A stretch of 64,000 nt of DNA, taken from assembly GCA_030550555.1 (NCBI GenBank), contig JAUQPD010000016.1, forward strand, positions 1-64,000. Reading direction: 5' to 3'. Under the pieces are notes generated by a model, which saw only the letters and a list, made by a program, of their open reading frames with translations, was not told the DNA's origin and did no database searches. Source of the stretch: Thermodesulfobacteriota bacterium (GTDB taxonomy: Bacteria; Desulfobacterota; Thermodesulfobacteria; Thermodesulfobacteriales; Thermodesulfobacteriaceae). The stretch's first letter is position 1. Each line of letters opens with the position of its first letter. The position numbers were made by a program, and so were the translations under genes. Shown here in pieces: positions 1-64,000 of the stretch.

Positions 1-41
1 AAAGAAGAGATAATTTAAGATTAAAAACAGATGGAGGTTTC

Positions 42-1676
42 TTAGCGACTAATTCCACTCTCTACACAATGGACTGCACAGGCCATGCAGGGATCAAAGG
101 ATCTAATTACACGGTAAATCTCAAGGGGGAATTCAGGATCTCTGACTTCAATGCCAATTAGGGCCTTTTCGCAGGGGCCCATGACTCCTCTCTCATCACG
201 GGGGCTCATATTCCAGCCAGAGGGCGTAATCACCTGATAGTTTTTGATTGTACCGTCCTTAAGTAGAACTCTATGATAAAGGGCTCCTCTTGGGGCCTCT
301 GTAAGCCCTATTCCTTCATATTCACCAGCAGGTATTCTTTCATAGGTAACTCCCTCTTTAGTAAGTCCGCCCTTTTCAAGCAAAGTTTTTAAATGTTGAA
401 GTTCTTTGTTCGCAAGGTCTGCATAGTAGATGAGTTTTAGAGCCCTTGAGAGATGGCGACCCAAAACAGAGGATGGTAGAAGATTAGAAATGTATTGATT
501 TAATTTGGGGACGAGTTCTACTATCCTATGAATTGGAGAATGAGAGCTCACAGAGATAGCTTTCCAGAGGGAGAGACAAGCAGAAGAGCCTACTTCAAAG
601 GGTTTGTTCATAAAACGAGGTGCAGGCACATAGGTGTATTTTGAGTCCATAGAATCAGGCTGGATAGCCCTGCAAAGAGACTTAGCATACCAACCATGGG
701 TAAAATCCTCAAGAAGTTTCTCCCCTAAATATTGTGAGGACAAGTCTTTCGATACAAGCTCACCGTCAACAATTATTCCTCCTGGATGATAGGGCTTACA
801 ATTTTCAACTTCAGAAGGTAATTCAGGTACGACAAGAAAATTTTTATAGGATTGTCCAAGGACCAACCAATGAGGATAGAGGTCGCAGAGGGTGAAGAGG
901 TCTTGTAAGTAGATATTATTAAGGAATTGAGAGATATTATTGAGCAGGGGTTTAGCTTCTTCTATTAACAAAAATGCACTTTCATGAGACTGTTTTCCGA
1001 TAGAAGGAAATCTTCCTCCTCCAGGAAAGATACTAACAATATGAGGATAGCTTCCTCCAAAGAGTTCTATGAGTCTATTTACATTACGTTGTATATGTAA
1101 AGCAAAAAGCTGATGAATTAAAAAGGATAAGGCAATTTCTCTATCTGAGTGTAAATCAGGATGAGGCCTTATGGTCTTCGGGAGAAAGGGAAATCCTATA
1201 GGACCTTTAAGATAGAAATTTAAGGCCTTAAAAAGATCTCCACCATAGTTTAGGTCTTTACCATATATATTGCACAGGTTCTTTAGTTCATTCTCAGATA
1301 GTGATTGTAACACTGTAAAATCAATCCAATCAGGGAGACTCAGAAAATAAAAATGCACAAGATGGTCATGGATTGTTGAAAATATGATGAGAAGATTTCT
1401 GACTTTTTGATGAAGTGGAGAGATTTTCCAGCCATAGGCATTCTCAACAGCTCTTGCAGAGGCAATTGCATGAGCAACAGGACAAACTCCACAGATCCTC
1501 TGCACCATGGAAATAGCTTCCTTAGGAGTTTTTCCATTCAAGATGTATTCAATACCTCTCCACATTGTGCCACAGACCTTTGTATCAACAACGACTCCCT
1601 TTTCAAGTGATACTTCAACACGCAGATGCCCTTCAACTCGTGTGTGAGGTTCTATGACTAGCTTTGTGACACTCAT
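42..1676 (-). CDS. [NiFe] hydrogenase large (catalytic) subunit, group 1-like
   Basis: RICGVCPVAHAIASARAVENA (L1) and DPCMACAVH (L2) NiFe ligand motifs; short C-terminal extension after the final H. Confidence 0.95.
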   Translation of the reverse strand: MSVTKLVIEPHTRVEGHLRVEVSLEKGVVVDTKVCGTMWRGIEYILNGKTPKEAISMVQRICGVCPVAHAIASARAVENAYGWKISPLHQKVRNLLIIFSTIHDHLVHFYFLSLPDWIDFTVLQSLSENELKNLCNIYGKDLNYGGDLFKALNFYLKGPIGFPFLPKTIRPHPDLHSDREIALSFLIHQLFALHIQRNVNRLIELFGGSYPHIVSIFPGGGRFPSIGKQSHESAFLLIEEAKPLLNNISQFLNNIYLQDLFTLCDLYPHWLVLGQSYKNFLVVPELPSEVENCKPYHPGGIIVDGELVSKDLSSQYLGEKLLEDFTHGWYAKSLCRAIQPDSMDSKYTYVPAPRFMNKPFEVGSSACLSLWKAISVSSHSPIHRIVELVPKLNQYISNLLPSSVLGRHLSRALKLIYYADLANKELQHLKTLLEKGGLTKEGVTYERIPAGEYEGIGLTEAPRGALYHRVLLKDGTIKNYQVITPSGWNMSPRDERGVMGPCEKALIGIEVRDPEFPLEIYRVIRSFDPCMACAVHCVESGISR

Positions 1677-1681
1677 ACGAA

Positions 1682-2347
1682 CTATCCAATAACTGGTCTT
1701 CCTGCCCTGTCGATAGGGGGAAGAGTCTCAAAAAGCCGAAAATAGGCAATGAGAGCGACGAGAGCTTTTGCCTTTCCAGGGCATCCAAAAAGACTGATTA
1801 CCCTTTCAGTTCCGAGTAAGTTAGGAAGGCCAATAGCACAGGTAGGGCTTGGAGGAGTTGCGGGAAGACCTCCATTTACCGCACAATTTCCAAAGGCTAA
1901 GACGAGCCTTGCACCTTCAGAAATTCGCACAAGAAAATCTAAAACCGGCTCTCCAGAAACTCTCAAAACCCTACCCCGATCTCTATAGGGTATTGCTCCC
2001 TCTACTAGGAGTAGATAATCGCCTTGCTCCTCGGTGAGAATCCTTTTCAGGAGAGCCTCTGCAGAATGTCCAGTATCAAACATCAATAATTCATGATACT
2101 TGAGATCAACAAGGGCTGTCAGGAATTCAAAAAGAGGCCATTCCTTTGTTCTGATGAGCTTTTCAGAACAACCTGCACAGTCAAGGAGTTGAAGCCAAAT
2201 GAGAGATGGCTTTTTCTTGGAAAAACTAATTTCTAGCTTTCTCTTTAAGGAGGCAACCTCGGGTATCTTTAAAAAAGATGAGAGAAAATAAGAAAAGGTT
2301 TTAATGAACTCTTCTTTCGTAAATAGGGGAATCACTATGGGGAACAC
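1682..2347 (-). CDS. [NiFe] hydrogenase small subunit, C-terminally truncated (proximal-cluster domain only)
   Basis: WLQLLDCAGCSE, VEGAIP, FGNCAVNGG and FGCPG motifs; ends at ...PPIDRAGRPVIG* six nt before the large-subunit start. Confidence 0.92.
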   Translation of the reverse strand: MFPIVIPLFTKEEFIKTFSYFLSSFLKIPEVASLKRKLEISFSKKKPSLIWLQLLDCAGCSEKLIRTKEWPLFEFLTALVDLKYHELLMFDTGHSAEALLKRILTEEQGDYLLLVEGAIPYRDRGRVLRVSGEPVLDFLVRISEGARLVLAFGNCAVNGGLPATPPSPTCAIGLPNLLGTERVISLFGCPGKAKALVALIAYFRLFETLPPIDRAGRPVIG

Positions 2348-2354
2348 CTAAGAG

Positions 2355-2426
2355 CTGGGGGAGGAGGACTCGAACCTCCACTCGTGGATCCAGAGTCCAC
2401 TGTCCTGCCAATTAGACGATCCCCCA
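2355..2426 (-). tRNA. tRNA-Gln (anticodon CTG)
   Basis: Cloverleaf: TGGGGGA/TCCCCCA acceptor stem, GTGGA-CTCTGGA-TCCAC anticodon arm, GGAGGTTCGAGTCCTCC T arm. Confidence 0.95.
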
Positions 2427-2561
2427 ACCTTTAATACTACTTATTTAATACAAGGAAAAACTTTGTCAAGAGGGACTGATGATAAAAACCTAAAAGTTAC
2501 CAGTTGCCTCAATTGAGAAAGTAAGATACAATAGAAAACAAAAATTTAAAGGAGGAAGGCC

Positions 2562-2852
2562 ATGCTTTCAAAAATCCCCTTTGACCTAGACAGGATTGAT
2601 GAAGAAGATCTGGATAGACAGATTCTTAGAATAGCCATTATGGCAGAATTAGATGCCATAAATCTCTATGAACAGCTTGCTTCTCTCACAGACGACGAGG
2701 ATCTAAGAACCATACTTCTTGATGTAGCAAGAGAGGAGAAGACTCACGTTGGAGAATTTATGGCACTTTTACTCAGTAGAGATGAGGAACAGGCAGTTGA
2801 GTTAGAAGAGGGCAAAGAGGAGGTTGAAGAACTCCTAGGAGAAAAATCCTAA
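2562..2852 (+). CDS. Ferritin-like (encapsulin-cargo type) protein, stand-alone
   Basis: RIAIMAELDAINLYEQLA...LRTILLDVAREEKTHVGEFMALLL resembles the N-terminal ferritin-like domain of Pyrococcus encapsulin; SD AGGAGG. Confidence 0.85.
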   Translation: MLSKIPFDLDRIDEEDLDRQILRIAIMAELDAINLYEQLASLTDDEDLRTILLDVAREEKTHVGEFMALLLSRDEEQAVELEEGKEEVEELLGEKS

Positions 2853-2885
2853 ATCGAAGTAGACCTAAAATAAGCTCTTAGTGAG

Positions 2886-5036
2886 TTGAAGTTACTCCTT
2901 GTTTTAATTAGTCTTTTCCTATTTATAGCTCCTAATCTCTCCTCTGCTTCTCTCAGTAAAGGGCCTATTGAAATTACCGCAGAACGTCTGGAACTTTTAC
3001 ATGGTGGAGAGAAGCTCCTTGCAGAAGGCGATGTGGTATTTGAGGGAGAGGGTTTTCTTTTATACGCAAAGGGAGCTATTTATAATCGCAAAACAGATTG
3101 GTTGGAACTTTTCAATTTTAAAATCTTTGATTTTATCCAGAATGCAACAATAAAGGGTAATCACGCCTTTCTTGATCTAAGAAATAACGAAATATTTGCA
3201 GATAAGATTTTTATCTATCTGAAAAAAGAGGGGTTTCGCATAAAGGCTTGGGATTTTCACAAAAATGCCCTCAATGAGTATTATGCAAAGAGGGCCCTCA
3301 TTTCTACCTGTGAAATTGATTGTGAAAAAGAGGATCTACCACCTTGGTCCTTTGAAGTTAGAGATTTTTTTTTGGCACCTGAGGGTGAGTCTTTTGCGAG
3401 GAGAACTCTTTTTAAAGTAGGGAACCAAACTCTTATCAACATTCCTAAAAAGCCCTATTTTCCTGGTGTTAGTTTACCGATACTCTTTCCAAGAAAGAGA
3501 GGATTCCTTCTTCCGAATCTTTCCCAAGGAAACCGATTTGGGCTTGGTTTGCAGGTGCCCTACTTTATTCCTATAACGGATCAACTTGACTTCACTCTTG
3601 CCCCTCTATATACCACGAAGAGAGGTTTTCTCTGGGACTTAGAGAGCCAGATTGCTTTCACTAAAAACAATCAGGCAGTTTTCAAACTACGGTATCTTAA
3701 TGACTACGATAAACCAGAAGCTCCATCAACTATCTCTCCAAAACATCGCTATTGGATCACTGGAAAGATTGATTTTATCCCCAGAGACTACCTTGATCTA
3801 CATATAGATATTGATCTCCTCTCTGATCGTTACTTTCTTGAAGAATTTAATGTAGGAGAAGGTTCTTTTGATAGAAGTAGAGAGCTCTATCTAGAACGTT
3901 TTGGAAGGGATCTTGAGGATAAAAGCCAGGAATACAGGACCTCTAGATTTTGGCTTCAATACATACGAAATAGCCTCTATGGAAGGTTTCAGAGTGCCTA
4001 TCTTGACTACAATGGCATAGGCAATAAAAAGGAGATCCTTCAGCCTTTGATAGGTGCGCACCTACGATATCTTTCCACTTCTCTAAGTAATTTACTTTTC
4101 GGTTTTACTTTTGATTATAACTACTATCATAGAAAGGAAAACTACTATGGAAATAGATTAGGAACATCTGTTGAAGTTACTTATCCCTTTTCACATTCCA
4201 TATTTAGAAATAGTTTATCCTTTACATATAAAGGTTTTGCCTACTTACTCAATGAACCTGCAAATTTTACTGATAAATCGCTTTATCAACAGTTTTTTGA
4301 AATTAATATTACAACTCATACTCTTCTTGGAAGAACTTATTCTCTTGATTTAAAAGGGATACCAATTACATTTAGACACATCCTAAAACCTTATATGACA
4401 TTCTTCCATAGGAGCCTCTCTCCAGAAAATCCAGAGGTACCTCAATTTTCCTATGAAGACTATCTTATCAAAAAGGCCAAGGCCTTAGAGTATGGAGTAT
4501 GGCAATTTATCCATCTGACAAATCAACGAAATTTTCTTGTTCTTAGAGCCTATCAAAGGTATGATTTTACAAGGGCCAAAAGAGAGGTATTTGCTACTCC
4601 TCCTGAGGAGCGAGCCTTGTCGGACCTATATCTCCAGCTAATGGCACAGTGGATGAACAAATTCTCTTTTCGCTATGACACTGCCTACAATTTTTATGGA
4701 CTTGGTTTTAAAAAGCACACGCTTACCCTCAGTCTCCGTGAGTATCTTCTTAATCAAATAAGTCTCACCTATCAAGAAGATGAAGCCTGGAAAACAAGGC
4801 AACTTACTCTTACTCTTGCTCACAACCTCTCCAGAAATTTTGGCATGAGATATTTTGTCTCGCGTAATCTTTTGAAGGATGAGACTACTGAGCAAAGAAT
4901 AGAGGCCCTTTGGATACACGACTGTTATTTCCTTGGATTTGGAATGACTACAACTCCAAGAGATACTAAGTTCTATTTTAGAATAGAACTTAAAGGGATA
5001 GGCGGGATTGGTGAAAAGATTCAGCCCCTCCCTTAA
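2886..5036 (+). CDS. lptD: LPS-assembly protein LptD (OstA N-domain + beta-barrel)
   Basis: N-terminal ITAERLELLHGGEKLLAEGDVVFEGEG OstA repeat; signal peptide; long beta-barrel-like C-terminus; TTG start. Confidence 0.85.
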   Translation: MKLLLVLISLFLFIAPNLSSASLSKGPIEITAERLELLHGGEKLLAEGDVVFEGEGFLLYAKGAIYNRKTDWLELFNFKIFDFIQNATIKGNHAFLDLRNNEIFADKIFIYLKKEGFRIKAWDFHKNALNEYYAKRALISTCEIDCEKEDLPPWSFEVRDFFLAPEGESFARRTLFKVGNQTLINIPKKPYFPGVSLPILFPRKRGFLLPNLSQGNRFGLGLQVPYFIPITDQLDFTLAPLYTTKRGFLWDLESQIAFTKNNQAVFKLRYLNDYDKPEAPSTISPKHRYWITGKIDFIPRDYLDLHIDIDLLSDRYFLEEFNVGEGSFDRSRELYLERFGRDLEDKSQEYRTSRFWLQYIRNSLYGRFQSAYLDYNGIGNKKEILQPLIGAHLRYLSTSLSNLLFGFTFDYNYYHRKENYYGNRLGTSVEVTYPFSHSIFRNSLSFTYKGFAYLLNEPANFTDKSLYQQFFEINITTHTLLGRTYSLDLKGIPITFRHILKPYMTFFHRSLSPENPEVPQFSYEDYLIKKAKALEYGVWQFIHLTNQRNFLVLRAYQRYDFTRAKREVFATPPEERALSDLYLQLMAQWMNKFSFRYDTAYNFYGLGFKKHTLTLSLREYLLNQISLTYQEDEAWKTRQLTLTLAHNLSRNFGMRYFVSRNLLKDETTEQRIEALWIHDCYFLGFGMTTTPRDTKFYFRIELKGIGGIGEKIQPLP

Positions 5037-6084
5037 GGTCAATTATCGCCATGTCTGGCGGAGATAAAAATCTCATAGGAGGTCCTCCAGTGCCAAGTCC
5101 CTTACTAACAAAAATATAATGAGAACCATTGATTACCTGAAGCCCAGGATATTCAAATCCAAAGAGCAACTTGAGCAACCATTTTCCGATAGGATAATAG
5201 AGTCCTCCATGGGTATGACCAGAGAGCATGAGATCAAACTTAAGAGACTCTGTGCGCTCAACTGTAGGTTTGTGTTTAAGAAGAATAATGAATCTCTCTT
5301 GGTGTATAGCCTCAAGGAGTTCTGACGCCCTCAAAGGTCCAACGCAGGCTTTAAAAAATCTACAGTCATCATCATCAAGTCCTGCAATAACAATCTTTCC
5401 ATCTATCTCCCTAAAACTTCCCCTCAAAACCTCAAAACCAGAGGCCTCGGTAAACTCTATAGCCCTTTCAATTCCTCTATAATACTCATGATTACCTACA
5501 ACAGCATATTTTCCAAGAAGAGGTTTTAACTCAGCAAGGGCATGAGCAAGATAGGCTCTATTTCTCATGTTTCCATCAACCAAATCTCCAGTGCTGATTA
5601 TTATATCAGGATGAAATCGCTCAACTGCACGTCTAATTAAATTGATTTTGTCAAACCCCATAACAGGACCAAGATGAACATCTGTTATATGAAGTATTCT
5701 AATTTGATAATCTTTCGGCAATTTAGATGTAAATATAGTAATATGATAAATTTCAGGTTTAAGTGTTTCTTGATAGCTGTATATAGAAAGAATTGTTGTA
5801 AGAAGTAGAGAATAAAAAGGACTTCTAATTTTCCATCTTAAAAAAAGATCTATTACAACAAAGTAAAGTAAGAAACCCATCCATAAGAGAGCAGTAAAAC
5901 CAATGAAAAAGGTAATTTGGGGGGATAGATATTTATCTGCAAGACGCATTAATATAGGAGATAAAAAAAGAAAGACGAGAAGTCCCCTAAAGGGCCAATT
6001 TTTAATGGCTATTCTTTTATAAAAGTATAAGTGCATTAGACCAAAGATTGAAAGAAAGAGTAAAGCTATTTTAGGAAATAGCAT
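4990..6084 (-). CDS. Calcineurin-like metallophosphoesterase, membrane-anchored (YkuE-like)
   Basis: HITDVHLGP, STGDLVDG, VVGNHEYYRG, LSGHTHGG motifs after N-terminal TM helices. Confidence 0.9.
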   Translation of the reverse strand: MLFPKIALLFLSIFGLMHLYFYKRIAIKNWPFRGLLVFLFLSPILMRLADKYLSPQITFFIGFTALLWMGFLLYFVVIDLFLRWKIRSPFYSLLLTTILSIYSYQETLKPEIYHITIFTSKLPKDYQIRILHITDVHLGPVMGFDKINLIRRAVERFHPDIIISTGDLVDGNMRNRAYLAHALAELKPLLGKYAVVGNHEYYRGIERAIEFTEASGFEVLRGSFREIDGKIVIAGLDDDDCRFFKACVGPLRASELLEAIHQERFIILLKHKPTVERTESLKFDLMLSGHTHGGLYYPIGKWLLKLLFGFEYPGLQVINGSHYIFVSKGLGTGGPPMRFLSPPDMAIIDLKGGAESFHQSRLSL

Positions 6085-6085
6085 A

Positions 6086-8026
6086 TCAAGAAAAGAATTT
6101 ATAGACTATATATGAAACGAACCAAGCAAGCAGAAAGCTATAAAAAAGAAAACCTAAAGCTAAATTTTTTGATCCCTCTCTCCACATAGCTACAACAGTT
6201 GCTACACAAGAGTTATATATAAGCACAAAAAAGAGAAAAGCAAGAACTGAGGGTAAGGGAAGAAGTTTTCTAATTTCTCCTTTTAGACCAGATGTTTCTT
6301 CTTCTTCATCTTCTAAGGAGAGTTTCTTTGGCAGAGGAGATAAAAGAGAAGAGATTATCTCTGAAAGTGCAGAGAGAAGATTTCTTCCCTGGTCTGCCAA
6401 TCTTTCCTTGGGGTCAAAGGCTTCAGTTTCCTCCCTCTCAGCCTTTAAAATTACTCCAAGGTTAGTCAAAATAGCTTCCCTTGCCAAAAAGGCAGGAATT
6501 AGAGAGGTGGTGATCCTCCAATCTCCAAGACCAATAGGTTCAAACAATGGACTTAGGGTCTTTCCGATTTTTCCTGCTATACTATCTTCAAGCCTCTCCA
6601 CACCAGGTGGAAGGTTCAAACTAAACCAGATAATCAGAGAGATTACGAAAATAATTGTCCCTGCACGGACTATGAAGCTTTTTAAGTGCAAAAGGACTAT
6701 ACGAATTAGAACTCTCAAAGAGGGAAAACGATAAGGCGGAAGTTCCATCACAAAGTGAGAGAGCGCTTTACGAAGTAGACTTTTTCTAAGCAGGACAGCA
6801 GTAAAAAGTGAGAGAAAGATTCCTACAAGATATAAAGCGAGGATTATTAAAAGAGGATTCTCAAAAAAGGTAATAGCGAAAAAACCAAAGACAACAAGTC
6901 TTGCAGAGCAGGACATAAAGGGTATCATAGAGATAATTAGGAGTCGGTCTGATCTATCTTGAAGGGTTCTTGTTGCAAGGATCGCAGGCACATTACATCC
7001 AAAGCCAAGAATGAGAGGAATAATACTTTGACCATGTAATCCAATTTTATGAGTAAATCTATCCATCAGAAAGGCAACTCTTGGTAGATAGCCAGATGTT
7101 TCAAGAAAAGTTAGGAAAAAATAGGTAACGAAAATAAGAGGCACAAAGGAAAATACCATTCCCAAACCACCAAAAACCGCTTCACTTATCATGCGGGAAA
7201 TAAAATTTGAAGCTCCTAAATTTTCAAGCGAAATAAGGACTAATGGAGAAATAAAATCTTGTATAAATCCATCAATAAAGTCAACAAGTGGAGATGAAAT
7301 ATCAAAGATAAGCTTAAATGTAACGTATAGAATAATAAAGAGAAAAACAAATCCGAAGAAGGGATGTAAAAAAAGGTTATCTAAAAATTCTGTTATAGTT
7401 CTTTTGGGAAGAAAAACTCTTTGCAAGACCTCTGCGGATAGCCCTTTGACCAAGAAGAGTCTTTTTTCCCTCTCATCTTCAGGTTGGAGGGTCTCAAGGC
7501 TTAGGGTTTCAAGCTGGGGGATCTGTTGTTTTTCATAGGTTTCAACAATTGCAGGAAGCAGGGCCTTTACGCCTTCACCAGTTCTGCCGACAGTCTTGAC
7601 AACTGCAATCTTGAGAAGATCAGAGAGTCTTTTGTCATCTACGGAATAACCTAATTTCTCAGCTTCATCAATCATATTTAAGGCTATAACCATCGGCTTT
7701 CTCAGCTCTACGAGCTGGGTCGTTAAATAGAGATCTCTTTCAAGACGAGGAGTTTCAACTACATTGAGAAGGACATCAAATTCTTCAGAACGAAGAAATT
7801 CTGCAGTAATCTTTTCATCCTCAGAGAGGACCTCTTCAAGGGTATAAATTCCTGGAAGATCAATAAACTCAATTTCATATTCTTGAAAAAAAGTTGATCC
7901 TGTTCTCTTTTCTACTGTCACACCTGGCCAGTTACCAATCATTAAATTGGTGCCAGCAAGATGATTGAGGATACTTGTTTTCCCTACGTTAGGATTACCG
8001 ACAAGAGCAACACGGATCTTTTTCAT
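6086..8026 (-). CDS. feoB: Ferrous iron transport protein B
   Basis: GNPNVGKTS, NWPGVTVEK, DLPGIY G-domain motifs plus Gate/Nucleoside-recognition TM domains. Confidence 0.97.
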   Translation of the reverse strand: MKKIRVALVGNPNVGKTSILNHLAGTNLMIGNWPGVTVEKRTGSTFFQEYEIEFIDLPGIYTLEEVLSEDEKITAEFLRSEEFDVLLNVVETPRLERDLYLTTQLVELRKPMVIALNMIDEAEKLGYSVDDKRLSDLLKIAVVKTVGRTGEGVKALLPAIVETYEKQQIPQLETLSLETLQPEDEREKRLFLVKGLSAEVLQRVFLPKRTITEFLDNLFLHPFFGFVFLFIILYVTFKLIFDISSPLVDFIDGFIQDFISPLVLISLENLGASNFISRMISEAVFGGLGMVFSFVPLIFVTYFFLTFLETSGYLPRVAFLMDRFTHKIGLHGQSIIPLILGFGCNVPAILATRTLQDRSDRLLIISMIPFMSCSARLVVFGFFAITFFENPLLIILALYLVGIFLSLFTAVLLRKSLLRKALSHFVMELPPYRFPSLRVLIRIVLLHLKSFIVRAGTIIFVISLIIWFSLNLPPGVERLEDSIAGKIGKTLSPLFEPIGLGDWRITTSLIPAFLAREAILTNLGVILKAEREETEAFDPKERLADQGRNLLSALSEIISSLLSPLPKKLSLEDEEEETSGLKGEIRKLLPLPSVLAFLFFVLIYNSCVATVVAMWREGSKNLALGFLFYSFLLAWFVSYIVYKFFS

Positions 8027-8052
8027 CTGGGCTTACACCTTAGAAAGGGACT

Positions 8053-8439
8053 CTATTTCTTAGAGAGAAAGGGGCAGACTTTTTTGAAGATACCTAAGCC
8101 CCGTTTCTTCCTAGCACGAAGTCTACTATGCTCATTGGTTAACTCATTTTTCAAATAGTCTTCACAATTGCTCTGTTCATCTCCATGAAGACAAGGAGCT
8201 TCACAGGGTTTCCCTTCTATATTTAAAACTTCAACCTTGATTTTATCTGCTAGATCTCTACTGAGGATAAATTGACTGTTATGATTTCGAAGAAGAAGAT
8301 TTCGTCCACAACGCAAACAGACCTCAAATTGAGATCCTTTACGAAGTCCCATAGCTGAGATCTTCTTAAGGATTTCCTCATCGCCCTCAAAGTCTCTTAT
8401 AATTACACGGTCTCCACAGCAGGCTTCACTGAGTTTCAT
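8053..8439 (-). CDS. feoA: FeoA-domain protein with Cys-containing C-terminal extension
   Basis: FeoA SH3-like domain (MGLRKGSQFEV) between fur and feoB. Confidence 0.85.
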   Translation of the reverse strand: MKLSEACCGDRVIIRDFEGDEEILKKISAMGLRKGSQFEVCLRCGRNLLLRNHNSQFILSRDLADKIKVEVLNIEGKPCEAPCLHGDEQSNCEDYLKNELTNEHSRLRARKKRGLGIFKKVCPFLSKK

Positions 8440-8881
8440 GACTCACCTTTCCTTCTCTGCAGGAAGGACAGAGGCCAAAGATCTCGAGATGGAAAGTGAG
8501 AAACCGATAATTTGAAGCTCTCTCAAGATCATCAATAAGCTCGTTTAAACGAGGATCATAGGCCTCCTTGACCTCACTGCATTTGATACAAATAAAATGA
8601 AGATGAGGTCTTTTGTTAAGTGTTACCTCGTAATAGGATTGTCCGCCTTTCTTGTAAACCTCCTGAATGTATCCTCCTTCAATTAGAAGAGGTATGGTAC
8701 GATAAATTGATGCCTTGGAAATCTTGCTATTCTTGCTTTTTAGCTGGAGATAAAGAGTGTCTACATCAAAGTGGTCTTTTGTGGAAAGTATCTCACGAAG
8801 AATTTCCTCCCTTTCTGAGGTATATTTTAGACCTCTTTTTTTAATAAACTGCTTGAAACCCTCTATAAGTGCATCCATCAC
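8426..8881 (-). CDS. fur: Fur-family transcriptional regulator
   Basis: TSEREEILREIL, SKASIYRTIPLLIEGG, HLHFICIKCSEV, CPSC motifs. Confidence 0.93.
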   Translation of the reverse strand: MMDALIEGFKQFIKKRGLKYTSEREEILREILSTKDHFDVDTLYLQLKSKNSKISKASIYRTIPLLIEGGYIQEVYKKGGQSYYEVTLNKRPHLHFICIKCSEVKEAYDPRLNELIDDLERASNYRFLTFHLEIFGLCPSCREGKVSHETQ

Positions 8882-8935
8882 ACCTTCCTCTCCTCTACAT
8901 GAGATTAAATTTCAATATAATCCCAAATAGTATTT

Positions 8936-8988
8936 AGTCAAGAACAATATTAGACCTTTCTCTAATAGAAAGCTGAAAATGACTTGCA
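8936..8988 (-). promoter_or_regulatory. Candidate fur-feo promoter/operator: TTGACT-16-TATATT, upstream TATTAGA-N6-TCTAATA inverted repeat and Fur-box-like TGAAAATGACTTGCA
   Basis: -35 (complement of 8936-8941), perfect 7-bp inverted repeat 8948-8967, 7-1-7-like element 8974-8988. Confidence 0.5.
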
Positions 8989-9005
8989 ATTGAGAAAAGA
9001 ACAGG

Positions 9006-9422
9006 TTAGAGGCTGTGAATGAGATAGATAATCAAAAAGAGGCTCACGGATAGAAGCGAAAGCAACAGGAGAAAGTCAAGAAGGAATGAGGGCCTATAGG
9101 TGCCCTCTTCAATCTCTCGCTCTACCCTCTTAAAGCGAATAAAGGCAAGAACCGCCATAAGGGCTCCAAGAAAAATTAAAGCTATACCGAAGTAGGATGA
9201 AAGACTTTGATTAGAGGGAGATATTGACTCTCCTCCTAAGTAGTAGGACATCTGCTTCACAAAAAGAGAAAACTTTTCAACGACGAACCCAAATGCCATA
9301 ATGGCAATACTAGTCCTAATCCATGCAAGAAAGGTCCTCTCATTTGCCATATGAACTCTTCTATTGCCAGAACTTTTTGACTTTTCGTCTGCTTCTCCAA
9401 AAGACTCCTTTTTGTTCATCAA
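9006..9422 (-). CDS. DUF202 (YidH) family membrane protein
   Basis: ANERTFLAWIRTSIAIMAFGFVVEKF signature. Confidence 0.9.
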   Translation of the reverse strand: MMNKKESFGEADEKSKSSGNRRVHMANERTFLAWIRTSIAIMAFGFVVEKFSLFVKQMSYYLGGESISPSNQSLSSYFGIALIFLGALMAVLAFIRFKRVEREIEEGTYRPSFLLDFLLLLSLLSVSLFLIIYLIHSL

Positions 9423-9528
9423 TTACCTCAGGGTGTTAATTATAGAAAAAATACCTTGAGGAGTTCTCCATGACAAGGCCTAATATTGAAGGGGAGTTAG
9501 TTGAAATTTAGCATAGCTATGGTTTATT

Positions 9529-10746
9529 TTGGCTATGTTAAAGTTTTTACTTGAGATTGTATTAAAGGCAGGAGAAATTCTAAAGCGCTACTATGGAGGT
9601 CTCTTTGAGATAAATCACAAGGGCACAATTGACCTTGTGACCACTGCAGATATCGAGGTTGAGAAATATATAAAAGAGACTTTATCTCAAAAATTTCCCG
9701 AGATACCCTTCATTGGAGAAGAGGGTAGTTCTATTCCCAGTGAACCTCCTGATGATTTCTACTTTCTCCTTGATCCCCTTGATGGGACAACTAATTTTGC
9801 TCACGGTCTCCCCTGGTTTGCTATATCTCTTGCGCTTATGAAAAGATATGAACCAGAGATAGGCATTATCTACAATCCGATAACTGGAGAGTGTTTTCAT
9901 GCTAAGAGGGGAGAGGGGGCCTTTCTAAACGGAATGCCTATAAAGGTCTCAAAAAGAGAACGTCTAATTGATTGCCTCTTAGCAACTGGATTTCCTGTAT
10001 CAAAGATCATGGAAAAACCTAAACATTTTCTTATACCCTTTGAAGATTTCATGGTTCGCACTCGTGGTGTTAGAAGATTTGGGGCAGCCTCTCTTGATCT
10101 TGCCTATGTGGCCTGTGGCAGATACGACGGCTTCTATGAAGCATATCTAAAACCTTGGGACACTGCAAGCGGAATCCTCCTCGTAAGAGAGGCAGGTGGA
10201 AAAATCACAGATTATCTCGGAAATCCCTTTCATCCCTTTATGGACACTATTGTAGCTTCAAATGGCCATATTCATGAAGAGATGTTGGAAATCTTAAGAG
10301 ATAAGCATCCTGAGACCTTTAAACCCTTTAGAAATCCTCTTCCTGCAGTAGATATTATAATTGAATATGAGGGTGGCATTGTGCTCATAGAGAGAAAAAA
10401 TCCCCCACTCGGGCTTGCTCTACCAGGGGGGTTCGTTGAATATGGAGAAACACTGGAAGAGGCAGCTATTAGAGAAGCAAAGGAAGAGACCAATTTGGAT
10501 ATAGAAATTCAGGAACTTCTTGGCTGTTACTCTGATCCAGCAAGAGATCCAAGATTTCACACCATTTCTACAGTTTTCATTGCAACAGGAAGAGGAGAAT
10601 TGAAAGGTAGAGACGATGCAAAACGGGCAATAGTTGTTGCACTAAAGAGTTTACCAACTCTTAGACTCGTATTTGATCACGAAAGAATATTAAAAGATTA
10701 CTTAAAGAAAAAGGGACATCGTGAATCTGAAAAGCCTTGTAGCTAA
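9529..10746 (+). CDS. Inositol monophosphatase - Nudix hydrolase fusion
   Basis: IMPase motifs [34 protein letters not shown]-terminal Nudix box [22 protein letters not shown]; start TTG 9529 or ATG 9535. Confidence 0.93.
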
Positions 10747-11737
10747 GATTAAAGAGGAACTTGAAGAGATTCCTAAGGTTTTTTTATACGAACCAGATAA
10801 TTTTATTGCAGAGTTACTTATAGAAGCTTTAAAAAATTATGACATACATGTAAAGTATTATCCTTCAAAGAATAATTTGATAAACGAACTGTTGAAAGAT
10901 AACTATCAAATTTTTATATTTTACATTGAGCCTGGAGATAAAAAGAGTGAGGAGATCATAAGAGAGAGTAAAAAATTGAAAAGGAATTTATTAATTTATG
11001 GGATTGTTGAAATTACAAAAGATATTGATATTTCCCAAATTTTTGCATTTGGTGTTGATGAAGTGATCTTTAAACCTTTCTCAATAGGAGAATTTAGAGC
11101 CAGGTTGTTCCGTCTTCTTCGTGAATATTATTTGCTGAAAAAAATTGAAAGATTTATTATTGAAGATCCTTTAACAGGAATATACAATCGTCGGTATTTT
11201 GAAATATCTATCAGAGAAGAAGTTTATAGGGCAATTAGACAAAATTATCCTTTAAGTTTACTAATAGTTGATCTTGATAAATTTAAGTGGTTTAACGATA
11301 CCTTTGGGCACAAGGCTGGTGACGCGGTATTGCGAGCGTTAGGAGAAGTCCTTCAAAGATCAACCCGACTTAAGGTTGATAAGCCTTGTAGATACGGTGG
11401 TGATGAATTTGGTATAATTCTGCCATTTATTGATTGGAAAGGTGCAACAAAGGTAGTTGAACGAATTTTTCGTAATTGGAATGAGCTTAATTACGGACCT
11501 GTTACCCTCTCTGTGGGAATTGCTCAGATAATTGATAGAGGAGATCTTGAGTCGACAGTTACAGATCTAATTCAGAGAGCAGATCAGGCAATGTATAGGG
11601 CAAAGAAGAGAGAGGGAAACAGCTATGAAGTAGATCAAGAGAGTCTTAGATTAACCTTAAACGAAGTATCTCAAGAAGGGGATTTACTTTATCAAGCATT
11701 ACCTCTACTTCCTGTCCCAGGTGAAAATTCCCCTTAA
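10721..11737 (+). CDS. Diguanylate cyclase (GGDEF) with degenerate receiver-like domain
   Basis: [12 protein letters not shown] and [13 protein letters not shown]-terminal REC-like fold; GTG start overlapping the upstream gene. Confidence 0.92.
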
Positions 11738-13637
11738 CTCCTGAGAGTTCACCTGTTAGATTAAAATCAGGCAAATAGACTTTAACCTTAAAGGTCTGTA
11801 TTTCCAGGATGATACCCCTTAATCTCAGGTGATCCTGATTCTGTTTGAGGTACTTAAGCAGGAAGTAGCGTTTTCGTCTGTTCTGTAAATATTGAGCCCT
11901 TTGAAGGTTTGCTTGGATCTCAGGAAGCATACGAGTAAGTTCTTCTCTTGAAAGAAGAGGTCTTTTCTTTATTAGACTCGCTTCAAGTTGATATTGAATT
12001 AGGAGATCTGGAAATCTTCTTATTGGCGAAGTAACTGTGGTGTAGTGACTGAGTCCAAGGCCTGAGTGAAAGGCAGGCTCAAGGCTAAGTTCAGACTTAG
12101 CCATAAAGCGCAGTTGTAATAGCTGATGAAAAGGAGAACTCTCTCTTCCCTCTATAATTTGGAAAGGTTCTTTTTGGGATCTGTAAATTGCTGGAATCTG
12201 ATTCTCTGAGAGATACAGAGCGGTATAAAAATTTGTGACGATCATAGCCTCTGCTATGAGATCCCTTGCAGGGGTCATCTCAATTTTTTTTACCTCAATT
12301 GTGCCATCCTCTTTCACTCTTACACTAATCTCTGGAAGGATTACCGCAAAGGCACCTGCTTCCTGTCTTTTACGTTTGAACTGCATAAGTAGATTGTAAA
12401 GAGATGTCCAGAATTGATCTCCCTCCCTCAAAAACATGTCAACCTGATCATAGGTATATCTCTTCTTTATCTCAATAATTGAAGGGACAATTTGGAATTT
12501 TTCTATTTCACCTGAAGAAGAGATGAGAAATCTAAAGGACAGGGCGAGTTTTTCTTCACCCTTTCTAAGACTAAACTTTTCGTGAGACAGAGAAAAGGGA
12601 AACATTGGTAAAATTCGCTCAGGGAGATAAAGCGTTGATGCTCTTTCAAGAGCTCCCTTCCAAAGGTGGCTCTCAGGGGACACATATTGAGAGACTTCTG
12701 CAATATGAATCCAGAGTTCGGTTCTACCATCTAAAAAGAGTACTGATAGAGCATCATCAAAATCCTCCGTTTCCTCTGCATCAATGGTAAAGGCATCAAG
12801 ATGGGTCAAAAGTTCTCTGTCATCAGGCACTAAGGAGAGGGAGAGAATTTTCTCAGCTTCTTCAAGCTCCTCTTGAGAGAAATTTTCAGGAAACCCTGTT
12901 TTCTCTAATTCCAAAAACCACTCTTCTTGAATAAGACCTCTACTGGAAAGGAGATCAAAGAGTTTTAATGGCTCAGCTAAGTTGTGTTTCTGAAGAAGCT
13001 CTTTCAGAACTTTACCCCTCTCTGTTGTGTCTTCTCTAAGAAGGTAGTCCTTGAAGATCTCTTTCCAGGACTCCAAGTCAGCTGGAGAAATTTCCTCTGA
13101 CTTCTCCGAAAGTAGAGCCTTTAAGACCCGCTCAGCTTCTGTTAAAAATCTGACTCTCTCCCTTTCTTTTTCTCTCTGGTGGAGAATCTTTTCTACTTCC
13201 TCTTTGGTCCTGAATTTAACTTGGTTAGTTCCAACAACATAAAAGTAAAGACGGTCTTCAGTAATTAGCCTGACAAAGGCAGAAACTTCATCTTCCTCAG
13301 GTTCTCGTCCCAGATAGAGGCTAACAAGTGTCCAGGGGTCACTTTCTTCAAGATCCTCTACAAGAATCTCCCAAAGCTCGCGAAGGTCAAAAAGTTCCTT
13401 TAGCTTTTCCCTCCTTTCATTTTTCTCTTTGAGGAGCAATTGTAATTCTGCTAAATCCCTATAGGAGTGTCTCTGTTTGCCTGGAAAAAGAATTGCCAGA
13501 TGACTCACCAGTTCTTCTTTTCCAGATGGGAGAAAGAGATGAACTCGTTTTCCTTTTACGTCAAGGACAAATCCAGTCCAGATTTTTTCTCGGTGGAAAA
13601 AATCTACTATCCTATTGCGAAGGGACTCAAGGTCCAT
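11646..13637 (-). CDS. RNase II/R (RNB-domain) exoribonuclease family protein
   Basis: TIDAEETEDFDDALSV RNB signature; SGLGLSHYTTVTSPIRRFPDL; C-terminal S1-like segment. Confidence 0.93.
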   Translation of the reverse strand: MDLESLRNRIVDFFHREKIWTGFVLDVKGKRVHLFLPSGKEELVSHLAILFPGKQRHSYRDLAELQLLLKEKNERREKLKELFDLRELWEILVEDLEESDPWTLVSLYLGREPEEDEVSAFVRLITEDRLYFYVVGTNQVKFRTKEEVEKILHQREKERERVRFLTEAERVLKALLSEKSEEISPADLESWKEIFKDYLLREDTTERGKVLKELLQKHNLAEPLKLFDLLSSRGLIQEEWFLELEKTGFPENFSQEELEEAEKILSLSLVPDDRELLTHLDAFTIDAEETEDFDDALSVLFLDGRTELWIHIAEVSQYVSPESHLWKGALERASTLYLPERILPMFPFSLSHEKFSLRKGEEKLALSFRFLISSSGEIEKFQIVPSIIEIKKRYTYDQVDMFLREGDQFWTSLYNLLMQFKRKRQEAGAFAVILPEISVRVKEDGTIEVKKIEMTPARDLIAEAMIVTNFYTALYLSENQIPAIYRSQKEPFQIIEGRESSPFHQLLQLRFMAKSELSLEPAFHSGLGLSHYTTVTSPIRRFPDLLIQYQLEASLIKKRPLLSREELTRMLPEIQANLQRAQYLQNRRKRYFLLKYLKQNQDHLRLRGIILEIQTFKVKVYLPDFNLTGELSGVKGNFHLGQEVEVMLDKVNPLLEILRLRLI

Positions 13638-14368
13638 TAAATCAGGTCTTCGTGTTTTGCTACAAAGTCCAAAGCTTCTCTGAGCTTAAGAGTTCCCTCA
13701 TAGAGAGCTCTTCCAGTAATTACCCCAAAAGGCTTTATAGAAAGAAGTTTTTTAATGTCTTCTAAGTTTTTAACACCTCCTGCAACAATGAGAGGGTGCT
13801 CAATAACTTCCAAGGCTTTCCTTACTAAATCTATATCAACTCCTTGACAGGTTCCATCACGCTCAATAATAGTCACTATTACCGCAAAGAGAGGAAAGCT
13901 GTTTAGTTCTCTCAGAAAATCTAAATAATTTATCTCTGTAGTATTTAACCAGCCTGAGACTGCAACAAAGCCACCTTTTAGGTCCACACTGACAATTATT
14001 TTTCCTGGATAAAGCTCTGTTGCTTCTGCTAAAAATTCTGGAGACTCAATAGCTCGGGTTCCAAGAATAACTTGGGAGACTCCCTGTTTGAGATACTCTT
14101 CTATGTCTCTGAGGCTACGAATCCCACCACCAACTTGAATGGGCACTGAAATTTTTTTGGCCAATTCTACAATGATTTCTCTGTGGACCGGATAACCCGC
14201 CTTTGCTCCATCTAAATCCACTATGTGAAGCCTTTTTGCTCCCTCATTAACAAAGAGAAGGGCATAAGAAAGAGGGTCTTCTCCATAAACCTTAGTTTTC
14301 TCATAGTCACCCTGGAAAAGTCTAACGACCTTTCTATTTCGCAGGTCAATTGCTGGGATAATTAGCAT
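13637..14368 (-). CDS. hisA: Phosphoribosylformimino-5-aminoimidazole carboxamide ribotide isomerase
   Basis: IIPAIDLRNRKVVRL, IQVGGGIRS, VIVTIIERDGTCQGVD, PLIVAGGV. Confidence 0.95.
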   Translation of the reverse strand: MLIIPAIDLRNRKVVRLFQGDYEKTKVYGEDPLSYALLFVNEGAKRLHIVDLDGAKAGYPVHREIIVELAKKISVPIQVGGGIRSLRDIEEYLKQGVSQVILGTRAIESPEFLAEATELYPGKIIVSVDLKGGFVAVSGWLNTTEINYLDFLRELNSFPLFAVIVTIIERDGTCQGVDIDLVRKALEVIEHPLIVAGGVKNLEDIKKLLSIKPFGVITGRALYEGTLKLREALDFVAKHEDLI

Positions 14369-14380
14369 ATAGATTAACTC

Positions 14381-15043
14381 TTAGAAAGATTTAAGTATGC
14401 TTTTTAAGCCTCTTTCAGCAAGTTCTTCTGCGGTTAACCATTTTATTTTACCATAAAGAGGAAGATTAAGTATATTTTCACTAAGAGGCCTTTGGGTTTC
14501 ATCAAAAGTTCTCTGCCATAGGATTTTTCCACTGTTTCCATCGTAGAGAATGAGGGTAAAGGCAACTGATGCAGGCTCATGAACCCCTATGGCCCTCCCT
14601 TTTCTCTCCCTAAAACGAAAGATCTTACCATAGAGTATTCCTTGAGTTTCCGTTCTATTGGCAAAGTAACGAATGACAGAAACATGGTCCTTAGCAACAC
14701 TTAGAGCTTCTTCCAAAAGGAGTTCATAATTTTCCTGGGAAAGAAAGACAAAATCAAATCTCCCCTGATAGCGGGAAAGTTCATGCCTAAGAAGACGATC
14801 CAAAGTTTCCTTTGCATAGGGTTCAATTTCTCCCGGAATAACTCCAGAAACTGGACAGTGAAAAGGAAGAGGCGACTCAGTCGGACAATAAACGTCAAAG
14901 GGAAGAACAAGAATCTTTTTGAATCTCTCCGCAAAAAGTGAAGAAAAAGTTACTTGCTCATCTTTTACCGCACAAGAAATCAGGGCAAAAAGTCCGATTA
15001 CTAAAATAAAAAAAATTCTTACAAACATCTTAAGCCCTCGCAA
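14381..15043 (-). CDS. Putative lipoprotein, possibly GNA1162/DUF799-like
   Basis: Lipobox-like LFALISC; KILVLPFDV and GILYGKI segments. Confidence 0.55.
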   Translation of the reverse strand: MRGLKMFVRIFFILVIGLFALISCAVKDEQVTFSSLFAERFKKILVLPFDVYCPTESPLPFHCPVSGVIPGEIEPYAKETLDRLLRHELSRYQGRFDFVFLSQENYELLLEEALSVAKDHVSVIRYFANRTETQGILYGKIFRFRERKGRAIGVHEPASVAFTLILYDGNSGKILWQRTFDETQRPLSENILNLPLYGKIKWLTAEELAERGLKSILKSF

Positions 15044-15085
15044 AAGTTTTAAGACAATATTAACTCAATGAAGACCTTACGACAA

Positions 15086-15113
15086 GAGTAAGGGGGAGAA
15101 AGCCCCCCTACTC
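15086..15113. terminator. Hairpin GAGTAAGGGGG-AGAAAG-CCCCCCTACTC
   Basis: 11-bp stem with one mismatch, downstream of the MFS-CBS gene; no strong U tract. Confidence 0.45.
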
Positions 15114-15131
15114 CTTCGGATTAGATCAATG

Positions 15132-17210
15132 TTATATTAACTTAAGAGCGTCTTTTACAGATACTACTCCTACAACTCTTTGGTCTCTTACCACTGGTAA
15201 GTGTCTTATCTTGTAGTCTATGAATTTTTCCAAGACCTCTTTTAGAGTGTTCTCAGGAGTTACAGCAATCACTTCCTTAGTGGCAAACTGTCCTACTTCC
15301 TTGTGCTTACTTTCGGGATCACAACAGAGTATACCTACGAGGTCCTTTTCTGAAATTACACCAACTAATTTTCCAGTTTCTGAACTAATCACAGGGACAA
15401 AGCCTACATTCTTTTCCACAATAAGTTTGACAACATCAAAAACTTTGGTGTTGTCGGTGACGGTTATAGGAGATGTCATAAATTCTTCAACTCTTATTCT
15501 CTCTGTGAAGCCCTTCTTAACCCCTGCGGTTATGAGAGCTACCTCATTAAAAACATATCTGGGATCTATGTAACCAATGATGTTCCCTTTACTGTCTACT
15601 ACCGCAAGGCCTTTAACACCAGTCTGTTGAATTAGAGCTATGGCATCAATAATTCTTGCAGAATCAAGAACCGCATCTACCTCTATATAGACTTCTCTAA
15701 GAGGAGTTTCTATGGTATGACCTTCTACAAGAGCTTTAAGGAGAGAACGTTCCTCTACAATTCCAAGATACTTCCCCTTGTCTTCAACAATTGCTAGTCG
15801 CTGACCTTCAATTTGCATCCTCTTCATAGCCTCTCCTATACTCATCGTTGCAGGCAGGATCAAGGCTCTATGAGCAAATTTTCCTGCTGAGAGTTCCTCC
15901 CAAAGACGTCTACCTCTTGTTTCCCACCCTTTAAAGACAAAAAGAAGTCCCATGAGCATTGGGATACATGTAGACCAAATTATAATAGAAAGATATACAT
16001 CACCAGTATACTTTTGTAAGAGAGTTATCATAAAAGGAGTTAGTCCTCCTGTAACACCATATCCCATATTGTAGGTAAATCCTATGGCAGTTGCTCTAAT
16101 TTTTGCTGGGAATAATTCTAATAATAGACTTGACATAGCACCACTATATCCGATGCCATTAAAATAGGTAAGAACTGCAGTTAAAATAAAAAGCATAGTG
16201 TAATCAGGTGGATTAACATAATTTTTTATAAGATAAAAAATAAGAGGAAAAATGAGTGCATTTCCATATATACCAAAGATGAGAATTGGACGTCTACCAA
16301 TCTTATCAGATAGCCATCCAAAAAATACATATGTCCAGAGAGCAATATAGGTTGCATAGGCAAGGATTTTACTGGCATCTCCAGCAGAGATTCCATAGTT
16401 CTGCATATAATAGGAGACATATAATTGGTTAGTATACCAAATCGGTCCATGAGCACCTATTACTCCTATCCAAGCAAGCAGAAAAAGCCAAAGGTAATGT
16501 TTATTGGTGAATAACTCCTTAATTGGAGCACTGGTAACTCGTCTAATTTGCTTTAGAGCAGTAAATACAGGAGTGTCTTTATAGAGAGAATGAATAATTA
16601 TGGCTACAACAAAGACAAGGGACCCAGCAATTGCAAAGCACCATCGCCATCCATATAATTCAAAAGCTTCTTTACCAAAATAACCTTGGAGAATTGAAAC
16701 TATATTTCCTGCAAGTGCCATTCCAAGTGCTGCAGTAGTGAAGAGGAATCCTGTAATAAATCCTCTTCTATGATCGGGAGTAAATTCTCCAAGATAGGTT
16801 ATCGCTGCACCAAATCCTCCTCCAAGAGCAAGGCCCTGTATAATACGTAGGACAAAAAGTCCAATTGATGCAAAAATACCAATTGAAGAATATCCAGGAA
16901 GTAGAGCAATTCCTATGGTCCCTACCATCATCATAGTAATTGCAGTAAGAAAGGCAATTTTTCTACCGTATTGATCACCAATCTTCCCAAACAAGAGAGC
17001 TCCAAGAGGTCTAAAAAGAAAGCCTATAGCAAGGGCAGCAAAAGAGGCAAGCAGACTTGCCAAAGGATCGTCACTTGGAAAATAAATCTGTGCAAGGAGT
17101 TTCGCTAAAATAGCATAAACATAGAAGTCAAGCCATTCTAAGAGTGCACCTGTCCAGGCAACTACCGCAACAGGCAACACCTCTCGAAATTGCACCTTTT
17201 CCCTTTCCAT
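15132..17210 (-). CDS. MFS (metabolite:H+ symporter type) transporter fused to four C-terminal CBS domains
   Basis: MHS/ProP-like transporter (GKIGDQYGRK, GLALGGGFGAAITYLGEF, GWLSDKIGRRP) followed by two CBS pairs. Confidence 0.92.
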   Translation of the reverse strand: MEREKVQFREVLPVAVVAWTGALLEWLDFYVYAILAKLLAQIYFPSDDPLASLLASFAALAIGFLFRPLGALLFGKIGDQYGRKIAFLTAITMMMVGTIGIALLPGYSSIGIFASIGLFVLRIIQGLALGGGFGAAITYLGEFTPDHRRGFITGFLFTTAALGMALAGNIVSILQGYFGKEAFELYGWRWCFAIAGSLVFVVAIIIHSLYKDTPVFTALKQIRRVTSAPIKELFTNKHYLWLFLLAWIGVIGAHGPIWYTNQLYVSYYMQNYGISAGDASKILAYATYIALWTYVFFGWLSDKIGRRPILIFGIYGNALIFPLIFYLIKNYVNPPDYTMLFILTAVLTYFNGIGYSGAMSSLLLELFPAKIRATAIGFTYNMGYGVTGGLTPFMITLLQKYTGDVYLSIIIWSTCIPMLMGLLFVFKGWETRGRRLWEELSAGKFAHRALILPATMSIGEAMKRMQIEGQRLAIVEDKGKYLGIVEERSLLKALVEGHTIETPLREVYIEVDAVLDSARIIDAIALIQQTGVKGLAVVDSKGNIIGYIDPRYVFNEVALITAGVKKGFTERIRVEEFMTSPITVTDNTKVFDVVKLIVEKNVGFVPVISSETGKLVGVISEKDLVGILCCDPESKHKEVGQFATKEVIAVTPENTLKEVLEKFIDYKIRHLPVVRDQRVVGVVSVKDALKLI

Positions 17211-17280
17211 AAGCCACCTCCTTCAATGCAGACCTATTTCCTCTTCCCATATCATCCTATTTTAAATACCAAATATTATG

Positions 17281-17325
17281 TTAAAAAATTCCCAAAAATG
17301 GGGAAAAATTCCGAAGGAAATTTCC
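17281..17325 (-). terminator. Candidate Rho-independent terminator of the DUF4212-DnaQ operon with nearby GGAAATTTCC palindrome
   Basis: Minus strand TTCCCCATTTTTGGGAATTTTTT; adjacent TTCC/GGAA inverted repeats. Confidence 0.45.
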
Positions 17326-17412
17326 TCGCATGTTGTTCAATCAGTTGTGTTGTCCCTGTAAGGAGAGCTCTTCGTTAAAAATAGAGGGAATACTTAAAGG
17401 TAGAAAGAATAG

Positions 17413-18042
17413 CTAATAAAGGCGAAGTGGTAGATCCTTGACCTTTTTGAATCCACCTTCTTTTAAAAGTTTAATCAAGATCAAAGCAGTCATATAGGCA
17501 TCTTCAAGGGCATTGTGATGAGTGGATATGGGGAGTTTAAATTTTTTGAGAAGGGCTTCTAGATTCTTTTGTCTATCTTCTACATCTAAGATGTCGAGAA
17601 GATCGAAATAGGGAGGCCTGAAGGGAATTCCAAATTCATTTTCGTAGAGTTTTCTGAGCATGGTAATATCAATGTGGACAAAGAAGCCACAGAGGATAGT
17701 GCCTCGTATATATTCTAAAAATTTCTTACAAACAATCTGTCTATCTGGTGCATTCTCGAGATCTGCAGGACTAATGCCATGGACTTTGTAGGAATCTTTG
17801 ACACCGGTTGTGGATTGAATCAAAGTGTAGAATCTGGTTCCAAGTTTTAGTTGATAATTTTCAATTTTTAGAGCCCCAAGAGCGATTGGTTCTGCACTTT
17901 TTAAATCAAGTCCTGTTGTTTCAGTATCGAAGACAACTATGGTGATTTCTGAGAGGCTTTTTTCAGTATCTACTTCCCAGTTTATCTGATACCAAGTGTC
18001 TTTATACTTCTTTTTATAATACCATCGTCGAATGTTGAGCAT
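17413..18042 (-). CDS. DnaQ/PolC-like 3'-5' exonuclease
   Basis: VFDTETTGLD ExoI, HNALEDAYMTA ExoIII motifs. Confidence 0.92.
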   Translation of the reverse strand: MLNIRRWYYKKKYKDTWYQINWEVDTEKSLSEITIVVFDTETTGLDLKSAEPIALGALKIENYQLKLGTRFYTLIQSTTGVKDSYKVHGISPADLENAPDRQIVCKKFLEYIRGTILCGFFVHIDITMLRKLYENEFGIPFRPPYFDLLDILDVEDRQKNLEALLKKFKLPISTHHNALEDAYMTALILIKLLKEGGFKKVKDLPLRLY

Positions 18043-18050
18043 CAGAAATA

Positions 18051-19907
18051 TCAGAGATAGGCTAAGTTGTAACGCTCTCTTAGATAGTCTTGAAAACCTT
18101 TGATAAAACGAAAGATATCTCTAAGTGTTGAACGTTCAGCTTTAGAGAGTAAAGATGGATTAATATAATTATCAGGCTCTCTGTTCTCTTTAATTTTTTG
18201 GGCCTGAAATTTAAATCTGAGTCCGAGGATAAATTTATAGGCATCAAGAAGGTCCTTGGCATATTCAGCATTGATTACATTTCTATTTTGGAGTTCCCGA
18301 ATACGATCAAAGGTATTTTGAGTCCTAATCCCTGACTCTAATGCTAATGCCCTGATCCCTTGAACTAGTGGGAAAATTCCTCCTTTTTTGAGATCCAGTT
18401 CTCCAACGTGTTTTCCACTCTTTTCAACAACAAAGTCTTTGAAGAGCCCAAGGGGGGGCCGGAAATTAACCGCATCATAAGCTAGAAATCTCACAAAGGC
18501 GACATTAATCTTTATAGTCTTTAAAATGAAGGCCCAAATTTCTCTTCCCAAAGTCTCATCACCATAGACGGTGCGGAAATCAAAAAATATGGCAATCTTT
18601 AAGGTGTTTTCAGGTTTGGGATTAGTTAACCAGTTGTCAACTGTCTGTATCCAGTCTGCCAAAGACCTCCTCCAGAAGGGATTACTTATCATTACATCCC
18701 CAGGACAGGGTGGAAATCCAATCTGAATAAGGTTTTCTATGTAGAGTTTAGAAAACTTTTCAAAATAAGTCGCAATTTTCTGTTTATCTTCTCTACACTC
18801 CACAAAGACAAGGGCATTATCTTGGTCCGTTTTTAGACTCTGCTCTCGTCTTCCCTCACTGCCTAGGACAAGAATACTAAAGGGACATAACGGTTCCTCT
18901 CCAAGCATCTCAAGGGTGAGTTTAGCTACCCGCTTCATTATCTTGTCGTTGACTTCAGAGATGTATCTTCCAAGTCTCTCAGGATCAGCTCCTTGAAAAA
19001 TAAGCTCAAGTACATGTTCGCGCGAGAGATTATAGAGATGGCGAAGATCTTCAAGGCTTTTTGCTTTGTCAATTTCCTTCGTGAGTGTTACAACATTTTT
19101 ACTTTCATAGAGAATGATATCTCTCTCTTCAATTATCCCAAAAGGTCTCTCCTCTCTTGTGACAAGAAGCTTTCTTATCCCGTGTCTTGCCATTAGAAGA
19201 ATTGCCTCATGTAGGGTAGCAGAACTATCAATAGATATAACAGGATAGGTTGCCACCGCCTGTAGAGTGATCTTTGTGGGATCAAGCCCTCTTGAGACGA
19301 CTTTTTTCAATACATCACGTTCTGTGAGAATACCAAGGCCCTGGGGTAATTGGACAAGGACGTAAGTGCTATCACGGGCAATCATTTCCTGTACCGCTTT
19401 TACTACCTGCTCGTTACCAGAAAGGATAATCAGTGGTCTAAGCTCCAGACTATCAAGGGTGATGTCCCCATGGTGGCTAAGAGAGATACCTTCATAGGGA
19501 CAGGCCTGTCTGATGATGACCCCCTTTGAAAGCTTCTTCGTAAAAAATTCTCTAATAGTTTCGTTTTTGTTGAAGAACTTAAGGAAATCCTTAGATGGCC
19601 AGAGGAATAAGACCGTGTCCTCAACCGCCCTTACAGTATAGGGAGATACCTCTCCGCTCAAGATGGAGACGTAACCAAAGGTATCTCCTTCATAGAGATA
19701 TTCTATGATTTCTCCAGATTTTTCAACTGCAACAACTCCACTTCTGACTATATAGAGATTTTTAACGTTATTCTGGTCTTCTCGGAGAATTATGTCTCCC
19801 TTTTTGTAGTAGCAAACTGTTAGAGAGTCTACGATAGTTTTAATCTCTTCTACAGAGAGATTTGAAAAGGGCTCAGTTTCAGCTAAAAACCTTTCAGCAT
19901 CTAACAT
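18051..19907 (-). CDS. cNMP-binding + CBS + DUF294 nucleotidyltransferase-like protein
   Basis: N-terminal cNMP-binding domain (GDTFGYVSILSGE), CBS pair, LGSEGRREQSLKTDQDNALVF nucleotidyltransferase motif. Confidence 0.93.
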   Translation of the reverse strand: MLDAERFLAETEPFSNLSVEEIKTIVDSLTVCYYKKGDIILREDQNNVKNLYIVRSGVVAVEKSGEIIEYLYEGDTFGYVSILSGEVSPYTVRAVEDTVLFLWPSKDFLKFFNKNETIREFFTKKLSKGVIIRQACPYEGISLSHHGDITLDSLELRPLIILSGNEQVVKAVQEMIARDSTYVLVQLPQGLGILTERDVLKKVVSRGLDPTKITLQAVATYPVISIDSSATLHEAILLMARHGIRKLLVTREERPFGIIEERDIILYESKNVVTLTKEIDKAKSLEDLRHLYNLSREHVLELIFQGADPERLGRYISEVNDKIMKRVAKLTLEMLGEEPLCPFSILVLGSEGRREQSLKTDQDNALVFVECREDKQKIATYFEKFSKLYIENLIQIGFPPCPGDVMISNPFWRRSLADWIQTVDNWLTNPKPENTLKIAIFFDFRTVYGDETLGREIWAFILKTIKINVAFVRFLAYDAVNFRPPLGLFKDFVVEKSGKHVGELDLKKGGIFPLVQGIRALALESGIRTQNTFDRIRELQNRNVINAEYAKDLLDAYKFILGLRFKFQAQKIKENREPDNYINPSLLSKAERSTLRDIFRFIKGFQDYLRERYNLAYL

Positions 19908-19914
19908 ATTCGCA

Positions 19915-20148
19915 TCAGAGATATTTGACTACCAGGATTCTTAGGATAAGAATTGCAATAACGATTATGATTGTATGTCCAAAAGGTATAATCTTTCTGA
20001 GAGGTCTGTAAAGAGGTTCGGTAAAGCGATAGAAAAAGGCATAGAAAGGATTTTTGAGGTCTGTCGTGAAGAGAGAAAGGAGGGCTCGCCCTATGGCGAG
20101 CCACATCACGAATGCAAGGGTATAATTGAGAAATTCTTTTAAGAACAC
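19915..20148 (-). CDS. YggT family membrane protein
   Basis: RFTEPLYRPLRKIIPFG signature. Confidence 0.85.
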   Translation of the reverse strand: MFLKEFLNYTLAFVMWLAIGRALLSLFTTDLKNPFYAFFYRFTEPLYRPLRKIIPFGHTIIIVIAILILRILVVKYL

Positions 20149-22148
20149 TACTCTTCAGCTCCTGCTTTAACTGCTCCCTTAGGATATCTAACACTATCAA
20201 CAAATTCCTGGATCTCGCGAGGAGGAGGTGGTGTTAGACGAGAGACTATAAAGGCAACAATGAAGTTTGCAGGAAGGCCAAAGATACCAGAGGCAATAGT
20301 TTTGATTCCAAACCAATCGAGTCCGTAGAACCTGCTACCAACTAGATAAAAGAGGGTAATGCCGAGCCCGACAATCATTCCTGCAATAGCACCTTGCTTA
20401 TTCATTCTCTTGTCCCAGACTCCAAGAACAAGAGCTGGGAATAGAGAGGCAGCTGCCATAGAGAAGGCCCAGGCAACAAGCTCAACAATTATTGCAAGCT
20501 TATAACTTGCGACCCAGGCACCGAGTAAAGCAACAACTAATAAAAGAGATTTTCCAATCTTAACTCGGGTTGAGGGTGCAAGGTTGGGATTGATCATTTT
20601 GTAATAAAGGTCATGGGCAATGGCGTTTGATATGGTGATTAGGAGCCCATCTGCGGTTGAAAGGGCAGCTGCAAGGCCTCCTGCTGCAACAAGACCCGCA
20701 ATTACATAGGGGAGACCTGCAATTTCAGGTGTTGCAAGCACAATCGCATCGGCATGTAGGATAATCTCTGCAAATTGAATAATTCCATCACCGTTGAGGT
20801 CTTGGATTCTCACAAGACCAACTCCTGCCCACTTTTTAACCCATTCTGGAAGCTGTGCAAAAGTGGTTCCCACAAGATTGGTCAGGACCTCGTTTCTGGC
20901 AAAGGCTGCATAGGCTGGTGCAGTGAAATAAAGAAGACAGATAAAAAAGAGAGCCCAACCAGCAGAAGTTCTTGCCTCACGCACTGTAGGAGTGGTATAG
21001 AATCTCATAATGACGTGGGGAAGCCCCGCGGTCCCAACCATAAGACAGAGCGTTAAGGCCAAGAAGTTAATTAGATCTACAGTTTTCACTGGAGGCTGTG
21101 TATAGGGCTTTGGTGGTCTTGCCATAGCCTCAGCTTGTTTCTTTGCTGCAGTCCATTTCTCTTTTGCTTCCTCTGGAGACTTTGGATAGTCCTTCAAGGC
21201 CTTTTCAACTTTGGCTCTCTCGGGATCGCCTGGCGAGAGGGAGGCTAACTTTTCTTCAAGTTCACGCTTGCCCTGCTCCCAGGTTGCTGGAAGCCCTTTT
21301 ATTTTAGCATCAAGTTCCTGAGCCCTCTTTTTCCAAATTTCTCTAACCTCTACTTCCTTAGGATCGTCCTTAAGCTGAGCCTGCTTTTGTTCTATGTTCT
21401 GAAGAGCTTGACCATACATCAACTGGGGAATAGGAATACCTGTATGTTTATAAGATATAGCGATAGCAGGGATCATGTAGGCTATTATAAGAACTATATA
21501 TTGAGCAACTTGAGTCCAAGTAACTGCTCTCATCCCTCCAAGGAAGGAGCAGACAAGAATACCAACAAGTCCAAAGAAGACGCCCAACTCAAAGGGAAGC
21601 CCTAAAAATCTACTGGTAATGATTCCTACACCAGTGATCTGGGCAACAAGATAGGTGAAAGAAACTAGCATGGTAGCGATAATGCCAATCGCTCTGGGGA
21701 ATTTTCCTCCATAACGGGCATCAAGAAAGTCTGGTATGGTGTATTTACCAAACTTTCTCAAATAGGGAGCTATCAATACCGCAAGGAGAACATAACCACC
21801 TGTCCACCCCATAATAAAAGCAAGTCCGTCATAACCCTGTAGATATAGGGCTCCAGCCATACCGATAAAGGACGCTGCAGACATCCAGTCAGCTGCAGTT
21901 GCCATTCCGTTAAAAACCGCAGGAACCCTTCGCCCAGCAACATAATATTCTGCAACTTGCCCGGTTCTAGAAATGATTCCAATAACTGCATATACCGCAA
22001 TAGTGCCAAACAAAAAGGCATATCCAATGTAGGTCGGCGATAAACCAAACCGTTCAGCTATTCCAAGAATAATAACAAAAGCAACAAAAGCTCCAGTGTA
22101 AATGGCGTAGATCTTCCTCAGCCTTTGAACAAATGTGTCCTGGGCCAT
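20148..22148 (-). CDS. Sodium:solute symporter, acetate permease/VC_2705-like
   Basis: SSS-family TM segments; ADWMSAASFIGMAGALYL, GGLAAALSTADGLLI; long hydrophilic insertion and DLNGDGIIQFAE segment. Confidence 0.92.
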   Translation of the reverse strand: MAQDTFVQRLRKIYAIYTGAFVAFVIILGIAERFGLSPTYIGYAFLFGTIAVYAVIGIISRTGQVAEYYVAGRRVPAVFNGMATAADWMSAASFIGMAGALYLQGYDGLAFIMGWTGGYVLLAVLIAPYLRKFGKYTIPDFLDARYGGKFPRAIGIIATMLVSFTYLVAQITGVGIITSRFLGLPFELGVFFGLVGILVCSFLGGMRAVTWTQVAQYIVLIIAYMIPAIAISYKHTGIPIPQLMYGQALQNIEQKQAQLKDDPKEVEVREIWKKRAQELDAKIKGLPATWEQGKRELEEKLASLSPGDPERAKVEKALKDYPKSPEEAKEKWTAAKKQAEAMARPPKPYTQPPVKTVDLINFLALTLCLMVGTAGLPHVIMRFYTTPTVREARTSAGWALFFICLLYFTAPAYAAFARNEVLTNLVGTTFAQLPEWVKKWAGVGLVRIQDLNGDGIIQFAEIILHADAIVLATPEIAGLPYVIAGLVAAGGLAAALSTADGLLITISNAIAHDLYYKMINPNLAPSTRVKIGKSLLLVVALLGAWVASYKLAIIVELVAWAFSMAAASLFPALVLGVWDKRMNKQGAIAGMIVGLGITLFYLVGSRFYGLDWFGIKTIASGIFGLPANFIVAFIVSRLTPPPPREIQEFVDSVRYPKGAVKAGAEE

Positions 22149-22151
22149 GGC

Positions 22152-22409
22152 CTAATCCTCCTTAACTCCATATTTTTCATCAAGCTCGTCCATTTTTCTA
22201 GAGTAAAAAACAATTAGAAGAATGAAGACTATTAAGGACCCTTGAGACCCCATGTAATATCCCAGAGGGAAACCAAAGATTACTATCTTATTCAGACTAT
22301 GGGCAACCATAGCTGCTCCAAGCGATACTAAAAACCAGATAGTGAGCACAATCACCATAAGGACTAAATTTTGGCGCCAATAACTCTGGAGCTGTTCTGG
22401 AGTCAACAT
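22152..22409 (-). CDS. DUF4212 symporter small subunit
   Basis: YWRQNLVLMVIVLTIWFLVSLG...GFPLGYYMGSQGSLIVF directly upstream of the SSS gene. Confidence 0.92.
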   Translation of the reverse strand: MLTPEQLQSYWRQNLVLMVIVLTIWFLVSLGAAMVAHSLNKIVIFGFPLGYYMGSQGSLIVFILLIVFYSRKMDELDEKYGVKED

Positions 22410-22484
22410 AGCTCACCTCCATGGAAAATTATTTTTCAAAATGTAGAGCAAAAACTAACATATTTAAAAAAGATAAAAATAACT

Positions 22485-22501
22485 TGTGATTTTCTTTCAC
22501 A
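22485..22501. promoter_or_regulatory. CRP/FNR-like inverted repeat TGTGA-N7-TCACA upstream of the symporter operon
   Basis: tgtgattttctttcaca; spacing is 7 instead of canonical 6. Confidence 0.35.
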
Positions 22502-22566
22502 TTTTGAATTATTTGGCCAAAAATTGTTCTAAATGATGAAAAATTTCTGAGGAGAAATTATCCAGA

Positions 22567-23154
22567 TTATTTTGCCTTAAGAACCTCTTCAATAAAAGCT
22601 CTTAATTTCTCGAGACCTCTTTTCTCTTTACAAGAGGTCAAGAAGATTTTAGTTTCTGGAGTGAGCTTGAGTTCCTTTTCGTAGAGTCCTTTTTGAGTAG
22701 CAATTTCTCTCTGATTTAACTTATCTATTTTGTTAAGGACTACAACATAGGGGAGATTAAGTGCCTTTAAAAAGTCAACTAAAGCTTTATCTAACTTATC
22801 AGGAATTCTTCTGATGTCAAAGATCAGGATCATGGAATAAAAATCTCTTGGACTTTGGAGATATCCTTCAATGAGGTATTTCCATTTGATGTAAAATTCC
22901 TTTGGGACCTTAGCGAAACCGTAGCCTGGGAGATCAACTAGCCAGAATCTATCGTCGATTAGAAAGAAGTTAAGAGCCTGAGTGAAGCCTGGTGTTGAGG
23001 AAACCTTAGCAATATTTCTCTGATTAAGGAGTGCATTGATAAGAGAGGATTTTCCTGCATTAGATCGTCCTAGAATAGGAATTTCTGGGTATTCTGGAGG
23101 TGGAAGGTCTTCAAGATTGTAAACACTTTTAATAAAGCGAGCTCTTAGGAACAT
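22567..23154 (-). CDS. engB: Ribosome biogenesis GTP-binding protein EngB/YsxC
   Basis: GRSNAGKSSLINALL, DLPGYGFAKVP, VVLNKIDKL. Confidence 0.96.
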   Translation of the reverse strand: MFLRARFIKSVYNLEDLPPPEYPEIPILGRSNAGKSSLINALLNQRNIAKVSSTPGFTQALNFFLIDDRFWLVDLPGYGFAKVPKEFYIKWKYLIEGYLQSPRDFYSMILIFDIRRIPDKLDKALVDFLKALNLPYVVVLNKIDKLNQREIATQKGLYEKELKLTPETKIFLTSCKEKRGLEKLRAFIEEVLKAK

Positions 23155-23186
23155 AGGTTTAAAGATTTGGAGCCTTAGGGATTAGG

Positions 23187-23597
23187 TGGGGTAAAGGGGG
23201 CCAGGTAAGCCGGGTTCTGTTCTGAGGGAGGCACCCTCAGGGCGGTTATTTCTCTGGGGCTTAAGGTTACCCTTAAGCCTCAAGCGGCCTACCCGGGCCA
23301 AATTGGGGCGGGGCACCCCGTGGCCCTCTTTGGCCTTTCTCCGGATGGGGGTTACCGTGCCAGGAGGAGTTACCTCCTCCTGCGGTGGGCTCTTACCCCA
23401 CCTTTTCACCCTTGCCCGCACCGGATAGGCCTAAACCTATCCAGCCGTTGGCGGTCTCTTTTCTGTGGCCCTTTCCAGGGATTACTCCCTCCGGGCGTTA
23501 CCCGGCATCCTCCCCTGTGGAGCCCGGACTTTCCTCACAGAGAGGTCAAAACCTATCAACCTCTCTGCGCAACCGCCTTCCAGACCCCCTTCACCCC
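23187..23597 (-). ncRNA. rnpB: RNase P RNA
   Basis: Minus strand GAGGAAAGTCCGGGCTC...ACAGAACCCGGCTTA conserved ends; long P1 pairing GGGGTGAAGGGGGTC with GGCCCCCTTTACCCC. Confidence 0.95.
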
Positions 23598-23662
23598 AAA
23601 AAATAATTTATTCACAACACTTCCCTATTTCAAGAGCCTACTCCACTTCCCACACATATTAT

Positions 23663-26035
23663 TTATTCCACTGTAACGTGCTCACGCATATCTTCATATA
23701 CCTTCTTTATACTAAAATCAGTAAAAGGATTTTCAATTTTGTAGATATCACGAAATATTTTCAAAATAGACACTTCTACACCATTTGGTTTTATCTTAAG
23801 AAAATCATTAGTAATCAATATTTCCCCTATATTTGAGAGTTCCTGCCCACTTTCTAATACTAATAAGAGGCTATGGGGAGATTTCCTCTTAATAAGGTAG
23901 AAATACTCTGAGAAGTGAGCCTTTGGTTTTTTATGCCCAAGAAACTCAACAGAGAGGATGGTTAATCCTTCATATAGGGTTTGTCCTGCGAGAGATGCTG
24001 GATTAAAGGGCTCTCTTGTTGCGAAGTATAGATAACCACCTATGACCTCTATGCCAACAGCGGTAGCCTGGTCTGTAATAAACTTTGGCCTTGGACTATA
24101 GCCCTGAGTATAGGAGAGTCGGATTCCTAAGCGTCTAAGTAAAAGCTCAAAGAGCCTGAGAAGTTCAAGTTGGGAGAAAAATTTAGCAGGACCTTTTTTG
24201 ATGTATCTGAGTAGATACCAGAATTCCTCTTGTTTTTCCTTCTCTAAAACCACACCTTCCTTTGACTGCTCTCTTTTCTTATCCCCTACTAAAAGATTTT
24301 TTATCTCTCCATGGCATACACCGCAGGTATTACATCTTGAGAACCTACAGTCTTCGGTATATTTTCCTTCAAGTGCCTTCTTGCGTTCCCTAAGTAGGTA
24401 ATCTTTTGTTACGCCAAGATCTATGTGATCCCATGGAAGGGGAAGATCTGGTGCTTTTTCTTCAAGATAAAGGGAGAGGTCTATACCTATGAAATCAGCA
24501 CAGTCCTTCCAGAGGGAGAATTTAAAATAGTCACTCCAAGAGTCAAGTCTTGCCCCCTTATCGAAGGTAAGGTTAATGAGATTAAAAAGTTCTCTTCCGC
24601 CTCTACTTATAACCCCTTCTAAAAAACTTTGTTCGGGATCATGGTGTTTAAAGGCCTTCTTTAGTCTGTCCTTTAAGTAGCGAATTTTCTCTTGGGCTTC
24701 TTGAAGAGAGATTTGACGTTCCCATTGAAAGGGTGTATGAGGTTTGGGGACAAAGATTGAGGCTGAGACAGTGATTTCCAGTTTGCGAAAACTTCTGGTG
24801 AGGTCTTTATATAGCAATACAAGCTCTTCAAGGTCTTTCTCCTCTTCAGTTGGGAGTCCGAGCATGAAATAGAGTTTTATTCTTTCAAAGCCTGCCTCCT
24901 GAGCAAGAGACAGATCTCGATAAAGGGCAGAGAGGTCAATCATCTTGTTGATAACTCTTCGCAGTCTTTCAGAACCAGCTTCAATGGCAATGGTTAAGGT
25001 AGAAGTTCGTCCCCTCTTAAGAAATGACAAAACCTTTGGACTGAGACTTCCTACTCTTAGAGAAGGGAGAGAAAAAACATATTCACGTTGAGAGGTATTA
25101 TAAAATCTTTCTTCAAGTAGGGTAATTAATTCTTCAAGAGCGGTGTAGTCGCCTGCAGAGAGGGACATCAGGGATGCCTCCCTATAGCCAGTGAGTTGAA
25201 ATCCCAACTGGGCTTCTCTAAGAATGTCTTCGGGATTCCGCTCCCTGACAGGGCGATAATAGATACCAGCTTCGCAGAACCTGCAGGATCTTGTGCATCC
25301 TCTTGAGATCTCAAGGGAAAGTCTATCATGAGAGAGAGGTATCACAGGAATACTGTATAGATAGTTCTCATAATCTCCATTTAGGGTTAAATGAAAAACT
25401 TTTTTGGTTTTATTCTTGAGTAAGGGGACGTACACTCCCTGGAGAGATGTTAATTCCTGTAGGAGCTCATCCTTATGTTTTTCCTCTTGTTTCCACTCTT
25501 CAATTTTTTTTAATAACTCGAGGACTATAGCTTCTCCATCTCCTATAACAATAGCATCAAAGATTTCTGCAATAGGTTCTGGATTTCCCACACATGGCCC
25601 GCCTCCAATAACCAGAGGATGAGTTCTGTCTCTTTCTATTGCCTTAAAAGGTATTTGAGAGAGCTCAAGTATTTGAAAGATGTTTGTTACGAGAAGTTCG
25701 TATGCATAGGTAATACCAAGAACATCGAAATTTTTGACCGGTCTTTGATAATTATGGGTTAGAAGGGGAAAATTTCTGGCCCTAAGTTGATTTTCCATGT
25801 CAGGCGCAACAGAGAACACAAAATCACAGATCCAATCCTTTTGGGAATTAATAAATCCAGTGAGTATGTTTAGGCCGAGATGGGAGCGACCTACTTCGTA
25901 AAGGTCTGGGTAACAAAGGACAACACGCAACTTGGCTCTATTCCAGTCTTTAAGAGGAAAAAAAGGCTCCTTTCCAAGATAGCGAGAAGGTTTTTTTACT
26001 GAAAATAGGAATTCTTCTGGATAACTGCTATTCAT
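23663..26035 (-). CDS. B12-binding-like radical SAM protein fused to DUF2344 (TIGR03960/TIGR03936 type)
   Basis: SRGCTRSCRFCEAG radical SAM motif, GGGPCVGNPEPIAEIFDA; C-terminal YSPRPKF region. Confidence 0.92.
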   Translation of the reverse strand: MNSSYPEEFLFSVKKPSRYLGKEPFFPLKDWNRAKLRVVLCYPDLYEVGRSHLGLNILTGFINSQKDWICDFVFSVAPDMENQLRARNFPLLTHNYQRPVKNFDVLGITYAYELLVTNIFQILELSQIPFKAIERDRTHPLVIGGGPCVGNPEPIAEIFDAIVIGDGEAIVLELLKKIEEWKQEEKHKDELLQELTSLQGVYVPLLKNKTKKVFHLTLNGDYENYLYSIPVIPLSHDRLSLEISRGCTRSCRFCEAGIYYRPVRERNPEDILREAQLGFQLTGYREASLMSLSAGDYTALEELITLLEERFYNTSQREYVFSLPSLRVGSLSPKVLSFLKRGRTSTLTIAIEAGSERLRRVINKMIDLSALYRDLSLAQEAGFERIKLYFMLGLPTEEEKDLEELVLLYKDLTRSFRKLEITVSASIFVPKPHTPFQWERQISLQEAQEKIRYLKDRLKKAFKHHDPEQSFLEGVISRGGRELFNLINLTFDKGARLDSWSDYFKFSLWKDCADFIGIDLSLYLEEKAPDLPLPWDHIDLGVTKDYLLRERKKALEGKYTEDCRFSRCNTCGVCHGEIKNLLVGDKKREQSKEGVVLEKEKQEEFWYLLRYIKKGPAKFFSQLELLRLFELLLRRLGIRLSYTQGYSPRPKFITDQATAVGIEVIGGYLYFATREPFNPASLAGQTLYEGLTILSVEFLGHKKPKAHFSEYFYLIKRKSPHSLLLVLESGQELSNIGEILITNDFLKIKPNGVEVSILKIFRDIYKIENPFTDFSIKKVYEDMREHVTVE

Positions 26036-26052
26036 CTATTAAAATTTAATAC

Positions 26053-26733
26053 ATGTTTCACTATGTGGGAGTAGATATTGGTGGTGGAGAGAATACTTGG
26101 GCTCTTGTTCTAAGAGAGGAGAGACCAAAAGGGGAGGTGATTCTTCACAGGGAGGCTCTTTCCTTGGCTGGTCCCAAAAGGGTCTCTCTTTCTGAGATTG
26201 AACAGTTTTGTCAGACAGAAAAGGTTCTTGCAGTTGCCATAGATGCTCCACTAAGTTTCTCTCCTACTCTTGAAAAGGGCTTTAGAAAGTCGGATAAAAC
26301 ATTGAGAGACCTCCTACCAAAGGATTATAGGAACTGGGTACTTTCCTATCATGGACTCATGGGAATACCCATCAGGGCCTATCTTTTTGCTAAAAGGATT
26401 AGTCCCTACTGTGGGACCATTATTGAGACCCATCCTCGGGCAGGATTATTCTTTATCTTACCTGAGGAGAGACGGATTCTTGCATCAAAATATAAACGAG
26501 GAGGACTCAGTACTGAAGAGCTTTCCTGGTTAGTAGAACATCTAAGAGCAAAGTATGACATTGTGATCCCAGGAGATTGCTCTGACTTATTCTTTGGAAA
26601 AGAAGGACTCATTGATGCACTTATTTGTGCCCTTACAGCTTGGGCCTATCATAGATTTCCAGAAAGACTTATTTTTTTACCTCATGATGAAGGCCTTGAA
26701 GGTTTTGGTCCCTTTGTTGTGCTTGAGCTTTAA
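26053..26733 (+). CDS. DUF429 domain protein
   Basis: VGVDIGGGENTWAL, AIDAPLSF, ETHPRAGLF, GLIDALICALTAWAY. Confidence 0.8.
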   Translation: MFHYVGVDIGGGENTWALVLREERPKGEVILHREALSLAGPKRVSLSEIEQFCQTEKVLAVAIDAPLSFSPTLEKGFRKSDKTLRDLLPKDYRNWVLSYHGLMGIPIRAYLFAKRISPYCGTIIETHPRAGLFFILPEERRILASKYKRGGLSTEELSWLVEHLRAKYDIVIPGDCSDLFFGKEGLIDALICALTAWAYHRFPERLIFLPHDEGLEGFGPFVVLEL

Positions 26734-26771
26734 AAAATTTCCATCGGTATTAAAATTAACCTCAAAAGTAG

Positions 26772-27821
<1,050 letters not shown>

Positions 27822-27831
27822 AGCCTATCCC

Positions 27832-28449
27832 TTAAAGTCTTCCCTGCCTAAAGAGATCGTAGTAATAAAGGACATTTCTAACGTAGTTAATAGTCTCTGG
27901 ATAGGGAGGAATCCCTCCATAAGTCTTAACTGCAAGAGGGCCTGCATTGTATGCAGCAAGACTAAGCTTTAGATCTCCAAATTCATCAAGAAGCATCCTG
28001 AGATATTTCGCACCTCCATAAATGTTTTCTACAGGATCGAAGGGATTGTTGACACCCACAAGTCTTGCAGTTGAGGGGATCAATTGCATAATTCCCATTG
28101 CCCCCTTAGGGGAGACTGCTGTAGGATTGAAATTTGACTCTACCTTTGCTACCGCTCTTAAAAGATGGGGATCAAGGTTAAATTTTCTAGAGACCTCCTC
28201 AAAGATCTCGTCAAACTTAGCTCTAAGTGCATGGCTATTGAAATTTCTTTTTAGTTCTGTAAGACCTTGGGCAGAGGGTAGTCTGTTTCGTCTTGTAGGA
28301 AGTTTCATATAAATACGAAAATTTTCATCAAGCTTAATATTAGAATAGAATCTCTCTCCAGTTTCAGGATCCTCATAGATATAAATCTTCGAGGCATGAA
28401 CAAGATCAGTGGAAAAGAGTAGAGCTAGGGCTAAAAAAAACCCTAACAT
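27832..28449 (-). CDS. Lytic transglycosylase, Slt-type
   Basis: AVAKVESNFNPTAVSPKGAMGIMQLIPSTA and LAAYNAGP; signal peptide. Confidence 0.92.
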   Translation of the reverse strand: MLGFFLALALLFSTDLVHASKIYIYEDPETGERFYSNIKLDENFRIYMKLPTRRNRLPSAQGLTELKRNFNSHALRAKFDEIFEEVSRKFNLDPHLLRAVAKVESNFNPTAVSPKGAMGIMQLIPSTARLVGVNNPFDPVENIYGGAKYLRMLLDEFGDLKLSLAAYNAGPLAVKTYGGIPPYPETINYVRNVLYYYDLFRQGRL

Positions 28450-28452
28450 TCC

Positions 28453-28689
28453 CTACCCTCCCTTTTTTTCAAGGTATTCTCTTAAACAGGCCTCTGAACA
28501 GAAGACCAGACTCTCAGTTTCTTTCTTTAAGGATTTACCCTCCCTTGGTAGGAAATAGACCCCACACCTAGCACAGGGACTCATTTCAGCAATCGAGGTC
28601 TCAACTCCCTTTTTGAGGCCTTTTTTCCTTTTTTTCTTATAATACCAAAAAAGAAGAAAAATTAAAAGGGCTAAAAGGAGATATTTCAT
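28453..28689 (-). CDS. Small membrane protein with PP0621/TRASH-like zinc ribbon
   Basis: TM helix then CARCGVYF...VFCSEACLREYL. Confidence 0.7.
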   Translation of the reverse strand: MKYLLLALLIFLLFWYYKKKRKKGLKKGVETSIAEMSPCARCGVYFLPREGKSLKKETESLVFCSEACLREYLEKKGG

Positions 28690-29210
28690 AAAGGTGGATG
28701 AATTTTTAGCATTTTTAGGTATTGTTTTGCTAAGCTTTCTTTCTTTTCCCAGTAAATTTCTTCCAGTGGTCTTCCACTTTTTGGATCAGAGATTGGTTCC
28801 TTCAGCTCCAAAAGTGGATAGATCACAAAGGCCCTCTCCCAAGCCTTTGGATGTGGTATTGAAAGAAATTCAGACTCCATAACAAGGTCTTCATAGAGGA
28901 CAATGTCTATATCAATAATTCTATCACTTAGCTTCTTTGAAGGCTTGCGACCAAGTAAAAACTCAATCCTCTTTAAACCCAAGAAGAGAGCTGATGCAGA
29001 GAGAAAGGTCCTCACCCTTATCACCAGGTTATAGAAATAATTATAACTTGCAAAACCAATGGGAGCGGTTTCGTAAATCGGAGAGATTCTCTCTATGATT
29101 GAGGGGAGATCCTCTATAAGCCTTAGAGCCTTCCTGATATTTTCAAGACGGTCTCCGAGATTGGATCCGATAGATAAATAGGCTCTCTTTAGAGTTTCAA
29201 GGTTCCCAAT
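28686..29210 (-). CDS. folK: 2-amino-4-hydroxy-6-hydroxymethyldihydropteridine diphosphokinase; probable ATT start
   Basis: Upstream of the tracked start the same frame reads AYLSIGSNLGDRLENIRKAL; no ATG/GTG/TTG before the in-frame TGA; AAGGAGG lies 10 nt upstream of ATT. Confidence 0.85.
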   Translation of the reverse strand: MGNLETLKRAYLSIGSNLGDRLENIRKALRLIEDLPSIIERISPIYETAPIGFASYNYFYNLVIRVRTFLSASALFLGLKRIEFLLGRKPSKKLSDRIIDIDIVLYEDLVMESEFLSIPHPKAWERAFVIYPLLELKEPISDPKSGRPLEEIYWEKKESLAKQYLKMLKIHPPL

Positions 29211-30346
29211 CTTCTTACTGCCTCCTTGAGGCGTTCAATGTCAACAGTGAGGGCAATTCTAAAATAGCCTTCTCCTGCTGAGCCAAAACCATTGCCTGGT
29301 GTTACAACTATGGCCAATTCTTCAAGGACCTTTTTGCAGAACTCAGAGGAACTATATCCAGAAGGAACCCTGACCCAGAGATAAAAAGTAGCCTGAGGTT
29401 TTTTGAGCTCATAGCCAAGTTTTTTCAACTCTTCATATAAAAAGTCTCTTCTTTCCTGAAAGATCTTTCTAAGCGGTGGGACAAGAGTGTCGAGATTTTC
29501 CAAAGCAAAAGCTCCAGCCTCCTGAATGGCTGTAAATACGCCAGAGTCAAAATTACTCTTTACTTTTGCCAGAGCCTGAACAATTTCCCCATTTCCAACT
29601 GCAAAACCAATCCTCCAACCAGTCATACAAAAAGTCTTTGAAAGACTATGAAATTCAATTGCTACATCTTTTGCTCCATCAACTTCAAAGATGCTAACAG
29701 GAGGTTCCTCAAAATAGAGTTCCACATAGGCAGAGTCATGGGCAACTATAAAGTCGTATTTTTTTGCCAAATCTATGGCCTCTTGAAAGAATTCCTTTGA
29801 GGCAACTGCTCCGGTTGGATTATTTGGATAGTTTAGCCAGAGAATCTTTGTGCGTCTGAGAATCTCTTCAGGAATTGAGCCAAGATCTGGCAGGAAATCT
29901 TTATCCCAGGTAAGAGGTAGATAATAGGGCTCTCCATCTGTAAAGATTGTGCCAAGATGATAGACAGGATAGGCAGGATCTGGGCAGAGCACAATATCAC
30001 CTGGATTGACAAAGGCAATTGGAAAATGAGCAATCCCCTCCTTAGAACCAATTAAAGCGAGGACCTCTCGCTCTGGATCAAAGGTCACTCCAAAGCGTCT
30101 TTTCATGTATTGGGCACAAGCCTTGCGGAAGAAAAGACTGCCAGGATTTGCAGGATAACGATGATATTCTGACTTCTCAAGAGCTCTCTTTGCTGTTTCA
30201 ACTATCTCCTGAGGTGTAGGAATATCAGGATCTCCAATTCCAAGGTCTATCACATCTGCCCCTTCCTCAACCTTTCTCCTCTTAAGTCTGTCCAATTCTA
30301 CAAACAGGTAGGGTGGTATCTTCTTCAGTCTCTGAGAAAGCTCCAT
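29189..30346 (-). CDS. dapL: LL-diaminopimelate aminotransferase
   Basis: Class I/II aminotransferase; NYPNNPTGA, SLSKTFCMTGWRIGFAVG. Confidence 0.9.
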   Translation of the reverse strand: MELSQRLKKIPPYLFVELDRLKRRKVEEGADVIDLGIGDPDIPTPQEIVETAKRALEKSEYHRYPANPGSLFFRKACAQYMKRRFGVTFDPEREVLALIGSKEGIAHFPIAFVNPGDIVLCPDPAYPVYHLGTIFTDGEPYYLPLTWDKDFLPDLGSIPEEILRRTKILWLNYPNNPTGAVASKEFFQEAIDLAKKYDFIVAHDSAYVELYFEEPPVSIFEVDGAKDVAIEFHSLSKTFCMTGWRIGFAVGNGEIVQALAKVKSNFDSGVFTAIQEAGAFALENLDTLVPPLRKIFQERRDFLYEELKKLGYELKKPQATFYLWVRVPSGYSSSEFCKKVLEELAIVVTPGNGFGSAGEGYFRIALTVDIERLKEAVRRLGTLKL

Positions 30347-30365
30347 ACCTTATGCCTCCATCTAC

Positions 30366-31472
30366 TTATCTATCTCTTTTACCTTCAATGAATTCAAGGA
30401 CCATCTGTCTTGCTATATGATCTGGGAATTGCTTAGGAGGATGTTTCATCGTATAGGCAGATATAGATGTAAGGGGCCCACCAATGCCTCGATCTTTAGC
30501 AAGTTTAGCACATCTTATGGCATCTATTGCAGAGCCTGCAGAGTTTGGAGAGTCCTCTACCTCTAATTTCACTTCCACTGACATGGGGACTCCTCCAAAG
30601 TGTTCACCCTCAATCCTGATATAGGCTATCTTTTTGTCTTTGAGCCAGGGTACCCAGTCAGATGGACCAATGTGAATATTTTCCCATCCAATGTCATAGG
30701 GAATGAGACTTGTTACTGCTTCAGTTTTTGAGACCTTTTTTGTGGAGAGACGCTCACGTTCAAGCATATTGAGAAAATCGGTATTTCCACCAAAATTTAA
30801 CTGATAGGTCCTTTTAATGGGGATACCTCTATCCACAAAGAGTTGTACAAGAGTTCTATGAAGAATAGTTGCTCCAAGCTGGGACTTAATATCATCTCCA
30901 ACTGCAGGAATCCCCTCTTTTTCAAAACGGGCCCCCCATTCGGGATCAGAAACAATAAAGGTGGGCATGGCATTTATAAAGGCAACTCCTGCCCTAAGAC
31001 AGGCTTCAGCATAAAAGCGTGATGCCTCTTCAGATCCCACAGGGACATAACTGATTAATACATCCGCCTGCACATCTCTTAAACAAGCAACTACATCTTC
31101 CAACTCATCCTCCTTCTGAGTAGCCAGAACAAAAGTCCTCTCAGAGGGATAGCCTTTCATATGTCTTGCCACACCATCAAGAACTTTACCCATCCTTACC
31201 GTGACACCCGTTTTCGGAATATTAGGATAAAAAACAGTTGTGCAATTTGGGGGAGCAAAAATAGCCTCTGAAAGGTCTTTGCCAACCTTTCTTGCATCAA
31301 TATCCCAAGCACAGACAACTTCAATGTCAGAAGGCTTGTATCCACCAATGTCAGCAAACATCAACCCTCGATATTCAGCCTCACTCTTCCCCTGATAATA
31401 ATAGATACCTTGCACTAAGGAACTTGCACAATTCCCCACACCCACTATTGCAAGCCGGATCTTCCTTGACAT
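30366..31472 (-). CDS. ino1: Inositol-3-phosphate synthase family protein
   Basis: VGVGNCASSLVQGI, GDDIKSQLGATILHR, NFGGNTDFLNM. Confidence 0.93.
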   Translation of the reverse strand: MSRKIRLAIVGVGNCASSLVQGIYYYQGKSEAEYRGLMFADIGGYKPSDIEVVCAWDIDARKVGKDLSEAIFAPPNCTTVFYPNIPKTGVTVRMGKVLDGVARHMKGYPSERTFVLATQKEDELEDVVACLRDVQADVLISYVPVGSEEASRFYAEACLRAGVAFINAMPTFIVSDPEWGARFEKEGIPAVGDDIKSQLGATILHRTLVQLFVDRGIPIKRTYQLNFGGNTDFLNMLERERLSTKKVSKTEAVTSLIPYDIGWENIHIGPSDWVPWLKDKKIAYIRIEGEHFGGVPMSVEVKLEVEDSPNSAGSAIDAIRCAKLAKDRGIGGPLTSISAYTMKHPPKQFPDHIARQMVLEFIEGKRDR

Positions 31473-31535
31473 TTTGCCCCTATCCCCCTAAAAATTTTTT
31501 CTAAAAATAACATAAAATATCTCCCTGACAATTAA

Positions 31536-33947
31536 TCAGAATTTTTTTTGTTCTATGGAACCTATTTTTAGAAGCCCCACCAAGCTCTCTCCCGGGAGAA
31601 GACTCATAAGTCGGACCCCCTTGGCATTTCTTCCAAGTTCTGGCACCTCTGACTCCTCAATTCTAATTACCTTTCCCGATGAGGAAAAGAGTAAAATTTC
31701 CTCACCACCCTTCAATAGAGCTCCGCCAGCAAGGAGACCAGTTTTCTCAGTTAGACTATGAGCAATTATTCCCTTTCCAGCTCTACCCTGAGCTCTAAAT
31801 TCTGAAAGGGGTGTTTTTTTTCCAAATCCTTTCTCAGTAACAGTAAAGAGGTAGTTGGAATCCCCAACAACCTCAACCAGAAGGACTTCATCTTTTTCAT
31901 CGAGCCTTACACCAATCACTCCTTCAGCCTGTCGCCCCATGGGTCTTACTTCATCCTCGGAAAATCGCAATCCCTGTCCCCATCTCGTCAACACTAATAC
32001 ATGATCTCCTTCCTGCACCGCAGTCCCTGAAACCAGTCTATCCTCACCTTTTAAAACTATTATAGAAACTCCGCTTCGCCTTAGACCTCGTAATTCTTCA
32101 AAGGAGATTTTTTTAGTTATACCTCCTTTAGTAATAAGTAGGAGATACTTGTCAGCTTCAAAGGGAAGAACAAAAGCGGGCTCTCCTTCAAAACCTGCAA
32201 GGTAATTTTTTATGTGAGTGCCTTTACTCTGTCTTGTAGAAGGAGGGATCTGCTTTAGGTCTAGAGGATAGACCCGTCCCTCTTTTGTAAATAAGAGTAT
32301 CTCCTGTTGAGAACTCACTTGAAGAGCAACTCGGAGTCTTTCCTCTCCTGAAAAAACAATAACTCCTTTTCCCCCTCTTTTTTGTGCAGAAAACTGTTCA
32401 ATAGGAATCTTTCTCACGTAGCCCTCTTCACTGATTACAAAAAGCACCTGTTCCTGAGGTCTTGCTTCTTCTTCAACAATTTCGATGTCCCTTTCTAAAA
32501 TTTGTGTCCTTCTCTTGTCTCCAAATTGCTCCTTTAACTCCTTAAGTTCCTCCTCCAACACCGTTATGAGGGTCGGCTCATGAGTAAGTATCTTTTCATA
32601 GTAACTTATAGCTCTTTTTAGCTCCTCATGTTCTAAAAGAATTTTCTCCCTTTCAAGGGCGGTAAGTCTTTGAAGACGTAGATTAAGTATCTCTTGGGCT
32701 TGAATTTCTGTAAAATTAAAACGAGAAATTAATTTTTCTTTAGCGGTCTTAGGAGTATCAGAACTCTTTATGAGCTCAATTATTTCATCCAAATGAGACA
32801 GGGCTTTTAAAAAGCCTTCAAGGATGTGGGCTCTCTCCCTTGCTTTCCTAAGTTCGTATTGAGTCCTTCTGATAATAACAGTTCGTCTCCAATTTAAGAA
32901 ATGTTGTAACATGTCTTTTAGTGTGAGTAACTCAGGTCGTCCCTGCACAAGGGCAAGAAAGATAATTCCAAAGGTAGTCTCAAGTGGAGTTAGCTCAAAA
33001 ATCTTCTTTAAGATAGTATGAGGTGCCTGAGCCCACTCCTTTTTAAGCTCAACCACAACTCTCAAGCCCTCCCTATCTGATTCGTCTCTGATATCAGATA
33101 TTCCTTCAAGTTTTTTGTCTCTTACAAGCTCTGCCAGACGTTCGACTACCTTTGCTTTGTTTACTTGATAGGGAATCTCAGTAAAGACGATTCGCGCCCT
33201 GTCCTTCTCTCGCTCAATCTTATACTTTGCCCTAAGCTTTATTAAACCCTTTCCTGTTTCGTAGGCCTTCTTTATTCCTTCCTTCCCAACAATAATTGCC
33301 CCTGTGGGAAAATCAGGACCTTTAACATATTCCATCAACTCCTCATTAGTGAGATCAGGATTTCGAAGTAGAGCAAGAAGGCCATCTACGACCTCACAGA
33401 GATTATGAGGAGGAATATTTGTAGCCATTCCAACAGCAATTCCTGAGGATCCATTAACAAGTAGATTTGGGAGTTTAGATGGAAGAACTACGGGCTCCCT
33501 CAGAGTGTTATCATAGTTAGGAACAAACTCTACAGTCTCTTTATCAAGGTCATCAAGGAGGGTGTGGGCAATTCTAGTAAGTCTGACCTCTGTATAACGC
33601 ATTTGTGCAGGGGCATCGCCATCAACAGATCCAAAGTTCCCCTGGCCATCTATAAGGGGATATCGCATCGTGAAATCTTGAGCCATCCTGACTATAGCCT
33701 CATAGACTGGTACATCTCCATGAGGATGATATTTACCAATGACTTCACCTACAATTCTTGCACTCTTTCTAAAAGGCTTATTCCAGTCATTGCCAGTTTC
33801 ATACATAGCATAAAGTATTCTCCTCTGAACTGGCTTAAGCCCATCTCTTACATCTGGAAGGGCCCTGCCAACAATAACGCTCATTGCGTAATCAAGATAG
33901 CTATCCTTTAGCTCTTCTTCCAAAGGAACAACTATGATCTCACCCAT
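31536..33947 (-). CDS. gyrA: DNA gyrase subunit A
   Basis: [38 protein letters not shown]-terminal GyrA-box QKRGGKG. Confidence 0.96.
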
Positions 33948-33953
33948 CTCTTC

Positions 33954-34694
33954 TCACCTCACAGAGGATACAAACTTTTTATTCTCTTCTAAGACACCCT
34001 CCATAAATTTTCTAACCTCTTCAGCAAGATAGGTTTTGTCCTTAAGACTAAGACCCTCAACTTCAATTACTGGTCCAATTGTCACGATAATCTCTTTCCT
34101 TTTTCGCAAATTGAACCAAAGACTGCCCTTTGGTAAGACATCTCTCGTCCCTATTATCACAAGGGGACAAATCGCAACACCAGCCTTAAGAGGAACTAAA
34201 AAACCTCCAATCTTAAAGGGAAGAAGCTCTCCAGTTGCACTCCGTGTCCCTTCTGGGAAAATCACAAGGGAGATTCTATCTTTTTTTAGGCTCTCTACAC
34301 AGGCTATGATACTCTTTAAACCTTCTCGTGGATCATCCCTCTCAACTGGTATATATCCAAGTGCACCAATGCCCCAACCAAAAAAGGGAATCTTAAAGAG
34401 ACTTTTTTTGGCTAAGAAACGGATATTATAGTCTCTCAGCACCTTTTCCAGAACAGGAATATCTAGTTGACTCTGGTGATTGGAGAAAAAAACATATTGT
34501 CTTCCCCTTGGAGGTAACCCGAGACCACTGACTTTAATTCTTAAACCAAGAAGCCAAAGGAGTCCTTTACACCAGATGGTTGCTAAGTTGTGTCTCTTAG
34601 TGATGATAGCCACAAGCCCGAAAGTAGGCACTGTTATTAGGACATAACACCAAATAAGGAAATTTCTTACAATTTCTGCAAAAAGTGAAATCAT
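33954..34694 (-). CDS. plsC: 1-acyl-sn-glycerol-3-phosphate acyltransferase
   Basis: NHQSQLD and FPEGTRS motifs. Confidence 0.92.
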
Positions 34695-35347
34695 AGACTA
34701 ATATTGAGAAAATTTCTGAGAATCTTTACTCCTTCTGGAAGTTCCTCTCCTCTAAAATCCCAGTTTATTGGAGGTTTTTTTAACTTCATCCAGGTTTCAA
34801 GTGAGGTTCCTATGGATTCGGGGTGAAACTGAACTCCTTCTAAGGGGAGGTAGCGATGGCGAATTCCCATAATTTCACCGTCTTCACTTCTTGCTGATAT
34901 CTCAAAAATTGGAGGTAGCACTTCAGGATCAACTGCAAGAGAGTGATATCTCATTGCGGTGAAGGGATTAGGAAGATCCTTAAAGACCCCTTTTCCATCA
35001 TGGTAGATGCTACTTACTTTTCCGTGCATAAGTCTTTTGGCTCTTATTATTTTTCCTCCAAATGCTTGAGCAAGACACTGATGCCCTAGACAGACTCCTA
35101 ATATTGGAGCCTTTCCAGCCATGGTGAGAATTAACTCCATAGAAATCCCTGCCTCATTTGGGGTGCAGGGACCAGGTGAAATTATCAAATGTGTTGGTTG
35201 AAGTTCAAGGGCCTTTTCTATAGTAATTTCATCATTTCTAAATACAAAGATTTCTCCACCCCATAGTCGCTCAACCATAATTCCTACAAGTTGAACAAGA
35301 TTATAAGTAAAGGAATCGTAATTATCTATGATTAGGATTCTCCTCAT
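34691..35347 (-). CDS. trpG: Anthranilate synthase glutamine amidotransferase component
   Basis: [45 protein letters not shown]. Confidence 0.95.
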
Positions 35348-36834
35348 AGAAAATAGCCCTGATTAAAGAGTTCGAGAGCCTTTTCGAGGGCCCTTGCCTT
35401 ATTTATTGTCTCCTCGTATTCCTTTTCTGGCACTGAGTCAGCAACGATTCCAGCTCCTGCCTGCAAGTAAAGACAATCATCTCTTTGAAAGAAGGTGCGA
35501 ATTGTAATACAAAAATCCATCTTTCCATTGAAACCAAAATATCCTACAGCACCAGCATATGGACCTCTTACCTTCTTCTCTAACTCAAGAATTATCTCCA
35601 TAGCCCTTATTTTAGGTGCCCCAGAAACTGTCCCTGCTGGGAAACAGGCCCTAAAGGCAGAAAACATATCCTCCCCTTCCCGAAGAAGCCCTTTCACACC
35701 TGACACAAGATGCATAACATGAGAATAACGCTCAATAGTCAAAAGGTCGTATACCTCAACAGTGCCATATCTGGAAACTCTACCCAAATCATTTCTCCCA
35801 AGATCAACAAGCATAATGTGCTCTGCTAGCTCCTTTTCATCAGTCCTTAATTCCTCTTCAAGAGCTTGGTCTTCTTCTTCATTTCTACCTCGTCTTCTCG
35901 TGCCTGCAATAGGACGAGTTTCAATCCTCTCTCCCTCAACTCTCACAAGGATTTCAGGAGAAGAACCAATGAGTATCTCATCTCCAAGCTTAATATAGAA
36001 CATATAAGGAGAGGGGTTTATTTTTCTTAGTCCCCTATATAGCAAAAAAGAGACATTGGGGTCAAGAAGAAGTTCATCTTTAGTAAAAAATCTCTGAGAA
36101 AGCACAGTCTGAATGATGTCTCCATTTGCAATATATTCTTTGGCTTTCTTGACCATTAAAAGAAAGGTCTCTCTTTCCATCTCCCCTTGAAGTGTTAGAG
36201 TTTTACGTGGAACTTGCAGACAAATCTGCTTTGTCCTAATGTCTGAAATCAATTTTTTTATCTCTTCGACTCCATCCAGATACAAAGACTGGAGAGAGGT
36301 ATTTTCGCCTATACGGACTAATTTTAATATAATATAGGAGTGTCGAAGTCTATCATAGATCAGTAGTTTCTCAGGAAAAATGAAGAAAAGGTCATGAAAA
36401 TTGAGGGTATCAATCCCTCTACCAATTCTCTTCTCAAAAAAGGAAATCATCTCGTAGGCAACATAACCTACTGCACCACCGTAAAAGCGAGGGAGCTCTG
36501 ATACAAGCGGGGCTCTTTGTTGTTGAAGAAGTGCCTTTAATTCTGAAAAAGGATCAGGTGAAACAAAGGTCCTTTCTCTATCCTCAGTGATCCATACACT
36601 TTTACCTTTGCTTCTGAAAATAATATAGGGATCAAAACCAATGAAACTATAGCGAGCCCACTTTTCTGGTCCTTCCATACTCTCAAGGAGAAAAAGATGA
36701 TCTCTCCCGTCAAAGAGTTTGTAGAAGAGTGAGATAGGTGTCTCAAGATCAGCTGGAATTTCAGTATAGACTGGGATAATATTATAGTGCTCAGTTAGCT
36801 TCAAAAAATCGTCCAAGTTAGGAAATATTCTCAC
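35344..36834 (-). CDS. trpE: Anthranilate synthase component I
   Basis: [51 protein letters not shown]. Confidence 0.95.
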
Positions 36835-38125
36835 TCCTTAAGACCTCTTCAATAAAGTTTTTGAGCTGGCTAAGAGAAATGACCTTCTGGGTGCCTGTTT
36901 TTAGATCTTTAACTAAGATAGCTTCTTTTTCTAATTCTTCGCTTCCAAGGATAAGAGCAAGTTTGGCACCGCTTTTATCTGCTTCTCTCATTAGGGCCTT
37001 TAGACTTCTCTCTTCATAAAGAGCCTCCACCTGATAGCCCGAATCTCTCAAGTCCTTTACCAGTTTCAATCCTTTCCTTCTTGCTTCTTCCCCTAGAGGA
37101 ATGAAGAAGAGCTCTGGATTAAGGGTCTTTTCCAAATGTCTACCAAGGTCTTCGTTTTTCTGATAAACAACGAGGGCCCATCTTTCAAGCCCTATTGCAA
37201 AGCCAGTTGCAGGAATATCGGGCCCCCCAAGTTCTCTTAAAAGATAGTCATATCTACCACCCGCACAGACCGTATCCTGAGCTCCAAGCCCCTCTCCCTT
37301 AATCTCAAAAATGGTCCTCACATAGTAATCAAGCCCTCTCACTAAAAGGGGATTAACGACATAGGGCAACCTTCTAAGCTCGAGAAGTTCTCTTATGGCC
37401 TCAAAGTGGGCTCTACAGGTGTTACACCAAAAGTCAGAGATAGGTTTAAGGGCCCCTACTGTCTCTCTGCAGAGGGGCTCTTTACAATCAAGGATTCTCA
37501 AGGGATTTCTCAAAAGTCTGTCCTGACAGGTTTTGCAGAGATCCTCCTTGGCCCCGGAAAGGGCCTCAACGAGATAACTTCTATAGGTAGGTCTACACTC
37601 AGGACATCCAAGGCTATTAATCTCAAGTATAAAAGGATTTTTTTCTACCTCCCGTCCCTGAAAAGGATCGTTTAAAATAGTCAAGGCTAACTCAAGGAGC
37701 TCAACCTCGTGGTAAGGTGAAAGATTCCCAAAAAATTCTACATCAATCTGGTAGAATTCTCTAAGCCGACCTTTTTGAGGCCTCTCATGGCGAAACATCG
37801 GTCCAATGGTAAAAATTTTAATAGGTTTTGGTCTGACATGTAGCCCCTGTTCAATAAACATCCTGCAAATCCCTGCGGTTGCTTCAGGCCTCAGAGTCAA
37901 CCATTCCTGATTCCTATCCTGAAAACTATAGGTTTCCTTTTGAACAATATCGGTAACCTCCCCTATTGAACGCACAAAAAGCTCAGTCTTCTCTAAAATA
38001 GGAAGCTTTATTTCCTTAAAATTAGCTCTCCTCAGGTGCTTTCTTGCAACTTCAATAAGATAGTGATACCTAATGAATTCCTCTGGAAGCCAGTCTTTAA
38101 AACCTCTTACCGCTTGAAATTTCAT
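36818..38125 (-). CDS. hisS: Histidyl-tRNA synthetase
   Basis: RGFKDWLPEE, LTLRPEATAGICRM, GRLREFYQIDVEFFG, LVRGLDYYVRTIFE. Confidence 0.97.
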   Translation of the reverse strand: MKFQAVRGFKDWLPEEFIRYHYLIEVARKHLRRANFKEIKLPILEKTELFVRSIGEVTDIVQKETYSFQDRNQEWLTLRPEATAGICRMFIEQGLHVRPKPIKIFTIGPMFRHERPQKGRLREFYQIDVEFFGNLSPYHEVELLELALTILNDPFQGREVEKNPFILEINSLGCPECRPTYRSYLVEALSGAKEDLCKTCQDRLLRNPLRILDCKEPLCRETVGALKPISDFWCNTCRAHFEAIRELLELRRLPYVVNPLLVRGLDYYVRTIFEIKGEGLGAQDTVCAGGRYDYLLRELGGPDIPATGFAIGLERWALVVYQKNEDLGRHLEKTLNPELFFIPLGEEARRKGLKLVKDLRDSGYQVEALYEERSLKALMREADKSGAKLALILGSEELEKEAILVKDLKTGTQKVISLSQLKNFIEEVLRSENIS

Positions 38126-39837
38126 TTAATCTTCTCTCCCCACCTAACAGGAAAACTCACTCCCCCAAGAGGAACATAGATCCTCTCAAACCCTTCAGCC
38201 TGAAGAATTCTCGCAACTTCATAGGCTCTACGAGAGGAGTTACAAATGAGAATTATGTCTTTATCTTGAGGTATTTCTTGGAGGTGGTGTCTAAATTCTT
38301 GATAGAGGATGTGTTTTACATTTTTGTAAGTTTTCAGGTTAAATTCAGCTTCCTTTGGATGCCTAAGATCAAGGACAAGAGTATTTTCATCCCCCCTTTT
38401 AAGTCTTGATAGTACCTCTTCCCAAGAGATGGATCTAAAGAGCCCTTTAATGAGGTTATCTGCAACATGGGCAGTATCATGGATAGGATCAAGGGCAGAA
38501 TTAAAGGGTGGGGCGTAGGCTAATTCAAGCTGTAGGAGGTCTTCAACAAGGGGTTTGTGGGGAAGTATACTTGATATGGCATGGAGTCTTGCGAGAGTTC
38601 CATCTGTAAGAGGACCTACTGCCTGGAAACCAAGAACCCTTGTGGTCTCCCTATCAAAGATAAGGGCATAGTAGGCATATTTAGCATCGGGATAAAAGTG
38701 AGACCTCTCAGTTTGGTTGTTTAGGGCATAATCTGCTTTAAAACCCTCCTGCTTAGCCTGAGATAGGGTTAGGCCCACACCACCTATTGAGAGCTCAAAA
38801 CATTTCAAGATAAAAGCTCCCACTGTGCCTTTAAATACTGCAGGATATCCAGCTATATTAGATCCGATAACTCGCCCTTGTCTATTTGCAAGAGATCCCA
38901 TGGGCATGACTACCTTTTTCCCTGTAATTAGGTGAGGTATTTCAATGCAGTCTCCTCCAGCATAGATGTCGGGATCAGAGGTCTGAAGGCGGTCATTGAC
39001 AATTATGCCACCTGTGGTTGGAGATACAAGTATGCCAGCCTTTCTCGCAAGTTCCGAATTGGGAATCACACCAACTGCCACAATCACTAAATCAGCCTCA
39101 ATAAATTCATTCTCAGTTTGAACCCCTCTCACCCTTCCTTCTTTACCTACTATCTCTTTAATCCTTGCATTGAGTAAAAGGTTAACTCCCTTTTGCTTAA
39201 GATGCCTCTCTACAATCCTTGCCATAAAGGGATCCAGATTCCTTGGCAAAATTTGGGGAAAATACTCAAGAAGGGTTACATCAAGTTCCCAAAGATCTCT
39301 AAAGGCTTCTGTCATTTCAAGTCCAATAAGTCCAGCCCCAATAACCGCAACCTTCTCCACTTCCCCTCTTGCAATCCTCTCCTTAATCTCTATAGCCCCT
39401 TTAAAGCTCGAAATAGTATAAACGCCATCCAAGTCTTCACCTGGCACATTAAGCCTTCTTGGAAGAGATCCAGTGGCAATTACCAATTTGTCATAGGGAA
39501 TTTCTTCAGTTTTCCCTGTCTCTAAATAACGCACCTTGACAGTCTTTCTGGTTCTGTCAATCTCTTCTGCAAGCGTTTTGATAAGCACTTTCAGCCCTTT
39601 GGCATTTTCAAAAAACCGTTCATCTCTTACTACATGATAGGAGGTTTCTCTTAAGGCATTTTCATTGGGAACATCTCCTGATATGAAGTAGGGGATTCCA
39701 CAGGCACCATAGGAGATAACCTCGTCCTTGTCTATAAGTATTACCTCCGCCTTTGGATTTAGTCTCTTTATTCTACAGCCTGCCTTTGCCCCACAGGCAT
39801 TTGCTCCAATAACTACGACCTGCATCTCCCCCTCCAC
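38122..39837 (-). CDS. CoA-disulfide / NADH-dependent persulfide reductase with C-terminal rhodanese domain
   Basis: FAD-binding VVVIGANACGAKAG, SYGACGIPYFISG redox Cys; rhodanese LICNSSRRAYEVA; likely true ATG at 39825 after GGAGGGGG. Confidence 0.92.
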   Translation of the reverse strand: MEGEMQVVVIGANACGAKAGCRIKRLNPKAEVILIDKDEVISYGACGIPYFISGDVPNENALRETSYHVVRDERFFENAKGLKVLIKTLAEEIDRTRKTVKVRYLETGKTEEIPYDKLVIATGSLPRRLNVPGEDLDGVYTISSFKGAIEIKERIARGEVEKVAVIGAGLIGLEMTEAFRDLWELDVTLLEYFPQILPRNLDPFMARIVERHLKQKGVNLLLNARIKEIVGKEGRVRGVQTENEFIEADLVIVAVGVIPNSELARKAGILVSPTTGGIIVNDRLQTSDPDIYAGGDCIEIPHLITGKKVVMPMGSLANRQGRVIGSNIAGYPAVFKGTVGAFILKCFELSIGGVGLTLSQAKQEGFKADYALNNQTERSHFYPDAKYAYYALIFDRETTRVLGFQAVGPLTDGTLARLHAISSILPHKPLVEDLLQLELAYAPPFNSALDPIHDTAHVADNLIKGLFRSISWEEVLSRLKRGDENTLVLDLRHPKEAEFNLKTYKNVKHILYQEFRHHLQEIPQDKDIILICNSSRRAYEVARILQAEGFERIYVPLGGVSFPVRWGEKIK

Positions 39838-39854
39838 AAAGGATTATCTCAAAT

Positions 39855-39908
39855 TTTACCACAAATTTACCACAAAATGACCTGTTCACCAGAAAAAAGA
39901 GACCTGTT
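39855..39908 (-). repeat. Phased direct repeats: TTTACCACAAA x2 (11-bp period), GACCTGTT x2 (22-bp period)
   Basis: 39855-39865/39866-39876 and 39879-39886/39901-39908, upstream of the persulfide-reductase gene. Confidence 0.7.
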
Positions 39909-39928
39909 AAAAACTTTAGGAGAATATG

Positions 39929-39955
39929 AAAAAACCCCTGGGTATTTCCCAGGGG
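39929..39955 (-). terminator. Rho-independent terminator of the rhodanese gene
   Basis: Minus strand CCCCTGGG-AAATA-CCCAGGGG followed by TTTTTT. Confidence 0.9.
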
Positions 39956-40000
39956 TAAGTAATTTTATTAGAATATTAAATTTTTTTAAACTAAATTTCT

Positions 40001-40477
40001 TTATTCAAAGACGACTACACCGAGGCTTCTTCCGACCTCTCTTGCCATCTCAGCTATGCCACCTCTAAACTGAAAGGCCTGTTCAAATCCTATAGCTCTC
40101 AAGGCTACAGTCACTGCAGCAGCTCTATCTCCAGTGTGGCACACTACGATAATCTTACGATCCTTTGGAAGTTTAGCAAGGTTTTCAGGTTTAAATAGCT
40201 TATCCATGGGGATCTCCAATTTATCTTTCCAAGTAATACCCACTATGGCCATTTCTTGGGGAGTCCTAACATCAAGGATGACAAAAGGCTCTTTTTTCTT
40301 TATCATTTCGATTAATTGATTAGTTGTAACTTGACAGGGTCTTTTAGCTATCATCTCAGGAGTCATCATGGAAAACATCATATCAAATCGTTTAGCAAGC
40401 TCCTTGTCATAAGAGAGGGCATTTCCACCAAGTCCAAATAAAACCAGTATCAAAGTAAGAACCAATCTTTTAAACAT
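40001..40477 (-). CDS. Secreted/periplasmic rhodanese-like protein
   Basis: Signal peptide; VILDVRTPQEMAIVG; active-site loop VCHTGDRAA. Confidence 0.9.
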   Translation of the reverse strand: MFKRLVLTLILVLFGLGGNALSYDKELAKRFDMMFSMMTPEMIAKRPCQVTTNQLIEMIKKKEPFVILDVRTPQEMAIVGITWKDKLEIPMDKLFKPENLAKLPKDRKIIVVCHTGDRAAAVTVALRAIGFEQAFQFRGGIAEMAREVGRSLGVVVFE

Positions 40478-40556
40478 GGCCCACCTCCTCCTAAAATTTA
40501 TTCTTATATACTACAAATTAATGCAGAATTACCTAATTTAAAGGGAGGTTAGACCT

Positions 40557-41933
40557 TTAGCGTTCGATGATGTCTTTTCTAAAGGAGAAGTCTACTTCTA
40601 AGGGATAATTTCCAGTGAAGCAGGCAAGGCAGACCTTATCTCGTAGATCTCCTACTGAATCAAGAAGACCATCGAGACTTAGATAATAAAGAGTGTCAAT
40701 GTCCAGAAATTTGCGGATTTCTTCCACAGAATGTTTTGAAGCAATGAGTTCAGAGGCCTTTGGAAAGTCAATACCAAAGAAGCAGGGAAATTTGAGAGGA
40801 GGACAGGATATAAGAAAGTGTATTTTTTTTGCTCCAGCAAGTTTGATGCTCTTTATGCGATTTTTACTTGTTGTTCCCCTTACAAGGGAGTCATCAATAA
40901 CGATTACTTCCTTTCCTCTTATAACTTCTTTAACAGGATTAAGTTTCATCCTCACAGAGAGATCGCGCAGTCTCTCAGAGGGCTCAATAAAGGTCCTACC
41001 TACATAGTGATTTCTAATTACACCAAACTCAAGAGGAAGCCCACTTGCTTTGGCATAGCCAAGAGCGGAATAGGTCCCCGAATCAGGAAAGGGCATTACT
41101 AAATCTGCTTCAAGGGGACACTCCTTATACAGATTAATTCCTAAATTTTTACGTACTATATAGACATTTTTTTGAAATATCAGACTGTCTGGTCTTGCAA
41201 AATAGATAAATTCAAAGATACAATGACTGAGAGGTTGGGGAGTTTCTCTAAAGGGGTAGTAACTTTTAGGGCCGTTTTCATTAATGAGTAAAATTTCTCC
41301 TGGTTCAACGTCTCTCAAATATTCTGCACCGAGAAGATCAAATGCACAGGTTTCAGAGGCAACAACATAGCCTCCATTTAACATCCCCAGAGCAAGGGGC
41401 CTAAATCCCCAGGGGTCTCTAAAAGCAACAAGGATGTCATCATATAGAAGAAGAACAGAATAGGCTCCTTTTATTCTCTGCATCGTATGGGCTATAGCAT
41501 CAACTAGACCAATCTTCAAATTCTTTACAATCAAATGAACGATAACTTCACTGTCAAGGGTAGTTTGAAAGATATGGCCCTCTTCTTCTAGGTCACAGCG
41601 AAGTCTATAGGCATTAATCAAATTTCCGTTATGGGCAAGTGCGAGCGTTTTTCCTGCATGCTTTACACAGAAGGGCTGAACATTCTGAAGAACTGAAGAT
41701 CCTGTGGTAGAATATCGAACATGTCCTATACCAATCTCACCTGGTAACTCCTGAAGAACTTTTTCATTGAAGACCTCACTAACAAGCCCCAAGTTTTTAT
41801 ATTCTCTGATTTTTTTTCCATCAAATACCGCAATGCCTGCGCCTTCTTGTCCACGATGTTGTAGTGAGTAGAGCCCAAAGTAGAGGTATTTAGAGGCCTC
41901 TTCAACTCCGTAGATGCCTACAATCCCGCACAT
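40557..41933 (-). CDS. purF: Amidophosphoribosyltransferase
   Basis: N-terminal CGIVGIYG, LQHRGQEGAGI, IVIDDSLVRGTTSK PRTase motif. Confidence 0.97.
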   Translation of the reverse strand: MCGIVGIYGVEEASKYLYFGLYSLQHRGQEGAGIAVFDGKKIREYKNLGLVSEVFNEKVLQELPGEIGIGHVRYSTTGSSVLQNVQPFCVKHAGKTLALAHNGNLINAYRLRCDLEEEGHIFQTTLDSEVIVHLIVKNLKIGLVDAIAHTMQRIKGAYSVLLLYDDILVAFRDPWGFRPLALGMLNGGYVVASETCAFDLLGAEYLRDVEPGEILLINENGPKSYYPFRETPQPLSHCIFEFIYFARPDSLIFQKNVYIVRKNLGINLYKECPLEADLVMPFPDSGTYSALGYAKASGLPLEFGVIRNHYVGRTFIEPSERLRDLSVRMKLNPVKEVIRGKEVIVIDDSLVRGTTSKNRIKSIKLAGAKKIHFLISCPPLKFPCFFGIDFPKASELIASKHSVEEIRKFLDIDTLYYLSLDGLLDSVGDLRDKVCLACFTGNYPLEVDFSFRKDIIER

Positions 41934-41944
41934 AGGGCTCCCTT

Positions 41945-43258
41945 CTATAGAGTGCCACCAACAGTGATTTCAGGGATACGAAGAGTAGGTTGGCCATCAG
42001 AAACAGGAACTCCCTGTCCATCTTTGCCACAGGTTCCAGGATCAAAATGGAGATCATTTGCAACCATATCAATAATTTCAAGAACCTTCGGTCCATTTCC
42101 TACAAGAGTGGCACCCTTTACGGGATAGGCAACTTCACCATTTTCAATATAATATCCCTCTCTTACCTCAAATACAAAGTCTCCGGTAAGAGGATTCACC
42201 TCTCCTCCTCCCATTTTCCTAACAAGGAGCCCCCGGTCAATTGATTTGATGATATCCTCTGCTCTGTGAGGGCCAGGAGCAATAAAGGTATTACTCATAC
42301 GAGGAATGGGAAGATGACGAAAACTTTCCCTTCTACCATGGCCATTTGGCTCTCTGCCAAATTTGAGGGCAGAATAGCGGTCGTAGAGAAAATCTTTTAA
42401 GATCCCTCTTTCAATAAGGATGGTCCTCTTTGCAGGCGTTCCCTCATCATCAATTTCATAAGATCCATAGAGATTTGGCAGAGTAGGATCATCAATCACC
42501 GTGATTAGAGGGCTTGCAACCTGCTCTCCAAGTCTGCCAGAATAGACAGAAAGGCCCTCTTCTGCGTGATCTGCTTCAAGACCATGTCCCACTGCTTCGT
42601 GAATCATAGTCCCTCCAGCTTCCCCTGAGAGTACGACTGGCATCACCCCAGCAGGAGCCCTTTTAGCAGAGAGCATAATCAAAGCAAGGTTGCCTGCCCT
42701 TTCTGCAACTGAAAAAAACTCCGGATCCTGCTCAAGAACCTCCTCTAAACTCAAAGGATAAGCCCTAACCTCATAGCCTCTCTCAAGCTTTCCACTATCC
42801 TCTGCAACAACAACTACAACAGCCCGAAAGTACCTCTTTCTTAGAGTCCCTAAAAATCCCTCTGAATTTCCAATCAAAACCTCACTCACACTCTGACTGA
42901 GTGTGAGCTGATAGTGCTTTATCTTAGGAGAATTTGGAAGTCTTTTCTTTAACTCCTCAAGGGTTCTTAGAAAGGGATCTGGAGGGATCAAAAAAGATCC
43001 TCCCTTTTTTCGAAGCTCACTAATCCATGAGAGGGTCTTCTTTAACACTTCCTCTTTGAGAAAGCTACTTGCTTTCTCTTTTAAAAGGGTTTCCATGTTT
43101 TCAGAACTTGAATAAACGATATTCTTTAGATCCTTTGTGATTTCTCTCACAGAGACACCAAAATCTAACCCAGTTGAAAGCTCCTCAATGCCCCTTGGCT
43201 CAAGCCTAACTCTTAAAAAACTTTTGTGCTCAACGAAGACATCCGAGTAGAGGTCCAT
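41945..43258 (-). CDS. tldD: TldD-family metalloprotease
   Basis: GTMIHEAVGHGLEAD; GGEVNPLTGDFVFEVREGYYIENGE. Confidence 0.93.
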   Translation of the reverse strand: MDLYSDVFVEHKSFLRVRLEPRGIEELSTGLDFGVSVREITKDLKNIVYSSSENMETLLKEKASSFLKEEVLKKTLSWISELRKKGGSFLIPPDPFLRTLEELKKRLPNSPKIKHYQLTLSQSVSEVLIGNSEGFLGTLRKRYFRAVVVVVAEDSGKLERGYEVRAYPLSLEEVLEQDPEFFSVAERAGNLALIMLSAKRAPAGVMPVVLSGEAGGTMIHEAVGHGLEADHAEEGLSVYSGRLGEQVASPLITVIDDPTLPNLYGSYEIDDEGTPAKRTILIERGILKDFLYDRYSALKFGREPNGHGRRESFRHLPIPRMSNTFIAPGPHRAEDIIKSIDRGLLVRKMGGGEVNPLTGDFVFEVREGYYIENGEVAYPVKGATLVGNGPKVLEIIDMVANDLHFDPGTCGKDGQGVPVSDGQPTLRIPEITVGGTL

Positions 43259-43265
43259 ATTTTGT

Positions 43266-44240
43266 TTATTTTAATCTCTTTAAAAATTTTTTAAACTCTT
43301 CCTTAGAGAGGATGCCACCTCTTCCATAGGCTCTAAGGCTGAGACCTGCGGAAAAGAGAGCAAGTTCAAGAGAGGCTTCCAAACTTAATCCTAAGGAAAA
43401 ACCTGCAAGGACTCCTGCATTGAAATAGTCACCAGCACCTGTATTGTCAACTATTTCTTTTACTGGAAAGACAGAACTCCTATGGACCTCTCGTCGCATC
43501 ACCCCTAAAGCACCATGCTGTCCCCTTTTTACAAATAGGTATCTAACCCTTAGGTCTAAAACACCATCTACTGTAAGACCTGCTTTTCTCAGTTCAGCTT
43601 CTGTTATAAAAAGTAAAAGAGCTTTCTGAAGAAAGGGGATGAGGAAATCTTTACCTAAGTCTGAGTAAATCTCCCCTGGATCAAGGGAGAAAGGGTATTC
43701 AAGTTGTTCTACAAGGGCCTGATGAAAGGATCTTCCCTCAGGACTTGCAAGAGAGCTTAGATGATAAAATCCAGGAGGCAGACTCCTTAGATTTAGCTCA
43801 AGAAGAATTGTCTCTGAGGTCCCAGGACTTACAATGATTGTTCTGTCCTTGCTGTGGTCAAGTAAGATAATGGCTAAGCTCGTTTGTCCACCTTTTCTTA
43901 TGAAAGTTGTGTCAACACCCTCTTGAGAGAGTTCTTTCAAAATCCTCTCACCAAATTGGTCCTCTCCAACTGCTCCCACAAACCCTGTTTGAAATCCCCA
44001 GGTGCTGAGAGCATATATTGTATTCGCAGAAGAGCCTCCTCCACACTGATATATAAGCTCTGCCTCTTTCTCAAGGACCTTCAGAAGTTCAAGAAAAATA
44101 GGTCTTTCAAAGACATATTCCTTTCCTGGTTCAAAAGAGAAACCTAAAAAGGAGAACTCTCTCAGATCTCTAACTCTGTAAAATATATCCCAGTTGAGAG
44201 CACCAGAACCAAAGATTTTTTTTCTCTTTAGGGTAAACAT
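43266..44240 (-). CDS. PfkB-family carbohydrate kinase
   Basis: GGGSSANTIYAL, DNTGAGDYFNAGVLAG; start at internal ATG 44240 preferred over 44276. Confidence 0.92.
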   Translation of the reverse strand: MFTLKRKKIFGSGALNWDIFYRVRDLREFSFLGFSFEPGKEYVFERPIFLELLKVLEKEAELIYQCGGGSSANTIYALSTWGFQTGFVGAVGEDQFGERILKELSQEGVDTTFIRKGGQTSLAIILLDHSKDRTIIVSPGTSETILLELNLRSLPPGFYHLSSLASPEGRSFHQALVEQLEYPFSLDPGEIYSDLGKDFLIPFLQKALLLFITEAELRKAGLTVDGVLDLRVRYLFVKRGQHGALGVMRREVHRSSVFPVKEIVDNTGAGDYFNAGVLAGFSLGLSLEASLELALFSAGLSLRAYGRGGILSKEEFKKFLKRLK

Positions 44241-44310
44241 CTTCAAAAATTTACACCGCAAGACTAAGATAGACAACTATTTATTACAATTAGATAGTTA
44301 TAGTTTTTTA

Positions 44311-44325
44311 TTAGTTATAAACTAA
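44311..44325. promoter_or_regulatory. PerR-like/operator-like inverted repeat TTAGTTATAAACTAA
   Basis: Near-perfect 7-1-7 palindrome inside a larger imperfect repeat (AGTTTTTTATTAGTT...AACTAAAAAACT) upstream of the peroxidase promoter. Confidence 0.4.
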
Positions 44326-44366
44326 AAAACTAAAAATATCTGATTTATTTTTATTTTTTTCTTAGC

Positions 44367-44394
44367 TTGACATTTTTTAAACAGATGTTAAAAT
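44367..44394 (+). promoter_or_regulatory. Sigma70-type promoter TTGACA-N16-TAAAAT
   Basis: Direct match; upstream of 44440 CDS with SD AAAGGAGGTGG. Confidence 0.75.
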
Positions 44395-44439
44395 TCGATA
44401 AAAATTCTTAAAAAAATAAAATACAAAGGAGGTGGTGCT

Positions 44440-45501
44440 ATGCTAAGAAGGGTTGCGAAATGGGCGGTTTTGCCTGTTGGTGTGGCGGTAGCTGTTAGTT
44501 ATCTTAATGCGAGAACTCCTGATGATGAGCTTTTAAGAAGAGCAAGGGCACTTTTTAGTCCAATCCCGGAGAAACTTGAGGTTATACCCTACAAGGATGT
44601 AAAGCTAACCAAAGAACTCGTCGAGCTTGGGAAATATCTCTATTTTGATCCAAGGCTTTCTGCTTCACATCTGATAAGCTGTAATACCTGTCATAATGTA
44701 ATGCTTGGAGGGACAGACAATGTAGAGACCTCTATTGGACATGGCTGGCAGAAGGGGCCAAGGAATGCTCCTACAGTTTTTAATGCAGTGTTTCACACTG
44801 CCCAGTTCTGGGATGGCCGTGCGAAAGATTTGATGGAGCAGGCAAAAGGTCCTATACAGGCTTCAGTAGAGATGAATAATACTCCTGAGAGGGTAATTGC
44901 TACTTTGAAGAGTATACCTCAATATGTAGAAATGTTTAAGAAGGCCTTTCCAAATGAAAAAGATCCTATTACCTTTGACAATGTAGCAAAGGCAATTGAG
45001 GCCTTTGAGGCAACTCTTATTACGCCAAATTCTCGCTTTGACAAATTCTTAAAAGGAGATACAAAAGCACTTACCAAAGAAGAGAAAGAAGGACTAAGGC
45101 TTTTTATGGACAAAGGCTGTGCATCCTGTCATAGTGGAATTACCCTTGGGGGAAACATGTATGCTCCCTTCGGAGTTGCCCAAAAACCTGATCCAGATCT
45201 CCTTGCTGGAGATAGAGGAAGATATGAAGTTACCAAAAGCCCAAGTGATGATTATGTATTTAAATCACCCTCTCTCAGGAATGTAGAGCTAACCTATCCC
45301 TACTTCCACTCAGGTAAAGTCTGGGACTTGGAAGATGCAGTTGCCATAATGGGATCTCTACAGTTTGGAATTAAGCTTACCGATGATGAGGTCAAAAAGA
45401 TTACAGCTTTTCTAAAAACACTAACAGGTGAGAGACCCAAAATTGAAATGCCTTTACTTCCACCAAGTACTAACAAGACTCCCAAACCAATCGTCAAATA
45501 G
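44440..45501 (+). CDS. Di-heme cytochrome c peroxidase (CcpA/MauG family)
   Basis: Two CxxCH motifs (CNTCH, CASCH), NAPTVFNAVFHTAQFWDGRA; N-terminal export/anchor segment. Confidence 0.95.
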   Translation: MLRRVAKWAVLPVGVAVAVSYLNARTPDDELLRRARALFSPIPEKLEVIPYKDVKLTKELVELGKYLYFDPRLSASHLISCNTCHNVMLGGTDNVETSIGHGWQKGPRNAPTVFNAVFHTAQFWDGRAKDLMEQAKGPIQASVEMNNTPERVIATLKSIPQYVEMFKKAFPNEKDPITFDNVAKAIEAFEATLITPNSRFDKFLKGDTKALTKEEKEGLRLFMDKGCASCHSGITLGGNMYAPFGVAQKPDPDLLAGDRGRYEVTKSPSDDYVFKSPSLRNVELTYPYFHSGKVWDLEDAVAIMGSLQFGIKLTDDEVKKITAFLKTLTGERPKIEMPLLPPSTNKTPKPIVK

Positions 45502-45511
45502 GGTCTAATTG

Positions 45512-45537
45512 CAGGTGGGACCTAAGAGTCCCACCTG
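45512..45537. terminator. Hairpin CAGGTGGGAC-CTAAGA-GTCCCACCTG between convergent genes
   Basis: Perfect 10-bp stem, 6-nt loop; weak U tracts on both sides. Confidence 0.6.
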
Positions 45538-45542
45538 TTCCT

Positions 45543-47468
45543 CTATAAAGAGGTCTGCTTCTTAGAAAAGTAAAAGCCAATCACAAGAAAGATGACAAGG
45601 GCAGAAAGGGCATAAATAGGCTTAGGAATCATCATCAAGATACCGAGGAAAAGGAGTAGGGTTCTCCAGACAATATTCAGCCTGACATTGAAATGCCCCA
45701 GAACTCCAGCTTCAATAGCAAACATAGCTATACTTCCACCAATCAAGGCAAGAGCTATCTCTAAGAGGTTTCCCTTCATTAAATAGGCAGGATAGAAGAC
45801 AAAGAGGAAAGGAAGTATGTATCCACCAATACCAAGTTTCATAGAATAGATGGCACTTTTTAACCAGTTTGCTCCTGCAATTGCAGAGGTAGTAAAAACA
45901 GTGATACAGACTGGAGGGGTTATACCTGATTTAATGGCAAAGTAGAAAATGAATAGGTGAACCGCAATAGGATCAAATCCCATCGTTTTCAAAGCTCCTC
46001 CCAGCACCGCAGCTCCAATAATATAGGCAGCAGTTGTAGTCATGCCCATACCAAGAATTATGGCGGTAAGCATTCCCGCAGTCAGGGCAAGATATTTGTT
46101 AAATCCTGAAAGTTCAAGAATGAACTCTGAGATCTTTACTCCAAAGCCAGTCAAGGAGATAAGAGCAACTATAATTTGCACGCAGGCCATCATCACCATG
46201 AGCCAAGCAAGCGTTCTGGCAATACCGTCATAAAAGCCATCATAAATCTTTTTTAGTCTCTCAGAGAGGGAGCCTATGGTGAAAGACCCCTCAAATAGCA
46301 AAAAGAGTGCTATTGCAACAATCACCGCCCAGATGGCACAGAGTTGAGGAGGGAGCATGAGAAAAAGCATTACTACAAGAGTACCTATTGGAAGAATAAA
46401 TCTGGCCATGGTCTTGAATTGAAGGATTTCTGAAAGAGTAGGAGTTAGTTCCTTGGGAATCGGTGCCATCTTCTTTCTCTTTGCTTCAAGCCAAACTCCT
46501 ACAGAAATTCCAACAAAATAGATAATTGCAGGTATAAGGGCAGCAATCATTATTTTCACATAGGGTATACCTAAGAACTCAGCCATGACAAATACACCAG
46601 CACCCATGACTGGAGGCATAATCTGACCGCCAGATGAGGCAGCTGCCTCTACCGCAGAGGCAAATTCTTTTGAAAAGCCAGTCCTCTTCATCAGAGGTAT
46701 TGTAAAGGCACCAGTTGTTGCTGCGTTAGCAACAGAGGATCCACTCAGCATCCCAAAAAGTGAACTTGAGGCAACAGCAACGTGTCCTGATCCCCCTGTG
46801 ATCCTACCTCCAAAATAGAGGGAAAGCTTAATTATGGTATCTCCCACTCCCGTCGTAAATAGAATAGGCCCAAGTAAGATAAAGGGTGCAATAATTCTAC
46901 TCGTAAGATCTGTGAGCATGCCCCAGATGCCCTCAGTCATTAGGTAAAGCTGATAGAGAATATCGGTCATTGAAAATCCAGGATGACCAAATCTCCCAGG
47001 GATCTTATACCCAAAAAGAGCATAAACTATAAAAAGTCCCACTAAAACTGCGATGATGATTCCAACACTTCTTCTTGTTGCTTCAAGAAGAACTAAAATA
47101 AGGATGGCTCCGAGGAGAAGATGCTGTGTTTCAAACATACCAGGGTTCATCACAATAGATTCCCAGTTTACTATGACGTAAAGGCACGAAAAAACCCCTG
47201 CTCCACAAAGAAGTAGGTCAAAAAGAGCAGGTGAAGACTCGGTGCCAAGGAAGAGAAACTTCATAAGAGGACCTGATTTTCTCTTGAGAAGAAGCTTCAT
47301 AGAAATAGGATAGAGGAGATACACAATAATTAAGGCAAAGATCAAAGCAATTCCGCCTTGAAGAAGAGGATGAAGAGGCCTAAAAATTGAAGTGTAGAAA
47401 ATAAAGCCAACCCAGAATAGGACAACTACTCCGATCAGATATTTCCAAATTCCCTCAGGCCTTCTCAT
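45543..47468 (-). CDS. TRAP transporter fused permease (4TM + 12TM)
   Basis: DctM-like GSSVANAATTGAFTIPLMKRTGFSKEFASAVEAAASSGGQIMPPVMGAG. Confidence 0.95.
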   Translation of the reverse strand: MRRPEGIWKYLIGVVVLFWVGFIFYTSIFRPLHPLLQGGIALIFALIIVYLLYPISMKLLLKRKSGPLMKFLFLGTESSPALFDLLLCGAGVFSCLYVIVNWESIVMNPGMFETQHLLLGAILILVLLEATRRSVGIIIAVLVGLFIVYALFGYKIPGRFGHPGFSMTDILYQLYLMTEGIWGMLTDLTSRIIAPFILLGPILFTTGVGDTIIKLSLYFGGRITGGSGHVAVASSSLFGMLSGSSVANAATTGAFTIPLMKRTGFSKEFASAVEAAASSGGQIMPPVMGAGVFVMAEFLGIPYVKIMIAALIPAIIYFVGISVGVWLEAKRKKMAPIPKELTPTLSEILQFKTMARFILPIGTLVVMLFLMLPPQLCAIWAVIVAIALFLLFEGSFTIGSLSERLKKIYDGFYDGIARTLAWLMVMMACVQIIVALISLTGFGVKISEFILELSGFNKYLALTAGMLTAIILGMGMTTTAAYIIGAAVLGGALKTMGFDPIAVHLFIFYFAIKSGITPPVCITVFTTSAIAGANWLKSAIYSMKLGIGGYILPFLFVFYPAYLMKGNLLEIALALIGGSIAMFAIEAGVLGHFNVRLNIVWRTLLLFLGILMMIPKPIYALSALVIFLVIGFYFSKKQTSL

Positions 47469-47473
47469 AGATC

Positions 47474-47833
47474 CTACTTAGGAAGAACTTCAATCTTAGA
47501 GGTTACTTGAGAGCCTTTATCTCCGAAGATGATAATTTCGTAAACTCCAGGCTTTGCAAAGGCAGGAAAGGCGGTCTCCACTTCAAAGGTTCCATTACTA
47601 TCAGTTTTTATTTGGTCAACTCTTGCAGTGCCAAGCCCTACAATTTCATGCTCTGAAAGCCTTAAGATGATCTCAATACCTTCTTCAGGTTTAAACCCTG
47701 ATCCACGAATAACGAGCCTCTCCTCGGGTTTACCCTTAGGGGGATTCAGATTTATTTGCTGAGCAAAGCTTAAGCTATATAGAAGACCTAAGGTAAGAAA
47801 AAGTAAAGATAGTCCCTTCCATCTCATATGCAA
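47474..47833 (-). CDS. Secreted IPT/TIG-like (Ig-fold) small protein
   Basis: Signal peptide then NLNPPKGKPEERLVIRGSGFKPEEGIEI...GTFEVETAFPAFAKPGVYEIIIFGDKG. Confidence 0.65.
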   Translation of the reverse strand: MHMRWKGLSLLFLTLGLLYSLSFAQQINLNPPKGKPEERLVIRGSGFKPEEGIEIILRLSEHEIVGLGTARVDQIKTDSNGTFEVETAFPAFAKPGVYEIIIFGDKGSQVTSKIEVLPK

Positions 47834-47863
47834 CCTCCTTATTTGGCGTGTTTAGTAGATTTA

Positions 47864-48871
47864 TTATCTTTTCATCTCAGGTGGAATGAGATGATCTGGC
47901 AGTTTACAGCCGATTTCTCTGTAAAATCTAACTGCACCGCTGTGAAGAGGCACTCTCAGGTACTTTACAGTCATTCCACACATATCCTCAAATTGTCCTT
48001 CTTTGAGAGTGGGATTAGTGGCAACAATTTCTTTTCTGTGGTTGTATACCGCCTTTACAATCTTGTAGACAACATCTTCAGGAACATCTTTGTCAACAAA
48101 GTCTGCAACTACATAGGCCAGGCTGAGTTGAGGTGATTTAACAGCTTTGAAAAGGCCTGCTGGAATGGTAATTGTCAGCCCCTGCCCAGGGTAGACTTTA
48201 TTGAATCTATCTATCATTTCCTTTGTTATTGGTAGAATCTTAATATCCATTGTAGATTCAAGCTCTAATATAGCTGCATCTTTAAATCCTGCTTTGAACC
48301 AGGCCTTGACTGCACCAGATTTCATGGCATCAACACTTGCTCCAATTCCCATCATTTTATAGTTAGGCTTTACTTCTAAGGCTTTAAAGAAGAGATCAAC
48401 AAGTCTACCTGAGGTGGTGCCAGGATTCATGGCAAAGGGCACTCCATTTAGGTCATAGACGCTATTTATGCCAGCCTTTGCATTAACGACAATATGAATT
48501 GGAGTAATGTATCCACCCCAGAGAGCTCTAAGATTGGGATTTGCTTTTCCCTGAAAATCAATAATTCCCATGTAGTTAGCATATCCTGCTGAGGCATCAG
48601 CAGGCCCTATATGAATTGCCTTTCTCTGAAGTCTCGAAAGATTTTCAAGATAACCACCAGTCTCAACAACTACTACCTCTATCTCACCTGGATAGGCCCT
48701 ATTTACTACCCTTGCCATAGCAACAGTGTTAGCATAAAGTCCAGAACGAACAGAAGTAGCTCCCCACTTGATATAATACTTCTTTGCCAAGGCCTCACTA
48801 ATAGATACAAAAATAAAGGACAACATGGATAACAAAATACTAAGTTTGACAACTAATCCCTTTAAACACAT
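47864..48871 (-). CDS. TAXI-family TRAP transporter solute-binding protein
   Basis: KWGATSVRSGLYANTVAMARVVN, HIGPADASAGYANY; ATG at 48871 after GGAGGGAGGG preferred over 48931. Confidence 0.92.
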   Translation of the reverse strand: MCLKGLVVKLSILLSMLSFIFVSISEALAKKYYIKWGATSVRSGLYANTVAMARVVNRAYPGEIEVVVVETGGYLENLSRLQRKAIHIGPADASAGYANYMGIIDFQGKANPNLRALWGGYITPIHIVVNAKAGINSVYDLNGVPFAMNPGTTSGRLVDLFFKALEVKPNYKMMGIGASVDAMKSGAVKAWFKAGFKDAAILELESTMDIKILPITKEMIDRFNKVYPGQGLTITIPAGLFKAVKSPQLSLAYVVADFVDKDVPEDVVYKIVKAVYNHRKEIVATNPTLKEGQFEDMCGMTVKYLRVPLHSGAVRFYREIGCKLPDHLIPPEMKR

Positions 48872-48890
48872 CCTGCCCTCCCTCCTCTTC

Positions 48891-50333
48891 TTATAGTTTT
48901 CGTAAATCTGGCTTTTTCCTAATATATTCAATAATAGCTTTTGAAATTGCAGATACTACACGTCGATCAAAGACACTTGGAATAATGTATTCCTCATTTA
49001 ATTCTTCATCTTTTATGACATGGGCAAGGGCCTTTGCGGATTCTAAAAAGATGTCTTCATCAATTTTTTTGGCCTTTGCCTCAAGAAGGCCTTTAAACAG
49101 TCCTGGAAAAGCAAGGGCATTGTTTATCTGATTAGGATAGTCGGATCTACCAGTTGCTAGAATTCTTACATGGGGCATTGCGAGAGTTGGATCAATTTCA
49201 GGATCGGGATTGGCAAGGGCAAAGACCACTCTATCTTTATTCATAGATAAAAGGTCATCAAGAGAGAGAATATTAGGACCAGATAGCCCTATAAAGATGT
49301 CTGCTCCCTTGATTGCAGATGACAAGGAGCCTTTTATATTTTCTGGGTTTGTCAGCTCAGCAATTTCACTCTTATAGGGATTCATATTTTCAGTTCTTCC
49401 ACGATATATGGTTCCATAAGTATCGCAAAGTATAATATTCTCAGCCCCATGGCGTAGGAGTAGCTTTGCAGTGGCAATACCTGATGCTCCAGCACCAGAT
49501 ATGACAATCTTTAGATCCTTCAACCGTTTCTTTAAAATTCTCTCAACATTAATAAGACCAGCGAGAACTACAATTGCAGTTCCATGTTGATCGTCATGCA
49601 CAACAGGGATATCTAACTCTTGGCGGAGCCTCTTTTCAATCTCAAAACATCTGGGAGCAGAGATATCCTCAAGATTAATTCCCCCAAAGACAGGAGATAT
49701 GTATTTGACTGTCTCAACGAAAGTCTCAATTATCTGAGTGCCAATAGCAAGAGGAAAGGCATCGATATTGGCAAGCTCCTTAAAGAGCATACATTTTCCT
49801 TCCATCACAGGTAGAGAAGGAATAGGCCCAAGATTCCCAAGCCCCAACACCGCAGAACCATCAGTGATTACTGCTACAGTGTGGCCTTTAATTGTATATC
49901 TGTAGGCGTCTTCAGGATGTTCCTTAAGGTGCTTGCAGATCCTCGCTACACCAGGTGTATAAACACGAGCTAGGTCCTCATAATTGATTATTGAGACCTT
50001 GTTCTGTATGGATATCTTTCCACCTTCGTGAATTTGAAAGGTTCTATCAACTACTCTTAAGACCTTTATATCACCTAATTTTTTTAGTCTTCTAACGATT
50101 TCTTTTTCGTGTTCCTCACCCTTTGTATTAATAGTAATGTCTCTAATGACTTTATCCTTTTCTACTTTTACTATTTGGATATCACGAATGTCCCCATCAG
50201 CACTTGCAATAACCTGAGCTATACGGGCAAAATTACCAACAACATTAGGAATCTCTAATCTGACCGTTACTGAGTAACCAGGACTTTGACGCCCCATAAC
50301 TAAAAGCAGATAAAATATCTTCGAATAAATCAT
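48891..50333 (-). CDS. NAD(P)-dependent malic enzyme with N-terminal ACT domain
   Basis: YTPGVARICKHL, VITDGSAVLGLGNLGP, DDQHGTAIVVLAGL, ISGAGASGIA; start may be 50297. Confidence 0.95.
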   Translation of the reverse strand: MIYSKIFYLLLVMGRQSPGYSVTVRLEIPNVVGNFARIAQVIASADGDIRDIQIVKVEKDKVIRDITINTKGEEHEKEIVRRLKKLGDIKVLRVVDRTFQIHEGGKISIQNKVSIINYEDLARVYTPGVARICKHLKEHPEDAYRYTIKGHTVAVITDGSAVLGLGNLGPIPSLPVMEGKCMLFKELANIDAFPLAIGTQIIETFVETVKYISPVFGGINLEDISAPRCFEIEKRLRQELDIPVVHDDQHGTAIVVLAGLINVERILKKRLKDLKIVISGAGASGIATAKLLLRHGAENIILCDTYGTIYRGRTENMNPYKSEIAELTNPENIKGSLSSAIKGADIFIGLSGPNILSLDDLLSMNKDRVVFALANPDPEIDPTLAMPHVRILATGRSDYPNQINNALAFPGLFKGLLEAKAKKIDEDIFLESAKALAHVIKDEELNEEYIIPSVFDRRVVSAISKAIIEYIRKKPDLRKL

Positions 50334-50338
50334 ATTAT

Positions 50339-50351
50339 ACCATTAAATGGT
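50339..50351. promoter_or_regulatory. Palindrome ACCATT-A-AATGGT in the malic-enzyme/SDH divergent intergenic region
   Basis: Perfect 6-1-6 palindrome. Confidence 0.3.
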
Positions 50352-50463
50352 TTAAAAATTTACGTAAGTGAAAAATTTCCCATATAAAGAATAAATAATT
50401 CCTCCTTTTTAGGTATCTATGGGTAGTTCATTTTCTGTGTTTTGGGGTTAAAATTTATGCGTT

Positions 50464-52197
50464 ATGGAGGAGAAGAGGCATTATTTTGATGTAGTAGTTA
50501 TTGGTTCTGGGCTTGCAGGACTTAGGGCGAGCATTGAGGCGGTAAAGGTGGGATCGGTTGCAGTCTTAACTAAGCTCTATCCTACTAGGTCACATTCTAC
50601 TGCTGCCCAGGGAGGCATTGGTGCAGCTCTTGGAAATGAAGAACCAGATGACCCCGCGTGGCATACCTTTGACACTGTAAAAGGAAGCGATTATCTCGGT
50701 GATCAGGATGCCATAGAGCTAATGTGTTATGAAGCTATCCCCACGGTTATAGAACTTGAGCACATGGGAGTTCCCTTTTCCAGGACACCTGAGGGTAAGA
50801 TAGCCCAGAGGCGTTTTGGAGGACACACAAAGCATTTTGGGGCAGAGCCGGTAAGAAGGGCCTGTTACTCTGCTGATAGAACCGGGCATGCTGTTCTTTT
50901 TGCCCTCTTTGAACAGGCTAATCGCCTGGGTGTAAGGTTTTTTGAAGAGTGCCAAGTCCTGGACATTGTAATTGAAGATAACAAAGTGCAGGGGATCATA
51001 GCCCTTGAGTTAAAGAGTGGAATCCTCCATATTTTTGAGGCAAAAGCGGTAGTCGTTGCGGTTGGCGGTTTTGGAAGGCTCTTCAAAGTAACTTCAAATG
51101 CCCTTGCAAGCACTGGTGAGTGTCTCAGTATGCTCTTTGAGCAAGGGGTCCCTCTTGAGGATATGGAATTCTTTCAGTTCCATCCAACAGGAATCTATGG
51201 TCTTGGAATCCTTATCACTGAAGGGGCAAGAGGAGAAGGGGGGATTTTGATCAATGGTCTTGGCGAACGGTTTATGGAAAAATATGCCCCTACACTTAAG
51301 GATCTCGCTCCAAGAGATGTCGTTGCAAGAGCTATGCTACAAGAAATCAGAGAGGGTAGGGGAATCAATGGCAAAGATTATGTTTACTTAGACTTAAGAC
51401 ATATCCCAAGAGAAATCATTGAAAAAAGACTGCCTGAAATAAGCTCTTTCTGTAAGATCTATCTTGGAATTGATCCTGCAGAGGCTCCAATACCAGTTGC
51501 TCCAACTGCCCATTATGCTATGGGTGGGATCCCAACGGATATCCATGGCAGGGTCAGAGCTGATATCGGGGAAACCTTTATTGAAGGACTCTATTCTGCT
51601 GGAGAATGTGCCTGTGTTTCAGTGCATGGAGCAAATAGACTTGGCTGTAATTCCCTACTTGATACACTTGTGTTCGGAAGACAGGCAGGTAAACATATTG
51701 TGCAAAACTTTAAGGACCTCACCAAAGGCTCAGTTCCAAGGGCCCGTATCGAGAGAGTGAAAGACATGATCAAAGACTTTATAAATAGAAAAGGAAAAGA
51801 GAGGCTCTCAAACCTCAGAGAGGAACTTCAGGAGGTAATGACAACCTACTGTTCAGTCTTTAGAGATGAAGAGGGCTTAAAAAGGGCAATAGAGTCTATT
51901 AGGGACCTTCGCGAGAGGTTCAAATACATATCTCTACGGGATAGTTCACTCATTTTTAACCAGGAACTCCTGAATGCCTTTGAGCTTTATCATATGTTTA
52001 ATTTAGCAGAAGTTATAGCACAATCCGCTCTTATGAGAACTGAAAGTAGAGGTGCCCACTATAGGGTGGATTTCCCAAGTAGAGATGATGAGGCCTGGCT
52101 AAAACACACCTTTGCCTTTAAAAGGGGAGAAGAGATTGTCTTTAAATATAGACCCGTAATGATCACCAAATTTACACCTCAGGAGAGGAAATTTTAG
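50464..52197 (+). CDS. sdhA: Succinate dehydrogenase/fumarate reductase flavoprotein subunit
   Basis: [61 protein letters not shown]. Confidence 0.95.
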
Positions 52198-52204
52198 TTC
52201 CTCT

Positions 52205-52924
52205 ATGGAAGAGAAAGTCTACATTTTTCGTATAAAAAGATTTAATCCTCAGAGTGGGCCTGAAAGCTATTTTCAGGACTTTGAGATAGTTCTCAGCGAA
52301 TATGAGAGAGTCCTTGATGGATTGCTCAAGATCCAAAGCGAATTAGATCCATCTCTTGCCTTTCGTAGATCCTGTGCCCACGGGATATGTGGTTCTTGTG
52401 CAATGCGAATTAATAAGAAAAATCGCCTTGCCTGTCAAACCTTAGTAAAGGAGCTCCCTAAAGTTATTACCATTGAGCCTCTTCCTGGGCTTCCTGTGAT
52501 TAAAGATCTTGTAGTAGATATGGACCCTTTCTTTGAAAAGATAGCTGAGGTCATGCCCTATCTCATAAATCGGGACCCTCCTCCTGAAAGAGAACGCCTT
52601 CAAAGACCTGAGGACCAGGAAAAAATCCTTGAAGCCATAACATGCATACTCTGTGGCTGTTGCACTACTTCCTGTCCTGTCTATCAGCAATCAAAGGATT
52701 ACATAGGGCCATCAGCACTTCTTCGAGCCTACAGATTTATCTTCGACACAAGAGATCAGGCAGGCAAGGAAAGGCTCGAGCGCATCACTTCCAAAATAGG
52801 CCTCTTTCACTGCCACAGTGCTCTCAAGTGTCTCAATGCTTGTCCCAAAGGGATTGACCTTCCCGCTCACATTTTCAAACTCAAAAAACTTGCTCTCAAG
52901 ACCGCAATTAGGAGGAAAGACTAA
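52205..52924 (+). CDS. sdhB: Succinate dehydrogenase/fumarate reductase iron-sulfur subunit
   Basis: RRSCAHGICGSCAMRIN, CILCGCCTTSCPVY, CHSALKCLNACPKGID. Confidence 0.95.
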   Translation: MEEKVYIFRIKRFNPQSGPESYFQDFEIVLSEYERVLDGLLKIQSELDPSLAFRRSCAHGICGSCAMRINKKNRLACQTLVKELPKVITIEPLPGLPVIKDLVVDMDPFFEKIAEVMPYLINRDPPPERERLQRPEDQEKILEAITCILCGCCTTSCPVYQQSKDYIGPSALLRAYRFIFDTRDQAGKERLERITSKIGLFHCHSALKCLNACPKGIDLPAHIFKLKKLALKTAIRRKD

Positions 52925-53232
52925 TGTTCCTTCTTCATCGCCTCTCAGGTATCCTCCTTTTCCTTTTTATTCTTATTCACATCTCAACTACAAATAAACT
53001 CAAAAATGATACTACAAACGAATTTTACTATTTTCTAAAGAGCATACCTTTTATAAACTTTTTTGAGTATATATTGATTCTTCTTGTTCTTATTCATACT
53101 TGTCTTGGTATTAGAATTCTTCTACTTGAATCAGAACTTGTATCTGCAAGAAATATTAATGTTAATATAGCTATTATTGTCCTATTTTTTATTCTTTCTT
53201 TGCTGATTTTAATTTTAGGTGACTTTTTATGA
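52924..53232 (+). CDS. Putative SDH/FRD cytochrome b membrane anchor (SdhC-like)
   Basis: Start overlaps the sdhB stop; LHRLSGILLFLFILIHI plus two further TM segments. Confidence 0.8.
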   Translation: MFLLHRLSGILLFLFILIHISTTNKLKNDTTNEFYYFLKSIPFINFFEYILILLVLIHTCLGIRILLLESELVSARNINVNIAIIVLFFILSLLILILGDFL

Positions 53233-53546
53233 TTAGTGTTTGGCTCTGGTTCTTGCATAGAATTACTGGTTTTCTCTTAATTTTTTTCTTGCTTCTACAC
53301 ATATTATATTTTCATGTCCTTGAAAATGGTTATAGTGCCTCTGAAATTGAAAATAGACTTAACTCAACAAAATGGAAAACTTTTTATCTCTTGTTTCTCT
53401 TTTCTGCAATCTACCATGGAAGCTATGGTATGGTTACAATAATAAGAGAATATTTTAATAAATCTAAAGTCCTATATATTTTTTATTTTCTCATATTTGT
53501 TGCAATTTTATATATGTTATTCTTTGGATTGTCCTTTATTTTTTAG
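53229..53546 (+). CDS. Putative SDH/FRD membrane anchor (SdhD-like)
   Basis: ATGA overlap with the preceding gene; LHRITGFLLIFFLLLHI, YHGSYGM. Confidence 0.8.
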   Translation: MISVWLWFLHRITGFLLIFFLLLHILYFHVLENGYSASEIENRLNSTKWKTFYLLFLFSAIYHGSYGMVTIIREYFNKSKVLYIFYFLIFVAILYMLFFGLSFIF

Positions 53547-53726
53547 GCTTTAATAATAAGAATTCTGAAAGTGACTACATACTCACCTTTTTGTGCATGG
53601 GACTAATATGCTTTTTATTTTTTTGATGTCTTAGCTTCTTGAAAGTTCAGATAATCGAAATTATTCTAAATGATGTAAAAATTGGGGTATGTAATAAATT
53701 CTTAAATTAGTATCTGGTCGTAAAAG

Positions 53727-55025
53727 GTGAGAAAGGCCCTTGTATTCTATCATAGGCGAGAAAATCGTTATAGTTTTAATGCCTTGCTCGGTGCTGTTGA
53801 GGAGTTTTTGCTGGAGGGTCCCTATAGGGATTCGGTTTTCTTTCCAAAGAATCAAGTGGAGTTATTAAGGCTTCTTCAAGAAATTGATGCAAGTTACAAA
53901 GAGGTCTTTCTGTTTATTTCCTTTTTTACAACTCAGTTTTGGGAGATAAGGAGTCTATTAGAGAAACTTAAGAATTTGAGGGGGCCTTTTAGGTTAATCA
54001 AGGTTGCTGGTGGACCTCATGCTTCCGCACTACCTCAAGAGACACTCCTTATGGGTTTTGACTTTGTCCTTATAGGAGAAGGTGAGAAGACCTTTTTGAC
54101 TTTTCTTAGAGACTATGTGCAGGATGGAGGAGAACTGCCAGATAGAGGACTTGCCTATTGGTCTGAAGGAAGGATTGTGCGAACATCTAAATCTGAGATG
54201 GTTGATTTAGACCAATACCCTCCATTTTCCTTGCGACTAAACAAAATAGGACCTCTTGAGATCACAAGAGGTTGTCCCTTTCTCTGTAAATATTGTCAAA
54301 CCCCAAGGCTCTTTGGTGCCAAGGTACGCCATCGTTCCCTTGAGAAAATTTTCTTCTACGCAGAAGCTCTACTGAAACGGGGAATTAGAGATCTTCGTTT
54401 TATCACTCCGAATGCCTTTTCCTACGGCTCTCCAGATGGAAGGGAGCTCAATCTTCCACATCTTACAGAGCTATTAAGAGGGCTATCATCTCTTACGAGA
54501 ATCCATGGGGGTAGAATATTTTTTGGAACTTTTCCCTCTGAGGTAAGACCAGAACATGTAACTGAGGAGACCCTGAATTTGATAAAGACCTATTGTGCCA
54601 ATGACAGTCTTGTAATTGGTGCTCAAACAGGAAGTGAAAGACTGCTTAAAGTGCTACAAAGAGGACACACAGTTGAGGACGTAAGACGAGCTGTGATTCT
54701 TACTCACAAGGCAGGTCTAAAGGCAAAAGTGGATTTCATCTTTGGACTTCCAGGGGAGACTGAAGAGGACCTAAAAGAGAGCATAAGCTTTATGGAAGAA
54801 TTAGCAAGTATGGGAGCAGTAATACATGCCCACACCTTTATGCCCCTTCCTCAGACCCCATTCATGTATAAACCAGCAGGAAAAGTATCAAAAGAAATCT
54901 TTGAATTCATAAGGAAATACCTACCGAAGGGACAAGTCTTTGGCCTTTGGGAGAAGCAGATGTCCCTTGCAGGTGAAATGGAGAAACTTTATAAGTCACA
55001 CCTTAGGAAAAGACTATTACCTTGA
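53727..55025 (+). CDS. B12-binding/radical SAM protein, MJ_1487 (TIGR04013)-like
   Basis: RENRYSFNALLGAVEE, TRGCPFLCKYCQTPRLFG; GTG start. Confidence 0.9.
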   Translation: MRKALVFYHRRENRYSFNALLGAVEEFLLEGPYRDSVFFPKNQVELLRLLQEIDASYKEVFLFISFFTTQFWEIRSLLEKLKNLRGPFRLIKVAGGPHASALPQETLLMGFDFVLIGEGEKTFLTFLRDYVQDGGELPDRGLAYWSEGRIVRTSKSEMVDLDQYPPFSLRLNKIGPLEITRGCPFLCKYCQTPRLFGAKVRHRSLEKIFFYAEALLKRGIRDLRFITPNAFSYGSPDGRELNLPHLTELLRGLSSLTRIHGGRIFFGTFPSEVRPEHVTEETLNLIKTYCANDSLVIGAQTGSERLLKVLQRGHTVEDVRRAVILTHKAGLKAKVDFIFGLPGETEEDLKESISFMEELASMGAVIHAHTFMPLPQTPFMYKPAGKVSKEIFEFIRKYLPKGQVFGLWEKQMSLAGEMEKLYKSHLRKRLLP

Positions 55026-55093
55026 AAAAGCCAACCTGAGTGATAACATCAAGACATTAAAAAACTCATAAGTTTCTTCTGAGGTTTTGCAAT

Positions 55094-56221
55094 ATGAACA
55101 GAAGAATTGGTATTTATTTCCTGATTGGTATTATTCTAATTTTTTTAGGGCTTTTTGTTTACTACATTTGGTATAGGCATAACTATGTAACAACTGATGC
55201 TATTTTTGTTCAAGCAGACCGTATGATTTATGTAAGTTTTACAAAAGTCAATGGAAGAATAATTAAATTATACAAGCGTGAGGGGGAGAGGGTAGAGGAA
55301 GGAGAAATTTTAGCGGAGTTAGAGCCAAGGGATTATTTTATTCGTTTAAGGCAGGTTGAGGAGGAACTTGGACGAATTGATGCAGAAAAGAGGTCACTAA
55401 TATTAAATCGGGAGAGGTTATCGCAGGAGCTACAGCTTCGTTTAGATCAAACAAGACGACAAATAGAGGCTATTAGAAATCGTCGCGAGGCTAAGAAATA
55501 TCAGATTGATGCGGTAAAAGCAAGGCTTGAGCTGATAAGAAAGGATAGGGAACGTCTCCAGAGGCTTTATCAGGAGGGTTTGATTTCCCTTAGAGATCTC
55601 GAATTAAAGGAGACTGAGGAGAGGGAGCTTGGGGATCAGTTAAGAGGGCTTTTAGCTGAATACACAGCGATGGAAAAGGATATTGAGGTCTTAGAGAGGA
55701 CTCTTCAAATTCTTGAAAATGAGTTCTATGCAGTGAAGGCCCTTCAGGCACAGGTTGAAGCCCTAAGATTTCAAAAGGGAGTCGTGATGGAGAAGAGGTC
55801 TGAGGCAGAGCTTTTTGTGGAATATACTGTTTTAAGGAGTCCTCTAAGGGGATACATTGCCAAGAAATTCCATTCAGAAGGGGACGTAGTTGGACCTGGG
55901 GAGCCAATCTATGCCATAGTTGATCCTGAGAGTTTTTACATTCTTGTTCTTCTTGAAGAGACAAAGCTGAGTGGGGTTACCAAAGGAGCAAGAGCAAAGA
56001 TAAAACTTGATGCCTATCCTGGAAAGACATGGGAGGGTGAGGTAGAGGAGATACTTCCTGCCTCTTCAGCAACTTTTGCCCTTGTGCCTAGGGATATCTC
56101 TGCAGGTGAGTTTACCAAACTTGCCCAGAGAATCCCAGTAAGGGTCAAAATCCTTTCCGGAGATCGGTCGCTACTTCGTGTGGGTCTCGGAGGCAGTATT
56201 GAAATAAAAAGAAGTCGTTAA
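55094..56221 (+). CDS. HlyD/EmrA-family efflux periplasmic adaptor
   Basis: N-terminal TM; TTDAIFVQADRMIYVSFTKVNGRIIKLYKREGERVEEGEILAELEPRDY; coiled coil; SPLRGYIAKKF. Confidence 0.92.
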   Translation: MNRRIGIYFLIGIILIFLGLFVYYIWYRHNYVTTDAIFVQADRMIYVSFTKVNGRIIKLYKREGERVEEGEILAELEPRDYFIRLRQVEEELGRIDAEKRSLILNRERLSQELQLRLDQTRRQIEAIRNRREAKKYQIDAVKARLELIRKDRERLQRLYQEGLISLRDLELKETEERELGDQLRGLLAEYTAMEKDIEVLERTLQILENEFYAVKALQAQVEALRFQKGVVMEKRSEAELFVEYTVLRSPLRGYIAKKFHSEGDVVGPGEPIYAIVDPESFYILVLLEETKLSGVTKGARAKIKLDAYPGKTWEGEVEEILPASSATFALVPRDISAGEFTKLAQRIPVRVKILSGDRSLLRVGLGGSIEIKRSR

Positions 56222-56231
56222 AAGCCTTGCT

Positions 56232-57794
56232 ATGAATATTCAAGATTTTTACATCAATATCAATCCAAAAGAAAGGGCAATTATTACTGCAATTGTGATG
56301 GTTGGGTTTTTCATGGCAATTCTTGATACAACAATTGTTGATATTGTAGTGCCTAAAATGATGGGAGCTTTATCTACTGATCTCTATGGAGTGCAGTGGG
56401 TTATAACGAGCTATATGATGTCTGCAGCAACTGCTTTACTTTTCACTGAGAATTTTGCAAGATATATTGGCTATTCCTATACCTTTTTGATTGGGCTGGG
56501 AGTATTCACTGGTTCGAGTCTTTTGTGCGGAACAGCTCAGAACTTGTTGCAGATGATAATTTACAGGGTCCTTCAAGGAATAGGTGAGGCCTTTATTGCT
56601 GCTTCTGCTCAAACTATCCTTGTATCTGTATATCCACCTCAGAAAAGGGGCCTTGCGATGGGAATCTTTGGCTTAGGAGTAAGTTTTGCACCAGCCCTTG
56701 GTCCAACCCTCGGTGGTCTCATTACCGAATATATGAACTGGAGATGGATCTTCTTCATAAATATCCCAATAGGAATTATAAATCTCATAGCAGGGCTCAT
56801 CTTCCTTCCAAAGACTCTTGGTAGAGAGAGGATTTTCCATTTCAATTTCTTGAGTTACCTCTTCATAGCAACTGCAACTATTTCATTGTTAATTATGCTT
56901 TCAAAAGGACAGCAACTTGGTTGGTGGCAGTCAGACTTAATAGTAAAACTTCTTTTTATAAGCATTCTTAGTTTTGCCTTTTATTTTCTTTCTGAATTCA
57001 CCTCTAAAAAACCTCTCTTAGATCTTTCTATCTATAGAATTCCTGAATTTGGACTTCCAATGGGTATGCATTTTTTTGTTCTTGGCTTTGGGATGTACCA
57101 AATATTCTACCTATTACCACTTTACTATGAACACTTAAAGGGATTAACTACTTTTCAAGCAGGTGTCCATATCATGCATTTTGCCTTTTTTATTGGTACC
57201 TTTAGCATCATTTCAGGATATCTTTCTGATAGAATATCTCCCTCAATTATTCTCCTTTTTAGTTCACTCCTTTTTCTCTTTACTAGTTATTTTCTTATAC
57301 CACAGCTAAATTACTATACACCAACTTGGAAGGCAACACTTCTTACAATTCCTCTTGGCATTTCAATGGGAACCTTTTTTGCTCCTTTGACAGCTCTTTC
57401 AATTAGAAGTCTCGGTGAGAAAACAGGCCTTGGAGTAGTTCTTATGCACTATCAACGGTTTGTAGGAGGTTCCTTTGGAACTGCTATAGCAACCAACCAT
57501 CTTGAATATTATAAGAACGAAAATTTTTTGCGACTCACTGAAATACAAAATTACCATGTTGCTCACGAATTCCTTGAAAAGGGAACAGTTATAGCACAGA
57601 AATTCTTTCCAGAAGCCCTAGCAGAAAAGAAAATAAGGGCTTTGCTCTATAAGGCCCAATACCTTCAGGCTCTGAGCTGGTCTTTCCAGGCAACCTTTAA
57701 GGCTGTTGCCTTTTGGGGCCTAATAGGTATATCCTTTCTCTTTGCCTTCTTTTTACTCAAGTGGTTAAGAAGTTCTAAGCTTAAAAAGGGTTAG
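56232..57794 (+). CDS. DHA2-family MFS multidrug efflux transporter (EmrB-like)
   Basis: [17 protein letters not shown]...[47 protein letters not shown]. Confidence 0.95.
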
Positions 57795-59098
57795 TGCCCT
57801 CCTTTGAGAAATTTATAGGCATGCTCATAGATTTTAATAGCGCAGTATTCACCGCACATACTGCAGGCTTTACTGCGGGAGATTCCACCTTCAAGACGAT
57901 ATCTTCTTGCTTTTTCAGGATCTATGGAGAGTTCAATTTGTCTTTCCCAATCTAATTTAGCTCTTGCCTTTGCCATCTCTAAATCCCATTCCCAGGCCCC
58001 TTTTATGCCTTTTACGAGATCAGCAACATGGGCAGCTATTTTAGATGCAATAAGGCCTTCTTTAACGTCATCAACAGTGGGTAGACGTAAATGTTCTGCT
58101 GGGGTTAGGTAGCAGAGAAAATCTGCTCCTGCTGAGGCAGCAATTGCTCCACCAATTGCTCCAACAATATGGTCATATCCTGGGGCAATGTCAGTGGGAA
58201 GAGGGCCTAAAACATAAAAAGGTGCACCGTGACAGAGACGCTTTTGTAGTTTTATATTGGCTTCAATTTGATCAAGGGGCACATGCCCAGGCCCTTCAAT
58301 CATAACCTGAACGCCTTTATCCCAGGCTCGAAGTGTAAGTTCTCCGAGAATGATCAACTCCTGGATCTGAGGCCCATCAGTGGCATCAGCAATACAACCA
58401 GGCCTTATGCCATCACCAAGGGAGAGAGTTATATCGTAAGTCCTTGCAAGGTCAAGAAGTTCGTCAAAATATTCATAAAGTGGATTTTCTTTATTGTTAT
58501 AGACCATCCATTCGATAATGAAGGAACCACCTCTGGAGACAACTCCTAAGATTCTCTCCTTATTTTTCAGTCTCTCAAGGGTGTGGCGTGTAATACCACA
58601 ATGAACAGTCATAAAATCTACACCATCTTCTGCTTGGCGATGTATAACATCAAATATTTCAGATACTGTCATTTCTACGATTGATTTGTGATGTTTTTCT
58701 ACTGCCTCAAGTGCTGCTTGATAGATGGGAACTGTTCCAAGAGGAAGAGGACAATTTTCCCTGATTATCTTTCTTATTTCATCAATAGGACCTCCTGTAG
58801 ATAGATCCATCACTGTATCCGCATTATATTTTAGGGCAATTTCCAGTTTTTTTAGTTCCTCTTCAATGTGAGGCCTATCCTTTGAAGTGCCAATATTTAC
58901 GTTAACTTTTGTTTTAAGGCCTTTTCCAATTGCACAAGGTTTAGTTACCTTGCCTTTCTTGTTTTTACAGATCACGATTTCTCCCTTAGCAAGCCCTTGG
59001 GCTATGTATTCAGGAGAAACTCCCTCAGCCTCAGCACAAATTCGCATTTCCTCAGTAATAATCCCTTTCTCTGCTAAGACCTTTAGTGTTTCAACCAT
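57791..59098 (-). CDS. thiC: Phosphomethylpyrimidine synthase ThiC
   Basis: [42 protein letters not shown]-terminal FeS motif. Confidence 0.97.
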
Positions 59099-59346
59099 CT
59101 CTTCACCCCATGTTTTAGTATTTTTCCTTTTTAATAATTATAAAACTAAGTCAAGTTTTTAGACACAACTTGCTAAAAAAGGCACATAGATTAAAATAAT
59201 TAAATCTGTTAAGTTTTAAATCTAAACATAAATTGGCAAATTCCATCTGCTCTAATTCTGCAGTACTCCTTCTTATACTTTTTTTTGATTGAGTGCTTTC
59301 CCTTAAGGTCCTTGAAAATAGCACTTTAGAAAATTATACTTAGGGC

Positions 59347-61341
59347 ATGTTACATGAATATCTGTTTTCTCTTGTAATAGCCTTTCTCATTGCCCTTCCA
59401 CTCACTGCCCTTGTAATTAAGTTTAGACTACCCTCTCTTGTAGGGTTCCTGGTTACAGGTATCCTCATAGGGCCTGCAGGCCTTGGCATAATCAAGGATC
59501 CCCATCTTATTGAGGGCTTGGCAGAACTTGGAATAATCTTGCTCATGTTTTTATTGGGAGTGGAATTTTCCATTAAGAAACTTCTTGGCTATCGCAAAGA
59601 GGTCTTTCTTGGGGGATTTCTTCAAGTCGTTCTAACAGTTCTGTTAGTTGCTATCCTTACAAACACATTACTCGGATATGAGTTTTCAGTTAGCATCTTC
59701 TATGGTTCACTTATTGCCTGTAGTAGCACTGCAGTCGTTCTAAAACTCCTAATGAAAAGAGGTGAATTAAATACACCATATGGACGATATATATTTGGCA
59801 TCCTAATTTTTCAAGATCTATTTGTTATTGTAGTTATGCTTACTTTACCACTTCTTGCAGGAAAAGGTATATCTGTCTCTGCAATTTTTTATACTTTAAT
59901 TAAATCACTATTTATAATTTCCGTCATTTTTGTAGTTAGTCTAAAAATTGTTCCTTATGTTCTTTATACAATTGTAAAAATAAGAAGTAGAGAATTATTC
60001 TTAATAAGTATATTTTTAATATCTCTTGGGACTGCTTTATTCAGTTATAAACTTGGGCTTTCTATGGCACTTGGGGCTTTTCTTGCTGGAATCGTAATTT
60101 CAGAATCTGAAATTGCCTATCAGACAATGGCAGAGGTCAAACCTCTTAAAGAGCTTTTTATGGCTATGTTTTTCATTTCTGTGGGAATGCTTCTTAATCC
60201 TGAGATTCTTCTTGCTGAACCTGTGGTTACCATAGGATCTTTTCTTACTATTTTTGTAGTTAAAGTCTTCATTATCTTCTTTGTGGTATTGTTTTTGAGT
60301 GGAAGTTTGAAAGTCTCCCTTCTTTCAGCTTTCTATCTCTTTCAGATTGGGGAGTTTTCCTTTGTGCTTGCCCTTGAGGGTGGCAAGTATGAGCTTTTTT
60401 CTGAAAGGGCCTATCAAATCTTTATAAGTGCTTCTATTTTGACCTTAATGGCAACTCCTTTCATAATTGAGTTAGCTCATAAATTTTCTGACCTACTCCT
60501 TGAGAGGTTCTTTCCCAAAAAGTTCGCACTTGATACTAAAAGGAGAGAACAGGAGGAAGAGAGATTATACGAACATACTATTGTTGTAGGTTATGGGGTT
60601 TGTGGGAAAAATGTAGTATATGGGTTAAAGCTTCTTAAGATACCTTATGTAATTCTTGAGCTCAATCCAACTACAGTAAAGACTTACAAGAAAAAAGGAG
60701 AACCGATATACTTTGCAGATGCTACACACCCAGAGATATTAAAGAAATTTGGTATACACAGAGCAAAAGCCTTAGTGATTGCAATCAGTGATCATATTGC
60801 TGTAAGAAAAATAATTCAAATAGCTAGACATTTTAATCCCAATATTTACATAATAGTTAGAACACAATTTGTTGCAGAAATTGATGAATTGCTCCGCTTA
60901 GGAGCAGATGAAGTTGTTCCTGAAGAGTTTGAAGCATCAATTGAACTTTTTTCCAAGGTGCTTGAGTTTTATAAGATTCCAAAGAATGTGATTAATGAAC
61001 TTGTAGAGGAAATCAAAAGTGGTCACTACGAAGCCCTAAGAACCGAGGATAAAAGATTAAAAATAAGCTACACCGTAAAAGAGTTGTGGAAACTGATTAA
61101 TTTTAAAACCTATCTTGTGAAAGAGGGAAGCTTTCTCGTAGGACAGAGTATTAAAAGATTGGATCTACGTGCTAAAACTGGAGCAACAATCGTTGCAATC
61201 CAAAGAGGAGAAGAGCTTATTCTTAACCCCGCCCCCAACGAAACCCTATTAGAAGGTGATATCCTATTCATTATGGGATCAGAGGATCAACTCAGAAGGG
61301 TCTTTAAGTATTTAGAGTATCCTCTTGATGTCATGTATTGA
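59347..61341 (+). CDS. CPA2/Kef-type cation:proton antiporter with TrkA-N and TrkA-C domains
   Basis: Na+/H+ exchanger TM region, VVGYGVCGKNVVYGL Rossmann motif, C-terminal TrkA-C. Confidence 0.93.
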   Translation: MLHEYLFSLVIAFLIALPLTALVIKFRLPSLVGFLVTGILIGPAGLGIIKDPHLIEGLAELGIILLMFLLGVEFSIKKLLGYRKEVFLGGFLQVVLTVLLVAILTNTLLGYEFSVSIFYGSLIACSSTAVVLKLLMKRGELNTPYGRYIFGILIFQDLFVIVVMLTLPLLAGKGISVSAIFYTLIKSLFIISVIFVVSLKIVPYVLYTIVKIRSRELFLISIFLISLGTALFSYKLGLSMALGAFLAGIVISESEIAYQTMAEVKPLKELFMAMFFISVGMLLNPEILLAEPVVTIGSFLTIFVVKVFIIFFVVLFLSGSLKVSLLSAFYLFQIGEFSFVLALEGGKYELFSERAYQIFISASILTLMATPFIIELAHKFSDLLLERFFPKKFALDTKRREQEEERLYEHTIVVGYGVCGKNVVYGLKLLKIPYVILELNPTTVKTYKKKGEPIYFADATHPEILKKFGIHRAKALVIAISDHIAVRKIIQIARHFNPNIYIIVRTQFVAEIDELLRLGADEVVPEEFEASIELFSKVLEFYKIPKNVINELVEEIKSGHYEALRTEDKRLKISYTVKELWKLINFKTYLVKEGSFLVGQSIKRLDLRAKTGATIVAIQRGEELILNPAPNETLLEGDILFIMGSEDQLRRVFKYLEYPLDVMY

Positions 61342-61457
61342 TATCAAAAATTATCAAAAATTTCCCTGGCCTCGTTATAAGGCCCTAAAAAAATACAAGA
61401 TCAAGCCTAACAGCTAATTCGTTCTTGTTTGTTAGAGTGATCGATTTTAAATCCGCG

Positions 61458-61486
61458 TTGACAATGGTTTAACTTTCTTTTAAAAT
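61458..61486 (+). promoter_or_regulatory. Sigma70-type promoter TTGACA-N17-TAAAAT upstream of pstS
   Basis: Direct match with optimal spacing; SD-like GGGGG before ATG 61514. Confidence 0.75.
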
Positions 61487-61513
61487 TAGAGCAAACCCGA
61501 AGCAGGGGGAAAT

Positions 61514-62539
61514 ATGAAAAAAATTCTTGTTCTTTTTATTTTTACTGCTATTCTTTTTTCCTGCAAGGGAAAAGAGGAAGCTCCTAAGGCCCCTGGGAAG
61601 ACCTTGAATGGTGCAGGAGCCACATTTCCTTATCCTCTATACTCTTCCTGGGCTTCAAGCTATTATAAAGAGACTGGTAAAAAAGTTAACTATCAATCAA
61701 TTGGTTCTGGCGGGGGAATCAGGCAGATCACAGAGAGGACTGTTGATTTCGGTGCAAGCGATATGCCCCTAAAGCCCGAGGAACTTGAAGAAAAGAAACT
61801 TCTACAATTTCCAACAGTAATTGGTGGAGTAGTAGTGGCAGTAAATATCCCTGAATTAGGCGAAAAAACCCTTGTGCTTGACGGGAATACCCTTTGTAAA
61901 ATCTTTCTTGGAGATATTAAAACCTGGGATGATCCTCAGCTTAAGGCCCTAAATCCAGGGCTAAATCTCCCTTCCAAGCCTATTACACCTGTGTATAGGT
62001 CTGACGGGTCAGGTACGACAGCTATTTTCACTCATTATCTTGTGGATGTTTGTCCAAAGTGGGCAAAAGAGATTGGCTTTGGGACTTCAGTGAATTTCAG
62101 AGTTGGAATCGGTGCCAAGGGAAATGAGGGGGTTGCTAACTATGTTAAGAGAACGCCATATACTATTGGTTATTTGGAATACGCCTATGCTATTCAAAAT
62201 AAGATCCCTGTGACAAATCTAAAAAATTCTCAGGGTAAAATAGTTTCTCCATCTGTTGAGACCTTTAAGGAGGCTGCCAAGACCAGTAAGCTTGATCCAG
62301 CAAAACACTTTTACACATGGATGACCAATGCACCAGGTGAAAATTCTTGGCCCATTGCAGGGGCAACCTACATCCTTCTCGCTAAGGAAAAAGTTGAAGT
62401 AAACAAGGAGGTTGTTAAATTTTTTGATTGGGCTTTTAGCCAGGGCGACAAGTCAGCTCTTGATTTGCACTATGTCCCTCTTCCTGAAGAAGTTAAGGCA
62501 CAAATTAGGGAATATTGGAAAAGCCAAGGTCTTTACTGA
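61514..62539 (+). CDS. pstS: Phosphate ABC transporter substrate-binding lipoprotein
   Basis: Lipobox ILFSC; NGAGATFPYPLYSSWA, SGGGIRQI, YRSDGSGTT. Confidence 0.96.
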   Translation: MKKILVLFIFTAILFSCKGKEEAPKAPGKTLNGAGATFPYPLYSSWASSYYKETGKKVNYQSIGSGGGIRQITERTVDFGASDMPLKPEELEEKKLLQFPTVIGGVVVAVNIPELGEKTLVLDGNTLCKIFLGDIKTWDDPQLKALNPGLNLPSKPITPVYRSDGSGTTAIFTHYLVDVCPKWAKEIGFGTSVNFRVGIGAKGNEGVANYVKRTPYTIGYLEYAYAIQNKIPVTNLKNSQGKIVSPSVETFKEAAKTSKLDPAKHFYTWMTNAPGENSWPIAGATYILLAKEKVEVNKEVVKFFDWAFSQGDKSALDLHYVPLPEEVKAQIREYWKSQGLY

Positions 62540-63472
62540 ATGATTTCCTCAAAAAAAGAATATCTATTTAACGCCTTTTTTCTGTTGATAACTGGTCTTA
62601 GTGCTTTTCTCATTATTGTTCTCCTCTTAGGAATCTTTGTTGTCCTTTTTAGTGAATCTCTACCAGCTATAAAAAAATTTGGTTTTGTTAAGTTTATCAC
62701 CACTCCCACATGGGATCCAGTTAGGGAGATTTTTGGTGGTGCGATACCTCTGTTTGGAACATTAGTAACTTCTTTTTTAGCTCTAATAATTGCAGTTCCT
62801 ATAGCTCTTGGAATTGCTATCTTTATTTCAGAGGTCGCACCTCGTTCTGTCAAAGAACCAATTGGGACAGCTATTGAATTGCTTGCTGCTATACCCAGTA
62901 TAATTTATGGAATGTGGGGTCTTTTTACACTTGCTCCCCTTCAGGCAAAATATGTAGAACCCTTTCTTCAAAGCACTCTCGGAAAACTGCCATACATTGG
63001 GAAGCTCTTTTCAGGAGTCCCCCTTGGTATAGATCTTCTCACTGCAAGTTTGATTTTGAGTATTATGATTATTCCCTTCACCGCTTCAATTGCTCGCGAT
63101 GCCTTTCAACTTGTCCCCGCAGTCTTAAAAGAGTCTGCCTACGGCCTTGGAGCAACCAAGTGGGAGGTAATCAAGGATGTGATGATACCCTACTGTAAAC
63201 TAGGGATTCTCGGAGGGATAGGTCTTTCACTTGGAAGGGCATTAGGAGAAACAATGGCTGTTGCTTTCGTTCTGGGAAATCTCAATCAATTCCCATCTTC
63301 ACTTTTCTCTCCAACAACTACAGTAACCGTAAAGTTAGCAAACGAATTTACTGAAGCAGAAAAGGATATACATCTTGCCTCTCTTTTTTATCTCGCATTG
63401 CTACTTTTTATTATGAGTTTTACCATATTAGCCATTGCCAAATATCTTATTCAAAGAACTCGTAATAGATGA
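62540..63472 (+). CDS. pstC: Phosphate ABC transporter permease PstC
   Basis: PTWDPVREIFGGAIPLFGTL, AAIPSIIYGMWG, LSLGRALGETMAVAFVLGN. Confidence 0.96.
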   Translation: MISSKKEYLFNAFFLLITGLSAFLIIVLLLGIFVVLFSESLPAIKKFGFVKFITTPTWDPVREIFGGAIPLFGTLVTSFLALIIAVPIALGIAIFISEVAPRSVKEPIGTAIELLAAIPSIIYGMWGLFTLAPLQAKYVEPFLQSTLGKLPYIGKLFSGVPLGIDLLTASLILSIMIIPFTASIARDAFQLVPAVLKESAYGLGATKWEVIKDVMIPYCKLGILGGIGLSLGRALGETMAVAFVLGNLNQFPSSLFSPTTTVTVKLANEFTEAEKDIHLASLFYLALLLFIMSFTILAIAKYLIQRTRNR

Positions 63473-64000
63473 GGAAGAGGAAAATTATTAATAAAATAGC
63501 CCTAACAATTTGTTTTTTTACCGCTCTTTGGGGTCTTTTTTGGCTTTTTTTTATTATTTTCGATGTCATACAACATGGGATAACTGCTCTCACTCCTTCT
63601 TTAATACTAAATGATCCTACTCCTCCTGATGTGCCTGGAGGCGGTCTTAAACACGCTATAATTGGTCATCTATTAATAACGATAACAGCAACTTTGATAG
63701 GTGTGCCGATTGGAGTTCTTGGAGGAACTTTTCTTGCAGAGTATGGGCGAAACTGGAGGGTTTCCCGTATAATCAGTTTTCTTGCTGATACTATGGTAAG
63801 TGTTCCTGCTATTATTGTTGGTGCCTTTGTTTATGCAATTTTAGTTAAACCTTTTGGACATTTCAGTGGGTTTGCTGGTGCGGTAGCTCTGGCCATAATT
63901 ATGATTCCAGTAATTGTAAGAACAACTGAGAATATGCTATCACTTATTCCCTGGACCTTAAGGGAGGCAGCCTTTGCCTTAGGGGCTCCCTATTATAAGG
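63469..64000 (+). CDS. pstA: Phosphate ABC transporter permease PstA (truncated by window end)
   Basis: ATGA overlap with pstC; GGGLKHAIIGHLLITITATLIGVPIGVLGGTFLAEYG, TMVSVPAIIVGAF. Confidence 0.93.
   Translation, partial: MRKRKIINKIALTICFFTALWGLFWLFFIIFDVIQHGITALTPSLILNDPTPPDVPGGGLKHAIIGHLLITITATLIGVPIGVLGGTFLAEYGRNWRVSRIISFLADTMVSVPAIIVGAFVYAILVKPFGHFSGFAGAVALAIIMIPVIVRTTENMLSLIPWTLREAAFALGAPYYK

Follow-up and report, generated by a model that had tools for sequence, protein, structure and literature searches.

A group-1-type [NiFe] hydrogenase with a proximal-cluster-only small subunit and no twin-arginine signal at a contig end of a Thermodesulfobacteriota genome

The window analysed here, a stretch of 64,000 nucleotides from a Thermodesulfobacteriota bacterium, opens with the two subunit genes of a [NiFe] hydrogenase and a tRNA gene, all on the minus strand. 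Its base 1 is also base 1 of contig C21, one of the 58 contigs of a draft assembly. The features, in the order in which the strand is read, are these.

2354 to 2426, minus strand: tRNA-Gln(CTG), on the same strand as the hydrogenase, its 3' end 6 nt before the GTG start
1682 to 2347, minus strand: small subunit, 221 aa, with the single Pfam domain Oxidored_q6, ending in GRPVIG
2300 to 2317, minus strand: KEEFIK, residues 11-16, at the site of the twin-arginine motif (alignment with genus copies)
2168 to 2179, minus strand: C57-A-G-C60, proximal-cluster ligands 1 and 2 (alignment of small subunits)
1883 to 1885, minus strand: C155, proximal-cluster ligand 3, in GNCAVNGG (alignment of small subunits)
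1781 to 1783, minus strand: C189, proximal-cluster ligand 4, in GCPG (alignment of small subunits)
42 to 1676, minus strand: large subunit, 544 aa, full PF00374 (positions 1-508 of 508)
1482 to 1496, minus strand: L1 motif I61-C62-G-V-C65, Ni-Fe ligands (sequence and alignment)
78 to 89, minus strand: L2 motif C530-M-A-C533, Ni-Fe ligands (sequence and alignment)
45 to 68, minus strand: CVESGISR, the 8-residue C-terminal tail that follows His536, in place of the 15 residues of nearly all group-1 relatives (comparison with other large subunits)

The open reading frame of the small subunit begins with GTG; an alternative in-frame GTG, codon 5 at 2335, has AGGTG nine bases 5' of it and may be the real start. 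Pfam recognizes Oxidored_q6 alone, at residues 57-202, and the hydA profile TIGR00391 matches over positions 27-223 of 365 with a score under its curated cut-off. The nearest solved structures are group-1 small subunits (R. eutropha MBH and the E. coli Hyd-2 type), and the alignments to them end at residue 219. Where relatives continue past GRP as GRPxFAYGRxIHDHCERR, leading into the medial/distal FeS domain, the window protein terminates. A first-pass annotation of this DNA had described a small subunit with intact proximal-cluster motifs and no medial/distal domain, and both parts of that description hold: all four proximal-cluster cysteines are kept, and the C-terminal domain that would carry the medial and distal clusters of a group-1 enzyme is absent from the gene, together with the membrane tail. 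In the searched literature, which leaves out most subscription journals, no account of a group-1 small subunit with only one cluster was found. A single-sequence AlphaFold model (pLDDT 34) was set aside.

The same annotation had placed the ATG of the large subunit 6 nt downstream and had argued that no frameshifted remnant of the domain could lie between the genes. The junction reads GGA TAG TTCGT ATG, so the spacing is indeed close, though it is 5 nt, and a remnant would not fit there; in fact, none was found either between the two genes or elsewhere in the window. A genome-wide search for the missing domain (PF14720) returned a single match, in the canonical group-1 copy on contig C48, and thus no spare or split-off FeS domain elsewhere in this genome. 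A case for comparison is found in genome G093 (L263 630-1767, G093:C120), in which a 221-aa frame results from a frameshift and the FeS domain is intact in another frame; that break is either a sequencing error or a true mutation.

The N-terminus of the small subunit is collinear with the Tat signals of the copies in the same genus, without large gaps, but LSRRDFLR has become FTKEEFIK. Both arginines of the RRDFL(R/K) motif found in the genus are thus lost, and no RR pair remains, as against an RRxF motif in 75 of 83 other small subunits. The twin-arginine signal expected on a group-1 small subunit is therefore missing, as the first reading had noted. Its suggestion of a cytoplasmic enzyme or a different electron partner gains support as a probable one: judged from its sequence, the hydrogenase probably works in the cytoplasm and passes its electrons through an altered exit.

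In the large subunit, PF00374 is matched over its full length, all Ni-Fe cysteines are retained, and both L1 (RxCGxC) and L2 (DPCxxCxxH) are present, which upholds its earlier assignment to group 1. The C-terminal tail is unusual. It measures 15 residues after the terminal His in 58 of the 76 large subunits with a recognisable L2, and only 8 in the window protein. The natural range of hydrogenase C-terminal extensions is 3 to 68 residues, with none in sensors and several group-4 enzymes; when the extension was removed, E. coli Hyd-2 became inactive, and the membrane enzyme of R. eutropha did not (PMC7294309). Hydrogenases thus tolerate short tails. One detectable maturation protease, of the HycI type, is encoded in the genome, adjoining a hypF-like gene.

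Other unusual hydrogenase genes came to light in further genomes. Eight group-1 large subunits, L263 and L264 (G093, G122) and L266-L271 (G072, G395, G232, G343, G210, G083), have an in-frame TGA at the second L1 cysteine (RxCGV-TGA-T), each followed by a hairpin, with a GGU loop like that of bacterial SECIS elements in six of the eight. This TGA possibly encodes selenocysteine; a 2026 review gives only UxxC positions for hydrogenase large (alpha) subunits (PMC13188914). In a related genus, a divergent group-1-like pair (L060, L061 and L062, in G312, G316 and G315) has the large-subunit gene before the small-subunit gene in all three cases, CSGD in place of the proximal CxxC motif, with Asp as a possible ligand, and a large subunit that ends at the terminal His. 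In G309, from a sister genus (L256 1902-3005, G309:C5), a group-1-type small subunit that has no Tat signal carries an HdrC-like domain fused to its N-terminus and follows HdrA-like and MvhD/FrhD-like genes; the FeS domain is retained, and no large subunit adjoins it. A match of the same size lies at G302:C53:4810-5352.

The pair bears the marks of protein-coding genes with a protected active site. The window large subunit keeps 50 of the 56 columns that are invariant in 47 group-1 large subunits at an overall identity of 38% (binomial 2e-15), among them C62, C65, C530, C533, H536, E15, R463 and D104, and the N-terminal domain of the small subunit keeps 19 of 22. With a narrower reference set, the large subunit keeps 70 of 92 invariants, as compared with about 95% or more in the other rows; the constraint is therefore real, though looser than among relatives. 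Relative to the C48 copy, the proportions of differences at codon positions 1, 2 and 3 are 0.50, 0.39 and 0.66 in the large subunit and 0.47, 0.30 and 0.62 in the small subunit, so that second positions are the least changed in both genes, a pattern that shows coding constraint. GC content by codon position is like that of ordinary genes. However, the extreme rate and the lost invariants (6 of 56, or 22 of 92 in the narrower set) would also fit relaxed selection. The acceleration is not genome-wide, as a neighbouring 96-aa protein is 85% identical to the version in genus-mates.

It could be argued from these features that the pair is decaying, being a duplicate of the C48 hydrogenase that has shed export and two clusters and is now losing its function. 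The intact C48 copy makes the pair redundant, its branch is extremely long, genus-mates keep no orthologue, and both the Tat motif and part of the C-terminal peptide have gone. However, at an identity of about 39%, neither frame has been interrupted in 765 codons, the catalytic and ligand residues are almost all retained, the second codon positions have changed least, and the gene order is intact with the spacing still at 5 nt. Decay is the foremost of the alternatives, but we consider it unlikely.

A second alternative is that the small subunit is split and that a ferredoxin-like or Hdr-like protein, whose gene would lie immediately past the contig end, provides the medial and distal clusters in trans. 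The contig stops right behind the large subunit, 41 nt after its last base, and the genes that follow are unreadable because the left edge of the window is the end of C21. Moreover, the copy of the same small subunit in the sister genus (G309), likewise without a Tat signal, forms a fusion with an HdrC-like domain and adjoins HdrA-/MvhD-like genes. Against this stand the lack of a second PF14720 domain in the genome and of an identifiable hydrogenase partner at the other contig ends. The first 200 bases overlap no other contig end, and the terminal genes of the other contigs include no cytochrome b, diaphorase, Hdr or maturation gene as an obvious continuation. The split arrangement is thus distinctly improbable.

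The origin of the pair was approached through relatives and trees. The genome's other group-1 enzyme, on contig C48, comprises a small subunit, a large subunit and a cytochrome b-type protein. Relatives were sought by whole-genome search within the window's own phylum, and no close relative of the pair was found among 30 genomes of the family and about 400 sampled genomes of the phylum; the absence holds for these sampled genomes, in which the best identities are roughly 42% for the small subunit and 41% for the large subunit. The truncation is not shared with relatives, a check raised in the first-pass annotation, as the FeS domain is present in the other small subunits that were inspected. 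A peptide scan of a collection of genomic contigs, an insensitive one, gave only one group-3-type match, viral contigs contained no orthologue, and full-length matches on plasmids were at 36% identity or less.

In the tree of the small-subunit N-terminal domain, the window protein falls within the copies of its own genus, the group of genus and window having a support of 100/100, on an end branch of 2.76 as against 0.12 or less for the genus copies. In the concatenated tree, the pair groups with its own genus and a neighbouring genus (100/100) on an end branch of 5.2; constraining it to the genus alone gives a p-AU of 0.10, and the window row in these data has an unusual amino-acid make-up. 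In both trees, the branch is tens of times longer than those of its neighbours. A quick large-subunit tree that included distant groups put the window protein near the base of group 1, on a long branch. When the distant groups were removed, the best tree joining the window to the family lay 1.99 lnL above the free tree (p-AU 0.67), and placement with the genus or with a far group gave p-AU values of 0.37 and 0.42, so that none of the three is rejected. The large subunit alone is thus compatible with a place in the family, which it does not fix. We dropped the basal placement as a product of the long branch, since the family constraint is at least as likely and the small-subunit and joint trees lie in the family. 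The usual artefact does not draw a long branch in among short ones but does the reverse, and a within-family origin is therefore better supported. Read with care, the trees favour a hugely accelerated paralogue inside the clade of the family's Tat-exported group-1 hydrogenases over a new deep group. By both tree and identity, the nearest reference is E. coli Hyd-2 (group 1c), and the phylogeny leaves the pair outside the groups known for single-cluster small subunits.

A competing account of its origin is the horizontal acquisition of an ancient single-cluster group-1 lineage whose true relatives are unsampled. The pair is only about 39% identical to anything, a basal place is compatible with the large-subunit tree, and the locus adjoins a tRNA gene at a position that varies among genus-mates. 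The same tRNA lies in the same place in G298, where it is followed by an M16-type peptidase gene; in G289 the next gene, at a contig end, is Cas6-like; and in G128 a transposase-like fragment lies upstream of the gene for the same 96-aa protein, all three names being read from sequence. As the site varies in this way, an insertion of the hydrogenase pair beside the tRNA gene is plausible. Since the tRNA ends 6 nt before the GTG start, the hydrogenase mRNA may start as the 3' trailer of tRNA-Gln; a promoter scan at the locus gave nothing above chance. However, the small-subunit and concatenated trees nest the pair in the family at full support, contrary to where a long branch is usually drawn, and the closest matches by identity are the copy in this genome and those of its genus. 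This makes acquisition from outside the family more doubtful still than a split subunit.

The first-pass annotation had also offered a sensory or a sulfur-linked role. No link to sulfur was seen. If the enzyme were a sensor of H2 in the cytoplasm, like the regulatory hydrogenases (RH) of group 2b, it would share with them the absent Tat signal and the short large-subunit tail, RH being without the extension (PMC7294309). However, in R. eutropha HoxC the L1 residue is Gln and the tail is missing, where the window protein has His and a tail of 8 residues, RH carries three [4Fe-4S] clusters (PMC5665086), and the readable neighbouring genes include no kinase or regulator of that type. A sensory role is accordingly not favoured, and we would put its likelihood quite low. 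Lastly, an assembly or sequencing artefact that deleted the FeS domain is very improbable, for although the locus lies at a contig end of a 58-contig draft, divergence is just as high in the remainder of the two genes, the reading frame runs cleanly through the junction, and the Tat motif has gone as well. After a simple error, moreover, the domain would still be readable in another frame, as it is in G093.

On balance, we favour a lineage-specific, neofunctionalised cytoplasmic derivative of the family's Tat-exported group-1 [NiFe] hydrogenase with a single-cluster electron exit. In terms of the first-pass description of a divergent hydrogenase with an unusual electron exit, the exit is retained and the deep divergent lineage gives way to a within-family paralogue. 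The exported enzyme would have been duplicated and then have evolved fast in one lineage. The sequences show that the twin arginines have changed to KE, that the small-subunit gene ends at the domain border, with loss of the medial and distal clusters and the membrane tail, and that the cleavable peptide of the large subunit is shortened. They also show that selection maintained the four cysteines of the proximal cluster and the Ni-Fe site with the invariant residues around it. The dimer would stay in the cytoplasm and be matured by the resident Hyp proteins, and its proximal cluster may exchange electrons directly with a soluble partner docked at the site of the lost domain, as in HoxY and the group-4 small subunits. 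The fused small subunit of G309 is a parallel that supports one part of this reading, the re-use of the small subunit by this family inside the cell.

With group 1c-like enzymes (E. coli Hyd-2 HybO/HybC and the C48 copy), the pair shares sequence kinship in both subunits, the order of small before large subunit, L1 and L2, the proximal ligands and the collinear N-terminus. It differs from them in lacking the twin arginines, the medial/distal FeS domain and the C-terminal membrane tail, in its 8- rather than 15-residue large-subunit extension and very long branch, and in that no cytochrome b gene is visible at a locus where the contig ends so soon.

Single-cluster small subunits are known from other groups. 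HoxY of the group-3d NAD-reducing HoxY/HoxH enzymes is soluble, Tat-less and has the proximal cluster only. The FGNCAVNG stretch of the window protein resembles a soluble-hydrogenase subunit in L033, a contig titled Candidatus Nealsonbacteria on which there are two sets of divergent soluble-hydrogenase genes, including NuoE/F/G-like subunits. Such sets are unusual in that group, and the contig is possibly misassigned. However, the window large subunit belongs to group 1 and is separate from R. eutropha HoxH in the tree, and no diaphorase genes occur among the readable neighbours or at contig ends. In the group-4 enzymes (Ech, Hyc) and in complex I (NuoB), a single-cluster small subunit passes electrons to another subunit. 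The window pair differs from these, too, in its group-1 large subunit and in having no genes for complex-I-like membrane subunits near the locus. The likeness to group-2b HoxB/HoxC lies in the cytoplasmic location, probable for the window enzyme, the missing Tat signal and the short or absent extension. HoxB/HoxC, however, combine a three-cluster small subunit with Gln in L1, in contrast to the missing C-domain and L1 His of the window pair.

We advance somewhat more tentatively, at a little under even chances, the broader proposal that this is a working group-1-derived hydrogenase which recently lost its Tat signal and its medial and distal clusters and whose proximal cluster takes part directly in electron exchange in the cytoplasm. 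A single bacterial family would then have arrived independently at the one-cluster design known from HoxY and group 4. Until now, the role of the proximal cluster alone and the need for all three clusters have been tested mainly by mutation. Here, the loss of a domain, the loss of export and the shortening of a maturation peptide come together in what appears to be a traceable recent derivative, with an intact canonical copy in the same cell. If the proposal is true, the pair would let nature's own experiment show how an exported hydrogenase with three clusters becomes a soluble module with one.
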